A program made the position numbers and the translations under genes. Under the pieces are notes generated by a model. The model saw only the letters and a program-made list of their open reading frames with translations, searched no databases and had not been told where the DNA came from. Positions 1 through 62,717 of a stretch of DNA of 62,717 nucleotides are shown piece by piece (position 1 is the first letter of the stretch; the number at the start of each line of letters is the position of its first letter). Source of the DNA: Solobacterium sp. (GTDB taxonomy: Bacteria > Bacillota_I > Bacilli_A > Erysipelotrichales > Erysipelotrichaceae); contig JAFYHC010000019.1 in NCBI GenBank assembly GCA_017539385.1, positions 1-62,717 on the forward strand, given 5' to 3'.

Positions 1-537
1 ATTGCAGAAAACGGTCATGGCTGGAGCGCCGCCGAATGGGGATTACGCTGGCTGTATGATCAGCAGGAAGTGACTGTCGTGCTTTCCGGCATGAATTCCG
101 AAGAGATGGTACGGGAAAACTGTGCTGTGGCAAACGCAGCAGAAGCAAATAGCCTGAAAGAAGCGGACTTTGCTGTGCTGGAAAACGTCAAGCGTGCGAT
201 CCGTGAAAAAGAAAAAGTCGGCTGTACCGGATGCCGCTATTGCATGCCATGTCCAAAAGGCGTCGATATTCCCGGCATCTTCCGCTGCTACAATGCCATG
301 TTTACCGAATCCAAAAGCCAGGGCAGATTCCAGTTTGCCCAGACCGTCGGTCTCACAAAACAACCGGCATTTGCCAGCCAGTGCATCCAGTGCGGCAAGT
401 GTGAGCAGCATTGTCCGCAATCCATCCCGATCCGCCAGAAGCTGCAGGAAGCAGACAAGGCACTGCGTCCCCTTCCGTATAAGATCGGCATCGACATTGT
501 GCGCAGATACATGTTCCGCAAGGTAAAAGCATCGTAA
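1..537 (+). CDS. Aldo/keto reductase with C-terminal 2x[4Fe-4S] domain, 3' part only
   Basis: The frame is open from the first base of the window, so the 5' end lies outside. What remains is the end of the reductase barrel followed by a ferredoxin-like tail. That tail has a CTGCRYCMPCP cluster motif and a second CIQCGKCEQHCP motif, eight cysteines in all, enough for two [4Fe-4S] clusters. Such fusions are NAD(P)H- or ferredoxin-linked oxidoreductases of anaerobes; the substrate cannot be told from sequence. A complete relative lies at 10068-11183. A strong hairpin terminator follows at 552-586. Internal GTG or ATG codons near 70 and 91 are not needed as starts because the reading frame continues upstream. 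Confidence 0.9.
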   Translation: MAENGHGWSAAEWGLRWLYDQQEVTVVLSGMNSEEMVRENCAVANAAEANSLKEADFAVLENVKRAIREKEKVGCTGCRYCMPCPKGVDIPGIFRCYNAMFTESKSQGRFQFAQTVGLTKQPAFASQCIQCGKCEQHCPQSIPIRQKLQEADKALRPLPYKIGIDIVRRYMFRKVKAS

Positions 538-551
538 GACTTTATGCCCCG

Positions 552-586
552 ATACGATCCATTGCATGTCAATGGATCGTATTTTT
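552..586 (+). terminator. Intrinsic terminator after the partial aldo/keto reductase
   Basis: A perfect 13-bp stem (552-564 with 570-582, loop of 5) is followed by a run of T. It sits 15 nt after the stop codon. Confidence 0.85.
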
Positions 587-596
587 ATGTGAATTC

Positions 597-627
597 AAAA
601 AGAGCAGTTCCCTGCCCTTTTGCTCGT
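597..627 (-). terminator. Probable terminator of the hydrogenase/phosphatase operon
   Basis: On the minus strand a GAGCA...TGCTC stem is followed by TTTTT, just beyond the phosphatase stop codon. The stem is short, so this is a moderate call. Confidence 0.55.
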
Positions 628-628
628 A

Positions 629-1801
629 TCAGTAATAGATCGTCTCGGTCGTTTTTCCCATCTGGTTCAGCAGCTGGATCAGGCGGTCGGTCAGGTCCAT
701 CTTTTCACGGAAACTGACTGCGCCATCCTCTTCATATGCATCATTGACCGCACAGCCGACATAGAAGCGGATGCACGTTGCTTCTTCAAACAGTGCACTG
801 GCGATCAGCGATGCACCATCCAGACTGTAATTCCAATTGAAATACTCACTGTTGGTGCCGAGGTAGTTTTCCGCATATTCCACGACGCGCTTCATCGTGA
901 TCAGTCCCTCTGTAACAAGATCCACCCCCTCGATCAATGACATCGGCGGAATCGTCTCATCCATGTTTACACTGTCCGGAACGATCTCCTTGCCAAGCCA
1001 GGCAGCCGCAACCTTCGCCGTCGTACCGCCGCAGACGATATGCTTTCCTTCCTGGTTGAAGAACTGCTCTGCCATGACCTTATCATCTTCTTTGCGCACC
1101 GGCGGTCCGAACATGACATTGACCTGCTCTGTTTCACGGATGCGGACAACACCGCATGTCGTATCATCCCCCGGCGCATAGCCATACAGGGCATTGCAGC
1201 GGTCGACCAGAATTGTTGCAAGTGCTTTGGCAGACATGCCTTTGCGGTAATTGTGCTCCATGAATTCCATGATCTGGGGAAGCTGCCAGCCATAGTTCAG
1301 CGTTACTCCCATGCCGGCATTGATCGTTCCATCGGACATGGTCACGATACAGTCTTCATAATCCGCATCAAACCATGCCATCTGTATCTTCTTCCCTTCC
1401 ACTTCTACAACGGTGAAATCCAATGGCACGCTCTTTCCGTCATGGATCAGAAACGGTGTCGGATTGTCGTAGTTATATACCGTTACATGATAACCGTAAT
1501 CCACTTTGACAACCGTAAATGTCGAATAGGCCACATGCCGTTCGCTGCAGATGGGAAGCGTGCGGATCACGGTCCGCAGGCATTCGTCAAAATCAACCTT
1601 GTTTGCCAGCATGACCGACAGCATCTTCGCTGTCAGTGTTGAAAGAATATTTGCTTTGACACCGGACCCCATTCCATCCGCCAGTACAAAGATACGGCAA
1701 TGTTCATTGGGATCCACAACTGCCACATTATCGCCGCACAGCTGCTCTCCGACATGATTGACGGACAGCCAGCCGCATTCAGCCAGCATCTCAATTTTCA
1801 T
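629..1801 (-). CDS. SpoIIE-type PPM serine/threonine phosphatase
   Basis: This 390-aa protein carries the metal-binding motifs of PP2C/SpoIIE phosphatases: D24 in CGDNVAV, D42 in LADGMGSG, a later MSDGT and GDDTT near residue 215. It has no membrane segment, so it is a stand-alone cytosolic phosphatase rather than SpoIIE itself. Its start overlaps the end of the sensory hydrogenase gene by 11 nt, so the two are translationally coupled. Related SpoIIE-domain proteins are known next to group C (HydS) FeFe-hydrogenases, where they are thought to relay the redox or H2 signal by dephosphorylating a protein. The roughly 170 residues after the phosphatase core show no family I recognise. No kinase or anti-sigma target is encoded in the immediate vicinity. 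Confidence 0.85.
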   Translation of the reverse strand: MKIEMLAECGWLSVNHVGEQLCGDNVAVVDPNEHCRIFVLADGMGSGVKANILSTLTAKMLSVMLANKVDFDECLRTVIRTLPICSERHVAYSTFTVVKVDYGYHVTVYNYDNPTPFLIHDGKSVPLDFTVVEVEGKKIQMAWFDADYEDCIVTMSDGTINAGMGVTLNYGWQLPQIMEFMEHNYRKGMSAKALATILVDRCNALYGYAPGDDTTCGVVRIRETEQVNVMFGPPVRKEDDKVMAEQFFNQEGKHIVCGGTTAKVAAAWLGKEIVPDSVNMDETIPPMSLIEGVDLVTEGLITMKRVVEYAENYLGTNSEYFNWNYSLDGASLIASALFEEATCIRFYVGCAVNDAYEEDGAVSFREKMDLTDRLIQLLNQMGKTTETIYY

Positions 1802-3473
1802 GGTGGATCGTATCCTTCAGCGACAGCAGTGCCACTTTTGTTTCCGCCGCGGTCTCTCCCAGCAGTGAAGCGATCTCATGTACTGTCTGCATATTCTTTT
1901 CAATCAGTGCATCGGTGATCTTCATTGTCTTTTCAATGCGTTCTTTCTCCGCCAGTTTCTGCTTTTCCTGACGCGTGATATCCAGCATGACGCAGATCAG
2001 TGCTTCATAGCGGGCATCATAGATTACCGTGTTTTCCACATAGCGGTCATATTCCTGCAGATATTCACGCTTTCTGCTGACACGCTCTCCCTGCATGGCA
2101 TCCAGATAATCCGCCGGATCCAGGACTTCTGCAATATGCTTTCCGATCAGTTCATCTGCCCGCTTTGCCCCGACGATGCGGCACATTGCCTGGTTGGCCA
2201 TGGTGATCATCAGATCCGTATCCAGCACCATCAGTCCGTTCGGTGTATGATCTACGATCTGATCGGATAAAGAAGCTGCTTTTTCCATCAGATACGGCAG
2301 ACACATATCGATATTGGCATTACCCTGCAGGATGGCAATTGCCTTGGCATGACAGCTGTCATATCCGCAGCAGCCGCAATTGAGCCGTTTTGCCGGGTCT
2401 TCTTTTCCCATTTTTACCAGCATGGCATTGATCTGCTCTTCACTCGGTGTATTGTCTTTGACATAGTCTTTTTTATACTCACACCGGATGTCTTCATACG
2501 CTGCCTTCAGACCGGCAAAGTCTTCTTTTCCGGCATAGCGGTTTACAGCAGATGTACCAAAGAGAATCGACTGCGCCTGTTTCTTCATGATTGGTCCGTT
2601 GACGCAGCTGCCCTGGCAGGCAGACATCTCAATGAAGCACTTGTGCAGTTTTCCATTCTGAATATCCTGCAGTGTCTGGATGCAGTTCTCCACTCCATCG
2701 CATACCAGATACTGCCAGCTGTCAATTTTGCGCTCCATCGTATTCAAAACACCGCCGTTGGTCGGGAAAAGACGTGCTTTGGACTGTTCCCTGCTGTCTT
2801 TCTGCTCTGTGGTCTCCAGCTGCAGTCCTTCCTTTTCAAGCCATGCATCAAATTCTTCAAATGTCAGTGCCGCTTCCACCAGTGAACCATTCTTATCCGA
2901 TTCATCTTTCTTGGCAATGCACGGTCCCAGGAAGACAACTTTCGCATCTTCTCCATAGCGCATCTTAATATCTTTTCCATGTGCAAGCATCGGCGACAGT
3001 ACATCCGCCAGATACGGCAGACATTCCGGATAATGCCGCTTTATCAGCATATTCACACTGTGGCAGCACGACGAGATGATCACATCCCTGTCTTCCTCCA
3101 ACATGGCATCGTATGCCTTCTTGACGATGGTCGCACCAACTGCGGTCTCTTCCGCATCCGCAAATCCAAGTTTCTGCAGCGTACGTGTCATACAGCCGAT
3201 GTCACTGTCCGGATAACGGGCAATAAAGGACGGTGCCACGGATACATAGACGCGCTCATTCTCACGCAGGATGCGTTTTACTTTTTCAATATCATTGCGA
3301 ATTACTTTCAATTCCTGCGGGCATACGGTATAGCAGCTTCCGCACAGAATACAGTCTTCTTTAATAATAGAGGCCTTATCGTCGGTAAACGAAATAGCCT
3401 TGATCGGACAGTGACGGATACACTTATAACAGTTCCGGCAGTCCTTTGTGTTGCTGGTCAGGCAGTATTGCAT
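1791..3473 (-). CDS. HydS-like sensory [FeFe]-hydrogenase with PAS domain
   Basis: The chosen start is the ATG at 3473, placed 6 nt after AGGAGG; an upstream in-frame ATG at 3491 would put that ribosome site inside the coding sequence. Numbering from 3473 (560 aa): two ferredoxin clusters (C12/15/18/22 and C41/44/47/51), then an H-cluster domain with C136-C137 in SSCCHS, C185 in GPCIAKKDE and C286/C290 in EMSACQGSC. A CGCCGYDSC motif (366-374) with C391 probably binds another Fe-S cluster. A PAS domain follows (about 400-505) and then a helical tail. The L1 motif has His where catalytic enzymes have Pro. The layout fits group C sensory hydrogenases rather than H2-producing ones. It is coupled to the SpoIIE-type phosphatase. 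Confidence 0.85.
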   Translation of the reverse strand: MQYCLTSNTKDCRNCYKCIRHCPIKAISFTDDKASIIKEDCILCGSCYTVCPQELKVIRNDIEKVKRILRENERVYVSVAPSFIARYPDSDIGCMTRTLQKLGFADAEETAVGATIVKKAYDAMLEEDRDVIISSCCHSVNMLIKRHYPECLPYLADVLSPMLAHGKDIKMRYGEDAKVVFLGPCIAKKDESDKNGSLVEAALTFEEFDAWLEKEGLQLETTEQKDSREQSKARLFPTNGGVLNTMERKIDSWQYLVCDGVENCIQTLQDIQNGKLHKCFIEMSACQGSCVNGPIMKKQAQSILFGTSAVNRYAGKEDFAGLKAAYEDIRCEYKKDYVKDNTPSEEQINAMLVKMGKEDPAKRLNCGCCGYDSCHAKAIAILQGNANIDMCLPYLMEKAASLSDQIVDHTPNGLMVLDTDLMITMANQAMCRIVGAKRADELIGKHIAEVLDPADYLDAMQGERVSRKREYLQEYDRYVENTVIYDARYEALICVMLDITRQEKQKLAEKERIEKTMKITDALIEKNMQTVHEIASLLGETAAETKVALLSLKDTIHHEN

Positions 3474-3579
3474 GATGTCCTCCTGTGACATTTCAGGTCA
3501 CTACTGCAAGCATTATAACTGAAACATCCCCATGACTGAAGCCTGTTCAGACATCGTTTTCTTTTCGTGGTAAAATTGA

Positions 3580-5058
<1,479 letters not shown>

Positions 5059-5073
5059 TCCGTATAAAGAACG

Positions 5074-5107
5074 AAACTGTTCCTCAGCCATGGGGAACAG
5101 TTTTTTG
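5074..5107 (+). terminator. Terminator of the GH1 gene
   Basis: A perfect 10-bp stem (5074-5083 with 5094-5103) runs into a T6 tract. Confidence 0.85.
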
Positions 5108-5112
5108 TTTTC

Positions 5113-5979
5113 TCAAAGATTCAGAAGCACAATGGAAAGCAGAATCAGAAGCAGACCCAGAAGCTGCCTTCTGTTCAGCCGCTCTTTGAATGCGATCAGG
5201 CTGACAAAGGTGACAATCAGAATGGTGCCCGAAGAAAATACCGGATAGACAATCAGTGCCTCAATACCGTTCAATGCTTTTAATAACAATACAGAAGAAA
5301 AATAATTCGGAATGCCGACCAGGATGCCTGCCGCAAGATCCCGCCATGATGTTTTCTTTCCGGTCTTTCTGAATTCCCGGATCAGAAGAAAGAATGTCAG
5401 AAGGGCAGCTGAAAAAAACAGGAAGAAAAAGTAAAGCGAATCCTCACTGCGCAGTCCGATGGCTTCATAGACTTTCGCCATGGCATCGGCCATTCCGTTT
5501 GTAAAAAGAACAGCGATCAGAAGCGGGAAGTCAATGTTCTGCTCTCTGCTGAAAGAAGAATTCTGTCCGTTGAACAGCCACATCGCAGTCAATACCAGAA
5601 CCACGCCTGCCATCTGCAGGAAGCCAGGCGTTTCATGAAAGAAGACAATGCTGAGAGCCAGCGGTACAATCAGTCCCAGTTTTGAAAATGCGGATGTCAG
5701 GATGGCGCCGTTTTTCATGATGCCTGACTGCATGCATACAAGCGAAACCACAAACAGAATGCCGCCGGCCAGTCCGCATAGATATGTGACGGGATTTCCG
5801 CTGAACACCAGCGAATTGTCTTTCATGAGCAGGAAGCCTGCTGCAGTGCAGGTCAGATAGTTGCCGAGCAGTGTTCCGTAACGGTTATTTTCGGATGAAC
5901 TGAAAAAGCGCAGCACAAGCGCCATCGATGCACTGCATGCCATTGCAAGGATCAGATAAACAGCAGGGGAAAGATTCAT
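5113..5979 (-). CDS. EamA/DMT-family transporter
   Basis: This 288-aa, highly hydrophobic protein has about ten predicted membrane helices in two repeated halves, typical of the EamA drug/metabolite exporter family. It starts with AAAGGAG six nt before the ATG at 5979. It is monocistronic as far as can be seen, running convergently toward the GH1 terminator. The substrate is unknown. It is only loosely similar to the second EamA protein at 15282-16163. Confidence 0.85.
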   Translation of the reverse strand: MNLSPAVYLILAMACSASMALVLRFFSSSENNRYGTLLGNYLTCTAAGFLLMKDNSLVFSGNPVTYLCGLAGGILFVVSLVCMQSGIMKNGAILTSAFSKLGLIVPLALSIVFFHETPGFLQMAGVVLVLTAMWLFNGQNSSFSREQNIDFPLLIAVLFTNGMADAMAKVYEAIGLRSEDSLYFFFLFFSAALLTFFLLIREFRKTGKKTSWRDLAAGILVGIPNYFSSVLLLKALNGIEALIVYPVFSSGTILIVTFVSLIAFKERLNRRQLLGLLLILLSIVLLNL

Positions 5980-6118
5980 GGAAGCTCCTTTACGTGAAGA
6001 CTATTATGGCATACAGCTTATTTAACAGCACGCTTTTTGAACTGCGGATTTCATATTCATCCTGCATCATTTGGCAGACATCTTTCTCTTTGCTATGATA
6101 AGAAAAAGGAGCACCGGT

Positions 6119-7525
6119 ATGAAGCGTATCATTCTGATTCTTACGGTTACCTGTACCGTTTTGCTTTTGTCGTTCCAATTACAGGCTAATTCTGCCATTC
6201 AGATCTGGCATGGATCGGATGCACATGATGTCATTGCTTCGGACGAAGACTGCCCATTGACGGTCCTGCATGAAGATCTGCTTTTTGATCTGCCTGATAC
6301 ACCAAACAGCTGGACAGAAGACAAAGACCGTTTTCTGCAATACCGCAATACGGTAACGGCAGAATATACATTCCATAACCTCTCTGATATGCATGTACAT
6401 GCCCAATTGGCATTCCCGTTTGGAAGTTATCCCATGTACTTCTACGGTACATTCAACAATGACTTCGGCGATATCCTGAAACAGGAACAGGCAAAATATA
6501 CTGTGCAGATCAATGGTGAAGCTGCACCGGTCACCCTGCGTCATACCTGGCTGTATGGAAGAGCATACGATACGGAAAGAGATCTGCCATTGCTGGATGA
6601 AAGCTTCCGGGATGATTCCTTTCTGCATAAGGATACACCAGTCACCATCTTTACCTATGCGATAGAAGGCATTGATGCGCAGTCTGCTGCTGCAGTGCGC
6701 ACAGTGCTGGATCAGGATCCATCCCATGAGCGCTGGCTGTTTTCTCCCTATAACGGCGGTGAGATCCGTGATGACAAGACTGTTGTGCAGGTCTGGGCAG
6801 CAGGCGGTCCTATTACATGCATCTGCTTTGGAAACGCAGAGCCGAAAGAACCCGAATGGACCTTTGTCAAAAACGGTGAATCCGAAGAAGAGATCGAAGG
6901 AACGATCACACTGCAGCAGAAAGAAACGCTGTCTTTCTATGACTTTGTCATGCGTCAGTATGACGAAGACAGCGGTATGCTGGACCATGACTGGTATAAC
7001 ATCTATGTTGGCTTCCTGAACGCTTCCAGGGAGGGCCCACGCCTGTATACGGCAAAGATCCATGAAGGTCCCGATCCTGAACGGATCCTGCGCTGGTATG
7101 TGTATACGATCGATCTGGATCCGGGTGAAACACTGGTCAATACCGTGCAGGCCCCGATCTATCCATCCATTGACATGTCGTATAAAGATCCTGTCTATAG
7201 CTATCTTTATCTGCTCTCCCCTGCTTCGACATGGAAAGAATTCGGTACGTTGGATGTACGCATACAGTCACCGCAGTTCCTGCTGAACAGTGTGCCGGAA
7301 AATGTCTTCCGGATACAGGATGATACAAAAGCAGCCGCATTTGAAACACTGCCTGAAGGAGAACTCCAATTTGATCTTTGCACAGTCGAAAAGCCGGAGA
7401 AAATACGCAATGCATCCTCGTATCTGTATCTGCTTGTCTTCCTGCTTCCCATCATCGGCGGTGTCATTCTCTTCTTTGTTTTACTTGCACTGATCCTGCG
7501 CTTCCTGTTTCGCAAACGCGCCTGA
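6119..7525 (+). CDS. Membrane-anchored extracellular protein of unknown function
   Basis: I place the start at 6119 because AGGA lies 8 nt upstream and the protein then opens with a clean signal sequence (MKRIILILTVTC...). The frame is open 48 nt further upstream but that part looks non-coding. The product (468 aa) has a large extracellular region rich in Asp, Tyr and Trp, and ends with a single membrane helix (about 437-463) and the positive tail RFLFRKRA. It is therefore a type I surface protein. Residues 80-130 (HNLSDMHVHAQLAFPFGSY) look like a beta-sandwich start, but I recognise no named family. A terminator follows at 7533. Confidence 0.75.
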   Translation: MKRIILILTVTCTVLLLSFQLQANSAIQIWHGSDAHDVIASDEDCPLTVLHEDLLFDLPDTPNSWTEDKDRFLQYRNTVTAEYTFHNLSDMHVHAQLAFPFGSYPMYFYGTFNNDFGDILKQEQAKYTVQINGEAAPVTLRHTWLYGRAYDTERDLPLLDESFRDDSFLHKDTPVTIFTYAIEGIDAQSAAAVRTVLDQDPSHERWLFSPYNGGEIRDDKTVVQVWAAGGPITCICFGNAEPKEPEWTFVKNGESEEEIEGTITLQQKETLSFYDFVMRQYDEDSGMLDHDWYNIYVGFLNASREGPRLYTAKIHEGPDPERILRWYVYTIDLDPGETLVNTVQAPIYPSIDMSYKDPVYSYLYLLSPASTWKEFGTLDVRIQSPQFLLNSVPENVFRIQDDTKAAAFETLPEGELQFDLCTVEKPEKIRNASSYLYLLVFLLPIIGGVILFFVLLALILRFLFRKRA

Positions 7526-7532
7526 ATACACA

Positions 7533-7555
7533 AAAACCGGCAATGCCGGTTTTCT
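7533..7555 (+). terminator. Bidirectional-looking terminator between convergent genes
   Basis: A 9-bp stem AAAACCGGC/GCCGGTTTT with a 3-nt loop lies between the convergent surface-protein and nuclease genes. A and T tracts on either side could serve both strands. Confidence 0.75.
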
Positions 7556-8451
7556 CATGGAGCGCAGGTGCCGCAGGGCTCATAGCCCTGTTCCAGTAAT
7601 TCTTCGCGTGTACAGGTGACGTCTTTCCGGTTCTTTTCGGACATCCCCTTTACGCCTTCACAATCCTCATAATGGAACTTGCCGGAGCGGATATTGACCA
7701 CATAATGCAGAGACGGGGAAGGCATGGAACGGGTTATGGATTGTTCCCGCTCGCTGGTGCCGTCGGTATAATCGATTATGATGCCGGGCTGCACATTGAA
7801 GCAATAGACGCAGAATTCCAGGCCTTTGCCGTTATCTTCCACAGAGCGCGCTTCCAGCAGTACGCCCCGGCACACCAGTTCATCCTCCAGAAATACCGGT
7901 GTCACATGGTATTCCACATGATTGCCGGTTTTTTGTATGTAGCGGGCAATCTGCACTTCATATACCAGCATGCCTTCGACATTCATATACCGGGTGCCGG
8001 TGATCAGGTTGCGTGCATCGTCAACGATCCCGGTCAGTGCATAGCCAAGCAGATGACACCGGTTGAACAGATAATGATCTTCGATCAGATCATCATAGCG
8101 GGCTGTATTCCATCCCGAAGGACGCACCATGCCCATGGAACCGCGTTCATCATAGGTCAGTGTATCCGGTCCGATGGAGGCCTCTGCCCTCTGGCAGCGT
8201 CCCAGTGAATCCAGTTCCTGCAGGCTGGTATACGACTCTTTATGCATCTCTTCGAATGTGACTTTGTTATCGTGCACGATAACGGAAGGCTGTCCGTCAT
8301 ATTCCGGCAATGTTTCGCCAAAGGGAAACGATTCCGTCTTTGCGGGGGCATCCGGCGTTCTTCTCGATAACACCAGCAGCACACCCAGCAGAACCACCGT
8401 AATGCACGACAGCACGATTGCCAGCCGTTTTCTTGTTGCTGAAGCGATCAT
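7555..8451 (-). CDS. Membrane-anchored DNA/RNA non-specific endonuclease
   Basis: An N-terminal membrane segment (about residues 9-27) anchors a DNA/RNA non-specific endonuclease domain of the streptococcal DNase type. The active-site block is HYLFNRCHLLGY, where family members have the catalytic His in [DN]R-x-H, and a metal-site Asn lies in DARNLITGTRYMN. The last 55 residues form a separate cysteine-containing module (FHYEDCEGVKGM ... YEPCGTC), as often appended to secreted nucleases. Likely roles are degrading extracellular DNA for nutrients or escaping DNA traps. Its start overlaps the upstream nucleoid-associated gene by 4 nt (ATGA). Confidence 0.88.
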   Translation of the reverse strand: MIASATRKRLAIVLSCITVVLLGVLLVLSRRTPDAPAKTESFPFGETLPEYDGQPSVIVHDNKVTFEEMHKESYTSLQELDSLGRCQRAEASIGPDTLTYDERGSMGMVRPSGWNTARYDDLIEDHYLFNRCHLLGYALTGIVDDARNLITGTRYMNVEGMLVYEVQIARYIQKTGNHVEYHVTPVFLEDELVCRGVLLEARSVEDNGKGLEFCVYCFNVQPGIIIDYTDGTSEREQSITRSMPSPSLHYVVNIRSGKFHYEDCEGVKGMSEKNRKDVTCTREELLEQGYEPCGTCAP

Positions 8452-9479
8452 ATCTTATTCGTGATCTTTCCGATCCCCTTGATCTCGATCCGGATCGTTC
8501 CGTCTTCTTCGTGATGGAATTCGATCAGGTCCGTATTCTCACAGACTTCCGAAGGAACAGAGATCTCGATCCCGGTATCTGTCTTCAGACGCTGTCTCTT
8601 CATTGCCATCGTGATTGCCTGACGGGGCAGGTCCATCTCATCCGGCAAAGTCACTTCCTGCACCTTCTGACGGAATACTTCCGCCATGCGCGGTGTATCG
8701 GAAAACATTTCTTCTGCCAGTGTTTCCGTCCGTAACGGCATGCCTTCATTGACCGTCTCGGTAATATAATTCTTCACTTTTCCCAGCATGACGGTCGGAT
8801 TCTCTTCGAATTCCTCTGCCATCTCATAGGCGATCTGCTTTACTGTGTCGACTGCCTCTTTGTGCGAGATGCCTGCTGTTGCAGAAAGCAGGCGCTCTGC
8901 CACAAGACTGTCAGCGTTTTTCCATTTTCCTTCGTCCGTAAAGCGGATCTCCTTGCTTAACACATTCACCAGTGCATAGGACGCAAGCGGGCGGGCTACC
9001 GGCGGCAGTGCGCCATTGCCGAATGTGATCGTATTGCGGATAAAACCATGTTCAGTATCCGTCAGATAGGTCAATGTCTCCTGCTCTTCCAGCAGCACGA
9101 TCAGAATGTACGGGACATCGTCTGTGCGGTAATCCACGCACAATACATCAAAAGAGCGCGGATCTTCCTGTTCAAAGTAGACGGAAAGATTCTGCAGCAC
9201 CGCGCTGCTGAAGGAAGGCAGGTCTGTTTCATGCCGGAAGTATTTTTCCATTTCCAGCACAAAGGGACTGTCTTCCAGGAATTCCCCTTGTCTGGCGCGC
9301 ATATCTTTTGCACAGCGGCTGACATAGCGCTTTACATATTTTTCGATCTGGGGATCTTCCAGGTCCAGTGTACGCTCTGAAAATACGATCTGATGATGCT
9401 TTCCATCCAGAACGTGCAAAACAGCAGCGCTGATCTCTGTCCCGTGAAATTCCTCCAGTATTTCTTTTGCTTCACTCAT
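8448..9479 (-). CDS. NdpA/YejK-like nucleoid-associated protein
   Basis: This 343-aa soluble acidic protein resembles the 37-kDa nucleoid-associated (NdpA/YejK) family in its order of segments: an N-terminal His/Val-rich strand region, the LTYLTDTEHGFIRNTITFGNG core and a C-terminal KMxVPSEVCEN-like strand. Members bind the nucleoid or act as phage nuclease-inhibitor-like proteins; its role in Firmicutes is unclear. It sits between the ABC remnant (24 nt upstream) and the nuclease (4-nt overlap). I recognise the family from general similarity rather than a catalytic motif, hence the moderate confidence. Confidence 0.65.
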   Translation of the reverse strand: MSEAKEILEEFHGTEISAAVLHVLDGKHHQIVFSERTLDLEDPQIEKYVKRYVSRCAKDMRARQGEFLEDSPFVLEMEKYFRHETDLPSFSSAVLQNLSVYFEQEDPRSFDVLCVDYRTDDVPYILIVLLEEQETLTYLTDTEHGFIRNTITFGNGALPPVARPLASYALVNVLSKEIRFTDEGKWKNADSLVAERLLSATAGISHKEAVDTVKQIAYEMAEEFEENPTVMLGKVKNYITETVNEGMPLRTETLAEEMFSDTPRMAEVFRQKVQEVTLPDEMDLPRQAITMAMKRQRLKTDTGIEISVPSEVCENTDLIEFHHEEDGTIRIEIKGIGKITNKI

Positions 9480-9503
9480 TGTATGATTTCCTTTCCGGTA
9501 TCG

Positions 9504-9914
9504 TTATTGTCCTGTAAAGAGAGGAACCATCTTTCCGTCTCTGACTGCATAGATCCGCTCGCAGTCCGACAATGTGGACATGCGGTGTGAGATCAGGATC
9601 ACGGTATGACCGGCATATTCTTTCCGGATCGTATCCCTGAGATCCATGCGTGCTTTTGAAGAGCACCGGTATTCCAGTTCTCCCTGCAGGATCCGTGCCG
9701 CCAATAGGCCGGCTGTCAGCAGCACCGCTGCCCATACCGAAGAAGCAAGGTCCAACCCTGCACTTCCGCTCAGCATCTCTCCCAGTGATCCTCCGATCAC
9801 ACCGGCAAACCGTGTCATACATACCAGCGCTCCAAAACGCACCAGTGCAATGGCCAGTATCCATCCCCACAGTCCTTTTGCCAGCCGCATCAATGTCCGA
9901 TCAATCAGCAGCAT
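9504..9914 (-). pseudogene. ABC transporter remnant: N-terminal TM region fused to the end of the ATPase domain
   Basis: The 136-aa frame joins the start of an exporter-type ABC protein (two membrane helices, residues 1-80, then SSKARMDLRDTIRKE) directly to the last strand of an ATP-binding domain (HTVILISHRMSTL, with the H-loop His at 110). A normal half-transporter of this class has roughly 550-600 residues. About 430 residues are therefore missing, including Walker A, the signature motif and Walker B. The join falls near base 9617 and keeps the frame. It cannot hydrolyse ATP. It is upstream of, and probably co-transcribed with, the nucleoid-associated protein. Confidence 0.8.
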
Positions 9915-10067
9915 CTTTCCCCTGCCTTTCCATATGGGAATATTCTACCATACTCCTCTGCATTTCTTTGTTTTCACTCCCTCGCTGTCCCATGCATGCA
10001 GTACTCTTTTTCTTTCAGCACGTGTCGACTATAATAAAAGCAGAAAGAGAGAAAAGGAGAAATAATC

Positions 10068-11183
10068 ATGAGTGTATATACCGGCAAAGAGAAACTGAAA
10101 CTCGGTTTCGGCCTGATGCGTCTTCCCCGACTGGAAGACGGTACGATCGATATCCCCCAGGTATCCAAAATGGTCGACCTGTTCATGGAAGCAGGCGGTA
10201 CATATTTTGATACAGCATTTGCCTATCAGGGCAGTGAAGAAGCCATCCGCAAAGCCCTCGTGGAGCGCTACCCCCGTGATTCCTACACCCTTGCCAGCAA
10301 GCTGATCATCCAGCCGGGCAGTTCCATCACTGCCGAAGAAGCAAAGCAGGAAACACTGACATCCCTGGAACGCAGCGCTGCAGGCTACTTCGACTATTAT
10401 CTTGTTCATGCCATCCAGCGCAGCAATGTTGAGAAGTATGAAGAATTCGGCATCTGGGACTATGTCAGAGAACTGAAGGAAAAAGGCCTCATCAAGCACT
10501 ACGGCTTCTCCTTCCACGCTGACCCGGAATTACTCGTAGAACTTCTGGAAAAGCACCCGGATGCAGAATTCGTACAGCTGCAGATCAACTACGCAGACTG
10601 GGAGAACCCCGGAGTCAATTCCCGCAGAAACTGGGAGATCTGCAAACAGTACGGCAAGCCGGTCACCGTCATGGAACCGGTCAAAGGCGGCATTCTTGCC
10701 GATCCGATCGACAGTGTCAAAGAGATCCTCAAGGCAGCCGATCCCAATGCCAGCTATGCATCCTGGGCACTCCGCTTCGTCGCTTCCAAAGACAATCTGC
10801 TTGCCGTATTAAGCGGTATGAGTTCCATTGCCCAGATGGAAGACAACCTGTCCTTCATGAAAGACTTCCAGCCGCTTACACCGGAAGAAGAAGCAGTCAT
10901 CGCCAAAGCACAGGAAGCCCTCGACAATGACAAGTCTATTCCATGTACAGCCTGCCACTATTGTACAAAGGGATGCCCGATGTCCATCCCGATCCCGGAG
11001 ATCTTCAATGTCGAAAACCGCAAGAAAGGAAGCCCGGAGTTCCGTACAAAACGCGAATACACCATTGTTACAGAAGGCAGAGGCAAAGCCAGCGACTGCA
11101 TCCAGTGCGGTCAGTGCGAAGCCGCATGTCCGCAGCACCTCCCCATCATCTCACTGCTCGAACAGTGTCGTTCAATGGAGTAA
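10068..11183 (+). CDS. Aldo/keto reductase with C-terminal ferredoxin domain
   Basis: This 371-aa protein is complete. The barrel keeps the whole catalytic tetrad: D48 and Y53 (YFDTAFAYQG), K78 (ASKL) and H114 (LVHAIQ). The C-terminus carries two [4Fe-4S] motifs, CTACHYCTKGCP and CIQCGQCEAACP. Proteins of this form couple NAD(P)H to a low-potential electron carrier in anaerobes; the physiological substrate is not known. A TATAAT -10 (near 10030) and AAAGGAG before the ATG are visible. It is a paralogue of the truncated gene at the left edge. Terminated at 11206. Confidence 0.93.
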   Translation: MSVYTGKEKLKLGFGLMRLPRLEDGTIDIPQVSKMVDLFMEAGGTYFDTAFAYQGSEEAIRKALVERYPRDSYTLASKLIIQPGSSITAEEAKQETLTSLERSAAGYFDYYLVHAIQRSNVEKYEEFGIWDYVRELKEKGLIKHYGFSFHADPELLVELLEKHPDAEFVQLQINYADWENPGVNSRRNWEICKQYGKPVTVMEPVKGGILADPIDSVKEILKAADPNASYASWALRFVASKDNLLAVLSGMSSIAQMEDNLSFMKDFQPLTPEEEAVIAKAQEALDNDKSIPCTACHYCTKGCPMSIPIPEIFNVENRKKGSPEFRTKREYTIVTEGRGKASDCIQCGQCEAACPQHLPIISLLEQCRSME

Positions 11184-11205
11184 GTGCATCACACAAGAAT
11201 ATTCG

Positions 11206-11236
11206 AAAGGACCCGTCCACGCGGCAGGTCCTTTTT
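11206..11236 (+). terminator. Terminator of the aldo/keto reductase gene
   Basis: An 8-bp stem AAAGGACC/GGTCCTTT is followed by T5. Confidence 0.8.
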
Positions 11237-11280
11237 CTGACAGCACAAAAAAACCAGCCTGTTCTACAAGCTGGTTTACA

Positions 11281-11356
11281 TGGTGACCTCTGAGGGACTC
11301 GAACCCTCGACCCACTGATTAAGAGTCAGTTGCTCTACCAACTGAGCTAAGAAGTC
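11281..11356 (-). tRNA. tRNA-Lys(CTT)
   Basis: A canonical 76-nt tRNA read from the minus strand. The acceptor stem GACTTCT/AGAGGTC is fully paired, the anticodon loop is CTCTTAA with anticodon CTT, the T-loop is TTCGAGT and 3' CCA is encoded. It lies alone between two aldo/keto reductase genes. Confidence 0.95.
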
Positions 11357-11557
11357 ATTTTTTTCGGTGCCTAGTTATAATAGTACGATTCTTTTGCAAT
11401 TTCAACGTTTTTTATGAATTTCTATAAAAAATATTTTCCCCGCCCGGATCAATGACGGAAAAACATAGTACAGAAACCAAATTCTGTTGGTACGTGTTCA
11501 TGGAATCTTCAGACTCCAAAACCTGAAAATCACCTATAATTTATATGGAGGCATCCC

Positions 11558-12328
11558 ATGACATACAATAATGAAAGCATTCGAATACTGCACAATGGTT
11601 TGAAGATTCCTGTGATCGGAGCATCTGCTTCTTTTAAACAGGCTCTGGACAATGGGTATAGGATGTTTGATCTGTCGGAAGATGAAGATGCACAGAAAGA
11701 ATTCATGCTGGATCTGGAGAATTCCGGCATTATGCGGTATGACTGCACCTTTCTTCTGCATATACCCGTCCATGTGCATACATATGATGAAACAGAGCGG
11801 TATATTAAGCATGCCCTGAAAAGACTGAATACATCCTACATTGATATCGTTCTGCTCAACAGCACGCCGAAAGGCTTCCACTCACAATGCTGGAAAGCAC
11901 TCGAAGACCTGTATAAAGACGGCTGTGTCCATGCGATCGGCACCGGTCCGTGCACAGCAGCACATCTGGACAGACTGCTGTCAGAAAGCACGATTTCCCC
12001 CATGGTCAGTGAAGCTGTCATCTACCCGGGACATCCGGAAACAGAGCTGAAGGAGTACTGTGACGAGCATCGGATCGATCCGATCGCCGTCTGTCCGTCC
12101 AATGCGTCCGCGGTATTGGAATCCAAGGAAGTAGATATCCTTTCCCGCAAATACGGAATTGATCCGATCCAGCTTGTCGTTAATTACCAGGCGGAAAAAG
12201 GCGCACTATGCATGGTTCCTGATACCAGCCATTCAAAAGAGGCACTGCAGGGCGCAATGTGGATGAATACCGCAGAGCCGGACCGCCGCTATCTCGATAA
12301 CATGAAAGATTATGCATATTCCAGCTAA
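11558..12328 (+). CDS. Aldo/keto-reductase-like protein lacking the catalytic tetrad
   Basis: The 256-aa product keeps the aldo/keto reductase framework: LHNGLKIPVIG at the start, a GYRMFDLS strand, LNTSYIDIVLL, and the later LEDLYKDGCVHAIG and LSRKYGIDPIQLVVNYQ blocks. Three of four catalytic positions are changed. D38 is present, but the Tyr five residues on is Glu (E43), the Lys of the usual TKL block is absent, and the His of LIHxP is Asn (N101). The NADPH-binding C-terminal block is also weak. It is probably a non-catalytic binding or regulatory paralogue rather than a decayed gene, since the frame is intact. An AT-rich leader and TATGGAGG before the ATG support expression. Confidence 0.7.
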   Translation: MTYNNESIRILHNGLKIPVIGASASFKQALDNGYRMFDLSEDEDAQKEFMLDLENSGIMRYDCTFLLHIPVHVHTYDETERYIKHALKRLNTSYIDIVLLNSTPKGFHSQCWKALEDLYKDGCVHAIGTGPCTAAHLDRLLSESTISPMVSEAVIYPGHPETELKEYCDEHRIDPIAVCPSNASAVLESKEVDILSRKYGIDPIQLVVNYQAEKGALCMVPDTSHSKEALQGAMWMNTAEPDRRYLDNMKDYAYSS

Positions 12329-12349
12329 AAAAGGCCAATGGCCTTTTTT
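12327..12349 (+). terminator. Bidirectional terminator between convergent genes
   Basis: A 10-bp stem AAAAAAGGCC/GGCCTTTTTT with a 3-nt loop; the T and A tracts serve both the AKR-like gene and the convergent 820-aa gene. Confidence 0.85.
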
Positions 12350-12365
12350 AATGTTGGTGAAAATA

Positions 12366-14828
12366 TCAGGAATTGCTGCTGAGGATCTGTTCTGCGGCTT
12401 CGCGGATCACATCCGCACCTTCCTCACATGCCTCGATCATTGTTACATAGCCTTCCAGGCTATGTGCCTTGCGGCGCAGATTGGTACTGCCGCGATTGAC
12501 AAAGATGCGGCTTTTTCCTTTGCCGTTCTTGGCTTCCTGAATGAGATTGGAACCGGCGGAGTTGCCATCCAGTGCAATGACAAGCGACGGCCGTCTCTCA
12601 AAGATCTCATAGTTGAAACTCTTGTATAATCCCATCGGTTCTGATTCGGTCGATATACGGATGCGTACACCGGCACTATGCAGGTGCTCCGCCTGTGCCT
12701 TAGTGACTACCGCCGGTACGATCGAGAAAACACGGAATCCTCTGGTATTATGATCCACCAGGTATTTTTCATAGCCGGTAAGACTGTGTCCGATCACAAA
12801 GAATACCTGTTCCGGATCCAGTGTATCCAGCAGACGCAGGATCATACTGCGGCCGCGGTCGGTCGTTGCTGTGGCACGGCGGTCATTGTTGAAGCTTCCT
12901 CCTGCCAGTATGATCGGGAAGCGGTCCCATGGCAGTTCTTCGATCTGGTCTTTCAGTTCGATGCCGGCATCGAACAGATCCTGTCCCGGCTTATAGGTCA
13001 CTTCCACACTGCCGCTTTTCTGCATACGCTCATAGCAGATATCTTCCAGGGAGCGGCCGTCTTTGCGGAACTGTTCCATCTTGCGGGCAAAGTCACGCTC
13101 TCCCATCAGCCGGATCATCTCTTCCGAGCGGCGCATGCTGAGCAGTTCTTCCCGGTTGAGCTCCAGCAGTTTTTCCAGCGACAATTGCTCATCGATCGAA
13201 TTCGTGCCGTACAATGCTGCACCATCCGTTCCCTGCACGCAATGGATCCCTGCCTGCAGATACTGTTTCAGAGGATGATTCCGCAGGAAGCTGAGATTAT
13301 TCAGACGGACGTTGGATGTGATCTGGAATTCCAGCACGACATCGTTTTCCCGGATCATCCGGATCAGTTCCTGTCCCTTTGCAGAGCGCAGATTGGCTGT
13401 ATACAGACCATGTCCGATCCGGATATGCGGTGCCTTTTCGCCTTCTTTCAATGCCGAAAGAACGCATTGGATACTGTTGGCAACGTTGTCCTTCAGACTG
13501 TCATTTTCACCGGCATGGATCCGGATGGTGAAACCGGGAATTTCCCGGGCAATATCCACAAGCTGGGCAAATACTTCTTTCAGATCACGGATATCGTTGA
13601 TCTCTTCTCCGATGATATCGCTTCCTGCTACGTAGGGATCCATGGCGATTCCCCTCAGCATTTCCAGATTGTGCGTCAGGTAGTTGTCTGCCGTCACCCG
13701 GTCTTTCACGATCGTCAGCGGAATTCGCCGTATGCCTGCCAGGAAGCGCAGACGCACGCCGGTATCCTGATAGATGGAAGGCATGACCGCATGCACTTCA
13801 TTTAACATGCGCAGGGCATCGTACTTCTTCACCAGTGTCGTATCGGAGATCTCGGCATAGAGAATTCCCTGGCTGCGGTATGTACGTGCGATCCACAGCA
13901 GCTTATCCTGAAACAGAGAATTATTCCGGTACGCATCGTTTTCCCTGTCCGCAAGCATCTGCTTCACCAGTGCGGCGATGTCACTGTCCGGTATTGCATC
14001 GATATCATGCAGGGAGATCTTCTTTTCGTACTCTTCTCCCTTTGTAAATACATAGCGGTATAAATAGACCTTTTCCAGATTCGTAAACACCGCCTGTCCA
14101 TCCTTCAGGATCGCCAGAGATGTACGGATCCGGCGGATCTTCTGATCCATATATTCCGGATCATTCAGGATCAGATCCGCAAAATTGATAAATGTATTAT
14201 CATCGATCTTGCGCTCCAGATAGTGTCCGGTCAATGTGGAACTGGCAAACTGACGCGCCGTCTTCTCACGGCGTGCAGCCATGTTTCTTTCCTGCTCTTC
14301 GCTCAGATGCAGAGACAGTTTCTTCACATAGTACAGCGGATAGCGGATCTGGTGCACGATGCCAAGTGCGATCAGGATATCCGGTGACAGATTGGCATTC
14401 ATATGCGTATGCAGGTCCGTACGGAATTTGCATTCCGAAAGGATATACGTCTTGATAATGGTCTTGCCGATATCCAGACTGTATTCCTTGGTCTGGCTCA
14501 TCAGTGTCTTGGATACGGAGGGAATCGATGCTTTCATCTCAATGGTCCCGTCCGGCCAGATATTTGCGACCTTGGTATTGCCAAGCCGGAAAATATAAAG
14601 CGTCCGGTTATATTGATCAATGTAGGAAGGAACAGTCCCCTCAATGATCTTTTTCCCGGAAGCATCATAGGAAAGCGGCAGATCACACAAAGCCGCAAGG
14701 TTGGTGATCAGATTACCTGTATTGTGATTGGGCGTACGCAGAATATAGGACATGCGGTCTTCTTCCAGATACAGTTCTACGATCATATCTTTTTCAAGAT
14801 CCAGATAAAAATGTCCGAAATATGTCAT
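12366..14828 (-). CDS. Large adenosine-deaminase-like protein with C-terminal Rossmann/SLOG-like domain
   Basis: The 820-aa protein has the adenosine/AMP deaminase metal site spread over residues 138-536: H140 and H142 (DLHTHMN), H438 and E441 (IHAGEN), H473 (IGHG) and D535 (GTDG). The second Asp of the usual TDD, which contacts adenine N7, is Gly536. About 130 residues precede the HxH motif, and about 290 residues separate it from HAGE, far more than in ordinary ADA. Residues 635-815 (IILAGGSF ... VFFVIGHSLTG ... VIALDGNSAGSNLIQEA) look like a separate nucleotide-binding Rossmann/SLOG-type domain. It is the last gene of an apparent operon with peptide deformylase (30-nt gap) and an EamA transporter. 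Size and layout recall defence-associated deaminases, but no ATPase partner is present. The substrate is unknown. Confidence 0.7.
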   Translation of the reverse strand: MTYFGHFYLDLEKDMIVELYLEEDRMSYILRTPNHNTGNLITNLAALCDLPLSYDASGKKIIEGTVPSYIDQYNRTLYIFRLGNTKVANIWPDGTIEMKASIPSVSKTLMSQTKEYSLDIGKTIIKTYILSECKFRTDLHTHMNANLSPDILIALGIVHQIRYPLYYVKKLSLHLSEEQERNMAARREKTARQFASSTLTGHYLERKIDDNTFINFADLILNDPEYMDQKIRRIRTSLAILKDGQAVFTNLEKVYLYRYVFTKGEEYEKKISLHDIDAIPDSDIAALVKQMLADRENDAYRNNSLFQDKLLWIARTYRSQGILYAEISDTTLVKKYDALRMLNEVHAVMPSIYQDTGVRLRFLAGIRRIPLTIVKDRVTADNYLTHNLEMLRGIAMDPYVAGSDIIGEEINDIRDLKEVFAQLVDIAREIPGFTIRIHAGENDSLKDNVANSIQCVLSALKEGEKAPHIRIGHGLYTANLRSAKGQELIRMIRENDVVLEFQITSNVRLNNLSFLRNHPLKQYLQAGIHCVQGTDGAALYGTNSIDEQLSLEKLLELNREELLSMRRSEEMIRLMGERDFARKMEQFRKDGRSLEDICYERMQKSGSVEVTYKPGQDLFDAGIELKDQIEELPWDRFPIILAGGSFNNDRRATATTDRGRSMILRLLDTLDPEQVFFVIGHSLTGYEKYLVDHNTRGFRVFSIVPAVVTKAQAEHLHSAGVRIRISTESEPMGLYKSFNYEIFERRPSLVIALDGNSAGSNLIQEAKNGKGKSRIFVNRGSTNLRRKAHSLEGYVTMIEACEEGADVIREAAEQILSSNS

Positions 14829-14858
14829 GAGTACTCTCCCGTCCGTATTTTTTATGTA

Positions 14859-15269
14859 TTATATCAGGATTCCTTTGAGATGATCACATTCATGCTGGAT
14901 GATCTGTGCGATCATACCGCTGAATACCATTGTCTTTTGCGTAAACGTGCTGTCCTGATAACGGACAGTGACAGTTTTGTAACGGGTCACTTCTCTCTGC
15001 CCCGGAAGTGACAAACAGCCTTCTTTGATGGTATAGGCACCTTTGCGGGAAACGATGACCGGATTAAACATGATCAGTACATCGGTATACAGTGCCACTG
15101 CAATGATGCACTTTGCTGCACCGATCATATTGGCAGCCATGCCTACGCAGATCTGCCTGTTTGCCTGCAGGGTATCCTTCAGATCCTGTGCGATGGACAT
15201 ATCGTTTTTATCTGCCTTAGAGGATGGTTTTGAAAGAAACATCTGGTCTTTTACTATTGGACGGATCAT
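14859..15269 (-). CDS. Peptide-deformylase-like protein (short form)
   Basis: The 136-aa product has all three deformylase motifs: VGMAANMIG (42-50), EGCLSLP with metal ligand C85, and QHECDH with H126, E127 and H130. The first motif carries Asn47 where classical enzymes have Gln, which normally helps stabilise the transition state. The length matches the short deformylases found as second copies in Firmicutes. Its role would be removing formyl from nascent proteins, or a specialised peptide target. The gaps to its neighbours are 12 nt (EamA upstream) and 30 nt (deaminase-like downstream), so an operon is likely. Confidence 0.85.
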   Translation of the reverse strand: MIRPIVKDQMFLSKPSSKADKNDMSIAQDLKDTLQANRQICVGMAANMIGAAKCIIAVALYTDVLIMFNPVIVSRKGAYTIKEGCLSLPGQREVTRYKTVTVRYQDSTFTQKTMVFSGMIAQIIQHECDHLKGILI

Positions 15270-15281
15270 ATACGCCTCCTG

Positions 15282-16163
15282 TTACGCAGACAGACTGTCT
15301 GCAGCTTTCTGTTCCATTGCTTCATTGATGTTGTAATACAGAATGCCGCAGAGAACGATCACTGCCCCAAGAAACGACAGTCTTCCCAGTTTCTCCCCAT
15401 AGAACACTGCCACAAGAACAGGATTGAGGATCGGTTCCAGAGCATTGATGATCGATGCCGTCAGCGGATCGATATACTTTGTGCCGGTCGTAAAGAAGAT
15501 ATAGGCAAGACCCACCTGCACTGCACCCAGCAGGAATACCGACCACAATACCGGTGCAGAGAAGTCTGTTTCTTTCAGCACAAGCGGCGAAAGACATACG
15601 CCGCATAACAGCTGGCCGAAGAAGACCGATGACACTGCATCGCCTTTTTCAAAACTGTTGAGCATGAATACACCGGCATAGAAGACACCGGAAAGCAGCG
15701 CTACCAGGTCACCCACCCATTTGCCGGTGGACATGCCTTCAAAGAAAAAGCACAGAATGCCCAGTAAGACGATCACGATTGAGATCACACCGGTCCTGCT
15801 TGGCTTTTTTCCAAAGAACAGATACATCATGACCATGATCCAGATCGGTGCGGTATATTGCAGAATGATCGTATTGCCTGCTGTTGTCAGTTTGTTGGCA
15901 ATTGAATAGCCAGTCGTGACACCGGCCATGGCCAGTGCGCCGATCAGCACCGTTGCATTGATCTTCAATCTGTGATGCGTCACGATAATATATATGCCGA
16001 TGACAATGCATGCGATCACATTTCTTGCGCCATTGATTGCCAGTGCATTCCATGGGATCAGTTTCATAAACAGGCCGCCGGAAGCGAAGCATACCGATGC
16101 CGCAAGCATCATCCCAATGGCAGCCTTCCGCATATCTTTTCCCTGTGCTTTTTTAATACTCAT
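15282..16163 (-). CDS. EamA/DMT-family transporter
   Basis: This 293-aa protein has ten hydrophobic segments in two EamA repeats and begins with a short lysine-rich cytosolic head. It is first in the apparent operon with the peptide deformylase and the deaminase-like gene. That arrangement could mean it moves a small amine or nucleoside-type compound, but this is speculation from position only. An AAGGATCC-type ribosome site lies before the ATG. Confidence 0.85.
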   Translation of the reverse strand: MSIKKAQGKDMRKAAIGMMLAASVCFASGGLFMKLIPWNALAINGARNVIACIVIGIYIIVTHHRLKINATVLIGALAMAGVTTGYSIANKLTTAGNTIILQYTAPIWIMVMMYLFFGKKPSRTGVISIVIVLLGILCFFFEGMSTGKWVGDLVALLSGVFYAGVFMLNSFEKGDAVSSVFFGQLLCGVCLSPLVLKETDFSAPVLWSVFLLGAVQVGLAYIFFTTGTKYIDPLTASIINALEPILNPVLVAVFYGEKLGRLSFLGAVIVLCGILYYNINEAMEQKAADSLSA

Positions 16164-16263
16164 AACAAGGATCCTTTCGCAGTTTCAATGCATTATACCA
16201 CCTCACATGCATACAAAATGTTCTTTTCTTTACAAATGATGCGATTCATGGAAAATAAATACC

Positions 16264-16980
16264 ATGACACAGATGAAAAATGCCTTCTTCCGCGGCATAC
16301 AGGATGGAACACCGATTGGACTTGGCTATGCGGCCGTGTCATTTTCTCTTGGCATCGCCATGCGCAATGCCGGCATGACATGGTATCAGGGATTCCTGCT
16401 GTCACTTGTGAACCTCGCTTCAGCCGGTCAGTATGCCGATCTGCAGGTCATTGCGGCAGATGGTGCATATCTTGAGATCGTACTGGTCACCCTTGTCGCA
16501 AATGCCCGCTATCTGTTGATGAGCACCGCTCTGTCGCAGAAATTCTCTCCCAGAACCCCGATGCGTCATCGCTTCTTTACTGCCTATGCCGTGACGGATG
16601 AACTCTTCGGCCTTGCCATTCATCAGGATGGATATCTGAATCCGCACTATTACTATGGCGCAATGTCCATGGCGGTGCCCGGCTGGTGCATTGGCACAGC
16701 TTTAGGCATACTGGCTGGCAATATTCTGCCCGAAAGCATCGTATCTGCTTTATCGATTTCCCTGTACGGCATGTTTCTGGCAATTATCCTGCCGCCGGCA
16801 CGTCATGACCGTGTGATCGCCGCCGTCGTATTGTGCGGCTTTGCACTCAGCACGCTCACGCAGTATATTCCGTTTCTTTCCACGATGACCGCAGGCACAA
16901 AAACGATCATCCTCACCATACTGATCGCCGGCTGCGCTGCCTGGCTGTTCCCGCATACGGAGGATGATCATGACGCATAA
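16264..16980 (+). CDS. azlC: AzlC-family branched-chain amino acid exporter subunit
   Basis: The 238-aa membrane protein matches AzlC in its landmarks: the N-terminal RGIQDGTPIGLGYAAVSFSLG, the ANARYLLMS segment after the second helix and the YAVTDELFGLA block. AzlC pairs with the small AzlD protein to export branched-chain amino acids. The azlD gene follows and overlaps by 11 nt, so the two are translationally coupled. I see no azlB-like Lrp regulator nearby. Confidence 0.92.
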   Translation: MTQMKNAFFRGIQDGTPIGLGYAAVSFSLGIAMRNAGMTWYQGFLLSLVNLASAGQYADLQVIAADGAYLEIVLVTLVANARYLLMSTALSQKFSPRTPMRHRFFTAYAVTDELFGLAIHQDGYLNPHYYYGAMSMAVPGWCIGTALGILAGNILPESIVSALSISLYGMFLAIILPPARHDRVIAAVVLCGFALSTLTQYIPFLSTMTAGTKTIILTILIAGCAAWLFPHTEDDHDA

Positions 16981-17284
16981 TATCTATGTTTATATTCTTT
17001 TATCCGGTCTTGTTTCATACCTGATCCGGGTACTGCCGCTGACATTGATCCGCAAACCGATCCGCAATGTCTGGCTGCGTTCGTTTCTCTACTACGTTCC
17101 CTATGCCACCCTGGCCGTAATGACATTCCCGGCCATCCTGTACGCATCCCGTTCTCCCATCGCTTCCTTTGCGGCATTGCTTGCGGGCGGCGCACTGGCA
17201 CTGCGTGGGCGTTCTCTTCCGGTGGTCGCTGCTGTCTGCTGCATTACCGTCTTCCTGCTTGAAAGCATCCTGCTTCATTCCTGA
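16970..17284 (+). CDS. azlD: AzlD-family small membrane subunit
   Basis: The 104-aa product has three to four membrane helices, with the family pattern YLIRVLPLTLI and a FLYYVPYATLAVMTFPAI helix. I chose the ATG at 16970 because GGAGG is 6 nt upstream; the ATG at 16964 would abut the ribosome site. It forms the export complex with AzlC. Its stop codon overlaps the convergent trmD end by 10 nt. Confidence 0.9.
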   Translation: MTHNIYVYILLSGLVSYLIRVLPLTLIRKPIRNVWLRSFLYYVPYATLAVMTFPAILYASRSPIASFAALLAGGALALRGRSLPVVAAVCCITVFLLESILLHS

Positions 17285-17988
17285 TCGTCTTCGATCAGGC
17301 TTTTTTCTTCTTCAGACAATTCGTAGCGGGCAAACAGGTCCGGCCGCTGTTTCTTCGTAATACGCAGTGACTGCTGTCTGCGCCATTTTTCAATCGCACC
17401 ATGATCTCCCGACAATAATACATCCGGCACTTTCATGCCTTCGATCTCTCTCGGCTTTGTATACTGCGGATATTCCAGCAGTCCGTTTTCAAACGATTCA
17501 TCCTCTGTGCTTGCCTTGCGCAATACACCATCCAGCAGCCGCACAACAGAATCCGCAATGATCATCGAAGGCAACTCCCCGCCAGTCACGATATAATCCC
17601 CAAGACTGACCAGTTCATCTGCCTTCTCATAGATTCTGGCATCCATGCCTTCATAATGTCCGGCAATCAGGATCAGATGATCTTTCTGTGCATATTCACG
17701 TGCTTTCTTCTGGTTGTAGAGCACTCCTGCCGGTGCCAGTACGACCGTATGACTGCCTTCCTGGCGCACATCCTTCAGCACATCCAGCACCGGTCCTGCA
17801 CGCAGTATCATACCGGCACCCCCTCCATACGGAGAATCATCGATATGCCGGAAACTTCCCCCGGCATAGGGACGGATATCTTTCACTTCGATCTCACAGA
17901 TCTTCCGTTCCACTGCCCTTGCAATGACCGGTGTCTTCAGAAAACTATCATAGTCCTGCGGACACATTGTCAGAAATGTTATCTTCAT
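17275..17988 (-). CDS. trmD: tRNA (guanine-37-N1)-methyltransferase
   Basis: The 237-aa protein is a full-length TrmD. It has the MKITFLTMCPQ start, the SPYGGGAGM loop, LIAGHYEGMDAR and the deep-knot segment LGDYIVTGGELP, and then the C-terminal DNA-binding-like domain. It uses S-adenosylmethionine to methylate G37 next to the anticodon, preventing frameshifts. The usual rimM, rpsP and rplS neighbours are absent here. Its 3' end overlaps azlD, and the azlCD terminator lies inside its last codons. Confidence 0.96.
   Translation of the reverse strand: MKITFLTMCPQDYDSFLKTPVIARAVERKICEIEVKDIRPYAGGSFRHIDDSPYGGGAGMILRAGPVLDVLKDVRQEGSHTVVLAPAGVLYNQKKAREYAQKDHLILIAGHYEGMDARIYEKADELVSLGDYIVTGGELPSMIIADSVVRLLDGVLRKASTEDESFENGLLEYPQYTKPREIEGMKVPDVLLSGDHGAIEKWRRQQSLRITKKQRPDLFARYELSEEEKSLIEDDQE
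17280..17306 (+). terminator. azlCD terminator embedded in the trmD 3' end
   Basis: An 8-bp stem CCTGATCG/CGATCAGG with a 4-nt loop is followed by C and T6. It lies within the antisense coding end of trmD. Confidence 0.8.
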
Positions 17989-18068
17989 ACATGTATTCTA
18001 TCATGGACACTGCTTTATCCCTGCAAAATGGTTAAAATGACCTGGTGCTAACACTATTTAGCTATTCT

Positions 18069-19112
18069 TTATTTTTTCAATATTATATTGTTGATTTTCA
18101 TACAGACGTACGCCCCAAAGAAATACCAGAGAAAAACTATGAGCATCACAAAGAAGCCATTCCAGACACCTTCCATAAATCCAGTCAGCATCAGAATAAA
18201 CCATACACCGATAATCACAGCGTTAGTCTTGTACAGCCAGTTATTCATTTTAATGTAACTGTCACGCAGTTTTTGGTTTCCGCTGCTCCCGACAGCCAGA
18301 CAAATAGTACAGATTACCATCGGAGATAATAGAATTATCGGAAAAATCAAACCTGAAAATCCAGAGAACGAATCAGCAGATATCAAGCCAAAATACGGGC
18401 CACTGTAATTTCCGGTACTGTCATTAAGAAAGTTCCAATACAGGGTCTGATATAAAGCACCTCCCAGAACAGCTTCAGTTAATGAAGCAGATATACTCGC
18501 GGAAGCTTTTCTGGAAACAAAGAAAATAATTCCTCCAATAATCACCCCGATCAGGCACCATTTCGAAAACTGTTCAAAAATAGTGGTCAGCTGTATCGTC
18601 ACTCCGGCATCATCCAGCTTGTGCATAAACAGATAGATTCCAACCAGGGCCAGAATCAGCAGGATCGACATAATCATTACAGTTATACCTGGCAGATCAA
18701 TCGGACTGCCGACTGAGCCCCCTTCCCCGGATCTGCTTGTCCTTCCGCTGTCGTTTATTTCGGTATGAGTATATGTATCTCCAAATAAACTCGTTCTCTG
18801 CTCGGAAATACCGACTCTATTCCCATCTCTGTCTTTATGTACTATCTGATCATTCCCAAAAATATCTTTGCTATTTTCACTGGTTCCGACAATATTACCT
18901 TTGTTATCCCGGTCAACTAATCTGTAATTTCCCCAGAAATCCGTTTCTTCTTTCCCTTCACCGATAATGTTTCTGTCATTGTCATAGTATCTGTAGACTG
19001 TATCTCCAAACATGTCTTTCATTGGTTCAGCTGTACCAACACGATTTCCTTCATCGTCATAAAACTGAATATATTCTGAACCAAAACCAGTTGTTTTTCT
19101 TTCACTCCTCAT
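18069..19112 (-). CDS. Repeat-containing multi-pass membrane protein, unknown function
   Basis: The 347-aa protein begins with about four imperfect repeats of 25-28 residues (residues 5-125). Each follows the theme FGD-x5-YD-x-DGNRVGTSE, and together they are strongly charged. After a Gly/Ser linker come about five membrane helices (around 133-155, 180-197, 205-225, 255-280 and 300-340). The repeats probably form a small beta-solenoid or ribbon on one face of the membrane. I do not recognise a named family. GAAAGG precedes the ATG. It follows three surface-protein genes in the same direction, separated by 272 bp. Confidence 0.75.
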   Translation of the reverse strand: MRSERKTTGFGSEYIQFYDDEGNRVGTAEPMKDMFGDTVYRYYDNDRNIIGEGKEETDFWGNYRLVDRDNKGNIVGTSENSKDIFGNDQIVHKDRDGNRVGISEQRTSLFGDTYTHTEINDSGRTSRSGEGGSVGSPIDLPGITVMIMSILLILALVGIYLFMHKLDDAGVTIQLTTIFEQFSKWCLIGVIIGGIIFFVSRKASASISASLTEAVLGGALYQTLYWNFLNDSTGNYSGPYFGLISADSFSGFSGLIFPIILLSPMVICTICLAVGSSGNQKLRDSYIKMNNWLYKTNAVIIGVWFILMLTGFMEGVWNGFFVMLIVFLWYFFGAYVCMKINNIILKK

Positions 19113-19384
19113 ATGCCTTTCTCTCTTCTTCTATGGTTTAACTAACCAGAAAATACTTATTTTTCTTCCGCTCTTTTCAAAGGAATAGTTGACAGATTTC
19201 CTCGATGTACACGGTATCTTCACTGCGGTTCAGTCCAATTTTGTAAAGAATGGACTGAACCCTCACCACGAACAGAAAGACATGGATACCATGCCAGAGA
19301 TCACGTTATACGTCCTATGACTGCCGAACTGCTTGAAGCATAAAGATCATAGCATTATGGCATTTACGGCAATATATTCCTTAA
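19113..19384. other. Intergenic region with one perfect hairpin
   Basis: This 272-bp non-coding gap contains an 11-bp perfect inverted repeat (19227-19237 with 19251-19261, loop of 13) not followed by a T-run. No convincing ORF or RNA gene is visible. Confidence 0.5.
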
Positions 19385-20335
19385 CTACCGGAAATTACCG
19401 AACCAGTCATCAAAATCATTTGAATGAAGAATCAATTCCCCTTTAAGTCCAGTATTAATATCAGCCAGTTCTTCGTACGTAATCTCAGGAGGATTCTCCA
19501 TTAGCATCATCCTGGTTTTCCTTTCCAGTATTGCTGTGCAGGCAGTCAGGAAGGCACAATCCGGTTCTTTGGAACTGATGTAATTTGTTATTGGATCCCA
19601 GTAATATGCTGATTCAAAACCTAATTCTTTTGCTTTTATGACATTGGGATTATTCTCATACCCGAACGATTCCGCATATGATCCTTCTGCTTCGGCTGCC
19701 AGCATCTGAATCATTTTCCCGTCTTTGTATTTCCAGATATTCACATTTGTAGTACGTACGTTTGATAGTGTTGTACTTAATGAGAACCCGGTTCCACCTA
19801 TTAGAGAACCTTCTGAAGATGACTCTTTTATGAATGCCGCAAATCCGGTTGAGTAATCGCCTTTCATGATGTTTTGTGAAAGCAGGGCCTCATCTGTCAC
19901 GACAATTCCATCTTCAGTCTTATCAAGGACAACCGCATACAGATCAGCAGAGTTCTGGCCGTCCTCATTAATCCCCTTTTTAATAAGAATCACAAGATAT
20001 TCATCGATTTCATCTTCATCAAGATTCCGTAATTCCGTGCACAGGATTCCGGTCATATTTGTATCCGGTTCCGTGACAAACGGATAATAATCATCTCTGA
20101 CGAAGGGACAGAATACTTCTTTCGCGGTTACTTTTCCGTATTTTTCGTTTAGTCCCTCCAAAACGTTTTCGATTTTATTGCCTTTCGTCTCGTTTCTTTT
20201 AGTCTCTTCACCTTTAGTCTCGCTGGTTCCGGGGTCTTTCGCACTGCTGTCAGTGCTGCTTACCGTCTTTGTACAGGAGGATGTCAGCAGCAGTAATATT
20301 GCAGCTGCATACACAGAAATATGCTTTATACTCAT
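19385..20335 (-). CDS. Lipoprotein of unknown function
   Basis: The 316-aa product has a lipoprotein signal peptide with lipobox LTSSC (Cys around residue 22). A Thr/Ser/Glu/Lys-rich linker with repeated KRNETKGN-like units follows, then a globular domain. That domain has an acidic segment (LRNLDEDEIDEYLVILIKKG) of the kind seen in FG-GAP-like or VCBS-like surface lipoproteins, though I cannot assign a family. It is the third gene of a run with the LRR-peptidase protein and another lipoprotein, so probably displayed on the same surface. Confidence 0.75.
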   Translation of the reverse strand: MSIKHISVYAAAILLLLTSSCTKTVSSTDSSAKDPGTSETKGEETKRNETKGNKIENVLEGLNEKYGKVTAKEVFCPFVRDDYYPFVTEPDTNMTGILCTELRNLDEDEIDEYLVILIKKGINEDGQNSADLYAVVLDKTEDGIVVTDEALLSQNIMKGDYSTGFAAFIKESSSEGSLIGGTGFSLSTTLSNVRTTNVNIWKYKDGKMIQMLAAEAEGSYAESFGYENNPNVIKAKELGFESAYYWDPITNYISSKEPDCAFLTACTAILERKTRMMLMENPPEITYEELADINTGLKGELILHSNDFDDWFGNFR

Positions 20336-20383
20336 AATCGATTCCTTTCCAGAATATCTTCCGTTCTTGTTTTCACACAGTAT

Positions 20384-21139
20384 TTAGTGAGCAAAATGAC
20401 ATTCATAAATAGTAATTGGGTCCTCCCCATGGTGTGTTGGATCAAACTCCATATAAGCCACTCCTTCTTCTGGTGTAATACAGATAATTGGTCGTGGACT
20501 TGGAGCGTCGTCCATCTCGAAGATTAAAACCTTGCGATACTTATTTGGCTTTCGATCCGTTATAAAACCTTGATAGAATCCTTGATATGGGACATATTCC
20601 ATTTGCCACGTCCAGGCAAAATCCTTCCCGAAATTATAAAGACCACCAGATACGAAAATCGTGTTATCGCTCGGATCAAAATCCGACATATTAAAATCCC
20701 ACGCTCGATCTGTTTCATTCATCTCGCCATAAAGATCTGGTTCAGGCCAATAAGCATGCTTATCAGAATATTTGATATCACATAACTCTTTGATATTCCA
20801 AATGACATCTGTATCGCTCATTTTCCCTTTTGAAATAAGCTGCCAATTCTCGCTTGATTTATCATATTGATAAACTAAATCTGATATTTGAAGATTGTAA
20901 CTTCCATATGGATACTCTGCAGTCATACGAATATTGATAGTATCGATATGGTTTTCCTTATCAGGATTATGCTCTTTATCAATTGACCAGTTATCACAAT
21001 CATCAAATCCATAAACTTCTTTACACTCTTGAATTTTTACCTCCAGCAGTGAATCGGGAACTGTTTCCGGAATACTGGAACATGACGTGCCGAGCATAAG
21101 AACAAGCGTCATCAATAATATTTTTATAAATCTTTTCAT
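20384..21139 (-). CDS. Lipoprotein of unknown function
   Basis: I place the start at 21139, 7 nt after AAGAGGA, giving a 251-aa lipoprotein with lipobox LGTSC. The longer frame to 21211 would overlap the LRR-peptidase gene and is unlikely. The mature part is rich in Trp, Tyr and Asp and contains a WEMEYVPYQGFYQGFI-like stretch; no known family is evident. Only 19 nt separate it from the stop of the upstream LRR-peptidase gene, so they are probably one transcript. The base composition is slightly more AT-rich than the flanking housekeeping genes. Confidence 0.75.
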   Translation of the reverse strand: MKRFIKILLMTLVLMLGTSCSSIPETVPDSLLEVKIQECKEVYGFDDCDNWSIDKEHNPDKENHIDTINIRMTAEYPYGSYNLQISDLVYQYDKSSENWQLISKGKMSDTDVIWNIKELCDIKYSDKHAYWPEPDLYGEMNETDRAWDFNMSDFDPSDNTIFVSGGLYNFGKDFAWTWQMEYVPYQGFYQGFITDRKPNKYRKVLIFEMDDAPSPRPIICITPEEGVAYMEFDPTHHGEDPITIYECHFAH

Positions 21140-21158
21140 AATCATTCCTCTTGGCTGT

Positions 21159-24100
21159 TTATTTGATTCCGTATTTCGCCATGATGTTCGCAAACTCTGC
21201 ACTGTTAGCAAACCCCATGAGAACGCTGTCTCTGGATGTTCCGCTGTACAGCCTGCTCATCCAGTCGTTATAGCCGCCCTTGTCCGCTTCTCTGCCCAGG
21301 AATGTACGATACAGTGTCATTACATACTCATCATTCGCTGTGTCTTTATTCAGATACTCACGGCTGTGGAAGAACCCGGTAGAAGCCATATTGATCGCAG
21401 CTTTTTTCTTATCCGATGCAGTCAGGATCTTATTGCACCAGTTATTGAGGCCGCCCACATCCGCTTTTCTTCCAAGTACTTCGGAATAGTTGCGGCTTAC
21501 GAATTGTGTAATACCAAGATTCTGGTCTCTTGCTTCAGTAAGCTTGATCGTACCGCGCTCAATGCCGTAATCCATACAGATGTTGGCAAACTCCCGGCTT
21601 CCAATAAATCCCTTCAGCACATATGCCTGTGATACACCGGCATCCAGCTTGTCCAGCCAGTTCTTTTTGCCGCCTGCGTCACTTGCGCGGTCCATCATGA
21701 CCTTGTAGCACATCTCAACGAACGCTTCGTTATCAAGCTGCAGATTATTGAATTCTTTAGAAGTGAAGAAGAATTTTACTGTCGCTGCAGCGGTGTTTTT
21801 CTTTGAGCGTAATTCACCAGTCCACTTATTGAATCCACCCGGATCAGCCGTACGGTTAAAGCAGAGTTTATAGAGTCTTCTTACGAAACCATTGATAGGA
21901 TCCTCGACCGTTACTGTACATTTGGCAATATAACTACCGTCATTTGCAGAAACAGTGATCACTGCTGTTGACGGTGTACCGATACCGTTATCTGCAGCCG
22001 CCGTGACTTTACCATTCTGATCCACTGTCGCTACAGACTCATCGCTGGAGGACCAGATCAGTTCCATTCCTTCCGGATGAATTGTCGGCACCAGAGTTTC
22101 AGATTGCTCCACCCTCAATACAAGTTCTTTCTTATTCAGATGAATTCCTTCATTCTTCTTTTTTGTTGTTGAATACTCTTTACCATTGATCGTAACAGTC
22201 GCAGTCAGTGTTTCTTCACCATCTATAGTTCCTTCTGTGATCTCACAAGCGTATTCTTCGATATACCCATCGTCCTTGCAGGTGACAGATGCTGTACATG
22301 TATCTTCACACCAGACAAATTTTGGATCATCAAAATCATGAAGACTTATGACTGTTCCTTCCGGAGCTTCTTCAACATTTCCCTGACTGTCAATGATCTG
22401 GTCTTCATTGACGATCTCGGTGCCCTTTTCCTCAATACCTTCTTTACTGAGTACGCTTATAGACACTTCAGCAGCATTTTCTTCACTCTGTACAGATATC
22501 TCATTCTCCTTTTGGATGAAAGAGATATCTGCTGTACTATTACCGCTGAGTTTAATTACTGACGGATCATCTTCTTCTGTTCCAAAGTAAGCAGTGTAAT
22601 CCACATCATCACCAGCCAGTCCAATACCTTTATCGATATGAAAATACACTTTATCTGCTCCGGTTTCTTCTATCGAATAGAACTTATTCGCTTCTCCGTC
22701 CACAATATCCAAACCCATTGTTCCTTCTATCTGATCAACGACAAAGAAATCAGATGATGGTACGCGTACCATCAGTTCCGCAGTATCACAAATATAATCC
22801 TGATCAATTATTTCCATGTTTCCCGAAAAGAGTCCTTCTTTGTACTCCAGATAATCACCTTTATCATTTTTGATTCTCATGGTCTTGCCTGAAGTTATGA
22901 ACAGTTCAGTGCCCGGTTCATCAGATATTGTTCTTAGGCTACTGGTATTATTCGATTCGGAGTGATCCGGATTCCATTCAGAGAAATCTATACACCAAAA
23001 AAACAACCATTTGTCATCCCACTGTGTACTTAATATTTCTTGGTATCCCCCAATGGAATAATACCGAAGCCAATGAAGTTCTCCTGATGTTTTATCAACA
23101 TTCAATATCTTAAAGTGCTTTATGTCATTACAATCATACAGATAAAAGACGTACTTCTCTTTTGTTTCTGAACAGTTTGCAATCAATACTATATGGCCTC
23201 CTATAGATCCCACATCTGTATATTCAACTCCATACGCAAATCCAAGTGGATTTTTATTACTGCATGCCCTTTTTGCACTAAAGTACATATCACGCCAGAA
23301 TGAAAGGAATTCTTCTTTACTGGGATTATAACTCCGCTCTATGATGTGTTTTTTTTCTGGGAAATCAAAGTACTGTAAGACATAATAGTAGTTAATAGTA
23401 CTAAGGAGATTAACGTCATCGACCGGTGATGCCAGATCACTATAGTTTTCAGGAATACTTTTACCACTGAGCGACTTATAGCCTGTCAGACTCATTTTAT
23501 TTAAAAATGCTAAAACAATAGTCGATGTTAATCCAAAACATGATCCGCCCCATTCTCTGTTCATCCTTTGAATTAAATGATCTCTATCAGATTGCTCTTC
23601 GCACATAGCTAATAAACTGCGATAGTGACGCTCGCTCATGGGATACCCGGATCCAGATCCAAGAAGAAGTTCCCAGTATTTTTCTCCTGCCTCATTAACC
23701 TCATCGTGTTTAAAAGTATTTGTGTTCTTTCCGATGATAAAGAAAGGATTTGATGTATCGTCACCGTTGCCTGATCCGGCATCCCATGTTTTCCATATGA
23801 TTGATCCGGCTCCGTAATTCTGTAATTTATCAGATGTCCAAGTTGAATTGTTTTCTGGATAATACACTGTAAAAGACATATTCGAAGAAAAAGCATTACT
23901 TGCAAAATTGTCCGGATAATTTCCTTTGAAATACATTTTTTGAATACCGCATTCATTGAATGCAGATTCCCCTATATTTGTTACACTTCCTGGAATTGTG
24001 ATACTGGTAAGACTGGAACAACTGGCAAACAAGTTATTACTGATGCTTGTCAGATTATCTGGCAGCGTGATATTGGTTAGACTGGTACAGTTCTCGAATG

Positions 24101-24971
24101 CACACGAATCAATATTTGTTACACTGTCCGGAATTGTAATACTGCTAAGTTTTTCACAATAGTTGAATGCATTAGCACCTATACTTGTTACACTATCCGG
24201 AATGATAATATTTGTAAGGTTGGTACAATTCCAGAATAATCCATATGGAATTCTAGTTATACTATCTGGAATCTCTATACTTGTGAGGCTGATGCAGTTA
24301 GAGAATACAGTAGAGCCAATACTTGTTACACTTTCCGGAAGTGTGATGTCAGAGAGACATGTACAACAATCAAATGCATAATATTCGATCTTTGTTACAC
24401 CATATGGAATTGTGATACTGATAAGACTTGAACAATGGGTGAATGCATTAGAGCCAATACTTGTTACACTGTTCGGAATCGTGATACTGGTAAGGCTTGA
24501 GCAACTGGCAAACAAGCCGTTACTGATGCTTGTCAGACTGTCTGGCAGCGTAATACTGGTTAGACTGGTACAGTTCTCGAATGCATACCCACCAATATAT
24601 CTCACACTGTTCGGAATCGTGATACTGATTAGACTTGAACAGTTGTAAAATGCTTCATAATCAACACCTTCTACCGGATGCCCCTCAATCTCAGAAGGTA
24701 TATCCACAGAAGTTACCGACTCATTACAATCTGTAATCGTAACTTTCCCATCACTAATGGAATAAGTCAGATCCCCATATGTTCCAAATAAAAGATCATT
24801 GGTTTCTTCGATCTGCTCAGTTCCGGATGATTCTTCATTATTGTAATCATTCGTTTCTTTTTCTTTGGCTTCTAAAATTTCTTCTGGCATATCTTCTGCA
24901 CTGATCTTCATCGGAAGCATAGTCAAACACATCAGTACAGACAACAGTACGGACAACGTCTTTTTTGGCAT
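21159..24971 (-). CDS. Secreted LRR / papain-like cysteine peptidase / Big2 / DUF4214 protein
   Basis: The start at 24971 follows AGGAGG by 7 nt and gives 1270 residues with a signal peptide. In order: about eleven BspA-type 23-residue leucine-rich repeats (about 85-365); a domain with a papain-like triad, C478 in GGSCFGLT, H593 in GGHIVLI and D613/N615 in YDCND; a beta-rich stretch; a Big2 Ig-like domain (about 940-1020); and a C-terminal DUF4214 module of about 245 residues. LRRs of this type bind host or surface ligands. The peptidase assignment rests on residue order only. No LPXTG anchor is visible, so the DUF4214 tail may be the surface-binding part. It heads a run with two lipoprotein genes. 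Confidence 0.8.
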   Translation of the reverse strand: MPKKTLSVLLSVLMCLTMLPMKISAEDMPEEILEAKEKETNDYNNEESSGTEQIEETNDLLFGTYGDLTYSISDGKVTITDCNESVTSVDIPSEIEGHPVEGVDYEAFYNCSSLISITIPNSVRYIGGYAFENCTSLTSITLPDSLTSISNGLFASCSSLTSITIPNSVTSIGSNAFTHCSSLISITIPYGVTKIEYYAFDCCTCLSDITLPESVTSIGSTVFSNCISLTSIEIPDSITRIPYGLFWNCTNLTNIIIPDSVTSIGANAFNYCEKLSSITIPDSVTNIDSCAFENCTSLTNITLPDNLTSISNNLFASCSSLTSITIPGSVTNIGESAFNECGIQKMYFKGNYPDNFASNAFSSNMSFTVYYPENNSTWTSDKLQNYGAGSIIWKTWDAGSGNGDDTSNPFFIIGKNTNTFKHDEVNEAGEKYWELLLGSGSGYPMSERHYRSLLAMCEEQSDRDHLIQRMNREWGGSCFGLTSTIVLAFLNKMSLTGYKSLSGKSIPENYSDLASPVDDVNLLSTINYYYVLQYFDFPEKKHIIERSYNPSKEEFLSFWRDMYFSAKRACSNKNPLGFAYGVEYTDVGSIGGHIVLIANCSETKEKYVFYLYDCNDIKHFKILNVDKTSGELHWLRYYSIGGYQEILSTQWDDKWLFFWCIDFSEWNPDHSESNNTSSLRTISDEPGTELFITSGKTMRIKNDKGDYLEYKEGLFSGNMEIIDQDYICDTAELMVRVPSSDFFVVDQIEGTMGLDIVDGEANKFYSIEETGADKVYFHIDKGIGLAGDDVDYTAYFGTEEDDPSVIKLSGNSTADISFIQKENEISVQSEENAAEVSISVLSKEGIEEKGTEIVNEDQIIDSQGNVEEAPEGTVISLHDFDDPKFVWCEDTCTASVTCKDDGYIEEYACEITEGTIDGEETLTATVTINGKEYSTTKKKNEGIHLNKKELVLRVEQSETLVPTIHPEGMELIWSSSDESVATVDQNGKVTAAADNGIGTPSTAVITVSANDGSYIAKCTVTVEDPINGFVRRLYKLCFNRTADPGGFNKWTGELRSKKNTAAATVKFFFTSKEFNNLQLDNEAFVEMCYKVMMDRASDAGGKKNWLDKLDAGVSQAYVLKGFIGSREFANICMDYGIERGTIKLTEARDQNLGITQFVSRNYSEVLGRKADVGGLNNWCNKILTASDKKKAAINMASTGFFHSREYLNKDTANDEYVMTLYRTFLGREADKGGYNDWMSRLYSGTSRDSVLMGFANSAEFANIMAKYGIK

Positions 24972-25021
24972 AATAATTCCTCCTGGTTTTTCTTTATTCA
25001 ATTCTTATGAATGTGACGATA

Positions 25022-25057
25022 GAATATGCCGGCAGTACAAAAACAGCCGGTATATTC
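25022..25057 (-). promoter_or_regulatory. Hairpin in the leader of the LRR-peptidase gene
   Basis: A 12-bp inverted repeat with one mismatch (25022-25033 with 25046-25057) lies 50 nt upstream of the start codon. It lacks a T-run on the minus strand, so it is more likely a leader structure or protein-binding site than a terminator. Confidence 0.4.
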
Positions 25058-25084
25058 CTTTTCTGTGATTGTACCGTTAAAGAC

Positions 25085-25099
25085 TTTCCGAATCGGAAA
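25085..25099 (-). promoter_or_regulatory. Operator-like palindrome next to a TTGACA box
   Basis: TTTCCGAATCGGAAA is a perfect 7+1+7 dyad lying 4 nt downstream (minus strand) of a TTGACA box at 25103-25108. I see no good -10 at normal spacing, so promoter assignment is weak. Confidence 0.4.
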
Positions 25100-25133
25100 C
25101 CTTGTCAAATTGGCAGGTTTTCATGTCGATATA

Positions 25134-25165
25134 GCAAAAAAGACTGAGTGATGTACACTCAGCCG
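25134..25165 (-). terminator. Terminator of the two-component system transcript
   Basis: On the minus strand a 9-bp stem (one mismatch) is followed by T6, 16 nt after the kinase stop codon. Confidence 0.75.
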
Positions 25166-25180
25166 TTGGAAGTACCTTTG

Positions 25181-26470
25181 TTATTCCCGGGAAATATTCT
25201 TCAGGATGATCTCGATCCGGTATATGCCGTTCTCCTCTTCAACAGTATATTCACCGTCATATTTCTCAGTGATGTTCATAATGATCTTTGTACCGAGACC
25301 GCGGTCCAGTTCCGGAATACGCCTGGTCTTTCTGCGTTCTTTCTCCGGAGCGGTATTGGTGCACAAGACGGTGACATATGGTTCTTTGTACTGGGTAAGA
25401 AGAGTAATATGAGGATCAGCGGTCTGTCTGGCAGCTTCTTCTGCATTATCCAGGATATTCCCGTATATGCAGATAAGATCAGCATTGGAAATATCCAGAT
25501 ATGCAGGCAGACGAATATCCGTATCAAAGCGGATCTGCTTATGCATATACTCTTCAGACTTGCGGGTCAGATAACTGGCAATGACCGTATTCCCGCAGGA
25601 TGGGAAGGCAAGCGCGGAACGGTCTTCCTTTATGATCTGTTTCATATAATCCGATGCCTGTGAGACTTTCCCGTCTCCCATCAGCGCCTGCATGGTATAC
25701 AGGTGGTTGTCGATATCATGACGCATCTTCCGGATCTCTTCATAAGAAGCGGTAAGCCCGCGGTAGTATGCCTCCTGATCGGACATCTGGTGTTCCAGCA
25801 GTTCATTGCGCACACGCAGCTTTGTCCGGTCGCTGACCATGCGCAGTGCAAAGATCAGGGCTATGTCCGCCGCGATGCACACCAGCAGTACCGGAATGAC
25901 CCTCTCCGGCAGCCAGCTTTTCTCATCGTACAGATATGCCTGAAATGTACCGGCAAGTACAATGAACTGACTCAGCGGAAACACTGCAAACAGCAGCCAT
26001 GGCATCCTGCTGTTCATCCCCTTGTATTTCTTCCGGAAAGAACGCACTGCCAGGGCAACGATCATATACAGGAACGCTTCCACGAACAGATAGATCGAAT
26101 ACGCTGTCAGCGGGTATTTCTCAAACAGTACGCCGGACATGATCATTTCCCGCGGGATCATCAGCATCATCGCCGCTTCCCCGATCAGCGTTACAACAAT
26201 GACGATTGCCGTCATGAACAGGACAAAGTACCAGTTCTCCTTATGCATCAGATATACGACAGCACAGATGAACAGTGCTCCGATAAATGTCCGCAGTGTT
26301 GTAAAAAACGGGAGATTCACCATCATCCAGATGTAGATTCCCGATGTCGCAAGTTCGATCAGAAACGTTTTCCATTTCTCCAGCCTGCTCTCCATGGCAT
26401 ACTCAAATACCAGCATCTGCATGGCATACTGGATAATATTGGATATCACATAATACGGTCCGCCCGGCAT
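25181..26470 (-). CDS. AgrC/GHKL-family sensor histidine kinase
   Basis: The 429-aa protein has about six membrane helices in its first 190 residues and then a dimerisation segment with the phospho-acceptor His in EIRKMRHDIDNHL. A GHKL ATPase domain follows, with N-box YGNILDNAEEA and G-box DRGLGTKII. This is the layout of peptide-pheromone receptors such as AgrC. It starts 15 nt after the LytTR regulator stop, with a GGGGAG ribosome site. No agrB or agrD precursor is visible in the window, so the ligand is unknown. Confidence 0.88.
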   Translation of the reverse strand: MPGGPYYVISNIIQYAMQMLVFEYAMESRLEKWKTFLIELATSGIYIWMMVNLPFFTTLRTFIGALFICAVVYLMHKENWYFVLFMTAIVIVVTLIGEAAMMLMIPREMIMSGVLFEKYPLTAYSIYLFVEAFLYMIVALAVRSFRKKYKGMNSRMPWLLFAVFPLSQFIVLAGTFQAYLYDEKSWLPERVIPVLLVCIAADIALIFALRMVSDRTKLRVRNELLEHQMSDQEAYYRGLTASYEEIRKMRHDIDNHLYTMQALMGDGKVSQASDYMKQIIKEDRSALAFPSCGNTVIASYLTRKSEEYMHKQIRFDTDIRLPAYLDISNADLICIYGNILDNAEEAARQTADPHITLLTQYKEPYVTVLCTNTAPEKERRKTRRIPELDRGLGTKIIMNITEKYDGEYTVEEENGIYRIEIILKNISRE

Positions 26471-26485
26471 ACTGATGACTCCCCC

Positions 26486-27223
26486 TCAGTCCTTATCATT
26501 TGGATGAAAATGATAGCTGTCAAAGAATTTCCTGCGTACTTCCTCCCGGTATCTCCGGCTGATCGGTACACGGATGTCTCCCGGGAAAACCAGTTCATCT
26601 TTATCCAGTTCCCGGATCATTTTGAAATTGACCCAGTATCCCTGATGACAGCGCATGAAGTATGCGGACAGTTCCTCAGGGATCATCGCAGACGGGCTGC
26701 GTGTATCGAAGTATTCCCCGTCCGTGCAGCGGATCTGCGCCTTGCGGCCGACTTTGCTGATGTAGAGGATCTTTTCTAACGGTATGACGGTTGCTTTGCG
26801 GTTATCCCGCACCAGTATTCCGATCGTTCTGTTCTGACTGTTCCGGTATACTGCCAGTGCTTTCTTCAAGGCAGGTTCCAGATATTCTTCCGTCCTGTTT
26901 TTGACAACAAACCAGATATGTTCTGCTTCGTAGGCGGTCGACGCGTAATCAACATAACTGGTCAGGAAGATGACCGGGCATTTCGGGACTGCTTGATTCA
27001 GTTTCTTTGCCAGGGAGATCCCGTTTTCACCGTCCATTTCGATATCCAGTATTGCGATATCCGGGCTGACTTCATTGAATTCCACATGGCTCAGCATTGT
27101 TTCGGCATCATGAAAAAGACGGATCTCATACGGAATATCCTGCTTTTCCATGATCTCCGAGACCAGCTGCTCTGCTTTCTTCAGATGCAGTTCAATATCA
27201 TCACACAAAACAATCGTTAACAT
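26486..27223 (-). CDS. LytTR-family response regulator
   Basis: This 245-aa regulator has a receiver domain (acidic pair D8/D9, phospho-acceptor Asp in AILDIEMDG, Ser/Thr in FLTSY, Lys in FVVKN) and a C-terminal LytTR DNA-binding domain (about 140-240). It is transcribed with the sensor kinase gene. Regulators of this class control secreted virulence or bacteriocin genes in Firmicutes. The adjacent secreted DUF4214 genes are plausible targets, but I found no convincing pair of LytTR half-sites in their leaders. Confidence 0.9.
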   Translation of the reverse strand: MLTIVLCDDIELHLKKAEQLVSEIMEKQDIPYEIRLFHDAETMLSHVEFNEVSPDIAILDIEMDGENGISLAKKLNQAVPKCPVIFLTSYVDYASTAYEAEHIWFVVKNRTEEYLEPALKKALAVYRNSQNRTIGILVRDNRKATVIPLEKILYISKVGRKAQIRCTDGEYFDTRSPSAMIPEELSAYFMRCHQGYWVNFKMIRELDKDELVFPGDIRVPISRRYREEVRRKFFDSYHFHPNDKD

Positions 27224-27271
27224 GTACTTCTATTCTCTGCTTTGATTCTACCATATATTGATTCGCATTAG

Positions 27272-27384
27272 GACAAGTAGACTTATCACTGACTAGACAA
27301 CTAGACTTGTCTTTTTTTTCGGCAAACAAAAAGTGGAGACAACTAGACTTGTCACCGACTGGACAAGTAGAGTTGTAACTCCAC
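27272..27384. repeat. Two paired palindromic hairpin units flanking a T8/A5 core
   Basis: Four copies of a 16-bp near-palindrome of the form GACAAsTAGAsTTrTm begin at 27272, 27296, 27338 and 27362, spaced 24 bp within each pair. A 17-bp word (AGACAACTAGACTTGTC) is repeated exactly at 27295 and 27337. Each pair can fold into a long hairpin. The left unit is followed on the plus strand by T8 (27312-27319), the right one on the minus strand by T5 (27328-27332). The element lies between the tRNA array end and the response-regulator gene. Confidence 0.8.
27324..27384 (-). terminator. Probable terminator of the tRNA array
   Basis: The right-hand hairpin of the palindromic element is extended by GTGGA/TCCAC and followed on the minus strand by TTTTTG. 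It begins 6 nt after the CCA of the last tRNA. Confidence 0.65.
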
Positions 27385-27389
27385 AAAAA

Positions 27390-27465
<76 letters not shown>

Positions 27466-27497
27466 AAGAATATGGTTTGATGAGTTTTCCTTCTCTA

Positions 27498-27544
27498 TGG
27501 AGCGTATGAGATTCGAGCCCATGACCCAACTGAGCTAACGCCCC
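27498..27544 (-). pseudogene. tRNA-Ala-like remnant missing the anticodon arm
   Basis: This 47-nt piece keeps a fully pairable acceptor stem (GGGGCGT/ACGCTCC plus A73), the 5' half of a D-arm (AGCTCAGTTGG) and a T-arm with loop CTCGAAT. The rest of the D-arm and the whole anticodon arm are gone. CCA is not encoded. The flanks match bacterial tRNA-Ala best. It cannot decode. Confidence 0.75.
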
Positions 27545-27549
27545 CAAAA

Positions 27550-27621
27550 TGTCCCCGCAAGGAATCGAACCTTGATCATGGGTTTAGAAGACCCGAGCAC
27601 TATCCGTTATGCTACAGAGAC
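27550..27621 (-). tRNA. tRNA-Arg(TCT)
   Basis: Acceptor GTCTCTG/CGGGGAC with two G-U pairs, anticodon loop CTTCTAA, T-loop TTCGATT, discriminator A, no encoded CCA. Confidence 0.9.
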
Positions 27622-27625
27622 AATA

Positions 27626-27702
27626 TGGAACCCCGTGCAGGACTCAAACCCGCAACCTTCCGGTTCGTAGCCGGACGCGCTATTCTGTTACGCCAACGAG
27701 GT
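27626..27702 (-). tRNA. Atypical tRNA-Arg(ACG)
   Basis: Acceptor ACCTCGT/ACGGGGT begins with an A-T pair and has discriminator T; CCA is encoded. The anticodon loop is CTACGAA. The T-loop reads TTTGAGT, so the nearly invariant C56 is T, and the D-loop lacks the GG that normally pairs with it. Confidence 0.8.
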
Positions 27703-27707
27703 ATATA

Positions 27708-27781
27708 TGCACCAGACAGGGCTCGAACATGTGACCCTCTGCTTGTAAGGCAGATGCTCATCCCGACTGAGCTACTGGTGC
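27708..27781 (-). tRNA. tRNA-Val(TAC)
   Basis: Acceptor GCACCAG/CTGGTGC, D-stem GCTC/GAGC, anticodon loop CTTACAA. The T-stem has one T-C mismatch. CCA is not encoded. Confidence 0.9.
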
Positions 27782-27785
27782 AAAG

Positions 27786-27858
27786 TGCATCCGCTGGGAT
27801 TCGAACCCAGAATCCCCTGATTAAGAGTCAGGTGCAGTAGCCTTTTTGCTACGGATGC
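27786..27858 (-). tRNA. tRNA-Lys(CTT), second copy, divergent
   Basis: Acceptor GCATCCG/CGGATGC, anticodon stem CCTGA/TCAGG with loop CTCTTAA, T-arm CTGGG/CCCAG. The D-stem has only three pairs and an A-rich loop. The body is unlike the tRNA-Lys(CTT) at 11281. Confidence 0.85.
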
Positions 27859-27863
27859 CTAAA

Positions 27864-27947
27864 TGGTGGGCAGGGTGGGTGTCGAGCCCACTATCCCAGA
27901 GGGAGCAGATTTACAGTCTGCCGCGTTTGCCGATTCGCTACCTACCC
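27864..27947 (-). tRNA. tRNA-Tyr(GTA)
   Basis: A class II tRNA of 84 nt with a long variable arm (TCCC...GGGA), acceptor GGGTAGG/CCTGCCC, anticodon loop CTGTAAA and encoded CCA. Confidence 0.95.
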
Positions 27948-28099
27948 AAGGGAAGCCGATACAAGTCCATCGATCTTTCGGCTCTATTTCCTTACTCCTG
28001 TACCGCATTTACAGATTGAGAAAGGACATTGACTGTATATCCTGCGGAGATATACAGAGGACTGTCGCGTGCAGGTCCCGTAGGATTGCTGCCGCTGCG
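27948..28099. other. Spacer within the tRNA array
   Basis: This 152-bp gap holds no recognisable tRNA: there is no T-loop TTCNANN with a paired stem. It contains a perfect 9-bp inverted repeat with a 7-nt loop at 28033-28057. Confidence 0.5.
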
Positions 28100-28172
28100 T
28101 ACGGCCAGCGGGAATTGAACCCGCGATTCAGGAGTGAAAGTCCTGTGTGTTCAACCATTTCACCATGACCGC
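28100..28172 (-). tRNA. tRNA-Glu(TTC)
   Basis: Acceptor GCGGTCA/TGGCCGT starts with a G-U pair. The anticodon loop is CTTTCAC, the T-arm GCGGG/CCCGC with loop TTCAATT. CCA is not encoded. Confidence 0.9.
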
Positions 28173-28177
28173 ATATA

Positions 28178-28252
28178 TGGTCAGCGCGGAGAGAATCGAA
28201 CTCTGCCTTGCCAGGGCCACAACCTGGCGTTCTACCACTGAACTACACGCTG
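28178..28252 (-). tRNA. tRNA with His anticodon (GTG), lacking G-1:C73
   Basis: Acceptor CAGCGTG/CGCGCTG, D-stem GTTC/GAAC, anticodon loop TTGTGGC, encoded CCA. The base before position 1 is T and the discriminator is A, whereas nearly all bacterial tRNA-His have G-1 paired with C73. The T-stem also has one C-C mismatch. Confidence 0.85.
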
Positions 28253-28257
28253 ATAGG

Positions 28258-28328
28258 AGGTGCCTGCCGGAGTTGAACCGGCGCTCAGGGAGTTGCAGTC
28301 CCTTGCCTTACCACTTGGCTAAGGCACC
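28258..28328 (-). tRNA. tRNA-Cys(GCA)
   Basis: Acceptor GGTGCCT/AGGCACC with the expected U73, D-stem GCC/GGC, anticodon loop CTGCAAC, T-loop TTCAACT. It is the first member of the array in the direction of transcription; CCA is not complete. Confidence 0.95.
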
Positions 28329-28333
28329 AGAGA

Positions 28334-28371
28334 AACAAAAACAGGAGACCGTGAATGTATCTGGTCTCCTG
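28334..28371 (-). terminator. Terminator after the cysteine-rich small ORF
   Basis: On the minus strand a perfect 9-bp stem CAGGAGACC/GGTCTCCTG is followed by TTTTTGTTT. It stands only 6 nt upstream of tRNA-Cys, so the array depends on read-through or on a promoter I do not see. Confidence 0.8.
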
Positions 28372-28406
28372 CAAGAGTTCGCTATAAAATGCTTTCCGGT
28401 CAATCT

Positions 28407-28535
28407 TTACGGATTTGACCTTTTACTCTTCGCACAGGAAACCAGGCACGCATAAAATACGTATGCACAATGATCTGCACATTCGATAAATGACTTCTGA
28501 TCCTGTTTTCTTGTGTTGAGAGTAACCTTCAGCAT
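28407..28535 (-). CDS. Small cysteine-rich protein (42 aa)
   Basis: An ATG preceded by AAAGGAGAAGATT (minus strand) opens a 42-residue frame ending in TAA at 28407. The protein has four cysteines in a twin CxxxC pattern (C19/C23 and C30/C34) within a hydrophobic stretch, and a basic tail AKSKRSNP. It has its own promoter (28558-28587) and terminator (28334-28371), which makes it a credible gene despite its size. I recognise no family. The CxxxC pairs suggest metal binding or disulfides; this is inference only. Confidence 0.65.
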   Translation of the reverse strand: MLKVTLNTRKQDQKSFIECADHCAYVFYACLVSCAKSKRSNP

Positions 28536-28557
28536 AATCTTCTCCTTTTCGTTACCC

Positions 28558-28587
28558 AGTGTAGCATAGTACCTTATAAGGTGTCAA
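28558..28587 (-). promoter_or_regulatory. Promoter with central palindrome for the small cysteine-rich ORF
   Basis: On the minus strand TTGACA (28582-28587) and TACACT (28558-28563) are 18 bp apart. The spacer begins with the perfect 12-bp palindrome ACCTTATAAGGT (28571-28582), which touches the -35 box. The position suits a repressor, or a spacer-distorting MerR-type activator. Confidence 0.6.
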
Positions 28588-28721
28588 CACAGGGGGTGAT
28601 TTTTCCACAAAATGATATTCATACTCTGACACTGCGTATCGATGTGACCAAACTGTGACCATTTCGAGAAATACTGATAAAGAGAAAAAGAAAAAGCACT
28701 GATCACAGTGCTTTCAGCAGG

Positions 28722-28795
<74 letters not shown>

Positions 28796-28933
28796 ATTGC
28801 ATTGACTACTATACCACAGTGCTCCAGAAAATGCCACAACATTTTTTCATTTCTTTTCATAGAAAAAAGGAAAGAAGCATTGTGCCTCTTTCCCTCCGAA
28901 AGCAACGAAATTAACTTGCCGGTATATTTGTGA

Positions 28934-29149
28934 TTACATCTGACGGAGCAGCCAGTTCTGTTTTCCGATGCATTTGATCAGTTCCAGCTGGCCTTCGCCC
29001 CAGTACATGTCTTCTTCATCCTGATAGTATTCTTTCAGGATATCGAATGTTGTGTAATCGCCTCTTGCGGCTTCTGTGAGTTCTTTCAGCCATGCAAGAC
29101 CGGCTTTGGATACTTTCGTACGCTTTTCATCACAGTCCGTAACTGCGCA
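28934..29149 (-). pseudogene. Bacterioferritin-like C-terminal remnant
   Basis: On the minus strand an open frame with no start codon reads KVSKAGLAWLKELTEAARG, then DYTTFDILKEYYQDEEDMYW and GEGQLELIKCIGKQNWLLRQM, ending at a TAA at 28934. This matches the last two helices of bacterioferritin-type proteins (pattern DEE-x5-W-x3-QLELI-x2-IG-x2-N-x5-M). The first half is absent: an in-frame stop lies at 29150, where the end of the transglutaminase gene begins. The piece is about 70 residues of an expected 150-160. Confidence 0.65.
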
Positions 29150-31109
29150 TCAGTTTTGCAAATTCGGCGGAACCGGCAAAGCCTGCTACGACATCCATAC
29201 GGCTTGTGCCGCGTGCGAGGCGATTCAGCCAGTCTCTTTTACCGGAGGCATCTGCGCTGCGGTCCAGGAAGACACGGTAGAGCTTGTCAACGAATACACT
29301 GTTGGAATAGTGCTTGTTTTCGAATTCTTTCGATCCGAAGAAGCCCTGTGAAGCCACCTGTTTCGCACCCATGGTCTTTGTCGCAAGGACTTTGGTCCAG
29401 CTGTTGAGACCGCCGATGTCCGGTTCTCTTCCCAATGCTTCGCGATACAGGCGGATGACGAACCGGGTAACACCTCGGTTGAGGTCTCTGCCTTCTGTGC
29501 AGCTGATACTGCCGGCATTTACACCGTATCTGGAACAGATATTATGGAACTCGACAGATCCCACAAACCCTTTCAGGACATATCTGCGGGACATGTAATC
29601 ACCAAGTACAGAAAGCCAGTTGTTCATTCCGCCGGTATCGTAGGAACGATCCATCAGGACTTTGTAGCAGTCGGCGATATAATTGCGGTCACTGCGGTTC
29701 TTATTTGTGTATTCTTTGCTGAAGAAGAATCCGGAGACCACTTCAACTGCACTTCTCTTCTTATTGTAGAGAAGACCGCTCCAGCTCAATAATCCCTTAG
29801 TATCTGCGCTTCGGCCAAGACAGTTGGTATACAGGCGTTTCACAAAGTTCTTCACTGTATCCAGACGTGCTTTGGAATAGGCTGTTGTGGATACGGCGTG
29901 GGAATTGGCGAAGGATGCGGCTGCGTACTGGCTCCAGGGACGGTGGTCATTGCCGAAAGGATATCTCGGGGCAAGGAAGTAATTCCAGGAAGAAACACTT
30001 CTGCCGGCATCCCATGTCGAGTCAATGTTGTACCATTTGCCATCTACGCGAACGATGTTCCAGCCATGCGGCGCAGAGCCGCTTGTGGAGCCGTCACCGG
30101 CAACGATACGGCATTCCAGACCTTCGCTTAATGCCATGCGGTAGAACAGCAGCGAGTAGCCCTGACATACTGTGCTTCTGTCAACGACTGCAGAATATGC
30201 TGTGTGCCAGTACATATTGGAAGCGTAGTCTGATGCATCGGTATAGCGGACATTTCTGGTGATCCACTCATGAATGTAATATGCCTTGTCATAATCCGAG
30301 GAATCTTTTCCGATTGGCAGACTGTTCAGGATGGAAGTTACCTGGGAGGTGACCGTCTTTTCCTGTGCCAGCGTCGTGTTGAAGCGTACTGTCAGATTCA
30401 TGGTGATCCGCCAGTAACCTGTCAGATTCTGATAGTTTCCTCCGGCAGATGCGCCGGCATAATGCCAGTACAGATAGTCGCCTTCGGTACCGGCACCGGT
30501 ATGCTGGAAAGCACCGTCCAGGATCTGGTGGAAGATGGTATTGAATGCTGCAGACACATTTGCCCATCCGGACTTATTCACATCCAGTGTGATCGTCATG
30601 ACGGAAGCTCTTGATTTCATCTGTCCGCGCACCCACACAGCTGCTTCATTGACGCTGGAGCAGGTCCTTGCGGCATTGAGCAGTTCATTGGATTCACCGG
30701 CTTCAAACGCTTCTGCATACGCTTCTTCCAGCTGTTCCGTATTGACCATGCCCTCGTACATTGGATTGACATCCGATACGACTTCAAAGACATTGCTTTC
30801 TTCCGGTGTTTCTTCGATCACCGCTGTTTCTTCTGAAGCAGGTGCTTCGCTTTCTTCTGCAGCTGACTCTTCGGTCACTGCTGTTTCTTCCGGAACAGAT
30901 GCTTCGCCTTCTTCCGTGACGGTTTCGTCCGTCTCTTCCGCAGGCGTTTCCTCTGTTTCCTGTAATGATTCTTCTTCCGGTGTTTCTTCTGTGATGACCT
31001 CTGCAGATTCTTCGGGGATTTCTCCCTCTTCCGCAAATGCCGGCACAGTGACGGTTGTCATCAGTCCCATGACCAGAAGCAGTTTTGCTGCAATACTCGT
31101 ACGATTCAT
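29130..31109 (-). CDS. Secreted transglutaminase-like / DUF4214 protein
   Basis: The 659-aa protein has a signal peptide (cleavage near 26), a 100-residue Glu/Thr/Pro-rich low-complexity spacer, and a transglutaminase-like domain with triad C315 (STVCQGY), H348 (HGWNIV) and D363 (YNIDSTWD). About 245 residues of DUF4214 repeats form the C-terminus. Microbial proteins with this fold act as peptidases or cross-linkers outside the cell. It is a close paralogue of 33033-34970: both share RTCSSxNEAAVWxRGQMKSR before the catalytic domain. AAAGGAGG precedes the ATG. Its last codons overlap a bacterioferritin remnant. Confidence 0.88.
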   Translation of the reverse strand: MNRTSIAAKLLLVMGLMTTVTVPAFAEEGEIPEESAEVITEETPEEESLQETEETPAEETDETVTEEGEASVPEETAVTEESAAEESEAPASEETAVIEETPEESNVFEVVSDVNPMYEGMVNTEQLEEAYAEAFEAGESNELLNAARTCSSVNEAAVWVRGQMKSRASVMTITLDVNKSGWANVSAAFNTIFHQILDGAFQHTGAGTEGDYLYWHYAGASAGGNYQNLTGYWRITMNLTVRFNTTLAQEKTVTSQVTSILNSLPIGKDSSDYDKAYYIHEWITRNVRYTDASDYASNMYWHTAYSAVVDRSTVCQGYSLLFYRMALSEGLECRIVAGDGSTSGSAPHGWNIVRVDGKWYNIDSTWDAGRSVSSWNYFLAPRYPFGNDHRPWSQYAAASFANSHAVSTTAYSKARLDTVKNFVKRLYTNCLGRSADTKGLLSWSGLLYNKKRSAVEVVSGFFFSKEYTNKNRSDRNYIADCYKVLMDRSYDTGGMNNWLSVLGDYMSRRYVLKGFVGSVEFHNICSRYGVNAGSISCTEGRDLNRGVTRFVIRLYREALGREPDIGGLNSWTKVLATKTMGAKQVASQGFFGSKEFENKHYSNSVFVDKLYRVFLDRSADASGKRDWLNRLARGTSRMDVVAGFAGSAEFAKLMRSYGL

Positions 31110-31173
31110 GTCGTACCTCCTTTGTACATACAGTGTATTGCGTTATGGCATATGAGACTCTGAGGGGGGTAAT

Positions 31174-31203
31174 AGAAAAAAAGCAGGAATGTGCTTCCTG
31201 CTT
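31174..31203 (-). terminator. Terminator of the zincin-like/DUF4214 gene
   Basis: On the minus strand a perfect 9-bp stem AAGCAGGAA/TTCCTGCTT with a 5-nt loop runs into T7. Confidence 0.85.
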
Positions 31204-31222
31204 CGTAGCGATGAGCGACGGA

Positions 31223-32935
31223 TCAGCGGATCCCGTAGCGTTCCATCAGTTTTGCAAATTCCACGGACCCGGCAAAGCCTTTCATCACTTCATCACGAGT
31301 GCTGCCTTTCTGCAGTCTGTCCGTCCAGTCAGCCAGTCCCGCCGCATCGTATTCCCGATCCAGGAATGTACGGTACAGTACTTTGACATATTCCGTATCA
31401 TTCAGTTTCTTATTCTGGAATTCCGCTGAATGCAGGAAGCCGTTGCTTGCTGTATCGATAGCTGCCTGTTTCCGGTTCGATGCATTGAGTATTTTTGATA
31501 CCCATGTCTTAAGACCGCTTTCATCATAGCTGCGTCCCAGTGCCTTGGTATAGCATCTTGCCACAAAGGAAGTAATGCCATAGTTCTGATCACGGACATC
31601 ACCCAGTTTCAAAGATCCTCTCTTGATGCCGTATTTGGCAGCGATCGCAGTAAATTCCGGACTTTCCACAAAGCCGCGCACCACGTACATCCGCGTCACG
31701 CCGTTGTTCAGCCGTTCCACCCAGTACTTCTTACCGCCGGAATCCGATCCGCGGTTCATCATGACTTCGTAGCATCTTTCTACATATTCTTCGTGATCCA
31801 GATTCAGGTTCTGCATTTCCTTGCTGAAGAAGAATCCCTGTACGACCTGTGCAGCAGACATCTGTCCGGATTTCAGACGGTTGACCCAGTATTTGAGTCC
31901 GTTCTCATCCGGTTCCCTCTGCAGGCAAAGGTTGTACAGACGCGTAACGAATTCTGTCATCAGAGCAATCTGTTCTTCACTCAGATTCACACCGATTGTT
32001 GCCGAAGCAAACAGTTCTTCTTCGATTGCCTTGAGCTCCGCAGCAGCCGAAGCATTTTCCAGCATTGTGATGCCGCGCCAATCCATGTCATATTCCAGTC
32101 TCGCTGTATAATCCCGTGTATTTGAATCTGTCATGACAGCCGCATTCTTTTTGAACTCCTCGATCATCGTCCGGAAACGCGTCGTCGTAATGCAATAGGC
32201 ATTGACCAGGTCAATATTATTCATGTGGACCTTGTACTGGTCCGGTGCATTTTTCCGCTCATGGTTCAGCAATCCCAGTGTCCAGTAGCGGAATTCCTCA
32301 TATGCCTGATATCCATTGGCACAGGCATTGAAATAATCAACGTAAGTATTATTTGCTTTGTAATATGGGTACAGCATCATCTGGTTGTTCATTCCCCAAC
32401 TGTATGCATTGTATTCATTCAGAAGGCCGTAAATACCCTCCTGGTTGGACGACAATTCACTCCCCTCCGCCACATAATCATCATACCGGAATGTACGCAT
32501 GCTTTCGGGGATGGTCTTCGTGAAGTTTTCTGTCTTATACACCGTATTATTGGCGAACAGAAACGGCACAATGATATCAGCCATGCCATTGCCCACATAG
32601 ATCGTTTCCCGCTCCAGCCAGCCGCCGTCCGTATAGATCAGCGGATCATTCTTCGTGTGGGTATACTCATGGCATTCTTCATGCACCGCTGTATCAAGTG
32701 CTTCCGCATTATTACTGCTGCCCTGCAGCCAGGAAGAGAACCCCGTACTGCCCATCTGTTTTGTTGTCTGCACGATATAATATCCATCCGGATCATATTC
32801 CTTCAATAATGCCATTGCATTGGTCTCATTGACCGGTGCATCGTATGCTGGTGCCGCAAACACCGCCGCAGTCGTCATGGCGATCGTCAGCGGTATCGTT
32901 AATACAGTGCGTAAAAACCGTCTGGGTTCACTCAT
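31223..32935 (-). CDS. Secreted zincin-like / DUF4214 protein
   Basis: The start at 32935 (AAAGGTGG upstream) gives a 570-aa protein with a signal peptide. An HExxH motif lies at residues 85-89 (AVHEECHEYTH), a typical zinc metallopeptidase core. A possible third ligand is the Glu of GLLNEYNAY about 80 residues on. The catalytic-type domain extends to about residue 320, followed by a 240-residue DUF4214 module. I cannot name the peptidase family, and the motif alone does not prove activity. It lies between the two transglutaminase-like paralogues, each with its own terminator, so all three are separate transcription units with the same tail. Confidence 0.72.
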   Translation of the reverse strand: MSEPRRFLRTVLTIPLTIAMTTAAVFAAPAYDAPVNETNAMALLKEYDPDGYYIVQTTKQMGSTGFSSWLQGSSNNAEALDTAVHEECHEYTHTKNDPLIYTDGGWLERETIYVGNGMADIIVPFLFANNTVYKTENFTKTIPESMRTFRYDDYVAEGSELSSNQEGIYGLLNEYNAYSWGMNNQMMLYPYYKANNTYVDYFNACANGYQAYEEFRYWTLGLLNHERKNAPDQYKVHMNNIDLVNAYCITTTRFRTMIEEFKKNAAVMTDSNTRDYTARLEYDMDWRGITMLENASAAAELKAIEEELFASATIGVNLSEEQIALMTEFVTRLYNLCLQREPDENGLKYWVNRLKSGQMSAAQVVQGFFFSKEMQNLNLDHEEYVERCYEVMMNRGSDSGGKKYWVERLNNGVTRMYVVRGFVESPEFTAIAAKYGIKRGSLKLGDVRDQNYGITSFVARCYTKALGRSYDESGLKTWVSKILNASNRKQAAIDTASNGFLHSAEFQNKKLNDTEYVKVLYRTFLDREYDAAGLADWTDRLQKGSTRDEVMKGFAGSVEFAKLMERYGIR

Positions 32936-32984
32936 ACCAATTATCCACCTTTCCTGTTTTCTTCGTTTTAAAGTATAGCACATA

Positions 32985-33012
32985 TAAAAAGCAGGAGATT
33001 TCACTCTCCTGC
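32985..33012 (-). terminator. Terminator of the second transglutaminase/DUF4214 gene
   Basis: On the minus strand an 8-bp stem GCAGGAGA/TCTCCTGC is followed by T5. Confidence 0.8.
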
Positions 33013-33032
33013 CTAAAGCCTCATGAATATGC

Positions 33033-34970
33033 TTATTTAATTCCGTAACTTGCCATCAGGTTTGCAAATTCCTGTGAATTGGCAAATCCCTTCAGTACGT
33101 CATCACGGCTTGTTCCGGACCTGAGTTTATTCATCCAGTTGTTATATCCGCCGGTATCTGCTGCACGGTTCAGGAATGTCTTATACAGGATATTTACATA
33201 TGCAGAATTGCTGGTATTGCGGTTCTTGAATTCCTTAGAATGGAAGAAGCCGTCTACTGCTACCTGGATCGCTGTGCTCTTCTTCTGCGAAGCACCATTG
33301 ATCATCTTGCACCAGCCATTCAGACCGCCGATATCCGGATTACGATTCAGTACATTCTGATACAGACGTACAACGAAGCGTGTAATACCGATATTCAGGT
33401 CTCTTCCCTCACTGACGCCGATGCTTCCGCGGGTAACACCATAGCTGTTGCATACGTTATTGAATTCTTCAGAAGCTACAAAGCTTCTCAGAACATATGT
33501 TCTGGACACGAAGTCTTTCTGCAGATAGTTCAGCCAGTTGTTCATTCCGCCGGTATCATAATTCCGGTTCATCATGACTCTGTAGCAGTCAGAGATGAAA
33601 TTGCGGTCCGAACGATTGCGGTTCTTATATTCCTGTCCGCCGAAGAATCCCTGTACAACAACAGCAGCGGATTTCTTCTTATTCTGCAGTGAACCTGCCC
33701 AGTTCAATAATCCGTTGGTATCTGCGGAACGGCCCAGGCAGTATGTATACAGACGCTTAACGAATTCTTTGACTTTGTTCAGTTTTGCTGTGCTGTAATC
33801 CGAAGAAGAAACTCCATATTTGCTCTTCCATGCAGACGTTGTATATTTCTCCCAGTTATTGTGCTCGGTTGAGAACGGATACGCTGCCTTCAGGAAATAG
33901 CGCCAGTTGGATGCGGAATATCCGGCATCCCATGTGGAATCCAGGTTGTACCATTTTCCATCGATCTTTACGATATTCCAGCCATGCGCTGAGTCATCAT
34001 TGCCCGCTTCAGCAAGACCTGCAACCACGCGGCAGTCTACGCCGACCGCTAATGCCAGACGATACAGCAGGGAAGCATATCCCTGGCATACTGTACTCTT
34101 ATCCACAATTGCGGAATATGCTGTATGGTAGTACATATTGGTGGAATAATCCGAAGCATTTGTATATTTGACATTCTTCGTGATCCATTCATAGATCTTA
34201 TGGATCTTGTCATAATCCGACCAATCACTGCCGATATTCAGTTCTTTCAGCAGATTTGTGACTGCAGTGGATGTTTTGGTCTCCTGAGAAGACGTTGTGT
34301 AGTACTTGATACCTGTCTGGATCAGCATTGTGCCAGAACTTGGACGATACGTTCCATATGGGCTGGATAATCCTCCCCAGTGCCAGTAGATATAGTCACC
34401 TTCAGTTCCGGTCTTTGTATGTGCCATAGCGCCGTCAAGCAACTGTTCGTATACCGTATTGACAGCAGTTTTGATGTTACTGCCATATGTCGCGTAGTTC
34501 AGCGGAATCGTGATCTCTACATACGATACACGTGATTTCATCTGGCCCCGAAGCCATACAGCAGCCTCATTCAGGCTGGAACAGGTACGGGATGCATTTA
34601 AAAGTTCAGCATTTTCGCCTTCTTCCGGTTCACTGTCCGGCAAAGCAAGCATTTCTTCAACAGTTAAAACATTTTCATACAGAGGATTGACAAAATCATC
34701 CAGTTTAACAACGATTTCGTCGTCTTCTGTCGTTTCTGCCGGTGTTTCTTCCGCCGGCTGTTCTTCTGCTGTTTCTTCAGCAATCTCTTCAGCCGGTTCT
34801 TCCTCCGGAATCACTTCTGTGATTTCTTCCGAAGGCTGCTCTGTTTCTTCCAGTATAATGTCTGACTGCTGCGGTTCTTCCGGCTGCGGTTCCTCCGCAA
34901 ATACCGGTGCTGTTGAACCAAGCAGAGAGAGCGCGAGTGATGCTGCCAATACAAATTTTGATGCTTTCAT
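33033..34970 (-). CDS. Secreted transglutaminase-like / DUF4214 protein
   Basis: The 645-aa protein has a signal peptide, a spacer of Glu/Pro-rich repeats (about 27-88), a transglutaminase-like domain with C295 (STVCQGY), H329 (HGWNIV) and D344 (YNLDSTWD), and a C-terminal DUF4214 module. Domain order, triad spacing and the CSSxNEAAVW block show it duplicated together with 29130-31109, although the acidic spacers have drifted. It probably acts at the cell surface on peptides or peptidoglycan-linked proteins. Confidence 0.88.
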   Translation of the reverse strand: MKASKFVLAASLALSLLGSTAPVFAEEPQPEEPQQSDIILEETEQPSEEITEVIPEEEPAEEIAEETAEEQPAEETPAETTEDDEIVVKLDDFVNPLYENVLTVEEMLALPDSEPEEGENAELLNASRTCSSLNEAAVWLRGQMKSRVSYVEITIPLNYATYGSNIKTAVNTVYEQLLDGAMAHTKTGTEGDYIYWHWGGLSSPYGTYRPSSGTMLIQTGIKYYTTSSQETKTSTAVTNLLKELNIGSDWSDYDKIHKIYEWITKNVKYTNASDYSTNMYYHTAYSAIVDKSTVCQGYASLLYRLALAVGVDCRVVAGLAEAGNDDSAHGWNIVKIDGKWYNLDSTWDAGYSASNWRYFLKAAYPFSTEHNNWEKYTTSAWKSKYGVSSSDYSTAKLNKVKEFVKRLYTYCLGRSADTNGLLNWAGSLQNKKKSAAVVVQGFFGGQEYKNRNRSDRNFISDCYRVMMNRNYDTGGMNNWLNYLQKDFVSRTYVLRSFVASEEFNNVCNSYGVTRGSIGVSEGRDLNIGITRFVVRLYQNVLNRNPDIGGLNGWCKMINGASQKKSTAIQVAVDGFFHSKEFKNRNTSNSAYVNILYKTFLNRAADTGGYNNWMNKLRSGTSRDDVLKGFANSQEFANLMASYGIK

Positions 34971-35092
34971 GTATCTTCCCCTTTACTTCTGTCTGCATTA
35001 TAGCATGCTTAAGAATTATTTATTCAACTTGAGGGGTATTTTGTGTAGTATTGTTTTTTGCCTCATATGCGTAATTATGGTAGTCTTTGTCT

Positions 35093-35614
35093 ATGCGATT
35101 TAACTGGATGTTTCTGCCGGACTTTCTCGTCTGTGCGCTTTTATATTATTACTACGTATGGCCGAATATTCGAAATATGAACAGAAAACGGAAGGTTCTG
35201 TATACGGTATTCTATGTATATCTCTGCATTGTGTTATTCCTGACACTGATGCCAATTGCGATGCAATTGCCGCAATTGCTGGAAGGATACCACTCCCCCA
35301 TCAACTGGGAATTATTCCGTGACTGGCGTCATATGTACGGAGATTACCGGCTGGAGATCATTTACAATGTCCTGCTGTTTGTACCGTTTGGCTTTCTACA
35401 TCAGCAGATCTTCCGCTGCAGATGGCGGACGACGCTGTTACTGGGATTCCTATTTTCCCTGTGCATTGAACTGGTGCAGCCGTTATTAAGCTATACACGG
35501 GTCGCGGATGTCACGGATCTCTTTGATAATACTCTCGGTACATTCATTGGTATTATCACCTGGCATCTGATCCATTATTTTGTTGAGAATCTGAAATTGA
35601 GAAACCACTCCTGA
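35093..35614 (+). CDS. VanZ-like membrane protein
   Basis: The 173-aa protein has four to five membrane helices with the VanZ family landmarks NVLLFVPFGFL, a central SLCIELVQ segment and the DVTDLFDNTLGTFIG block. VanZ-like proteins affect teicoplanin susceptibility in some Firmicutes, but most members are uncharacterised. I use the ATG at 35093; a TTG at 35087 is possible. No clear ribosome site is visible. Confidence 0.85.
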   Translation: MRFNWMFLPDFLVCALLYYYYVWPNIRNMNRKRKVLYTVFYVYLCIVLFLTLMPIAMQLPQLLEGYHSPINWELFRDWRHMYGDYRLEIIYNVLLFVPFGFLHQQIFRCRWRTTLLLGFLFSLCIELVQPLLSYTRVADVTDLFDNTLGTFIGIITWHLIHYFVENLKLRNHS

Positions 35615-35660
35615 AACAGTACATGCTATGATGAAAGTACAGTAAAGAGGTACACAGATC

Positions 35661-36590
35661 ATGTTATTTGATAAGTATTGCTATGACGGCAGCCAGCCAT
35701 TTCATATCAGCAAGGTTTCAACGGATGAAACCAGTCTCTGCATTGACCGCAGTGATGCCGAAGCACGCATGGCGGACAACAATGCAATGATCGATGAACT
35801 GCAGCAGAAATTATATGCGGATAAGAAGGAAGGTGTGATCTTCCTGTTCCAGGCAATGGATGCGGCTGGAAAGGATGGGACGATCCGTGCCGTTTTATCC
35901 TGTCTGTCTCCGCATGGTGTCCACGAAGCAGCGTTCAAGTCACCCAGTTCCAATGAACTGGCACATGACTTCCTGTGGCGCGTAGCGGCTCAGGTACCGG
36001 CAAAGGGAGAGATCGCCATCTTTAACCGTTCGCACTATGAAGATGTCCTCATCGGCAGCGTAAAGGAACTCTACCGCACCCAGGCCAATGCCAGGCGCAT
36101 TGATCTCGACAAAGTGATCGAACACCGCTATGAGGATATCCGCAACTTTGAGGAATATCTCTACCGCAACAATGTCCGCACGGTCAAACTGTTCCTCAAT
36201 GTATCCAAGGAAGAACAGGCAAAGCGCTTCCTGTCACGGATCGAAGAACCGGAGAAAAACTGGAAATTCAGCGGCAGTGACTACGAAGAGCGTGCCTATT
36301 GGGATGCGTATCAGGAAGCCTTTGAGAATGCAATCAATGCGACTTCGACAAAGCATTCCCCCTGGTATGTGATTCCGGCAGATCACAAATGGTATATGCG
36401 CTATGTGGTCTCTGAGATCATTCTTGCAACATTGCAGGATATGGACCCCCAGTATCCTGTCGTTACGGAAGAACGTCTTGCGACTTTTGCAAAATACCGG
36501 GAAGAACTGCTGAAGGAACTGCCTGCAGGCTATTCCCCCAAACCGGCAAAGAAGAAAAACAAGAAGAAAAAGAAGCCGCAGATCCAATAA
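35661..36590 (+). CDS. Polyphosphate kinase 2 family protein
   Basis: The 309-aa protein has a PPK2 Walker A block (FQAMDAAGKDGT, 63-74), the Walker B region IFNRSHYEDV (about 119-128) and the lid segment with RRID-x-DKVIEH. It transfers phosphate between polyphosphate and nucleotides (ADP/AMP or GDP; the subclass cannot be settled by eye). The C-terminus is a Lys-rich tail (KPAKKKNKKKKK). A PPK1 gene lies 3 kb away on the other strand, so synthesis and use of polyphosphate are encoded close together. Terminated at 36598. Confidence 0.9.
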   Translation: MLFDKYCYDGSQPFHISKVSTDETSLCIDRSDAEARMADNNAMIDELQQKLYADKKEGVIFLFQAMDAAGKDGTIRAVLSCLSPHGVHEAAFKSPSSNELAHDFLWRVAAQVPAKGEIAIFNRSHYEDVLIGSVKELYRTQANARRIDLDKVIEHRYEDIRNFEEYLYRNNVRTVKLFLNVSKEEQAKRFLSRIEEPEKNWKFSGSDYEERAYWDAYQEAFENAINATSTKHSPWYVIPADHKWYMRYVVSEIILATLQDMDPQYPVVTEERLATFAKYREELLKELPAGYSPKPAKKKNKKKKKPQIQ

Positions 36591-36597
36591 TGCTTAC

Positions 36598-36620
36598 AAG
36601 GGACTCCGTCCCTTTTTTTT
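36598..36620 (+). terminator. Terminator of the PPK2 gene
   Basis: A 7-bp stem AAGGGAC/GTCCCTT with a 3-nt loop is followed by T6 or more. Confidence 0.85.
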
Positions 36621-36692
36621 CATCAGGACGGGAAAAACTATTTATAATAAAAACAGAAGTATTGCGGCAGAAGAATATGCCGCGGAGGGAAT

Positions 36693-37292
36693 ATGAAAAA
36701 TACAATTATTACGATCAGCCGGCAGTACGGAAGCGCCGGCCGCGGCATCGGACACAAGGTGGCGGAAAAACTCGGCATTGAATGCTACGACAGCCAGATC
36801 ATCCAGAAGATCGCCGAAGAGAGCGGCTTCGATGCAGAGTATGTGCGCCAGAACAGTGAAGGAACAGCAGAACCGGGTTTCTTTGCAAGTCTTACCGGTA
36901 TGGACCTGTTCACGTATTCCAACCGGGACACCATCTGGATCCTGCAGTCCAAAATCATCAATGAACTGGCAGAGAAAGGACCGTGCGTCATCGTCGGCCG
37001 CTGTGCAGACTATATCCTGAGGGATAAATATGATCTTCTGCGTGTATTCATCTATGCAGATGACAAAGACAGGATCCGCCGGATCACCGAAGAATATCAC
37101 GAAGCAGATGCACATCCGGAAAAGCATCTTGTTGCCAATGACAAGCGCAGAGCAACGTATTATGACCTGTATACCGATCAGAAATTCGGCGATTATCATT
37201 ACTATGACCTGTGCCTGAGCAGTTCTGTACTCGGTCTTGATCTGTGTGCAGATATGATCGTACAGGCCTATGACAAAGTAACAAAGGAATAG
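36693..37292 (+). CDS. Cytidylate-kinase-like protein
   Basis: The 199-aa product matches the cytidylate-kinase-like family: MKNTIITISRQYGSAGRGIGHKVAEKLG is the P-loop region, followed by YDSQIIQKIAEESG and VGRCADYIL. These are P-loop kinases of uncertain nucleotide specificity, distinct from the essential Cmk. Ribosome site GGAGGG. The esterase follows after 6 nt, so co-transcription is likely. Confidence 0.85.
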   Translation: MKNTIITISRQYGSAGRGIGHKVAEKLGIECYDSQIIQKIAEESGFDAEYVRQNSEGTAEPGFFASLTGMDLFTYSNRDTIWILQSKIINELAEKGPCVIVGRCADYILRDKYDLLRVFIYADDKDRIRRITEEYHEADAHPEKHLVANDKRRATYYDLYTDQKFGDYHYYDLCLSSSVLGLDLCADMIVQAYDKVTKE

Positions 37293-37298
37293 GCAGCT

Positions 37299-38096
37299 AT
37301 GGCAAAGGTCGTCTGTAACTTCTATTCCTATGTATTGAACCGGGCACTGGATATTACCGTTATCCTGCCGTCCGTCACCTGTCCGGAATCCCTTGGTCTT
37401 GCCGGTTATCCGCCAAGCCATGCGCTTCCTGACAAATTCCCTGTTCTGTATCTTCTCCATGGATTTGGAAATAACCATGCCCAGTGGACAGGCTATACCA
37501 ATGTGGAAATGTATGCGGAAGAGCGGCGTATTGCGGTGGTCAATCTTTCTGCAGAAAACAAAGCCTATGCGAAAGTGGGCGGGGATGATTTCATGCGGCT
37601 CATTGAAGAAGAGCTTCCTGCCTTTGTAACAAATTACTTCCCCATTTCCGATAAACCGGAAGAGACTTATATTGCCGGATTGTCCATGGGCGGCTATGGC
37701 GCTTACCTGCATGGTCTTTTCCATCCGGAAAAATACCGTGCCATTGGTGCATTCTCTGCAGCTGTATCCATCGATCCTGCTTCCTTTGCGCTTTCCCCCT
37801 TCGGGAAACCAAAAGATGCAGATCCTGCCTATGATCTGAAGAAAGTGGCAGCACTGGTCAGACAACAGGGAAAGTCATTCCCGAAGATCTACGCTTCCTG
37901 CGGCACAAAAGACCCGCTGTATCAGGCAGATAAAGATTTCATTGCTTTCCTGAAGGATCTTGGTGCAGATGTCACATGGGATGAGATGGAAGGCTATGGC
38001 CATGAATGGCGCTTCTGGGATGCACAGGTCGAACGCTTCCTGGACTGGATCGAGAGGGATGATACCTACGCCAGACTTGGAAAACGCTCTGTATAA
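37299..38096 (+). CDS. Alpha/beta-hydrolase esterase (esterase D/tributyrin type)
   Basis: The 265-aa protein has the alpha/beta-hydrolase elements of the putative-esterase family: oxyanion region LLHGFGNNHAQW, nucleophile elbow GLSMGGYGA with the catalytic Ser, and the catalytic His in GYGHEWRFWD. The late Asp is probably in CGTKDPLY. Members hydrolyse acetylated sugars or short esters. It is cytosolic, without a signal peptide. Terminated at 38107. Confidence 0.88.
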   Translation: MAKVVCNFYSYVLNRALDITVILPSVTCPESLGLAGYPPSHALPDKFPVLYLLHGFGNNHAQWTGYTNVEMYAEERRIAVVNLSAENKAYAKVGGDDFMRLIEEELPAFVTNYFPISDKPEETYIAGLSMGGYGAYLHGLFHPEKYRAIGAFSAAVSIDPASFALSPFGKPKDADPAYDLKKVAALVRQQGKSFPKIYASCGTKDPLYQADKDFIAFLKDLGADVTWDEMEGYGHEWRFWDAQVERFLDWIERDDTYARLGKRSV

Positions 38097-38106
38097 GCAG
38101 GCATAT

Positions 38107-38138
38107 GAAAACGGGTCAACGTGATCCGTTTTCTTTTG
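38107..38138 (+). terminator. Terminator of the kinase-esterase operon
   Basis: An 8-bp stem GAAAACGG/CCGTTTTC with an 11-nt loop is followed by TTTT. Confidence 0.75.
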
Positions 38139-38144
38139 CTCGTA

Positions 38145-39806
38145 TTATTTGACCAGGATCGATCCGCCGATGAATTCCCGCAGGATGGAATTGTTCAGGA
38201 TGACCGAATCATCTTCCAGTTCCGTAAAGAATGCAAGGAAGTCCAGCATGCGCTGTGCTTCGGGGTATTCCGGCTGATCCGGTGTAATTCCCTCTAACAG
38301 CGGGCGCGCATATTTCTTCAGCACAGACAATTCATACAGACAGTGGGAATTGAAGAATGAATCGGCTTCTCCGTTGTATGGGAAGATCCATGTTTCTTCG
38401 CCTCTGCGCACAGACGGCCATTCCCGGATCGTCTGGGCAGCTTTCCTTCCCCGCGTCCTGTGGTCACGCACCATACGCCGCAGCATTCTTGCGTCTGTTG
38501 TCGGCACACGGTGATGGCGGTCAATATTCAGCTGTGTCAATGGACTGATATAGATGCGGTATTTTTCATCTTCCGCAATACCCTCTGTCAGCTTCGGATT
38601 CAGCGCATGGATCCCTTCGATCACAATGGGCTGGTCCGGCTCGATCGATACGATGCGCTTTCCGAAGATCTTCTTTCCATCGATGAAATCAAATTCCGGG
38701 ATATCCACCGTATCACCTTTCAGCAGGCCGTTCATCTGCGTGCCAAACAGCATAATATCCACGGCATCCAGGGCTTCAAAATCCAGTTCCCCGTTTTCAT
38801 CCGGAACCATGTCCTTGCGGTCCACAAAGTAGTCATCCGTACCAAGGTAGAGCGGATTGAGACCGCTGACACGCAATTGGATGCAAAGGCGTCTTGCAAA
38901 GGACGTCTTGCCGGAAGAGGACGGACCGGCGATCAGGATGATGCGCTTCTTTTTGCGGCGGATCAGTTCAGCAATATTGGCGATCTTTTTCTCATGCAGT
39001 GCTTCTGACAACATGACCAGTTCTTCCGCTTGACCGCTTTCTACCATCCGGTTGAGATCATAGGCATAGTGCACATGCATGAGCTTCTGCCAGTGATTTT
39101 CTTCGGAGAATGCCCCATAGAGCACCGGCTGCTCGGCAAAGGGCGGCACATTGTCTGGATATTTGAAATGCGGGAACCGCAGCAGTAATCCGGTCCGGTA
39201 TGGACGTACTTCAAAACTGTGCAGATAGCCGCAATGCGGCAATGTATGAATGAAGAAGAAGTCACTCTCCCCGTTGATCTCGCACTGGTAGGAGCCTTTG
39301 ACTTCTGGTGCTGTTTCATACACCGGAATGCGGGACAGACCGCCATGGCGGCGGATCTCGGAAATGACATCTTCCCGCTGATACCATGTCTCATGGATCT
39401 CTGTCTTTGCCTGTACCTGTTCCTGCATGTATTTCTGGATGCGGCGGGCATTGGTGCGGTCGGGACGTGCACCGTGAATGGTGGTGAACAGTCCCTTGGA
39501 CAGGGAATTCTCTACCTTGATCTGCACATCTCTTCCGCATGCCGCATGGACCGCATGGATATACAGGAAGATCAGTGTTGTCTGATAGGACATGTTGGCA
39601 TAGGCATCCCGGATATCCAGCAGTTCCAGCATGCCGTCTTCATGGAGCGGTTCATTCAGGCGGACGGGAACACGGTCTTTGCGGCATCCCAGTATGGCAT
39701 GTTCGCACGCATGTTTCTGATCCTGCAGGATTTCTTCCGCGCTTACTCCATCGTTGTATTCTGCTGTCTCAATGATTCCATCGGGCCAGTGTAATTCCAG
39801 TTTCAT
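38145..39806 (-). CDS. Nucleoside kinase with TGS and ThrRS-like N-terminal domains
   Basis: The 553-aa protein starts with a TGS domain and a threonyl-tRNA-synthetase second-additional-domain-like region (LFTTIHGARPD, IHETWYQREDV, about 1-220). A uridine-kinase/phosphoribulokinase domain follows, with Walker A IAGPSSSGKTSFARR near residue 295 and the YLGTDDYFVDR block. This is the well-known nucleoside kinase of Firmicutes, likely a pyrimidine nucleoside salvage enzyme. It overlaps the ppk1 stop by 4 nt (ATGA), so it is expressed with polyphosphate kinase 1. Confidence 0.9.
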   Translation of the reverse strand: MKLELHWPDGIIETAEYNDGVSAEEILQDQKHACEHAILGCRKDRVPVRLNEPLHEDGMLELLDIRDAYANMSYQTTLIFLYIHAVHAACGRDVQIKVENSLSKGLFTTIHGARPDRTNARRIQKYMQEQVQAKTEIHETWYQREDVISEIRRHGGLSRIPVYETAPEVKGSYQCEINGESDFFFIHTLPHCGYLHSFEVRPYRTGLLLRFPHFKYPDNVPPFAEQPVLYGAFSEENHWQKLMHVHYAYDLNRMVESGQAEELVMLSEALHEKKIANIAELIRRKKKRIILIAGPSSSGKTSFARRLCIQLRVSGLNPLYLGTDDYFVDRKDMVPDENGELDFEALDAVDIMLFGTQMNGLLKGDTVDIPEFDFIDGKKIFGKRIVSIEPDQPIVIEGIHALNPKLTEGIAEDEKYRIYISPLTQLNIDRHHRVPTTDARMLRRMVRDHRTRGRKAAQTIREWPSVRRGEETWIFPYNGEADSFFNSHCLYELSVLKKYARPLLEGITPDQPEYPEAQRMLDFLAFFTELEDDSVILNNSILREFIGGSILVK

Positions 39807-41935
39807 TCTTTCTTTTCCTTTTTCCTCTTGCCATGGAAGACGACTGCTTCCTGCCGTGCTGCAGGACGTGCAGCTTCCACAGGCACTTCACCCTGTGTCT
39901 TTTCCATCATGACATCCTGTGAAGCAATCGGCTCATCATCCGTCTGGATCTTGTGCAGACGTCCGTTCGGCATGAGTTTTCTAGCCTTTGCCGTATCCGC
40001 CATGCACAATGCCAGATATTCCCGGATTCGTCTGCGGATATTGGCATCCTGGATCGGGCAGGCGATCTCTACACGCCGTTCTGTATTGCGCGTCATGAAG
40101 TCTGCCGATGAAATATACATGCGCTCGCTCAGTCCCTTGCCGAAGACATACACACGGGAATGTTCCAGATACCGTCCGACGATGGACATGATCTCAATAT
40201 TCTCTGTCTTGCCCGGGACACCCGGCAGGATACACGAGATACCGCGTACGATCAGTGTGATCTTTACACCGGCACACGATGCTTCGATCAGCTTGCGGAT
40301 GATTTCTTCATCGGTAACTGCATTGACTTTGCACAGGATGCGTCCCTCTGCACCTTTTTCTATTTCCCTGTCGATCAGTGACAGGATCGTGCTCTTAAGA
40401 GATACCGGCGCTACCAGCAGGGAATGGTATTCCCCATCCAGTACACCCATGTACATATTCTTGAAGAATTCCAGACCGTCCTTCACGATCGCAGCCCGGG
40501 ATGTCAATAGTGCCAGATCGGTATACTGCTTAGCCGTATTCTCATTGAAATTGCCGGTCGAGATCAATGCACAGTGCTCCGGCTTCTTCCCGTTCATGCG
40601 TGTGATCAGGCAGATCTTCGAATGTACCTTGTAGTTATCAAAGCCATAGATGACATTACAGCCGGCATCTTCCAGACGCTCGGAGTAGTCAATATTATTC
40701 TGTTCATCAAAGCGTGCTTTCAATTCGATCAGCACATCGACTTCTTTTCCGTTTTCCGCTGCCAGGCACAGATAGTCCACCAGACGCGCATGCGATGCCA
40801 GACGGTAGATCGTGATCTTGATCGATACAACATTCGGATCCGATGCACTCTCTTTTAGCAGCCGTAAAAATGGCTCCATGGACTCATACGGATAACTGAG
40901 CAGGACATCTTTCTTCTGGATCTGATCAAAGAGATTCTCTGAATAATCCAGTGCCGGTGTCAGCTTTGGCTCATATTTTTCAAATACGAGGTCTTTTGAA
41001 ATTTCTGCCGGCAGTGACTTTTCCAGTGAGAAGACATACTTCATGGACATCGGCACAGCCTGTACAAACAATGCCTGCTGTGTTGTACCAAGATGCGTCA
41101 ATAGATATTTACGAAATGCAGTGCTTGGCTTCTTGCTGCAGTCGACGCGTGTGATGTTCATCTTGCGGCGTTCTTTCAGCACTCTCTGCATCTTCTTCTT
41201 GTAGTCGACGATATGATCAAACAATGCATCTTCCGGATCTACATAGGCACTGCGTGCCACAGCGATCTTCATGGATTCTTCCACGATGACATCCGGGAAG
41301 ATCTCCGGCAGCCGGTTCAGAATGACATCCTCGGTATGTACGAAGCGCAGTTTGTTTTCTGCCGGCAGTAAAATGATCTCCGGCAGTACCGAAGGCACCG
41401 GAATCAGTCCGAAGGAACTCTTGTTCTTATACTTCATCATGGCTGCCGCATAGATGACATTGTTCTGCAGATTCGGGAACGGATGATGGGAGTCTACGAT
41501 CTGCGGCGACAGCAGCGGTGAGATCTCACGGCGGAAATACTTGCGCAGATATTTCAGTTCTGCCTTTGTGCATTCTTCCAGACCGATGTCTTCCACACCT
41601 GCTTTGGCAAGACGCTTCTTCAGGTCCAGATAGATCTCATCTCTCTTCTTGCATGTACGCTTGGCAATCCGGTAGATCTCATTCAATTGCTGCTGCGGGG
41701 TCATGCCGGACTTATTATCGACGCGTGCTACATTGACCTGTTTCATATCAAACAGACTTCCGACTCTTACCCGGAAGAATTCCGTCAGATTGGATGTATA
41801 GATGCTGACAAATTTCAGCCGTTCCAGTAATGGAACGGTCTTATCTTTTGCTTCATTCAGACAGCGGTCATCAAAACGCAGCCAGGACAGTTCCCGGTTC
41901 TGCGTACAGCCTTCTTTGTATAGATTCCTGATCAT
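39803..41935 (-). CDS. ppk1: Polyphosphate kinase 1
   Basis: The 710-aa protein is a full-length PPK1. It has the N-terminal NRELSWLRFDDRCLNEA, the YPYESMEPFLRLLKESASDP block, the autophosphorylated His at 438 (YKVHSKICLI) and the second PLD-like half (LISTGNFNENTAKQYTDL). It makes polyphosphate from ATP at the membrane. The C-terminal 60 residues are a basic, low-complexity tail. A GNAT gene lies 1 nt upstream and the nucleoside kinase overlaps downstream, so all three are probably one operon. Confidence 0.96.
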   Translation of the reverse strand: MIRNLYKEGCTQNRELSWLRFDDRCLNEAKDKTVPLLERLKFVSIYTSNLTEFFRVRVGSLFDMKQVNVARVDNKSGMTPQQQLNEIYRIAKRTCKKRDEIYLDLKKRLAKAGVEDIGLEECTKAELKYLRKYFRREISPLLSPQIVDSHHPFPNLQNNVIYAAAMMKYKNKSSFGLIPVPSVLPEIILLPAENKLRFVHTEDVILNRLPEIFPDVIVEESMKIAVARSAYVDPEDALFDHIVDYKKKMQRVLKERRKMNITRVDCSKKPSTAFRKYLLTHLGTTQQALFVQAVPMSMKYVFSLEKSLPAEISKDLVFEKYEPKLTPALDYSENLFDQIQKKDVLLSYPYESMEPFLRLLKESASDPNVVSIKITIYRLASHARLVDYLCLAAENGKEVDVLIELKARFDEQNNIDYSERLEDAGCNVIYGFDNYKVHSKICLITRMNGKKPEHCALISTGNFNENTAKQYTDLALLTSRAAIVKDGLEFFKNMYMGVLDGEYHSLLVAPVSLKSTILSLIDREIEKGAEGRILCKVNAVTDEEIIRKLIEASCAGVKITLIVRGISCILPGVPGKTENIEIMSIVGRYLEHSRVYVFGKGLSERMYISSADFMTRNTERRVEIACPIQDANIRRRIREYLALCMADTAKARKLMPNGRLHKIQTDDEPIASQDVMMEKTQGEVPVEAARPAARQEAVVFHGKRKKEKKE

Positions 41936-41936
41936 A

Positions 41937-42476
41937 TTAGATACCTTCTCTTGCCATCCATTGTACCATGCTTTTACCCTGCAGAAGAAACTCGTATTCG
42001 GATATATTTTCTTTTATACGTACTTTTCTGAATCCGCATTTCTGCAGCAATGCCGCAGAAGCAGTGTTTGCAGCATGTGTTCTTGCTGTGATTCTGTATA
42101 TGCCTGTCTTATCTTTGAGATACCGCATCAGAAGCCGCAATGCACTGCATGCATATCCCTGTCTGCGGTATGCATTCCGGATACGGTATCCGATCTCTGC
42201 CGAGCGGCGCGATACATGGTAGATCTCCAGCAGTCCGAGCAATGTGCCGTCTTTGCCGAAGATGCCCAATACCACCTCTTTACGCTCTTTGTACCATCGT
42301 TCGCACTCCCGTTCAAGCATGCATGCATTCTCATATGGAAGCGGTGCATCATAGATTTCCTGCAGCTGCGGAATATCTTTTTTCTGAATGCGCCGCAATG
42401 TGACACGCTCATTGTGCAGAATGGGAAAGACATGAAAGAGATCCTGTTGTTTTATGTGAAGTTTCATCCTGTCCAT
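41937..42476 (-). CDS. GNAT-family N-acetyltransferase (RimJ/RimL type)
   Basis: The 179-aa protein has the Gcn5-like core with acetyl-CoA loop RNAYRRQGYACSALRLLM, and the typical final sequence NTASAALLQKCGFRKV. The layout matches RimJ/RimL-like acetyltransferases that modify protein N-termini or small amines. Its stop is 1 nt before the ppk1 start. Confidence 0.9.
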   Translation of the reverse strand: MDRMKLHIKQQDLFHVFPILHNERVTLRRIQKKDIPQLQEIYDAPLPYENACMLERECERWYKERKEVVLGIFGKDGTLLGLLEIYHVSRRSAEIGYRIRNAYRRQGYACSALRLLMRYLKDKTGIYRITARTHAANTASAALLQKCGFRKVRIKENISEYEFLLQGKSMVQWMAREGI

Positions 42477-42519
42477 TATACTATGACATCGTTTTTATTC
42501 CGTCAGACGGTTGAGATTT

Positions 42520-44250
42520 TTACCGTCTGAACCGGATGCATACATTGTTCAGATGCAAGGCAGCGGAATAGCTGACTTCATCCGCCGAGGCAAAGATCAT
42601 GCGCAGGCCGATATTTTTAAGCGGATCCTCCGGATGGATCATTTTATAGCGCTCGGTCAGATCAAACGGCCTGCCGTCATCCCGCACCCGCAGGATGAGA
42701 TCGTCAATGCATAATGCCAGACGCACTTCGAGATGATGCCTTTGTTCATCTTTGAAGCCATGTGTGAGGCTGTTATCTGCCAGTTCCTGCGCACAGAGTG
42801 CCGCATGCACGGCTGTACGCCCTGGTATACCATGTGTTCTGCAGAAGACAAGAATCCTTTCCGATACCGCTGCAGATTCTTCCAGAGAAGCCACTGTACA
42901 GCGGAATTCATCCTGCACGCTCTTCTGCAGCAGCAGCGGCTTATGGAACAGAATGAACAGTCCCAATACTGCCGCTGCCGCAAAAACACCAAGAATATTC
43001 CATATCGTAAAAGAGAGATAGACGCCGGTATCTCCATACTGCCGTCCCAGCAGGAACGCACAGCAAACTGGCAGTACCAGACCAATAAGGATCTGTACTG
43101 TCCCCGCTTCTTTCTTCCTGTCAATTCCCTGCATGCATGCGCACGATGCCTGACACAATGCCGCAAAGAGCACTCCCGGAAAATACAGCCGCAGTGCCAA
43201 TGCGGCCTGCTGTATCACCGTCTGCTCCGAGGCAAACAGTCCGGACACAGGTGCAGAAAACACAATGCCAATGGCCATGATTGCAAATCCTGCGATCACC
43301 GCCCAGCGCACGATCATATCCCAGAGATCTTTCAGACCTTCTCTGTCTTCTTCTCCGGCAAAGACTGCCGCCATCAGAAGTGATGCATCGGCCAGGCCGG
43401 TAACGAACGCACTCGGGAAATAACTGACCGCATCCTGTACGGAAAGTGCCGCAAGTCCCGTCAATGTACCATAGCGGATCATGAACTGATTGATCGCCAG
43501 TGGTCTCAGCAGTTCACACAGATACAATCCCGCTAACGGCATTCCCGCCGCAATGATCTCCTTCATCTGCCCGCTACGTGGCATCTCTGTTCCTGCATGC
43601 AGGATCGACCGCTTCTGCAGAAAGTGTGCAAACACAGTCAGAAATGCCAGCAGATAGGCAAATGCACTGGCAGCTGCGATCCCGCCCATACCGCCATCCA
43701 TACGCACTGCCACAAGATCCCCGACCACATCCGCCGCAAATATCACTGCCGATGCAAGGATCAGCCGTCTGTTTTCTCCTTCCAGCAGCGCTGCAGCACA
43801 AAGCAGGTCATACATCATAATGGGAACAGCAGCGAGAAGAATATAACGCACATACTCTTCCGTCATTGTCATGACTGCAGGATCTGCATCACCCGCAAGA
43901 AAAGACGCAGCCAGCGACGGACACAATCCTCCCGCCAATGTAAATAACAATGCGATCCCGCCCAGAAGTGTAAATGTCATACGGAACATGCGCTGTGCAT
44001 TGTCATTGCGTCCATGTGAGAGTTCTTTTGCCAGTATGACGGATACACCCACGGACAGCACCGCACTGAACAGACTCATACAGCTGAAGACAGGCGCAGC
44101 CAGTTTCAATGCGGAAAGACCAGCCTGTCCGAGATAATTTCCCGTGACAGCACTGTCGATCATGCCAGTCAGCGACAATGTCAGATTGCGTACTGTACCG
44201 GCTATTACCAGCCGCGTGAATATATTGTGATGCATGGGATTCTGTTTCAT
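42520..44250 (-). CDS. MATE transporter fused to an RsbW-like HATPase domain
   Basis: I place the start at 44250 (GGAAAGAG upstream). The longer frame to 44346 runs through the treC terminator and is rejected. The 576-aa protein has twelve MATE-type helices (about 1-440). It ends with a 134-residue domain of the anti-sigma/serine-kinase GHKL type, with N-box CAQELADNSLTHG (E489, N493), the RDDGRPFDL block and a NIGLRMI G-box. Na+ or H+ driven efflux is expected for the first part. The ATPase part resembles RsbW/SpoIIAB and could bind ATP and a partner protein. The combination suggests regulated transport or signalling. Confidence 0.85.
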   Translation of the reverse strand: MKQNPMHHNIFTRLVIAGTVRNLTLSLTGMIDSAVTGNYLGQAGLSALKLAAPVFSCMSLFSAVLSVGVSVILAKELSHGRNDNAQRMFRMTFTLLGGIALLFTLAGGLCPSLAASFLAGDADPAVMTMTEEYVRYILLAAVPIMMYDLLCAAALLEGENRRLILASAVIFAADVVGDLVAVRMDGGMGGIAAASAFAYLLAFLTVFAHFLQKRSILHAGTEMPRSGQMKEIIAAGMPLAGLYLCELLRPLAINQFMIRYGTLTGLAALSVQDAVSYFPSAFVTGLADASLLMAAVFAGEEDREGLKDLWDMIVRWAVIAGFAIMAIGIVFSAPVSGLFASEQTVIQQAALALRLYFPGVLFAALCQASCACMQGIDRKKEAGTVQILIGLVLPVCCAFLLGRQYGDTGVYLSFTIWNILGVFAAAAVLGLFILFHKPLLLQKSVQDEFRCTVASLEESAAVSERILVFCRTHGIPGRTAVHAALCAQELADNSLTHGFKDEQRHHLEVRLALCIDDLILRVRDDGRPFDLTERYKMIHPEDPLKNIGLRMIFASADEVSYSAALHLNNVCIRFRR

Positions 44251-44307
44251 GTGTACTCTTTCCGTCATTACTGTATCACCGCAGCCTGATCCATGCCCGT
44301 TTTTTGT

Positions 44308-44341
44308 ATGAAAAAAGGAGGATGACATGAGCCATCCTCCT
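44308..44341 (-). terminator. Terminator of the treBC operon
   Basis: On the minus strand a 9-bp stem AGGAGGATG/CATCCTCCT is followed by T6. It would mimic a ribosome site in the false upstream start of the MATE gene. Confidence 0.85.
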
Positions 44342-44355
44342 GACATGTGTATGCG

Positions 44356-46002
44356 TTATGCATTTCTGCGGTACAGGACAACCGATTCATACGGACGCAG
44401 TGTCATCGCATCCTGCACGGCTGTATCCGCATAGTTGGATAACAGCACGGTATATCCCTTCGCATCGATCGTGACATCTGCCGGTGTCTCATAGAAGTTA
44501 TTCAATACCAGCAGTTCTTCATCACCCAGTACACGCTTGTATGCAAATACTGATTCATGCTCTTCCAGTACCGGTACATACAGTCCATCCTGCACCAGAG
44601 GCATTGTCTTGCGCATTTCGATCAGCTTCTGATAGTGGGCAAAGATACTGTCTTTCGCAGCACGCTCTTTTTCCACATTCACTTCTTCATAGCGGGAAGC
44701 CATCGTGATCCATGGTGTTCCTTGCGTGAATCCGGCATTCTTTCCGCTCGTCCACTGCATGGGCGTACGGGCATTGTCACGGGAGCGTTCCTGCAGGATG
44801 TGCAGGACTTCCTCTTTGCTTTTGCCTTCGTCCAGAAGGATCTTATAGATATTGGTGCTTTCGACATCACGGTACTGCGAAATATCGGTGAAGTATGCAT
44901 TCGGCATGCCGATCTCTTCTCCCATATACACATACGGGATACCGCGCATCATATGCAGTGCCGTTGCGAGCATCTTTGCGCTTTCCCGGCGGTATCTGTC
45001 ATCATTGCCAAAGCGGGATACAGAGCGCGGCTGGTCGTGGCAGTTCCAGAACAGTGCATTCCATGCATGTGCTTCCTGCATGCCGATCTGCCATTTGGTG
45101 AACAGTTTCTTCATTGCCATGAAGTCGGCATCCTGCAGTTCCCATTTCATCTGGTTCTTATAATCCACTTTGAGATGATGGAAACTGAAGACCATATCCA
45201 GTTCATTGCTGTCTTCCCCAGCATACTGCACGCAGTTTTCCAGGGTGGTGGAGCTCATCTCACCGACGGTGAGATGATCCTCATCCTGCCCGAAACTTGC
45301 CTGGTTCAATTCCTTCAGATAGACATGTTCCATCGGTCCGTCGGTATAGAACTGACGTCCGTCATAGTTATTTGGATCATCCTCAAAACTGCGCTTGCTG
45401 ATGAGATTGATGACATCAAAGCGGAAGCCATGTACGCCGTGCGAACGCCAGTAGTTGACGATGTCCGCACATTCCCTGCGTACTTCCGGATTGGTCCAGT
45501 CAAGGTCTGCCTGTGTTACATCATACAGATGCAGATACCAGGCATCCCATGCTTCTACATATTCCCAGGCACTGCCGCCGAATTTGGACTGCCAGTTATT
45601 CGGCGGAACACCCGGTCCTTTGCCCTTGCGCAGGATGTAGTACTTCTTGTACTTTTCATCCCCCGCAAGTGCTTTCTGGAACCATTCGTGTTCTGTCGAT
45701 GTATGATTGAATACCATGTCGAACATGAGGCCGATGCCGCGCTTTGCTGCTTCTCTGCTCAGTTCTTCAAAGTCTTCCATTGTCCCATAGCGGGGATCGA
45801 ATGTACGGTAATCCTGTACATCGTAGCCATTATCCCGCTGCGGAGATACGGTCATCGGGTTGAACCAGATATAGTTGATACCCAGTTCATGGAGATAATC
45901 GAGTCTCTGAATGACACCGCGGATATCACCCCACCCATCCCCGTCAGAATCCTGAAAGGACTTTGGATAGATCTGGTATACGACTTTATCTTTGAAACTC
46001 AT
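44356..46002 (-). CDS. treC: Trehalose-6-phosphate hydrolase (GH13)
   Basis: The 548-aa protein has the GH13 regions FDMVFNHTS, the nucleophile Asp in GFRFDVINLI, the acid/base Glu in LTVGEMSST and the third Asp in NCHDQPRSVSRFG. The last wording, with NxHDQPR, is typical of trehalose-6-phosphate hydrolase rather than maltase. It cleaves imported trehalose-6-phosphate to glucose and glucose-6-phosphate. It lies 10 nt after the PTS gene treB and is followed by a terminator. Confidence 0.93.
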   Translation of the reverse strand: MSFKDKVVYQIYPKSFQDSDGDGWGDIRGVIQRLDYLHELGINYIWFNPMTVSPQRDNGYDVQDYRTFDPRYGTMEDFEELSREAAKRGIGLMFDMVFNHTSTEHEWFQKALAGDEKYKKYYILRKGKGPGVPPNNWQSKFGGSAWEYVEAWDAWYLHLYDVTQADLDWTNPEVRRECADIVNYWRSHGVHGFRFDVINLISKRSFEDDPNNYDGRQFYTDGPMEHVYLKELNQASFGQDEDHLTVGEMSSTTLENCVQYAGEDSNELDMVFSFHHLKVDYKNQMKWELQDADFMAMKKLFTKWQIGMQEAHAWNALFWNCHDQPRSVSRFGNDDRYRRESAKMLATALHMMRGIPYVYMGEEIGMPNAYFTDISQYRDVESTNIYKILLDEGKSKEEVLHILQERSRDNARTPMQWTSGKNAGFTQGTPWITMASRYEEVNVEKERAAKDSIFAHYQKLIEMRKTMPLVQDGLYVPVLEEHESVFAYKRVLGDEELLVLNNFYETPADVTIDAKGYTVLLSNYADTAVQDAMTLRPYESVVLYRRNA

Positions 46003-46012
46003 ACGTACCTCC

Positions 46013-47929
46013 TTATCCGAGTTTTACAATACCTCTGTCGTGTGCTTTTACGGTTCCTGTCTTTACTAATTCTACCGCAGCACCGTCTGTAAATACTACC
46101 GGTGTAACAACTGGTTTTCCCTGTGAGCGGATATAATCCAGGTCCACTTCTGTTAACAGGTCACCCTGGTTTACACGGTCGCCCTGTTTTACTGCCGGCT
46201 TGAAGCCCTGACCGTTCAGTTCAACGGTATCCATACCGATGTGGATCAGGACTTCTCTGCCGTTTGCAGCCTTCAGGCCATAGGCATGTCCGGTGGGGAA
46301 TGCGACTGTGATCTCGCCGGAGAACGGGGCATAGATCTTACCGTCACTCGGATCGATCGCAATACCGTCGCCCATAGCCTTAGAGGAGAATACCTGGTCA
46401 GCGACCTCAGTGATCGGCATCAGTCTGCCGCTTACCGGTGCTGTGAATTCTTCTGCTTTCTGTGCATCTGTCCATTCAGCTGCTTCTTCCTCTTCTTCTG
46501 CTTCTTCGCTGTACAGCAGACCGGTAGCCGGATTGATCTTTGTCTTACCGATCATGACGGTTAATACGAACGGTACGACCAGTGCTACGAGCATTGCGAT
46601 TGCGAAGATAACCATGTATTTCGGGAAGATGGAGATGATGCCCGGCAGACCGCCGACACCGATAGAAGCAGCTGTGACACCGAATGCTGTAGAAATGACA
46701 GCAGCGATGCACGAACCGATCATGGCGCAGTAGAACGGCCACTGGTATTTGAGGTTGATACCGAACATAGCCGGTTCTGTAACACCCAGCCAGCAGGAGA
46801 TCATGGACGGATAGTTCACTTCCTGTGCTTTTGTATTTTTCTTCTGCAGATAGGACATGCCTGCTACAGCAGAACCCTGTGCGATATTGGACAGTGCGAT
46901 CATCGGCCACAGCATTGTTCCGCCGGTGGAATTGATCAGCTGCAGGTCGATCGCATTGGACATGTGATGCAGACCGGTGATAACAAGCGGTGCATAGAAG
47001 AAGCCGAATACAGCGCCGAACAGTACGCGGAACTTGCCGGAGATACCAGCCATGACGAAGGCGGATACCCATTCACCGACTTTCCAGCCGATCGGGCCAA
47101 GAACGAAGTGTGCTGCCATGACTGCTAACAGAAGCGAGCAGAACGGCACGAGGATCATCTGCAGTACCTGCGGAACGACTTTCTTGAAGAAGCGCTCCAG
47201 ATATGCCAGTGTGAATGCCGCAAGGATCGCCGGAATAACCTGTGCCTGATAGCCGATCATACGGAAGCTTGCAAAGCCGAAGTTCCATACATAGTTCGGA
47301 GCCCATGCATCCGCTGCCATACCGGCAACACCATATGCATTGACCAGCTGACCGGAGATCAGTGTCAGACCAAGAACGACACCAAGCATCGGTGTGCCGC
47401 CCATTTTGCGCTGTACGGACCAGCAGATGCCAACCGGAATACCGGTGTGGAAGACTGCTTCACCAATGATCCATAAGAACTTATCAAGACCTGCCAGGAA
47501 TGTGCCGTCCTGCAGTACAACTGCTGTTTCCAGAATGTTGCGGAAACCGAGGATAAGACCTCCGCAGATGATTGCCGGGATCAGCGGTGCGAAGATCTCT
47601 GCGATATTCGACATGATCTTCTGCAGCGGTGTCTGGTTGTCTTTTGCTGCACTCTTCGCAGCATCTTTCGAGACGCCTTCAATGCCGGCAATCGAAGTGA
47701 ATTCCTTATAGAAATCTGCTACTTCGTTGCCAATGATAACCTGGAACTGACCAGCCTGTGTGAAGGTTCCCTTTGCACTCGGCAGTGCTTCGATCTTCTT
47801 GATGTTTGCCTTTTTCGGATCAGCAAGAACGAAACGCATGCGGGTGACGCAGTGAGTGATGGCGTTGATGTTGGACTTGCCGCCGACGTATTCAAGCAGC
47901 TTTGTCGCATCCTCTGTAAATTTTCCCAT
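46013..47929 (-). CDS. treB: PTS trehalose-specific EIIBCA component
   Basis: The 638-aa protein has a EIIB domain with phospho-acceptor C27 (INAITHCVTRMRF), a ten-helix EIIC domain (about 100-460), an acidic linker (EEAEEEEEAAEW) and a Crr-type EIIA domain with the active His in VLIHIGMDTVEL. All three domains are therefore in one protein, and no separate glucose EIIA is needed. It takes up trehalose as the 6-phosphate for TreC. The promoter overlaps an operator and lies opposite treR. Confidence 0.95.
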   Translation of the reverse strand: MGKFTEDATKLLEYVGGKSNINAITHCVTRMRFVLADPKKANIKKIEALPSAKGTFTQAGQFQVIIGNEVADFYKEFTSIAGIEGVSKDAAKSAAKDNQTPLQKIMSNIAEIFAPLIPAIICGGLILGFRNILETAVVLQDGTFLAGLDKFLWIIGEAVFHTGIPVGICWSVQRKMGGTPMLGVVLGLTLISGQLVNAYGVAGMAADAWAPNYVWNFGFASFRMIGYQAQVIPAILAAFTLAYLERFFKKVVPQVLQMILVPFCSLLLAVMAAHFVLGPIGWKVGEWVSAFVMAGISGKFRVLFGAVFGFFYAPLVITGLHHMSNAIDLQLINSTGGTMLWPMIALSNIAQGSAVAGMSYLQKKNTKAQEVNYPSMISCWLGVTEPAMFGINLKYQWPFYCAMIGSCIAAVISTAFGVTAASIGVGGLPGIISIFPKYMVIFAIAMLVALVVPFVLTVMIGKTKINPATGLLYSEEAEEEEEAAEWTDAQKAEEFTAPVSGRLMPITEVADQVFSSKAMGDGIAIDPSDGKIYAPFSGEITVAFPTGHAYGLKAANGREVLIHIGMDTVELNGQGFKPAVKQGDRVNQGDLLTEVDLDYIRSQGKPVVTPVVFTDGAAVELVKTGTVKAHDRGIVKLG

Positions 47930-47943
47930 GTGATTCCCTTTCT

Positions 47944-47959
47944 ACTTGTTTATACAAGT
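47944..47959. promoter_or_regulatory. TreR operator 1
   Basis: ACTTGTTTATACAAGT is a near-perfect dyad 15 bp before the treB start codon. It matches the TTGTTTAnACAA theme of the two other sites here. Confidence 0.65.
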
Positions 47960-47969
47960 TCTACGCTCT

Positions 47970-47998
47970 TAGTATAGCATCTTGTTTAAACATGTCAA
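47970..47998 (-). promoter_or_regulatory. treB promoter overlapping operator 2
   Basis: TTGACA (47993-47998) and TATACT, preceded by TG, are 16 bp apart on the minus strand. The second operator-like dyad CTTGTTTAAACATG (47981-47994) fills the spacer, so a bound repressor would block RNA polymerase. Confidence 0.7.
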
Positions 47999-48014
47999 TG
48001 CTATTAGAGTGAAT

Positions 48015-48026
48015 TTGTTTAAACAA
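48015..48026. promoter_or_regulatory. TreR operator 3, treR side
   Basis: TTGTTTAAACAA is a perfect 12-bp palindrome 25 bp upstream of a TATAAT box (48051-48056) for treR, which suggests autoregulation. Confidence 0.6.
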
Positions 48027-48077
48027 CTTCTATATATATCATTTTTGGTGTATAATATGCTTGTTGAGAGGGATACC

Positions 48078-48806
48078 ATGCCGAAAAATAAATATGAACT
48101 GATTTACCAGACCATCAAAGATGAGATCCTGTCCGGCGTCTACTCTGCCGGAGACCTGCTTCCGTCGGAAAACGAGTACACTGCCCGCTTTGGCTGCACC
48201 CGCAACACCATACGCCGGGCACTGGCCATGTTAACGCAGGAGGGTTTTCTGTTGCCGCGCCATGGCCGCGGGGTACAGGTGATCTGGCAGCCCCAGCGTT
48301 CCCGCAGTATCTTCTCTATCGGCGGAATCGAAAGCATGAAGGAAGCCGCAGACCGCAACCGCATGCCCATGTCCACCCGCGTTATTACATTCGAGGAGCG
48401 AATCTGCGATAAGACGCTCAGTGAAAAGACCGGCTTCGATGAAGGCAGTGCATTGCTGTATGTCGAGCGTGTCCGTAAGATCAATGGTGAAAATGTGATC
48501 CTGGATATCAACTACTTCCTCAAATCCGAGGCCGAAGGACTGACCGCAGAGATCGCTGCCAAGTCCATCTACCAGTATCTTGAAAACGAACGCGGTCTCA
48601 ATATCACGACCAGTCTGCGCCGTGTAACGGCCGAAAAAGCATCCCGGCGTGATTTCCGCTATCTGGATATGGAAGATTATGACTTCCTGCTGGTGATCAC
48701 CGGTCAGGTATTCCACTCCGGCGGCATTATGTTTGAATATACCCAGTCCCGCCACCGTCCGGACATGGTATGCTTCATTGAATCTGCCGTACGCCGCTCT
48801 GTATAG
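48078..48806 (+). CDS. treR: GntR-family repressor of the trehalose operon
   Basis: I place the start at 48078, after GAGAGG; the frame extends upstream to 47982 but that stretch is the operator region. The 242-aa protein has a GntR winged helix (LPSENEYTARFGCTRNTIRRAL) and a UTRA effector domain (about 90-235) of the TreR type, which normally binds trehalose-6-phosphate. It is divergent from treBC with three operator-like sites between them. It most likely represses treBC and itself until trehalose is imported. Confidence 0.92.
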   Translation: MPKNKYELIYQTIKDEILSGVYSAGDLLPSENEYTARFGCTRNTIRRALAMLTQEGFLLPRHGRGVQVIWQPQRSRSIFSIGGIESMKEAADRNRMPMSTRVITFEERICDKTLSEKTGFDEGSALLYVERVRKINGENVILDINYFLKSEAEGLTAEIAAKSIYQYLENERGLNITTSLRRVTAEKASRRDFRYLDMEDYDFLLVITGQVFHSGGIMFEYTQSRHRPDMVCFIESAVRRSV

Positions 48807-48807
48807 C

Positions 48808-48839
48808 CAAACGATCCCATCCGGGATCGTTTCTTTTTT
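48808..48839 (+). terminator. treR terminator
   Basis: A 9-bp stem AACGATCCC/GGGATCGTT with a 4-nt loop is followed by TCTTTTTT. Confidence 0.85.
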
Positions 48840-48881
48840 CCGCTATAATGGATATGCAGATTCACTGGAAAGAAGGTATCT

Positions 48882-49454
48882 ATGAATAAACCAGTATTAT
48901 TGATCAATGCCTGTGTGCGCAGCGATTCCCGTACCATGCGTCTTGCGGCGGAATTGCTGAAACGCCTGGACAGACCATACGAAGAAGTCACCCTGCACAC
49001 GCTTGCTTTCCCGCGCTTCGATGAAGCATATCTGCAGAAGCGGGACCATCTGTTCTCTTCGGGACAGCTGGATGATCCTTCCTTTGCGCTGGCTCACCAG
49101 TTCGCTGCAGCAGAAGACATCGTCATCGCAGCACCGTATTGGGACCTGTCCTTCCCCGCTGCCTTGAAGCAGTATCTCGAATGCATCAATGCTGTAGGCA
49201 TCACATTCCGCTATACATCAGAAGGCATCCCGGAAGGCTTATGCAAAGCACAGCGCATCTTTTATGTAACAACTGCCGGCGGCCCCTCCGTCCCGCAGGA
49301 ATACGGCTATGGCTATGTAAAGGCACTGGCAGAGAATTATTACGGCATCCATGATGTCCGCCTGATCGAAGCAAGCGGCCTGGATATTTACGGTGCAGAT
49401 GCAGAAGCCATTCTGCAGAATGCCCTGCAGCAGATCCATACCATGCCGCTCTGA
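48882..49454 (+). CDS. NAD(P)H-dependent flavodoxin-fold oxidoreductase
   Basis: The 190-aa protein has the flavodoxin-like FMN fold of the azoreductase/quinone reductase family: VLLINACVRSDSRTM at the phosphate site, IVIAAPYWDLSFPAALKQYLE and YVTTAGGPSV. It probably reduces quinones or nitro/azo compounds with NAD(P)H. It is monocistronic between treR and gpmA, with AGAAAGAAGG-type sequence before the ATG. Confidence 0.88.
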   Translation: MNKPVLLINACVRSDSRTMRLAAELLKRLDRPYEEVTLHTLAFPRFDEAYLQKRDHLFSSGQLDDPSFALAHQFAAAEDIVIAAPYWDLSFPAALKQYLECINAVGITFRYTSEGIPEGLCKAQRIFYVTTAGGPSVPQEYGYGYVKALAENYYGIHDVRLIEASGLDIYGADAEAILQNALQQIHTMPL

Positions 49455-49509
49455 TCAATCCGACAACGACAGAACAGGACTTTTATGTCATTTGTATGTA
49501 TCCTATATA

Positions 49510-49529
49510 TAGTTAGTTATTTCTAACTA
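49510..49529 (+). promoter_or_regulatory. Inverted repeat immediately before the gpmA ribosome site
   Basis: TAGTTAG/CTAACTA with a 6-nt loop ends just upstream of AGGAGG. It could be an operator or a leader hairpin; no T-run follows. Confidence 0.4.
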
Positions 49530-49541
49530 CAGGAGGTACAA

Positions 49542-50291
49542 ATGAAACTGGTATTGATCCGCCATGGTGAAAGTGAATGGAACAAACTGAATCTTTTCAC
49601 CGGATGGACAGATGTTGACCTGAGTGAAAAAGGACACGAAGAAGCAAAAGCTGCAGGACGTCTTCTGAAAGCAGAAGGCTATGACTTTGACATCTGCTAT
49701 ACTTCCATCCTGAAGCGTGCCATTCACACTCTGAATCATGTACTGGATGAGATGGACCGTGCATGGCTGCCGGTCATCAAATCCTACAAGCTGAACGAAC
49801 GCCACTATGGTGCACTGCAGGGCCTCAACAAAGCCGAAACAGCCGCAAAATACGGCGATGAACAGGTAAAGATCTGGCGCCGTTCCTACGACGTCAAGCC
49901 CCCGGCACTGGAATTGAGCGATGCGCGTGCACCGCAGAATCAGGCAATGTTCCGCGATATCCCGAAGGAAGAACTGCCATTGCACGAATCTCTGGAAACG
50001 ACGATCGAGCGCGTTGTTCCATATTTCGAAGACGTCATCAAACCGGACATGAAAGCCGGCAAGCGCGTATTGATCGCTGCGCATGGCAATTCATTGCGTG
50101 CACTGGTCAAGTATCTGGATGATCTGAGTGCAGATGAGATCCTCAATGTCAACATTCCCACCGGTTCTCCGCTTGTCTATGAGTTCGATGAGAATTTCAA
50201 TGTTTTGAAGCATTACTACCTTGGCATGAGCGAAGAAGAACTGAAAGCAAAGATGGATGCGGTCGCCAAACAGGGTGCCGCCGCAAAATAG
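49542..50291 (+). CDS. gpmA: 2,3-bisphosphoglycerate-dependent phosphoglycerate mutase
   Basis: The 249-aa protein is a standard Gpm[13 protein letters not shown] with the phospho-His at 8, [30 protein letters not shown] and the second His in [10 protein letters not shown]. It interconverts 3- and 2-phosphoglycerate in glycolysis. AGGAGG sits 6 nt before the ATG and a strong terminator follows. Confidence 0.97.
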
Positions 50292-50303
50292 CCTTTTTCT
50301 TCT

Positions 50304-50348
50304 GAAAGATGCCTGCAGTTATTCTGCAGGCATCTTTCTTTTTTTCAT
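50304..50348 (+). terminator. gpmA terminator
   Basis: A perfect 14-bp stem (50305-50318 with 50324-50337) runs into a C-interrupted T-run. Confidence 0.9.
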
Positions 50349-50373
50349 TCCGTTATGTAATACTTTGGCCCGT

Positions 50374-51192
50374 TTATTTCAGAAGATGGTCAAACAGCCA
50401 TCTTCCGGCACCATCTTCCGCACACGGATACTCCGTAACATAGTCGCACATTGCCTGGATATCCTTCTGTCCGTTGCAGAGGCACACACTTGTACCGGCC
50501 GCTTCCAGCATGGCGCGGTCATTGTCCGCATCCCCAAATGCGATCACATTTTCCAGATTGATTCCATTGGCTTCGCAATAGTGGCGCAGCCCTGCTCCTT
50601 TGGTGACACGGGGATCCTGGATCTCCAGGAGATCCGGTCCGGTCTTGAAGGAGACATACCGGTCGCAGTCGATCGTCTTTGCATAGGCTTCCACCGGTTT
50701 CAGTTCTTCTGCACTGCCGGTGCGGAACAGGATCTTGCCGGTCTCTTCCGCCCACATTTCGGATATATCCTTTGCCAGTACGACTTCATTGCGGTTGCGT
50801 TTGGCCGACCGTTCCATGAAAGGATCCATGCGCATTGCCAGCATATAGCCATTCCGGTAGACGAAGGGATTCTGGTGCACGGTGTACATTTTCGTTGTGA
50901 TTTCTTTAAGCGTTTCGCGGGAAAGCGGATGGAAGTGCTCTGTTGTCCCTTTGCGGACATCATAGATCTCCCCGCCATTCATTCCGATGATCAGATCGAA
51001 CTGTTTTTCCAGCCCCCAGTCACTGTAATGCGTCAATAATCCCTGCCAGAGCGGTCTTCCCGATGCAATGGCTACGATCATGCCACGCTTTTGCATCTCT
51101 TTCAGTGCTTCGCGTGTGATGGGGCCGCATGAGCCGCCTTTTACACGCAGTGTATCGTCGATATCCGCGATAAACATTTCATACTTCCGCAT
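50374..51192 (-). CDS. HAD-IIB (Cof-type) phosphatase
   Basis: The 272-aa protein has the HAD motif I FIADIDDTLR, motif II in VAIASGR, and motif III/IV NVIAFGDADNDRAML with the typical Cof-like cap between. These enzymes remove phosphate from sugar phosphates or cofactors; the substrate is not predictable. It is the last gene of the seven-gene operon, 5 nt after the phosphodiesterase-like gene. Confidence 0.92.
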   Translation of the reverse strand: MRKYEMFIADIDDTLRVKGGSCGPITREALKEMQKRGMIVAIASGRPLWQGLLTHYSDWGLEKQFDLIIGMNGGEIYDVRKGTTEHFHPLSRETLKEITTKMYTVHQNPFVYRNGYMLAMRMDPFMERSAKRNRNEVVLAKDISEMWAEETGKILFRTGSAEELKPVEAYAKTIDCDRYVSFKTGPDLLEIQDPRVTKGAGLRHYCEANGINLENVIAFGDADNDRAMLEAAGTSVCLCNGQKDIQAMCDYVTEYPCAEDGAGRWLFDHLLK

Positions 51193-51197
51193 AACTG

Positions 51198-52007
51198 CTA
51201 TCCTATCTTCCCCACAAGCGACCAGAAGTGAATGATATTCATATCTTCCCGCATATCCAGTCCATGACTGCCCAGGTTTCCATCGATCTCATGACAGCCA
51301 TGATCCGGCAGGAATGCACATACATGATCTTTGTCTTTCCACACTTCATCCGCCAGCGAAGACAGATGATGGTATGCACGGGCATTGTGATCGATCTGTG
51401 CCAGAGATTCCTCTGCTTCCGGTCCCCAGCGGTGCATCGTGCTGTCAAAGTTGGCATTGTAGCAGACAACGATATCATAGAGGTCCTGTTTCAGGATCTC
51501 TTCTGTTTTTTCATTGCATTCATCCGGTGTATCGCATTCGATATATGTCATATTGCGCTCTTTGAAGATCTCGGTGATGCTGTCACCGCGGGTGGAGATG
51601 ATCACCGGTTTTTTGCCTGCTTTAATCGCCGCATCAAACAGTGTTTCCACTCTCAGAACCGGTTTGACATAGGCCTGTATGCCGTGTTTTTGCGGCTGCA
51701 GGCCGGTATACATGGATGCGAAGCACACCGGTGTCACACTGGGCATCACCGACAGCATCGGCATTGCCACATTACTGTTTTCAATGACCGGGATGAACCG
51801 GTCGGTATATTTCTGATACAGCCATAAGGCAATGGCATCCGGATTGTACAGCAGGATGCGCTCTGCCCGGCGGCCGGCAAATATCTTTTCTGCTTTGCGC
51901 ATGACGGCAGGATTGGTATCATCTGCTTCTGCCGGTGCTGCAAAGCCCATCAACTGGCATACGGCAGCGCATACCGATGTAATGCAGATCTGGTTTCTCT
52001 CATCCAT
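51198..52007 (-). CDS. Alkaline-phosphatase-superfamily phosphodiesterase-like protein
   Basis: I use the ATG at 52007 (GAGAGG 8 nt upstream), giving 269 aa. It resembles type I phosphodiesterase/nucleotide pyrophosphatases: the nucleophile Thr region MPSVTPVCFASMYTGLQP (with GIQA after it), a later metal Asp-x-x-x-His (NFDSTMHRWG) and LPDHGCHEI near the C-terminus. The sequence between is shorter than in classic members. There is no signal peptide, so it is cytosolic, which is unusual for the group. It overlaps dusB by 8 nt. Confidence 0.75.
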   Translation of the reverse strand: MDERNQICITSVCAAVCQLMGFAAPAEADDTNPAVMRKAEKIFAGRRAERILLYNPDAIALWLYQKYTDRFIPVIENSNVAMPMLSVMPSVTPVCFASMYTGLQPQKHGIQAYVKPVLRVETLFDAAIKAGKKPVIISTRGDSITEIFKERNMTYIECDTPDECNEKTEEILKQDLYDIVVCYNANFDSTMHRWGPEAEESLAQIDHNARAYHHLSSLADEVWKDKDHVCAFLPDHGCHEIDGNLGSHGLDMREDMNIIHFWSLVGKIG

Positions 52008-52986
52008 TGTCGTATCCTCTCTGTATTTCTTCCCGATAGGCATATACGATCTCATGAAGATCGGCTAATGTACGCATCTGTGCCAGCTTTCCGCGGCAGG
52101 CAGCCGCATAGGGCATGCCGGCGATATACCAGCCTGCCATGCTGCGCATCATGCGGATCCCGATCATTTCCCCTTCGTAGTCACATAGTTCCCCGGCATA
52201 CTGCATCAGGATATCCAGCCGTTCCTCATACGTGGGCATCGTGAATTCCTGTCCGCTGAAATGCGCATTCAGCTGCTGCAGGAAGAACGGCCTTCCGAGT
52301 AACCCCCGGCCGATCATAATGCCGTCGGCCTTGGTGATCTCCAGCATGCGGTCTGCGTCTTCCGGTGTCCGTATATCGCCATTGGCGATGACCGGGATAC
52401 CGACGGCTTCCTTGACCATGCGGATATATTCCGGATTTGCTTTTCCTTCGTACATCTGTGTCCGGGTGCGGCCATGTACCGCAATGGCAGATGCCCCTGC
52501 TTCTTCGCACAGCCGGGCGATCTCCACACAGTTGATTTCTTCCGCACTCCATCCTGCCCGTATCTTTACGGTGACCGGACGGTTGGTATGTTCCTTAATG
52601 GCTTTTACGGCTTTGAATGCCGCATCCGGATGATGCATGAGCCAGCTGCCGGCCTGTGAACGCAATACCTTGGGCACCGGACATCCCATATTGAAATCGA
52701 TGATCTCGCAGTCCGTATGCTCACTCAGATACTCGGCTGCTTCTGCCAGTGTATCCGGATCACTGCCGAACAATTGCAGCGATACCGGGTGTTCATCCGG
52801 AAAGATCCGGCACATATCCTGCGTCTTTGCATTTTTATAGTGCAGTGCCTTATCCGAGATCATTTCACTGACGGCTAGCCCTGCACCATAGCGGCGGCAC
52901 TGTCGGCGGTAGACCGGATTGGAGTAGCCGGCAAGCGGTGCCGCTATGATCCGGTTTTCCAGCTTAACTGCGCCGATTTCCAGCAC
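52000..52986 (-). CDS. dusB: tRNA-dihydrouridine synthase
   Basis: The 328-aa protein has the Dus FMN barrel: the RIIAAPLAGYSNPVYR start, catalytic Cys in FNMGCPVPKVLRSQAG, KIRAGW, HGRTRTQMYEG and NGDIRTPEDA. It reduces uridines in tRNA using FMN and NADPH. Its start lies inside the hslO end (23-nt overlap) and its stop inside the next gene start. The dusB subclass is the usual one in Firmicutes, but assignment is by overall form. Confidence 0.92.
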   Translation of the reverse strand: MLEIGAVKLENRIIAAPLAGYSNPVYRRQCRRYGAGLAVSEMISDKALHYKNAKTQDMCRIFPDEHPVSLQLFGSDPDTLAEAAEYLSEHTDCEIIDFNMGCPVPKVLRSQAGSWLMHHPDAAFKAVKAIKEHTNRPVTVKIRAGWSAEEINCVEIARLCEEAGASAIAVHGRTRTQMYEGKANPEYIRMVKEAVGIPVIANGDIRTPEDADRMLEITKADGIMIGRGLLGRPFFLQQLNAHFSGQEFTMPTYEERLDILMQYAGELCDYEGEMIGIRMMRSMAGWYIAGMPYAAACRGKLAQMRTLADLHEIVYAYREEIQRGYDNG

Positions 52987-53854
52987 GCTTGGCCTCCAGG
53001 ATCGCCTTCAGTTCATCGGTATTGTAGAAATAATAGGAATTGCAGTAATCACAGCGCACTTCTGCCCCCTGCCCGTCATTGATCATTTCGAGCAGATCTT
53101 CTTCTGCGAGTGTGCCAAGCGAAACCATGAAGTGTTCTCTGGAACAATTGCACTTCCATCTTACATCCCGTGTATCCAGGAATTCCGCATCCGGGAAGTA
53201 TTCCAGAACGATATCTTCCAGTTCTTCATGTTTCTTTAACAATTCGGTCATGGCAGACATGTCCTGGCTGACCTTTTCACAGAATTCGATCGTTTCTTCC
53301 GGCGCTCCCGGCAGAAGCTGCACGATCATTCCGCCGGCTGTTTCGATCGAGCGGTCTGTTCCCACCAGAACACCGACATTGACGATGGTCGGCGTCTGCT
53401 CGGAGATCGCATAATAATAGGCAAAGTCAATGCCGATCTCACCGGTCTGGATCGGTGCCACACCGGTAAATGGTTCTTTCAGCCCGATGTCCTTGATTAC
53501 CTGCAGATCACCATGGTTTCCCACTGCCGCACCGACATCCAGATGCCCGTCTGCACGGGAAATATGCAGATTGGGATCACCGATAAAGCCGCGTACATCC
53601 CCGTTGCCATTTGCCTGCGCCAAAACCGTGCCGGCCGGGCCGCCGCCGTTCAGGATCGCTGTGATCTTTTCGTCTTTCCCTTTCAGATCACTTGCCATGA
53701 TGGCTGTTACGGTCATTGTCCGTCCCAGTGCGGCTGCCGATGTCGGCTGCAGCTGATGGCGTTCAACGGCCTCCTGCACCAGCTGTCTGGTTCTTGCAAT
53801 ATGAATTCGCACGGTCCCGTTCAGGGCCTGTGCGATCACGATCTCATCTCTCAT
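52964..53854 (-). CDS. hslO: Redox-regulated chaperone Hsp33
   Basis: The 296-aa protein has the Hsp33 N-terminal fold and the C-terminal zinc switch: C235-x-C237 (WKCNCSRE) and C268-x2-C271 (RCDYCNSYY). Oxidation releases zinc and turns on holdase activity. It overlaps the GH2 gene by 4 nt upstream and dusB by 23 nt downstream. An hslO-dusB pairing is common in Firmicutes. Confidence 0.96.
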   Translation of the reverse strand: MRDEIVIAQALNGTVRIHIARTRQLVQEAVERHQLQPTSAAALGRTMTVTAIMASDLKGKDEKITAILNGGGPAGTVLAQANGNGDVRGFIGDPNLHISRADGHLDVGAAVGNHGDLQVIKDIGLKEPFTGVAPIQTGEIGIDFAYYYAISEQTPTIVNVGVLVGTDRSIETAGGMIVQLLPGAPEETIEFCEKVSQDMSAMTELLKKHEELEDIVLEYFPDAEFLDTRDVRWKCNCSREHFMVSLGTLAEEDLLEMINDGQGAEVRCDYCNSYYFYNTDELKAILEAKRAGNRRS

Positions 53855-55581
53855 TTCAGTCTCCTCAAACAGCGCAGATTCATCTTGCGCATCTTTCTTT
53901 CATCCACCTTGATGATCTTGCGGTCGGCTGTAAATATGCCGTTGCATTCATCTTCTACATCACTGACCTGCGTATAGATGCATCCAGCCAGTCCTTTGCG
54001 GATATTTCCAAGTATATCCCGTTCATATAAATTGTGAACGGCTTCATCCAATGCCAGCTTATCGGTGAATTTCTTATATCCGTACAGTTTTTCTGCTTCA
54101 CTGTGTCCGTATTCCAGATAGGCATACCCGCCGAATTCACTCAGCAGGTGAATGCGTCCGTCATCTTTCGGCACCCGGTATGGCAGGAAATATACATGCC
54201 GGCTGTCGAAGTCACCCGCACCCTGATCATGCCATCCGCTTGCGCTGTCCACTAAGCGCGTGCGGTCGTATTCCCGGATATGTTCCGTGACTTTCTCACT
54301 GTCAAACTGTCCCCATCCTTCATTGAACGGGACCCATGCAAATACCGATACCGTGTTATACAGCATATCCAGCATATCGTCCAGTTCTTTGTAATACATT
54401 TCCCGGGATACATCCGTTACTCTTCCAAATGCCTTGTTCTGCACCGTATCTTTCTTACGGCGCATGCCAAGATTCGGCCATACAGCCGTCTGTTTGAAAT
54501 CATACGGTCCGCCGCCGTTGGGCATATCCTGCATGACCAGAATCCCCAGACGGTCGCAATGGTAGTACCATCTGCGGCATTCCACTTTGACATGCTTTCT
54601 CAGCATATTGAAGCCCAGTTCTTTTATCTTTTTCAGTTCATAGATCATGGCATGATCATCCGGATAGGTCATCAGTCCGTCCGGTGTATATCCCTGATCC
54701 AGTAATCCGTTCAGAAAGAGCGGTTTATCATTCAGACAGAAGCGGATCTTGCCATAGGAATCATATCCGCGGGAGAATTTGCGCATGCCGAAATAACTGC
54801 GCACCAGGTCATCTTCCGTTTTGACATAGACGTCATACAGGAACGGATCATCCGGTGTCCAGGGATGGATATGCTCGATCGGAATGGTATAGTGGTGGTC
54901 ATCGGTCAGTCCCTGATGAACCAGTTCCTGTCCTGCCATCACCGTGATCAGTGCCTGGGAAAAGTCTCCGGCCAGGTCAATGAATACCTGTCTGCCGTCA
55001 TAGTCCGGTGTAATCTTGATATCATGAACGGCATGTTCGGGAATATCTTCCAGCCATACGGTCTGCCAGATGCCGGAAGAGGGTGTATACCACATGCCGC
55101 CGTGCTCGATCTTCTGCTTTCCATACGCATATACACCGGTATCGCGGAAATCACGGACACGCACGACCAGTGCATTCTGGTATTTGATCATGCTGGAGAT
55201 ATCCAGAGAAAATGGGGAATAGCCGCCCTCGTGGCGTCCTGCTTCGATCCCGTTGACCCATACCGTGCATTCCTGGTCCACGCCTTCAAAATTCAGCCAT
55301 GTACGCAGATAGCTTGGCTTATAGGAAAACTGTTTCCGATACCACAATGCCTGGTCCGGACGCAGGTTTTCTTCCGCCTGAGACAATTTAGATCCCAACG
55401 CAAAAGGAACGATGATCTTCTTCCACCCATCGCCCTTCGGAGACGCTTTTTCCTCCGTGATCTGGTATTCCCAGACACCGTTCAGATTCATGAAACTATT
55501 GCGCTGCAATTGCATCCGCGGGTATTCCTGAAGCGGGGCCTGCTGGTTCAGTCCCTCTCCCCATTCTGTAAATACTGCCAT
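53851..55581 (-). CDS. GH2 glycoside hydrolase (beta-galactosidase/glucuronidase type)
   Basis: The 576-aa protein has a sugar-binding jelly-roll (about 30-165, with LNGVWEYQ and GGYSPFSLDIS), an Ig-like domain and a TIM barrel with acid/base Glu in WVPFNEGWGQFD and nucleophile Glu in LLSEFGGYAY. It is shorter than LacZ and lacks a signal peptide, so it acts in the cytoplasm on oligosaccharides. The exact substrate is not clear. Its presence inside a housekeeping operon is odd. Confidence 0.9.
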   Translation of the reverse strand: MAVFTEWGEGLNQQAPLQEYPRMQLQRNSFMNLNGVWEYQITEEKASPKGDGWKKIIVPFALGSKLSQAEENLRPDQALWYRKQFSYKPSYLRTWLNFEGVDQECTVWVNGIEAGRHEGGYSPFSLDISSMIKYQNALVVRVRDFRDTGVYAYGKQKIEHGGMWYTPSSGIWQTVWLEDIPEHAVHDIKITPDYDGRQVFIDLAGDFSQALITVMAGQELVHQGLTDDHHYTIPIEHIHPWTPDDPFLYDVYVKTEDDLVRSYFGMRKFSRGYDSYGKIRFCLNDKPLFLNGLLDQGYTPDGLMTYPDDHAMIYELKKIKELGFNMLRKHVKVECRRWYYHCDRLGILVMQDMPNGGGPYDFKQTAVWPNLGMRRKKDTVQNKAFGRVTDVSREMYYKELDDMLDMLYNTVSVFAWVPFNEGWGQFDSEKVTEHIREYDRTRLVDSASGWHDQGAGDFDSRHVYFLPYRVPKDDGRIHLLSEFGGYAYLEYGHSEAEKLYGYKKFTDKLALDEAVHNLYERDILGNIRKGLAGCIYTQVSDVEDECNGIFTADRKIIKVDERKMRKMNLRCLRRLK

Positions 55582-55583
55582 AA

Positions 55584-55940
55584 CTACCCCTTTTTCTTCA
55601 TCATCTGCTGTATGAGCATCACTGCCAGTGCAAATCCATGCGAAACAGCGACCGGCACCGACAGCGACGAAAATGCTGTACTATTACGGGACACAGTATA
55701 TGCATACAGGATCCCGATCCCCATCGATACACCACCGGCGATCATGCGCACGGTAAAAATACTGTCCGTCCACCGTTCTGTAAACTGCAGGCACTGCAGC
55801 AGTGCTGTCATCAGGATGCACAGGCATGCCATCGTGAACGACACAAGCGGGATCTCCCGCATGTTGAGAAGAAGTACGACCGGGATCGAGAAGATCACTC
55901 CGGCCGCAATTCCTGTCAATATTGTCTGGAAGGACCGCAT
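55584..55940 (-). CDS. Small four-helix membrane protein, unknown
   Basis: The 118-aa protein has four predicted membrane helices and a basic end (QQMMKKKG). No family is evident. It sits 1 nt after the TPR/MORN-like gene and 2 nt before GH2, so it is surely translated with them. Confidence 0.75.
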   Translation of the reverse strand: MRSFQTILTGIAAGVIFSIPVVLLLNMREIPLVSFTMACLCILMTALLQCLQFTERWTDSIFTVRMIAGGVSMGIGILYAYTVSRNSTAFSSLSVPVAVSHGFALAVMLIQQMMKKKG

Positions 55941-55941
55941 A

Positions 55942-57096
55942 CTATTCGCCGAACCCCGCGATCCCTATCTTCTTGCCGACCATGTCATCACTGATGCCCA
56001 GCGTCGTCCCGTCGCTTCCCTCAGCGATCACATTGTCCCGCTTCGTGACGGCACTGCTTCGCAATACAGCAGGCACACCATTGTCATAGACCGGTTCATA
56101 TACGACCGACGGCTTGCTTTCATTCCATGTACGCACCGTCCCGTTCCACAGTCCGTTGACGACGCTTCCTTCGCGGAAGAGTGCAAAGTGATTCAGTCCC
56201 ATCGTATAGGAACAGTACTCGGTCTGTGCACCCTGCGGAATATCGTTTTCCCACTGTCCGTCTGCGTAGTATTTCTGATACGTTACGCCGGATGTATTGG
56301 AATACAGATTCACGCCCAGCAGGATACCATGTCCCTGCCGCACATCTCCGTCATAATCACCATAATAGAACACTGCACCGCCGGCACCGCTTGGATACAG
56401 GCCTGCCTTCAGGCCGCTTGTCTCTACAATGATCGGCTGCGGATCTTCGGCATAATGCATGCGTACGATCAGATTGCGGTAATCCTGTGTATTCAATGCG
56501 CTCAATGCGCCTTCATAATCCCGCTGCACAAGGAATTTCTGAGCATCTTCTGCGATCAATTGCAGACGGGAGCGGATCTCTGCGTCATCCCGGGAACCGG
56601 TGATCTCTTCCAGCATTGCGGAGCACCTGCGTCCCGACACATGCTTCACGCCATCTTCCAGCACCAGCACCGCACTTTCATACGCACCCTGGCGCATATT
56701 GAAATCGGCCCATGTGCAGTACATTTCATCTTCCGCATCGATCACGATATCAGGATCTTTGAGAAACTGTCTTCCCTCATCCAGCATCGCCAATGCATCT
56801 TCGTAATATGCCCTGTATACAGCGTATGCACTGCAGCGTACCAGTGCATTGGATATTTCCGTATCATTCCCATTCACTTCATATGACTTCTTTAACAGGT
56901 CCACACTTTCCTCATACCGGCCCTGTGCAGCAGCCCGCTGTGCTTCCGTTATGCGGTTTCTGGCAACGATATGCGTCTGATTGAGTGACAGCCAGAACCA
57001 TGCCAGAAATCCGGCAATGGCGAATACGGCAATGACACCGAGAAAGGTCATGAAACTGAATGGTCTGCGTATTTTGCGTACTTTCTTCTTTGCCAT
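55942..57096 (-). CDS. Membrane-anchored TPR / MORN-like protein
   Basis: The 384-aa protein has a basic N-terminus (AKKKVRKIRRP), one membrane helix (about 15-38) and an extracellular region. The first half shows three to four TPR-like helix pairs (AQGRYEESVDLLKKSYEVN ... RAYYEDALAMLDEGR ... RQGAYESAVLVLEDG). The second half has Gly/Tyr-rich MORN-like strands (YYGDYDGDVRQGHGILLG, YYADGQWENDIPQG, VVNGLWNGTVRTW). The likely role is a scaffold at the outer face of the membrane. It is first in the minus-strand operon and divergent, by 80 bp, from the LRR receptor operon. Confidence 0.75.
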   Translation of the reverse strand: MAKKKVRKIRRPFSFMTFLGVIAVFAIAGFLAWFWLSLNQTHIVARNRITEAQRAAAQGRYEESVDLLKKSYEVNGNDTEISNALVRCSAYAVYRAYYEDALAMLDEGRQFLKDPDIVIDAEDEMYCTWADFNMRQGAYESAVLVLEDGVKHVSGRRCSAMLEEITGSRDDAEIRSRLQLIAEDAQKFLVQRDYEGALSALNTQDYRNLIVRMHYAEDPQPIIVETSGLKAGLYPSGAGGAVFYYGDYDGDVRQGHGILLGVNLYSNTSGVTYQKYYADGQWENDIPQGAQTEYCSYTMGLNHFALFREGSVVNGLWNGTVRTWNESKPSVVYEPVYDNGVPAVLRSSAVTKRDNVIAEGSDGTTLGISDDMVGKKIGIAGFGE

Positions 57097-57176
57097 TTTA
57101 GTAATCCCCTCTTTCTCCCGTATTATAACAATGGAAACGGTCCCATGATATAATTTTACTGCAGAACGGAGTTTTT

Positions 57177-59900
57177 ATGGGATATTTGAAACAGGCTGAA
57201 AACCGATGCTTTTTCTGTATGCGTTCACTGAATGACAATGGACAGTGCACATGCAGTTACTCGCACGAATATACCGTTCATATCGATACCCTGCATTCCC
57301 TCCGGCTTCATCAGGAACGGTGGCTCGAAGGCATGGTATGGGAAGAAACGAAGGACGGTGTTTTGCATATTGCCTGCGATCTGCAGAATGATGCACGTGT
57401 TCTGCTTCTGCAGTGCAATAACAAGGCACCGGAAGAAGCTTTGGAACAGTTTGAAGAAAACGGACAGACATGGGCTGTACTGCCCTTGTCCATGCGTACG
57501 CTTTCTGCCCGTGTGCAGAAGGAAGGACCGCTGTCAATCAAGGAAGCCAATCGCATCCTGCAGAATATCGTTTCGGAATGTGATGCGAAACACATAGAAG
57601 CACAATTCCCGCTGCTCAGTCCGGATACGCTCTTTGCCGGTCCGGACGGGATCCTGGAGTATGATCCATCCGGTTATGAACTGCCTTTATCCGGCTATAC
57701 AGCACCGGAATATTACCGGGGAAATGCACTGAGCGGTGCCAGTGACTGCTATGCGGCCGCCGCAGTGCTGTATTATGCCGTAACCGGCATTACACCGCCG
57801 GACGCCTATGAACGTCTGGTGCAGGATGCACTGATCCCGCCGCATGAGCTTGGTGCTTCGCTTTCCGAAACAGAAGAACACACGCTTCAGGAAGCACTTT
57901 CCCTTTCCCCTGAATCCCGTTATTCCTTTGTGCAGACATCTGTGTCAGATGCAGAAACCACCGGCAGAGGAAAACCATCTGCTGTCCATCTGACAAGACG
58001 CCATATCCTCTCCCTGTCCCTCCTGCTTGTCGTCGCCCTCTCCCTGGGTCTTTATCTCATTACAGCAGGACACAATGACAATCCCTGGCGGGAAGAAGAA
58101 AGCGGTGCCTCTATCATTGAAAACGAAGACATCACTGCCGACATGATCCGCCGGATCATACAGGATGAACAGACTGTCTCTCTGGAATTGTCACAATGTT
58201 CGCTCAGCGATGCCATTCTGGAAGACATTGCCAAGTGCTCTCATATCAATATTCTGAGGCTGGACAGCTGCACCGGGTATCATTCACTGGATATGTTTGC
58301 GGATTCTTCCCTCAGCGATCTGACATTGATCCAAAGTGAAGACATCGACGGCAATACGCTGCTGTCCGTGGATCTTCCCTCTGTGACAACACTGGAACTG
58401 ATCACTTCCCCGTATTGTTTCTTTCAGGATCCTGATCTGTTCCTGATGCACTTCCCATCCGTTTCTACCGTCCGGATCGCCGGCTTTGAGCATCTTTCCG
58501 ATCTTTCCTTCGCAGAGCATATGCCGCAATTGACCGCACTGGATCTTGTTTCAGCAGAAGGCAGCCGGATGCTGGAAGGTATCTCTTCCGCACCGCTCGC
58601 CGCATGTACAGAATTATCTATTCTCCATGCGGATCATACCGGTCTCTATGATCTTTCCGGACTGGAGGATCTTGCATCATTGAATATTCTTTCCCTGAAA
58701 GAGAACGGAATTCGCAATCTTTCCCCGCTGAAAGACCACACTGCTCTGGCCTATCTGGATCTTTCCGATAATCCCATCGATGACATCTCACCGCTGGCTG
58801 GAAATACGTCTCTTGCAACACTGGTGCTGAACGGTACGCATATCACCGACCTGTCCGCACTTTCCAATATGCAGGAGCTTGCTGTTCTTTCCGCCGCTGA
58901 TACATGGATCCATTCTGCTGAGGCACTGCGCAGTATTCCTGCCCTGACTGCTCTGGATCTGTCACGCACCTATATTACCGATATTTCCTTTCTGGAAGGA
59001 CATACGGAACTGACCTCTCTGGCAATCCATGAGACCGGTGTATCCGATCTCTCTCCGCTTTCCGCCATGGCTAAGCTGGTCTATCTGGATGCCGGACGCT
59101 GTGCGCTCATGTCGGCACATGGGCTTGAAAACTGCACCAATCTCTATTCACTGGATCTTTCCCGGAATATGCTGAGTGATCTCGCACCGCTGGAAGAGCG
59201 CACCTATCCCGAGCTGCGCAGTCTGCGCATCGGTTTTAACGGGATTTCGGATATTCATGCTCTGGCCAATATGCCAAAGCTGCAGGACGTCGCCATCGAA
59301 GCAAACCGCATCTATGATCTGCGTCCATTGGAACAGGCAAAAGACCTGCGCATCTTGATTGCCTATCAGAACAGTTTCACGGATATTTCCTTCCTGCCGC
59401 TGCAGAATGTGCAGTATCTGGATCTTGGCTATACCGGTATCACAGATATACATGTCCTGTCCGCCATGGAAAAAGAAAATACTGTCATCCTGCTGGATCA
59501 CTGCCGGATACAGGATCTCACCCTGCCCCCTCATGCGCCAAAGCGTCTCGATCTCTATGGCAATGCGATCCATGATCTTTCCGCACTGGCATCCTGTACC
59601 AGAACAGAAGGCACATCGCCTTCTCTTGGCTTTACATGGCATTCAGGCATCGATTATGCACCGGTATTGCGATCCCCCTGGGAATCCAATATTACAATTG
59701 CAGAAATGACAGATGCCGATAAGGCTGATATCCTTCATAAGATCGTTGAAGCAAAAGGGCAGGATGCCGTAGAACCGGCATGGGTCAGCGGGGAAGAAGC
59801 TGACCGTCTCGTCAATGAATTCCGCAGTCAGTCGGAAGACAGCTTCCCGCTGGAAGAAGACACGATCGTGATCGGGGAGGTGAACAATGCATCCTTCTGA
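57177..59900 (+). CDS. Zinc-ribbon / pseudokinase / TM / LRR receptor-like protein
   Basis: The 907-aa protein starts with a short zinc-ribbon-like motif (C11xxC14, C24xC26). Residues about 50-255 resemble the C-lobe of a protein kinase: LLSPDTLFAGPDG at the catalytic-loop position, YTAPEYYRG like the APE motif, and GASDCYAAAAVLYYAVTG like subdomain IX. There is no glycine loop, no catalytic HRD Asp and no DFG, so it should be inactive. One membrane helix follows (276-297), then an LRR array of about 500 residues (LDLSxNxIxDISPL type), presumably outside. The next gene overlaps by 14 nt. The form is that of a receptor whose cytosolic pseudokinase speaks to the FHA-like/ABC partner. Confidence 0.78.
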   Translation: MGYLKQAENRCFFCMRSLNDNGQCTCSYSHEYTVHIDTLHSLRLHQERWLEGMVWEETKDGVLHIACDLQNDARVLLLQCNNKAPEEALEQFEENGQTWAVLPLSMRTLSARVQKEGPLSIKEANRILQNIVSECDAKHIEAQFPLLSPDTLFAGPDGILEYDPSGYELPLSGYTAPEYYRGNALSGASDCYAAAAVLYYAVTGITPPDAYERLVQDALIPPHELGASLSETEEHTLQEALSLSPESRYSFVQTSVSDAETTGRGKPSAVHLTRRHILSLSLLLVVALSLGLYLITAGHNDNPWREEESGASIIENEDITADMIRRIIQDEQTVSLELSQCSLSDAILEDIAKCSHINILRLDSCTGYHSLDMFADSSLSDLTLIQSEDIDGNTLLSVDLPSVTTLELITSPYCFFQDPDLFLMHFPSVSTVRIAGFEHLSDLSFAEHMPQLTALDLVSAEGSRMLEGISSAPLAACTELSILHADHTGLYDLSGLEDLASLNILSLKENGIRNLSPLKDHTALAYLDLSDNPIDDISPLAGNTSLATLVLNGTHITDLSALSNMQELAVLSAADTWIHSAEALRSIPALTALDLSRTYITDISFLEGHTELTSLAIHETGVSDLSPLSAMAKLVYLDAGRCALMSAHGLENCTNLYSLDLSRNMLSDLAPLEERTYPELRSLRIGFNGISDIHALANMPKLQDVAIEANRIYDLRPLEQAKDLRILIAYQNSFTDISFLPLQNVQYLDLGYTGITDIHVLSAMEKENTVILLDHCRIQDLTLPPHAPKRLDLYGNAIHDLSALASCTRTEGTSPSLGFTWHSGIDYAPVLRSPWESNITIAEMTDADKADILHKIVEAKGQDAVEPAWVSGEEADRLVNEFRSQSEDSFPLEEDTIVIGEVNNASF

Positions 59901-61224
59901 AACTATTGTATTGATGCTGTTTTCTGCACGTGCGCATCTTTTTGACATTGTCCTGAACCGTCCGAAAGAGATCGGCCGTGCCTGCTTTGACAACGATGCG
60001 GACATTGCCGTTCCTTCCCTTTCCTTCTCCCACCGCCAGGGACGCTTTACCCCGCAGGGCAATACCGTCCTCTATGAGGACTACGAAAGCAAGTCTTCCA
60101 TTTCCCTGCATAACGGCAGTCTGTTCCGTCTGCCTGCCTCTGCGCCAAAAGAGAAGCAATTGCGTATACTTGTAAGCATTGGTTCATCTTCATATACATG
60201 GTCATCGACAGCGCTGATCGGGAAAGAAGAGATCGATATCGCTGATACCTCGCTTGTATTAGAGCGCAGTGATCCGGACTGGAAGCTGCGGTCCGCTTCC
60301 GGAAACAGCATCTCGCTTCCCTGCGCATCCCCGCTGCTTGTCCGCCATACGATTCTGTACCGCAGTGAGGAAATGCTCTGGATGGGCGTTCCTGCTGCTG
60401 TGACCAATGGCATTGATCTCCTGCAGATCGATATCGATAAATGCACTGTTTCCACTGCCCAGGGACCGCGTGTCCTGCTGGAAGATATTCATACATCTGT
60501 CAAAGACGGCTCCATGGTATTGATCATCGGCGCCTCCGGAGCCGGCAAGACTACGTTCATGCATGCAGTCATGGGCTATGAACCGGCCGAAGGTCAGATT
60601 CTCTTTCATGAGAAAGATCTGTACAAAGAGCGCGATGCCCTGCGTCAGGAAATCGGCTATGTTCCCCAGAAAGACCTGCTGCGTGATGCCATGACCGTGC
60701 GCGAAACGCTCAATCTTGCTATTCAGCGCAAGGCACCGCAATGTGACGCTGCGGTACGCACCCGCCAATTGCTGGAATTGTTTGGTCTGGAAAAAGAGGA
60801 AGAGACGCTGGTACGGTCTCTCAGCGGCGGCCAGCGCAAACGTGTCAGCTGTGCTGTGGAATTTGCATCCCGTCCATCCCTGCTCTTCCTGGATGAACCG
60901 GATACAGGTCTGGACGCTGTCATGAGCGCGGGACTGATGAAGCATCTGCGTCATATCGCCGATCTTGGCACGACCGTCTTTGTCATCACTCATACCCCGG
61001 ACCGCTGCCGGGATCTCTTCGATCAGGTGCTTGTCTTCGCTTACAGCGATCAATACAATACCGGACGGCTTGCCTACAGCGGTACGATACCGGATGCCCT
61101 GCGTTTCTTCTCTGTTTCTTCCCTGGATGCCATTGTGACAACTGTCAGCCGCAAAGAAGATGGCGGAATGGGAGAAGCCGACCGGTATATTCAGGAATTT
61201 GCGGCAGAAAGGGATGCCTCATGA
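59887..61224 (+). CDS. FHA-like domain fused to an ABC ATPase (ABCG-like)
   Basis: The 445-aa protein has an N-terminal half (1-190) with FHA-like features: KEIGRACFDNDADI followed by SLSFSHRQGRF, echoing the GR...SR.H phosphothreonine-binding pattern; a second half-copy may follow at 105-170. The ATPase domain has Walker A GASGAGKT (215-222), signature LSGGQRKR (312-319), Walker B LLFLDEPDTGLD and an H-loop FVITHTPDR. Unlike full ABCG proteins, the membrane part is a separate gene. FHA domains bind phospho-Thr made by Hanks-type kinases, and a degenerate one is encoded just upstream. Confidence 0.85.
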   Translation: MHPSETIVLMLFSARAHLFDIVLNRPKEIGRACFDNDADIAVPSLSFSHRQGRFTPQGNTVLYEDYESKSSISLHNGSLFRLPASAPKEKQLRILVSIGSSSYTWSSTALIGKEEIDIADTSLVLERSDPDWKLRSASGNSISLPCASPLLVRHTILYRSEEMLWMGVPAAVTNGIDLLQIDIDKCTVSTAQGPRVLLEDIHTSVKDGSMVLIIGASGAGKTTFMHAVMGYEPAEGQILFHEKDLYKERDALRQEIGYVPQKDLLRDAMTVRETLNLAIQRKAPQCDAAVRTRQLLELFGLEKEEETLVRSLSGGQRKRVSCAVEFASRPSLLFLDEPDTGLDAVMSAGLMKHLRHIADLGTTVFVITHTPDRCRDLFDQVLVFAYSDQYNTGRLAYSGTIPDALRFFSVSSLDAIVTTVSRKEDGGMGEADRYIQEFAAERDAS

Positions 61225-62015
61225 AACAGCGTCTTCACCAGTTAAAACTCAGCCTGCTTCAATGTCATACCGTCTTTCTGCGGGAGAAAGGCTGGAAGTC
61301 CTTCTTGTCTGCCCTGATCATGACGGTTCTGATCACCATGGTCACAACAGAAGACCTCTATGTACGCTCACAGGCGACCGAAACCGGCATGTTTACCCTT
61401 GCCTGCGCCTGCATATGGTCGGGTCTCTTCCAGTCTTTGCGTACGATCTGCCGGGAACGCGCGATCGTAAAGCGGGAACACGCGACCGGCCTGCATATTT
61501 CTTCGTATGTATTGGGCAGATGGCTGTATGAAGCCTGCATCTGCGTTGTACTTGCTCTGATCATCAATACGGTCATGTGGATCGCCAACCAGACACGCTA
61601 TACCCAAAGTGCCATACTGTTTACACCCTATATCGAATATGGGATCACCTGCTTCTTCATCCTGTTCGCTTCGGATTCCCTTGGCATTGCCATTTCCGCA
61701 TCCGTGCGCAATGAAAACAGTGCACTCACTGTGATGCCATTCGCTTTGATCCTGCAACTGATCCTGGGCGGTCTGATCTTTCCGCTCAAAGGCATTCCAA
61801 AAATACTCTCTGCGCTGACTGTCAGCCGCTGGGGACTGAATGCATTATGCATCACTGCCCGCGTCAATGCACTGGATGGCTACGTGCTCAAAGATGCCTA
61901 TGCAATGACCGCATCCAACCTCACGCACATGTGGCTGATCCTGTTCGGCTTTGCAGTATTGTACGCAGCCATCGCAGTCCTGGTGCTGGAGTTCATCGAT
62001 TCCGATCCCCGCTGA
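61221..62015 (+). CDS. ABC-2 type transporter permease
   Basis: The 264-aa protein has six membrane helices and the ABC-2 family order: a first cytosolic coupling region with SLRTICRERAIVKREHATGLHISSYVL (the RE-x2-GL coupling-helix pattern of ABCG-type permeases), then paired helices and a LGGLIFPLKGIP turn. It overlaps the ATPase gene by 4 nt and pairs with it. Direction and substrate of transport are unknown. Confidence 0.88.
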   Translation: MKQRLHQLKLSLLQCHTVFLREKGWKSFLSALIMTVLITMVTTEDLYVRSQATETGMFTLACACIWSGLFQSLRTICRERAIVKREHATGLHISSYVLGRWLYEACICVVLALIINTVMWIANQTRYTQSAILFTPYIEYGITCFFILFASDSLGIAISASVRNENSALTVMPFALILQLILGGLIFPLKGIPKILSALTVSRWGLNALCITARVNALDGYVLKDAYAMTASNLTHMWLILFGFAVLYAAIAVLVLEFIDSDPR

Positions 62016-62043
62016 TCTGTCCTTCATGACAGATCTTTTTCTT
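62014..62043 (+). terminator. Terminator of the LRR-FHA-ABC operon
   Basis: An 8-bp stem GATCTGTC/GACAGATC with a 6-nt loop is followed by T5. Confidence 0.85.
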
Positions 62044-62049
62044 TGCCAA

Positions 62050-62074
62050 TTGAAAAAGGGTCATCACGACCCTT
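62050..62074 (-). terminator. Terminator of the CHAP/DUF4214 gene
   Basis: On the minus strand a 7-bp stem AAGGGTC/GACCCTT is followed by TTTTTC. Confidence 0.75.
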
Positions 62075-62080
62075 GATTTC

Positions 62081-62717
62081 TTACAGATAGATATAGCCGA
62101 CCAGGCTCTTTGTACCGGTTCCCCAGGTACTGACCCAGCGTTCCATATAATGTCCGAGATATCCGCCTTCCTTGATATAGACGCTTGCACCGTCTGCGGA
62201 TACAGCTGCGACATAGGCAACGTGTCCATAGTAGACTGCGATCGAATTGACACGCGGTGTCTGACCGACATCGTAGCCGTCATTTGCGGCAGCCGCATAC
62301 CAGTTGGTGGAATATCCCCAGTTCGGCAGACAAATGCCGGCATACAGATAGGCAAGTTCCCACGCACCGGATGTGCAGTTGCCATAGCCGCCGCCAAACG
62401 GATTGTAGGACGGTCCCTTTACGCGGGAATCAAAGTCCGCATTGCTGTAGGTACGCATACCGCAGGAAGCACAGTAATTCGCAAACTCTGCCGAACGGTA
62501 GAAACCGATCAGAAGATCACTGCGGCTTTCTCCGTTATTGAGGAAAGCAGTCCAGCTAGCGACTTCCTGGTTGGACGGTGTCCGGTTCAGGATCGCCTGA
62601 TACGCTGCACGTACATATGCACTGTTCGACAGCTTTCTTCCGATCATCTCCGCTGAATTGAAGAAGCCGTTCGCTGTCCCTGCTGCTGTATTCGTTCCGT
62701 TCAGGATCCGTGCTGTC
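62081..62717 (-). CDS. DUF4214 protein with C-terminal CHAP-type domain, 3' part
   Basis: The frame stays open to the right edge of the window, beyond the first internal ATG at 62647, so the start lies outside. The visible part begins within DUF4214 repeats (GFFNSAEMIGRKLSNSAYVR ... LLIGFYRSAEFANYC). It ends with a CHAP-type amidase domain: catalytic Cys in GGGYGNCTSGAW, His in YYGHVAYVAAV and the following EGGYLGHY. CHAP enzymes cut peptidoglycan. Here the catalytic domain follows the DUF4214 module, the reverse of the four related proteins at 21-35 kb. Confidence 0.85.
   Translation of the reverse strand, partial: TARILNGTNTAAGTANGFFNSAEMIGRKLSNSAYVRAAYQAILNRTPSNQEVASWTAFLNNGESRSDLLIGFYRSAEFANYCASCGMRTYSNADFDSRVKGPSYNPFGGGYGNCTSGAWELAYLYAGICLPNWGYSTNWYAAAANDGYDVGQTPRVNSIAVYYGHVAYVAAVSADGASVYIKEGGYLGHYMERWVSTWGTGTKSLVGYIYL

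Follow-up and report, generated by a model that had tools for sequence, protein, structure and literature searches.

An LRR receptor with a degenerate kinase domain encoded next to an FHA-like/ABC exporter in Solobacterium sp. and its possible phosphate-free coupling

Described kinase–FHA systems and their relation to the locus

A two-gene operon of M. tuberculosis encodes PknF, a kinase, and Rv1747, an FHA-ABC exporter; PknF modulates the exporter positively, and the interaction of the two proteins in yeast two-hybrid requires both FHA domains (PMC3908365). PIM glycolipids were proposed, but not proven, as the export cargo of Rv1747 (PMC5549992). In type VIIb secretion, the pseudokinase YukC copurifies with the FHA region of YukB; the authors, pointing to the use of E. 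coli as host and to the absence of pocket residues, inferred that this contact is independent of phosphorylation (PMC9600267). Association of EssB needs FHA2 of EssC (PMC9436818). The tail of the pseudokinase MviN (Rv3910) is phosphorylated by PknB and then recruits FhaA, and the bacterial pseudokinase families named in the same source are ActPs1-3, GLW, CP1, DYD, and DLHK (PMC12599244). One LRR-bearing kinase was recorded in Pseudomonas aeruginosa in a 2005 survey (PMC1262709).

We analyzed a locus of three overlapping genes in a 62,717-nucleotide stretch of Solobacterium sp. DNA (hereafter, the window). This contig, C110, belongs to genome G000, an assembly of 2.7 Mb in 118 contigs. As in PknF–Rv1747, where the exporter is of the ABCG type, a kinase-fold gene lies directly upstream of an FHA-ABC exporter gene on one strand. 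To our knowledge, PknF–Rv1747 has no LRR ectodomain. In that pair, the ATPase and the permease are fused and the kinase is active, whereas the window has a separate permease gene, a kinase without catalytic competence, and an FHA domain in which the phosphothreonine pocket, defined by Gly-Arg, Ser, His, and Asn, is lost. The intact ABC ATPase motifs together with the ABC-2 permease point to a putative ABC-2 (ABCG-like) exporter.

With YukC/EssB and YukB/EssC, the window shares a transmembrane pseudokinase bearing an extracellular domain and a motor ATPase with an N-terminal FHA domain lacking pocket residues. In type VIIb secretion, the pseudokinase docks on the FHA domains of the motor (PMC9600267, PMC9436818), whereas for the window we infer such docking. 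The outside part of YukC/EssB is helical, the cargo is protein, and the ATPase belongs to another class; the window encodes LRRs, an ABC ATPase, and an ABC-2 permease. EssC and YukB are FtsK-type ATPases; the window ATPase is not of this type, its domain being ABC_tran (PF00005). The MviN–FhaA pair is similar to the window in that a bacterial membrane pseudokinase is paired with an FHA protein, but it operates by phospho-tail recruitment and has no ABC exporter.

Plant LRR receptor-like kinases have LRRs outside, one transmembrane helix, and the kinase inside. The window receptor consists of the same parts in reversed order along the chain, and we infer convergence, not membership in that group.

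A description of the kinase-LRR/FHA-ABC/ABC-2 trio was not found among the matches listed from the open-licence PMC literature, and family libraries give the parts of the trio generic domain names only. The sequence-only reading knew of no described system with this set; PknF–Rv1747 works on a similar principle (PMC3908365).

Organization of the locus and state of its domains

The genes for the receptor, the ATPase, and the permease were called as ORFs on the plus strand, overlapping by 14 and then by 4 bases (Table 1). This confirmed the initial observation of an LRR receptor with a degenerate kinase, an FHA-like/ABC ATPase, and an ABC-2 permease in overlapping genes. Promoter-like sites in the region were not above chance (5 versus a shuffle mean of 7.4), and terminator-like patterns numbered 9 versus a shuffle mean of 4.8.

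Table 1. Features of the receptor–exporter locus; positions refer to the window.
Feature	Position	Strand	Basis and remarks
Promoter-like site, ATAACA - 18 - TATAAT, TG ahead of second hexamer	57125..57154	+	22 bp 5' of receptor start codon; consensus match only
Receptor gene, 907 aa: Zn-ribbon-like motif, pseudokinase, one TM helix, LRR ectodomain	57177..59900	+	ORF; full-length homologs P0005, P0006
CxxC...CxC motif, residues 11-26	57207..57254	+	Sequence motif
Pseudokinase fold, residues 40-263	57294..57965	+	Without glycine loop, beta-3 Lys, HRD, DFG; structure model and alignment
Transmembrane helix, residues 277-295	58005..58061	+	Positive charge on kinase side
Predicted extracellular part, residues 296-907: N-terminal cap, internalin-type LRRs (~481-780), C-terminal module with EEAD motif	58062..59897	+	
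FHA-like and ABC ATPase gene, 445 aa	59887..61224	+	ORF, domain matches
Degenerate FHA domain, residues 1-101	59887..60189	+	Gly-Arg, Ser kept; pocket His, Asn lost; structure model and aligned columns
Nucleotide-binding domain	60448..61116	+	Walker A, signature, Walker B, H-loop all intact
ABC-2 type permease gene, 264 aa	61221..62015	+	ORF, domain match
Terminator-like hairpin and T run, directly 3' of permease gene	62014..62035	+	Pattern match

A two-lobed Hanks-type kinase fold was predicted for the receptor, in a model whose input alignment contained live homologs and which superposed only at rmsd 7.9; the PknF kinase domain (7naa) was among its structural matches. When receptor residues 1-310 were compared with 5.8 billion proteins, five entries matched, one of them being the window's own. 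P0005 (metagenomic, 910 aa, 44%) has the same dead-kinase type, with beta-3 Lys, HRD, and DFG all lost in its alignment as in that of the window receptor. P0006 (1147 aa), with a live-looking kinase, matches the window receptor from end to end, including the LRRs and the C-terminal module. The remaining two entries are kinases without LRR. The ectodomain encoded at locus L137, which is cut at the contig end and has the FHA-ABC and permease genes, is nearly identical to that of P0006. P0005 has a motif similar to CxxC...CxC, and among 30 receptor ORFs, 11 carry one. Identity between the window receptor and P0005 was 42.5% and 48.6% in the pseudokinase lobes and 47.0% in the LRRs; these similar values indicate that the pseudokinase is under constraint comparable to that on the LRRs.

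An FHA beta-sandwich was predicted for the N-terminal domain of the ATPase, and Rv1747 FHA-1 (6ccd) and the MviN–FhaA complex (3oun) were among the structural matches of this model. In the pocket columns, FHA1 of the window reads G R S Q S, compared with G R Q H Q in P0010 and G R A Q R in P0011. The residues of a second FHA domain are absent from the window ATPase, and none was recognisable in P0010 or P0011. Judged by their key residues, the kinase and the FHA domain, which make up the phosphate switch, have both been lost in the window; the motor is intact. The dead ATPases (P0002, P0010, P0011) form one clade (support of 100), the placing of which within the FHA-ABC family tree lacks support. 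Its stem is long, with 1.24 changes per column, which may reflect relaxed constraint.

Gene order, residue conservation, and ancestry in relatives

Genome contigs were scanned with four aligned FHA-ABC ATPases as the query. Of the 349 loci, we retained the 80 best, so the sample is biased towards relatives of the window. ORFs were called by script in all 80 loci, and the ATPase ORF was found in 74; loci L091, L108, L117, L131, L136, and L140, dropped by the ORF filter, were read by motif patterns; for L117, Pfam matches supported the reading. FHA-carrying ATPases were found at 59 of the 80 loci; at the other 21 no FHA was detected (L123 among these is cut at the contig end).

Upstream of the 59 FHA-ABC genes, we found a kinase-TM-LRR gene 27 times, an LRR gene cut at the contig end 3 times, and a kinase without LRR once; no gene was called at 4 loci. 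The remaining 24 loci had some other or an unclassified gene, L091, L108, L136, and L140 among them being classed merely as without either pattern; FHA-ABCs therefore occur also without the LRR-kinase receptor. Upstream of the 21 FHA-less ATPases, kinase-LRR was absent, TIR-LRR occurred once, no gene twice, and something else 18 times. The difference in kinase-LRR occurrence (27/59 versus 0/21) had a Fisher p of 3.5e-5, a value inflated by related loci. Six of the 27 kinase-LRR loci belong to Coriobacteriaceae or Atopobiaceae (Actinomycetota), and the rest are Bacillota by title, L084 being without lineage.

The single TIR-TM-LRR receptor (L143) lies beside an FHA-less ATPase; in comparison with 392 genomes of the phylum, matches of this receptor at E 1e-30 were confined to the window's own genome. 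A TIR swap as a general rule for FHA-less ATPases was dropped since TIR+FHA fusions exist (P0130).

Only the receptor (30), the ATPase (29), and the permease (27) recurred as families in at least 4 of the 30 receptor loci, counting ORFs of at least 100 aa in flanks of up to 8 kb, with several contigs shorter; the thirtieth ATPase (L117) was lost to the ORF filter in this count. Of the 26 kinase-LRR loci read by script, 22 have the permease as the gene that follows directly. The three proteins likely form an exporter together. No neighbour family that could supply a cargo gene recurred in at least 4 of the 30 receptor loci. The divergent TPR/MORN gene, which the sequence-only reading had noted 80 bp away in the opposite direction, had no relative in 100 loci (tblastn, E 1) and, as no fourth family recurred at receptor loci either, was ruled out as a fourth part.

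That reading had named two results that would speak against it, namely missing kinase or FHA folds and a gene order restricted to close relatives. Neither came out, because both folds were found in the structure models (receptor residues 40-263 and ATPase residues 1-101) and the order is conserved in Bacillota and Actinomycetota.

The 27 live kinase-TM-LRR/FHA-ABC/ABC-2 loci (e.g., L105, L084, L141) share with the window the receptor–ATPase order and a homologous ectodomain but retain the catalytic kinase residues and at least one FHA pocket. HRD and DFG were present in all 26 aligned kinases of the trio loci and, by pattern, in L117; beta-3 Lys was present in 25 of the 25 kinases reaching that position, L101 being cut. 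At least one FHA with Arg/Ser/His was encoded at all 27 loci, with Asn as well at 26 of them (no Asn in either FHA of L125). Single damaged FHAs occur in several live loci, e.g., FHA1 of L102, L104, L084, and L098. An Arg/Ser/His-intact FHA was found in none of the three dead ATPases.

A dead kinase and a dead FHA are physically linked on one piece of DNA in the window only. P0010 and P0011 are not known beside a dead receptor; thus, the linked double loss was seen once. The two losses go back to a single event in one lineage and did not recur. Comparison across loci makes a good case for a coupled loss of the phospho-chemistry. Among 272 family genomes, only the window's encodes an ATPase that matches the short (window) type along its entire length, so the variant is rare.

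The ectodomain tree had 34 rows and was built by a quick method, unrooted, with SH-aLRT support only and no bootstrap; both dead receptors were flagged in it for an unusual residue composition. It united these two in a clade (100) that falls within a set of 17 rows (96), with L103 as the nearest row (88). Fourteen other members of this set have a readable kinase, and all of these are live. The nesting of the dead receptors among live members indicates that the live kinase state is likely ancestral.

Proposed mechanism and alternative explanations

We give about an even chance to the reading in which the dead-kinase LRR receptor gates the ABC exporter by direct, phosphate-free docking on the dead FHA domain. 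The LRR ectodomain would sense something outside the cell, and its binding would alter the transport rate. As the trio was not seen to travel with any cargo gene, its cargo would be some general component of the envelope. The live trios fit the PknF–Rv1747 model plus an LRR sensor, and by this analogy their gating would proceed by phosphorylation, as by PknF on Rv1747. In the window lineage, phosphorylation would have been replaced by pseudokinase–FHA docking similar to that of YukC/EssB on YukB/EssC. The fuller account, in which phospho-signalling was removed from both partners at once and direct pseudokinase–pseudoFHA contact passes LRR binding mechanically to the pump, is more tentative and falls somewhat short of an even chance. 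The signal route originally proposed is partly borne out: the receptor/FHA-ABC/permease unit is well supported, and the phospho-threonine step fits the relatives with live kinases. That step misfits the window, where the kinase and the FHA pocket are both destroyed; phosphate-free docking is therefore the better fit there.

The loss of key residues in both signalling domains next to intact ATPase motifs is also what would be seen if the exporter had become constitutive, signalling having been lost and the receptor and the FHA-like domain being retained for assembly or stability only. Such a pump would be expected to show similar FHA decay, and the long stem of the dead ATPase clade agrees with this. 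However, the full architecture is preserved in both dead receptors (907 and 910 aa), the pseudokinase is about as conserved as the LRRs, and stretches such as TAPEYYRGN and TGITPPDAYERL are identical in the window receptor and P0005; we regard a constitutive pump as unlikely, though as an alternative to be taken seriously. Phosphorylation of the pseudokinase or its tail by another kinase of the cell, followed by recruitment of an FHA protein, has a described precedent in the mycobacterial PknB–MviN–FhaA (PMC12599244); the MviN–FhaA complex appeared among the FHA structural matches. Elsewhere in the genome, four kinase-domain matches could supply a kinase that acts on the receptor, and contig C67 carries one FHA match. 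This route is improbable in the window: the neighbouring FHA, without the pocket His and Asn and without a second FHA, is not expected to read phosphothreonine, and only about 13 residues separate the kinase fold (to 263) from the transmembrane helix (from 277).

New chemistry has arisen in some proteins with a kinase fold (PMC12599244), and an Asp near the DFG position is retained in both dead receptors. Nucleotide binding or other catalysis by the pseudokinase, with unrelated FHA decay, is nevertheless very improbable, as the glycine loop, Lys, HRD, and HRD Asn are replaced in both known members. On sequence evidence, the three genes could in principle be mere neighbours without a common function. 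This is scarcely credible given the overlapping genes, the terminator-like hairpin that follows the permease gene, and the receptor–ATPase order at 27 of 80 loci in two phyla.

Phosphate-free docking would join two ideas described separately: kinase-modulated FHA-ABC export, as in PknF–Rv1747, and phosphate-free pseudokinase–FHA docking, as in type VIIb secretion. If true, the window would be a case in which nature turned a phosphate switch of the write-and-read kind into an allosteric switch, with live kinase-LRR exporters present alongside in other gut bacteria. The live trio, found in many Bacillota and in Coriobacteria, looks like an LRR receptor kinase of the plant type joined to a transporter.

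The live version of G235 and the dead version of the window, occurring within one genus, form a matched pair for the role of a pseudokinase after catalysis is lost, which thereby becomes testable. In the comparison of the receptor pair with 70 genomes of this genus at E 1e-20, three others matched (G235, G244, and G227). The matches in G244 and G227 were confined to an LRR stretch; the G235 match spans the cap, LRR, and C-terminal parts, and its kinase is live.

TIR domains on receptors and beside the exporter

At locus L143 of Peptococcaceae bacterium Po218_bin72 (L143:5679-9631), an FHA-less ABC ATPase and an ABC-2 permease adjoin a TIR-TM-LRR receptor (TIR_2 match, E = 2.3e-20). The topology of this receptor is Toll-receptor-like, and it is found on the same type of exporter as that of the window trio. 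TIR_2 + FHA proteins of 413–590 aa, including the protein-search match P0130, were present among the 120 matches listed, as were TIR + PASTA + LRR proteins. In these bacteria, modules of the kinase, TIR, FHA, PASTA, and LRR types appear to have been shuffled among proteins.

The genome of the window itself, with 16 TIR_2 matches in total, also encoded a TIR-LRR protein of 628 aa (contig C18, L078:6050-7936); no ABC exporter of the window-trio family was called beside its gene within locus L078.

A second exporter in the same genome

Another ABC-2 exporter of this family was encoded on contig C31 (L071:151-6218). It contained a segment with several TM helices and had no FHA match. Genes for nitroreductase, alanine racemase, D-Ala-D-Ala ligase, and a VanW domain protein were located upstream on the same strand.

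Genes flanking the trio

The TPR_14 match of the divergent gene was just under the cut-off (E = 1.4e-4), and its MORN match reached no better than E = 0.3; tblastn at E 1 revealed no relatives of this gene in 100 loci. Judged by its domain match, the CHAP-domain gene on the other side is peptidoglycan-hydrolase-like.

Genes on either side of the trio in the window
Gene	Position	Strand	Features
Divergent gene	55942-57096		TPR-like part; a single TM helix predicted
Converging gene, truncated where the contig ends	62081-62716	minus	DUF4214 and CHAP domain
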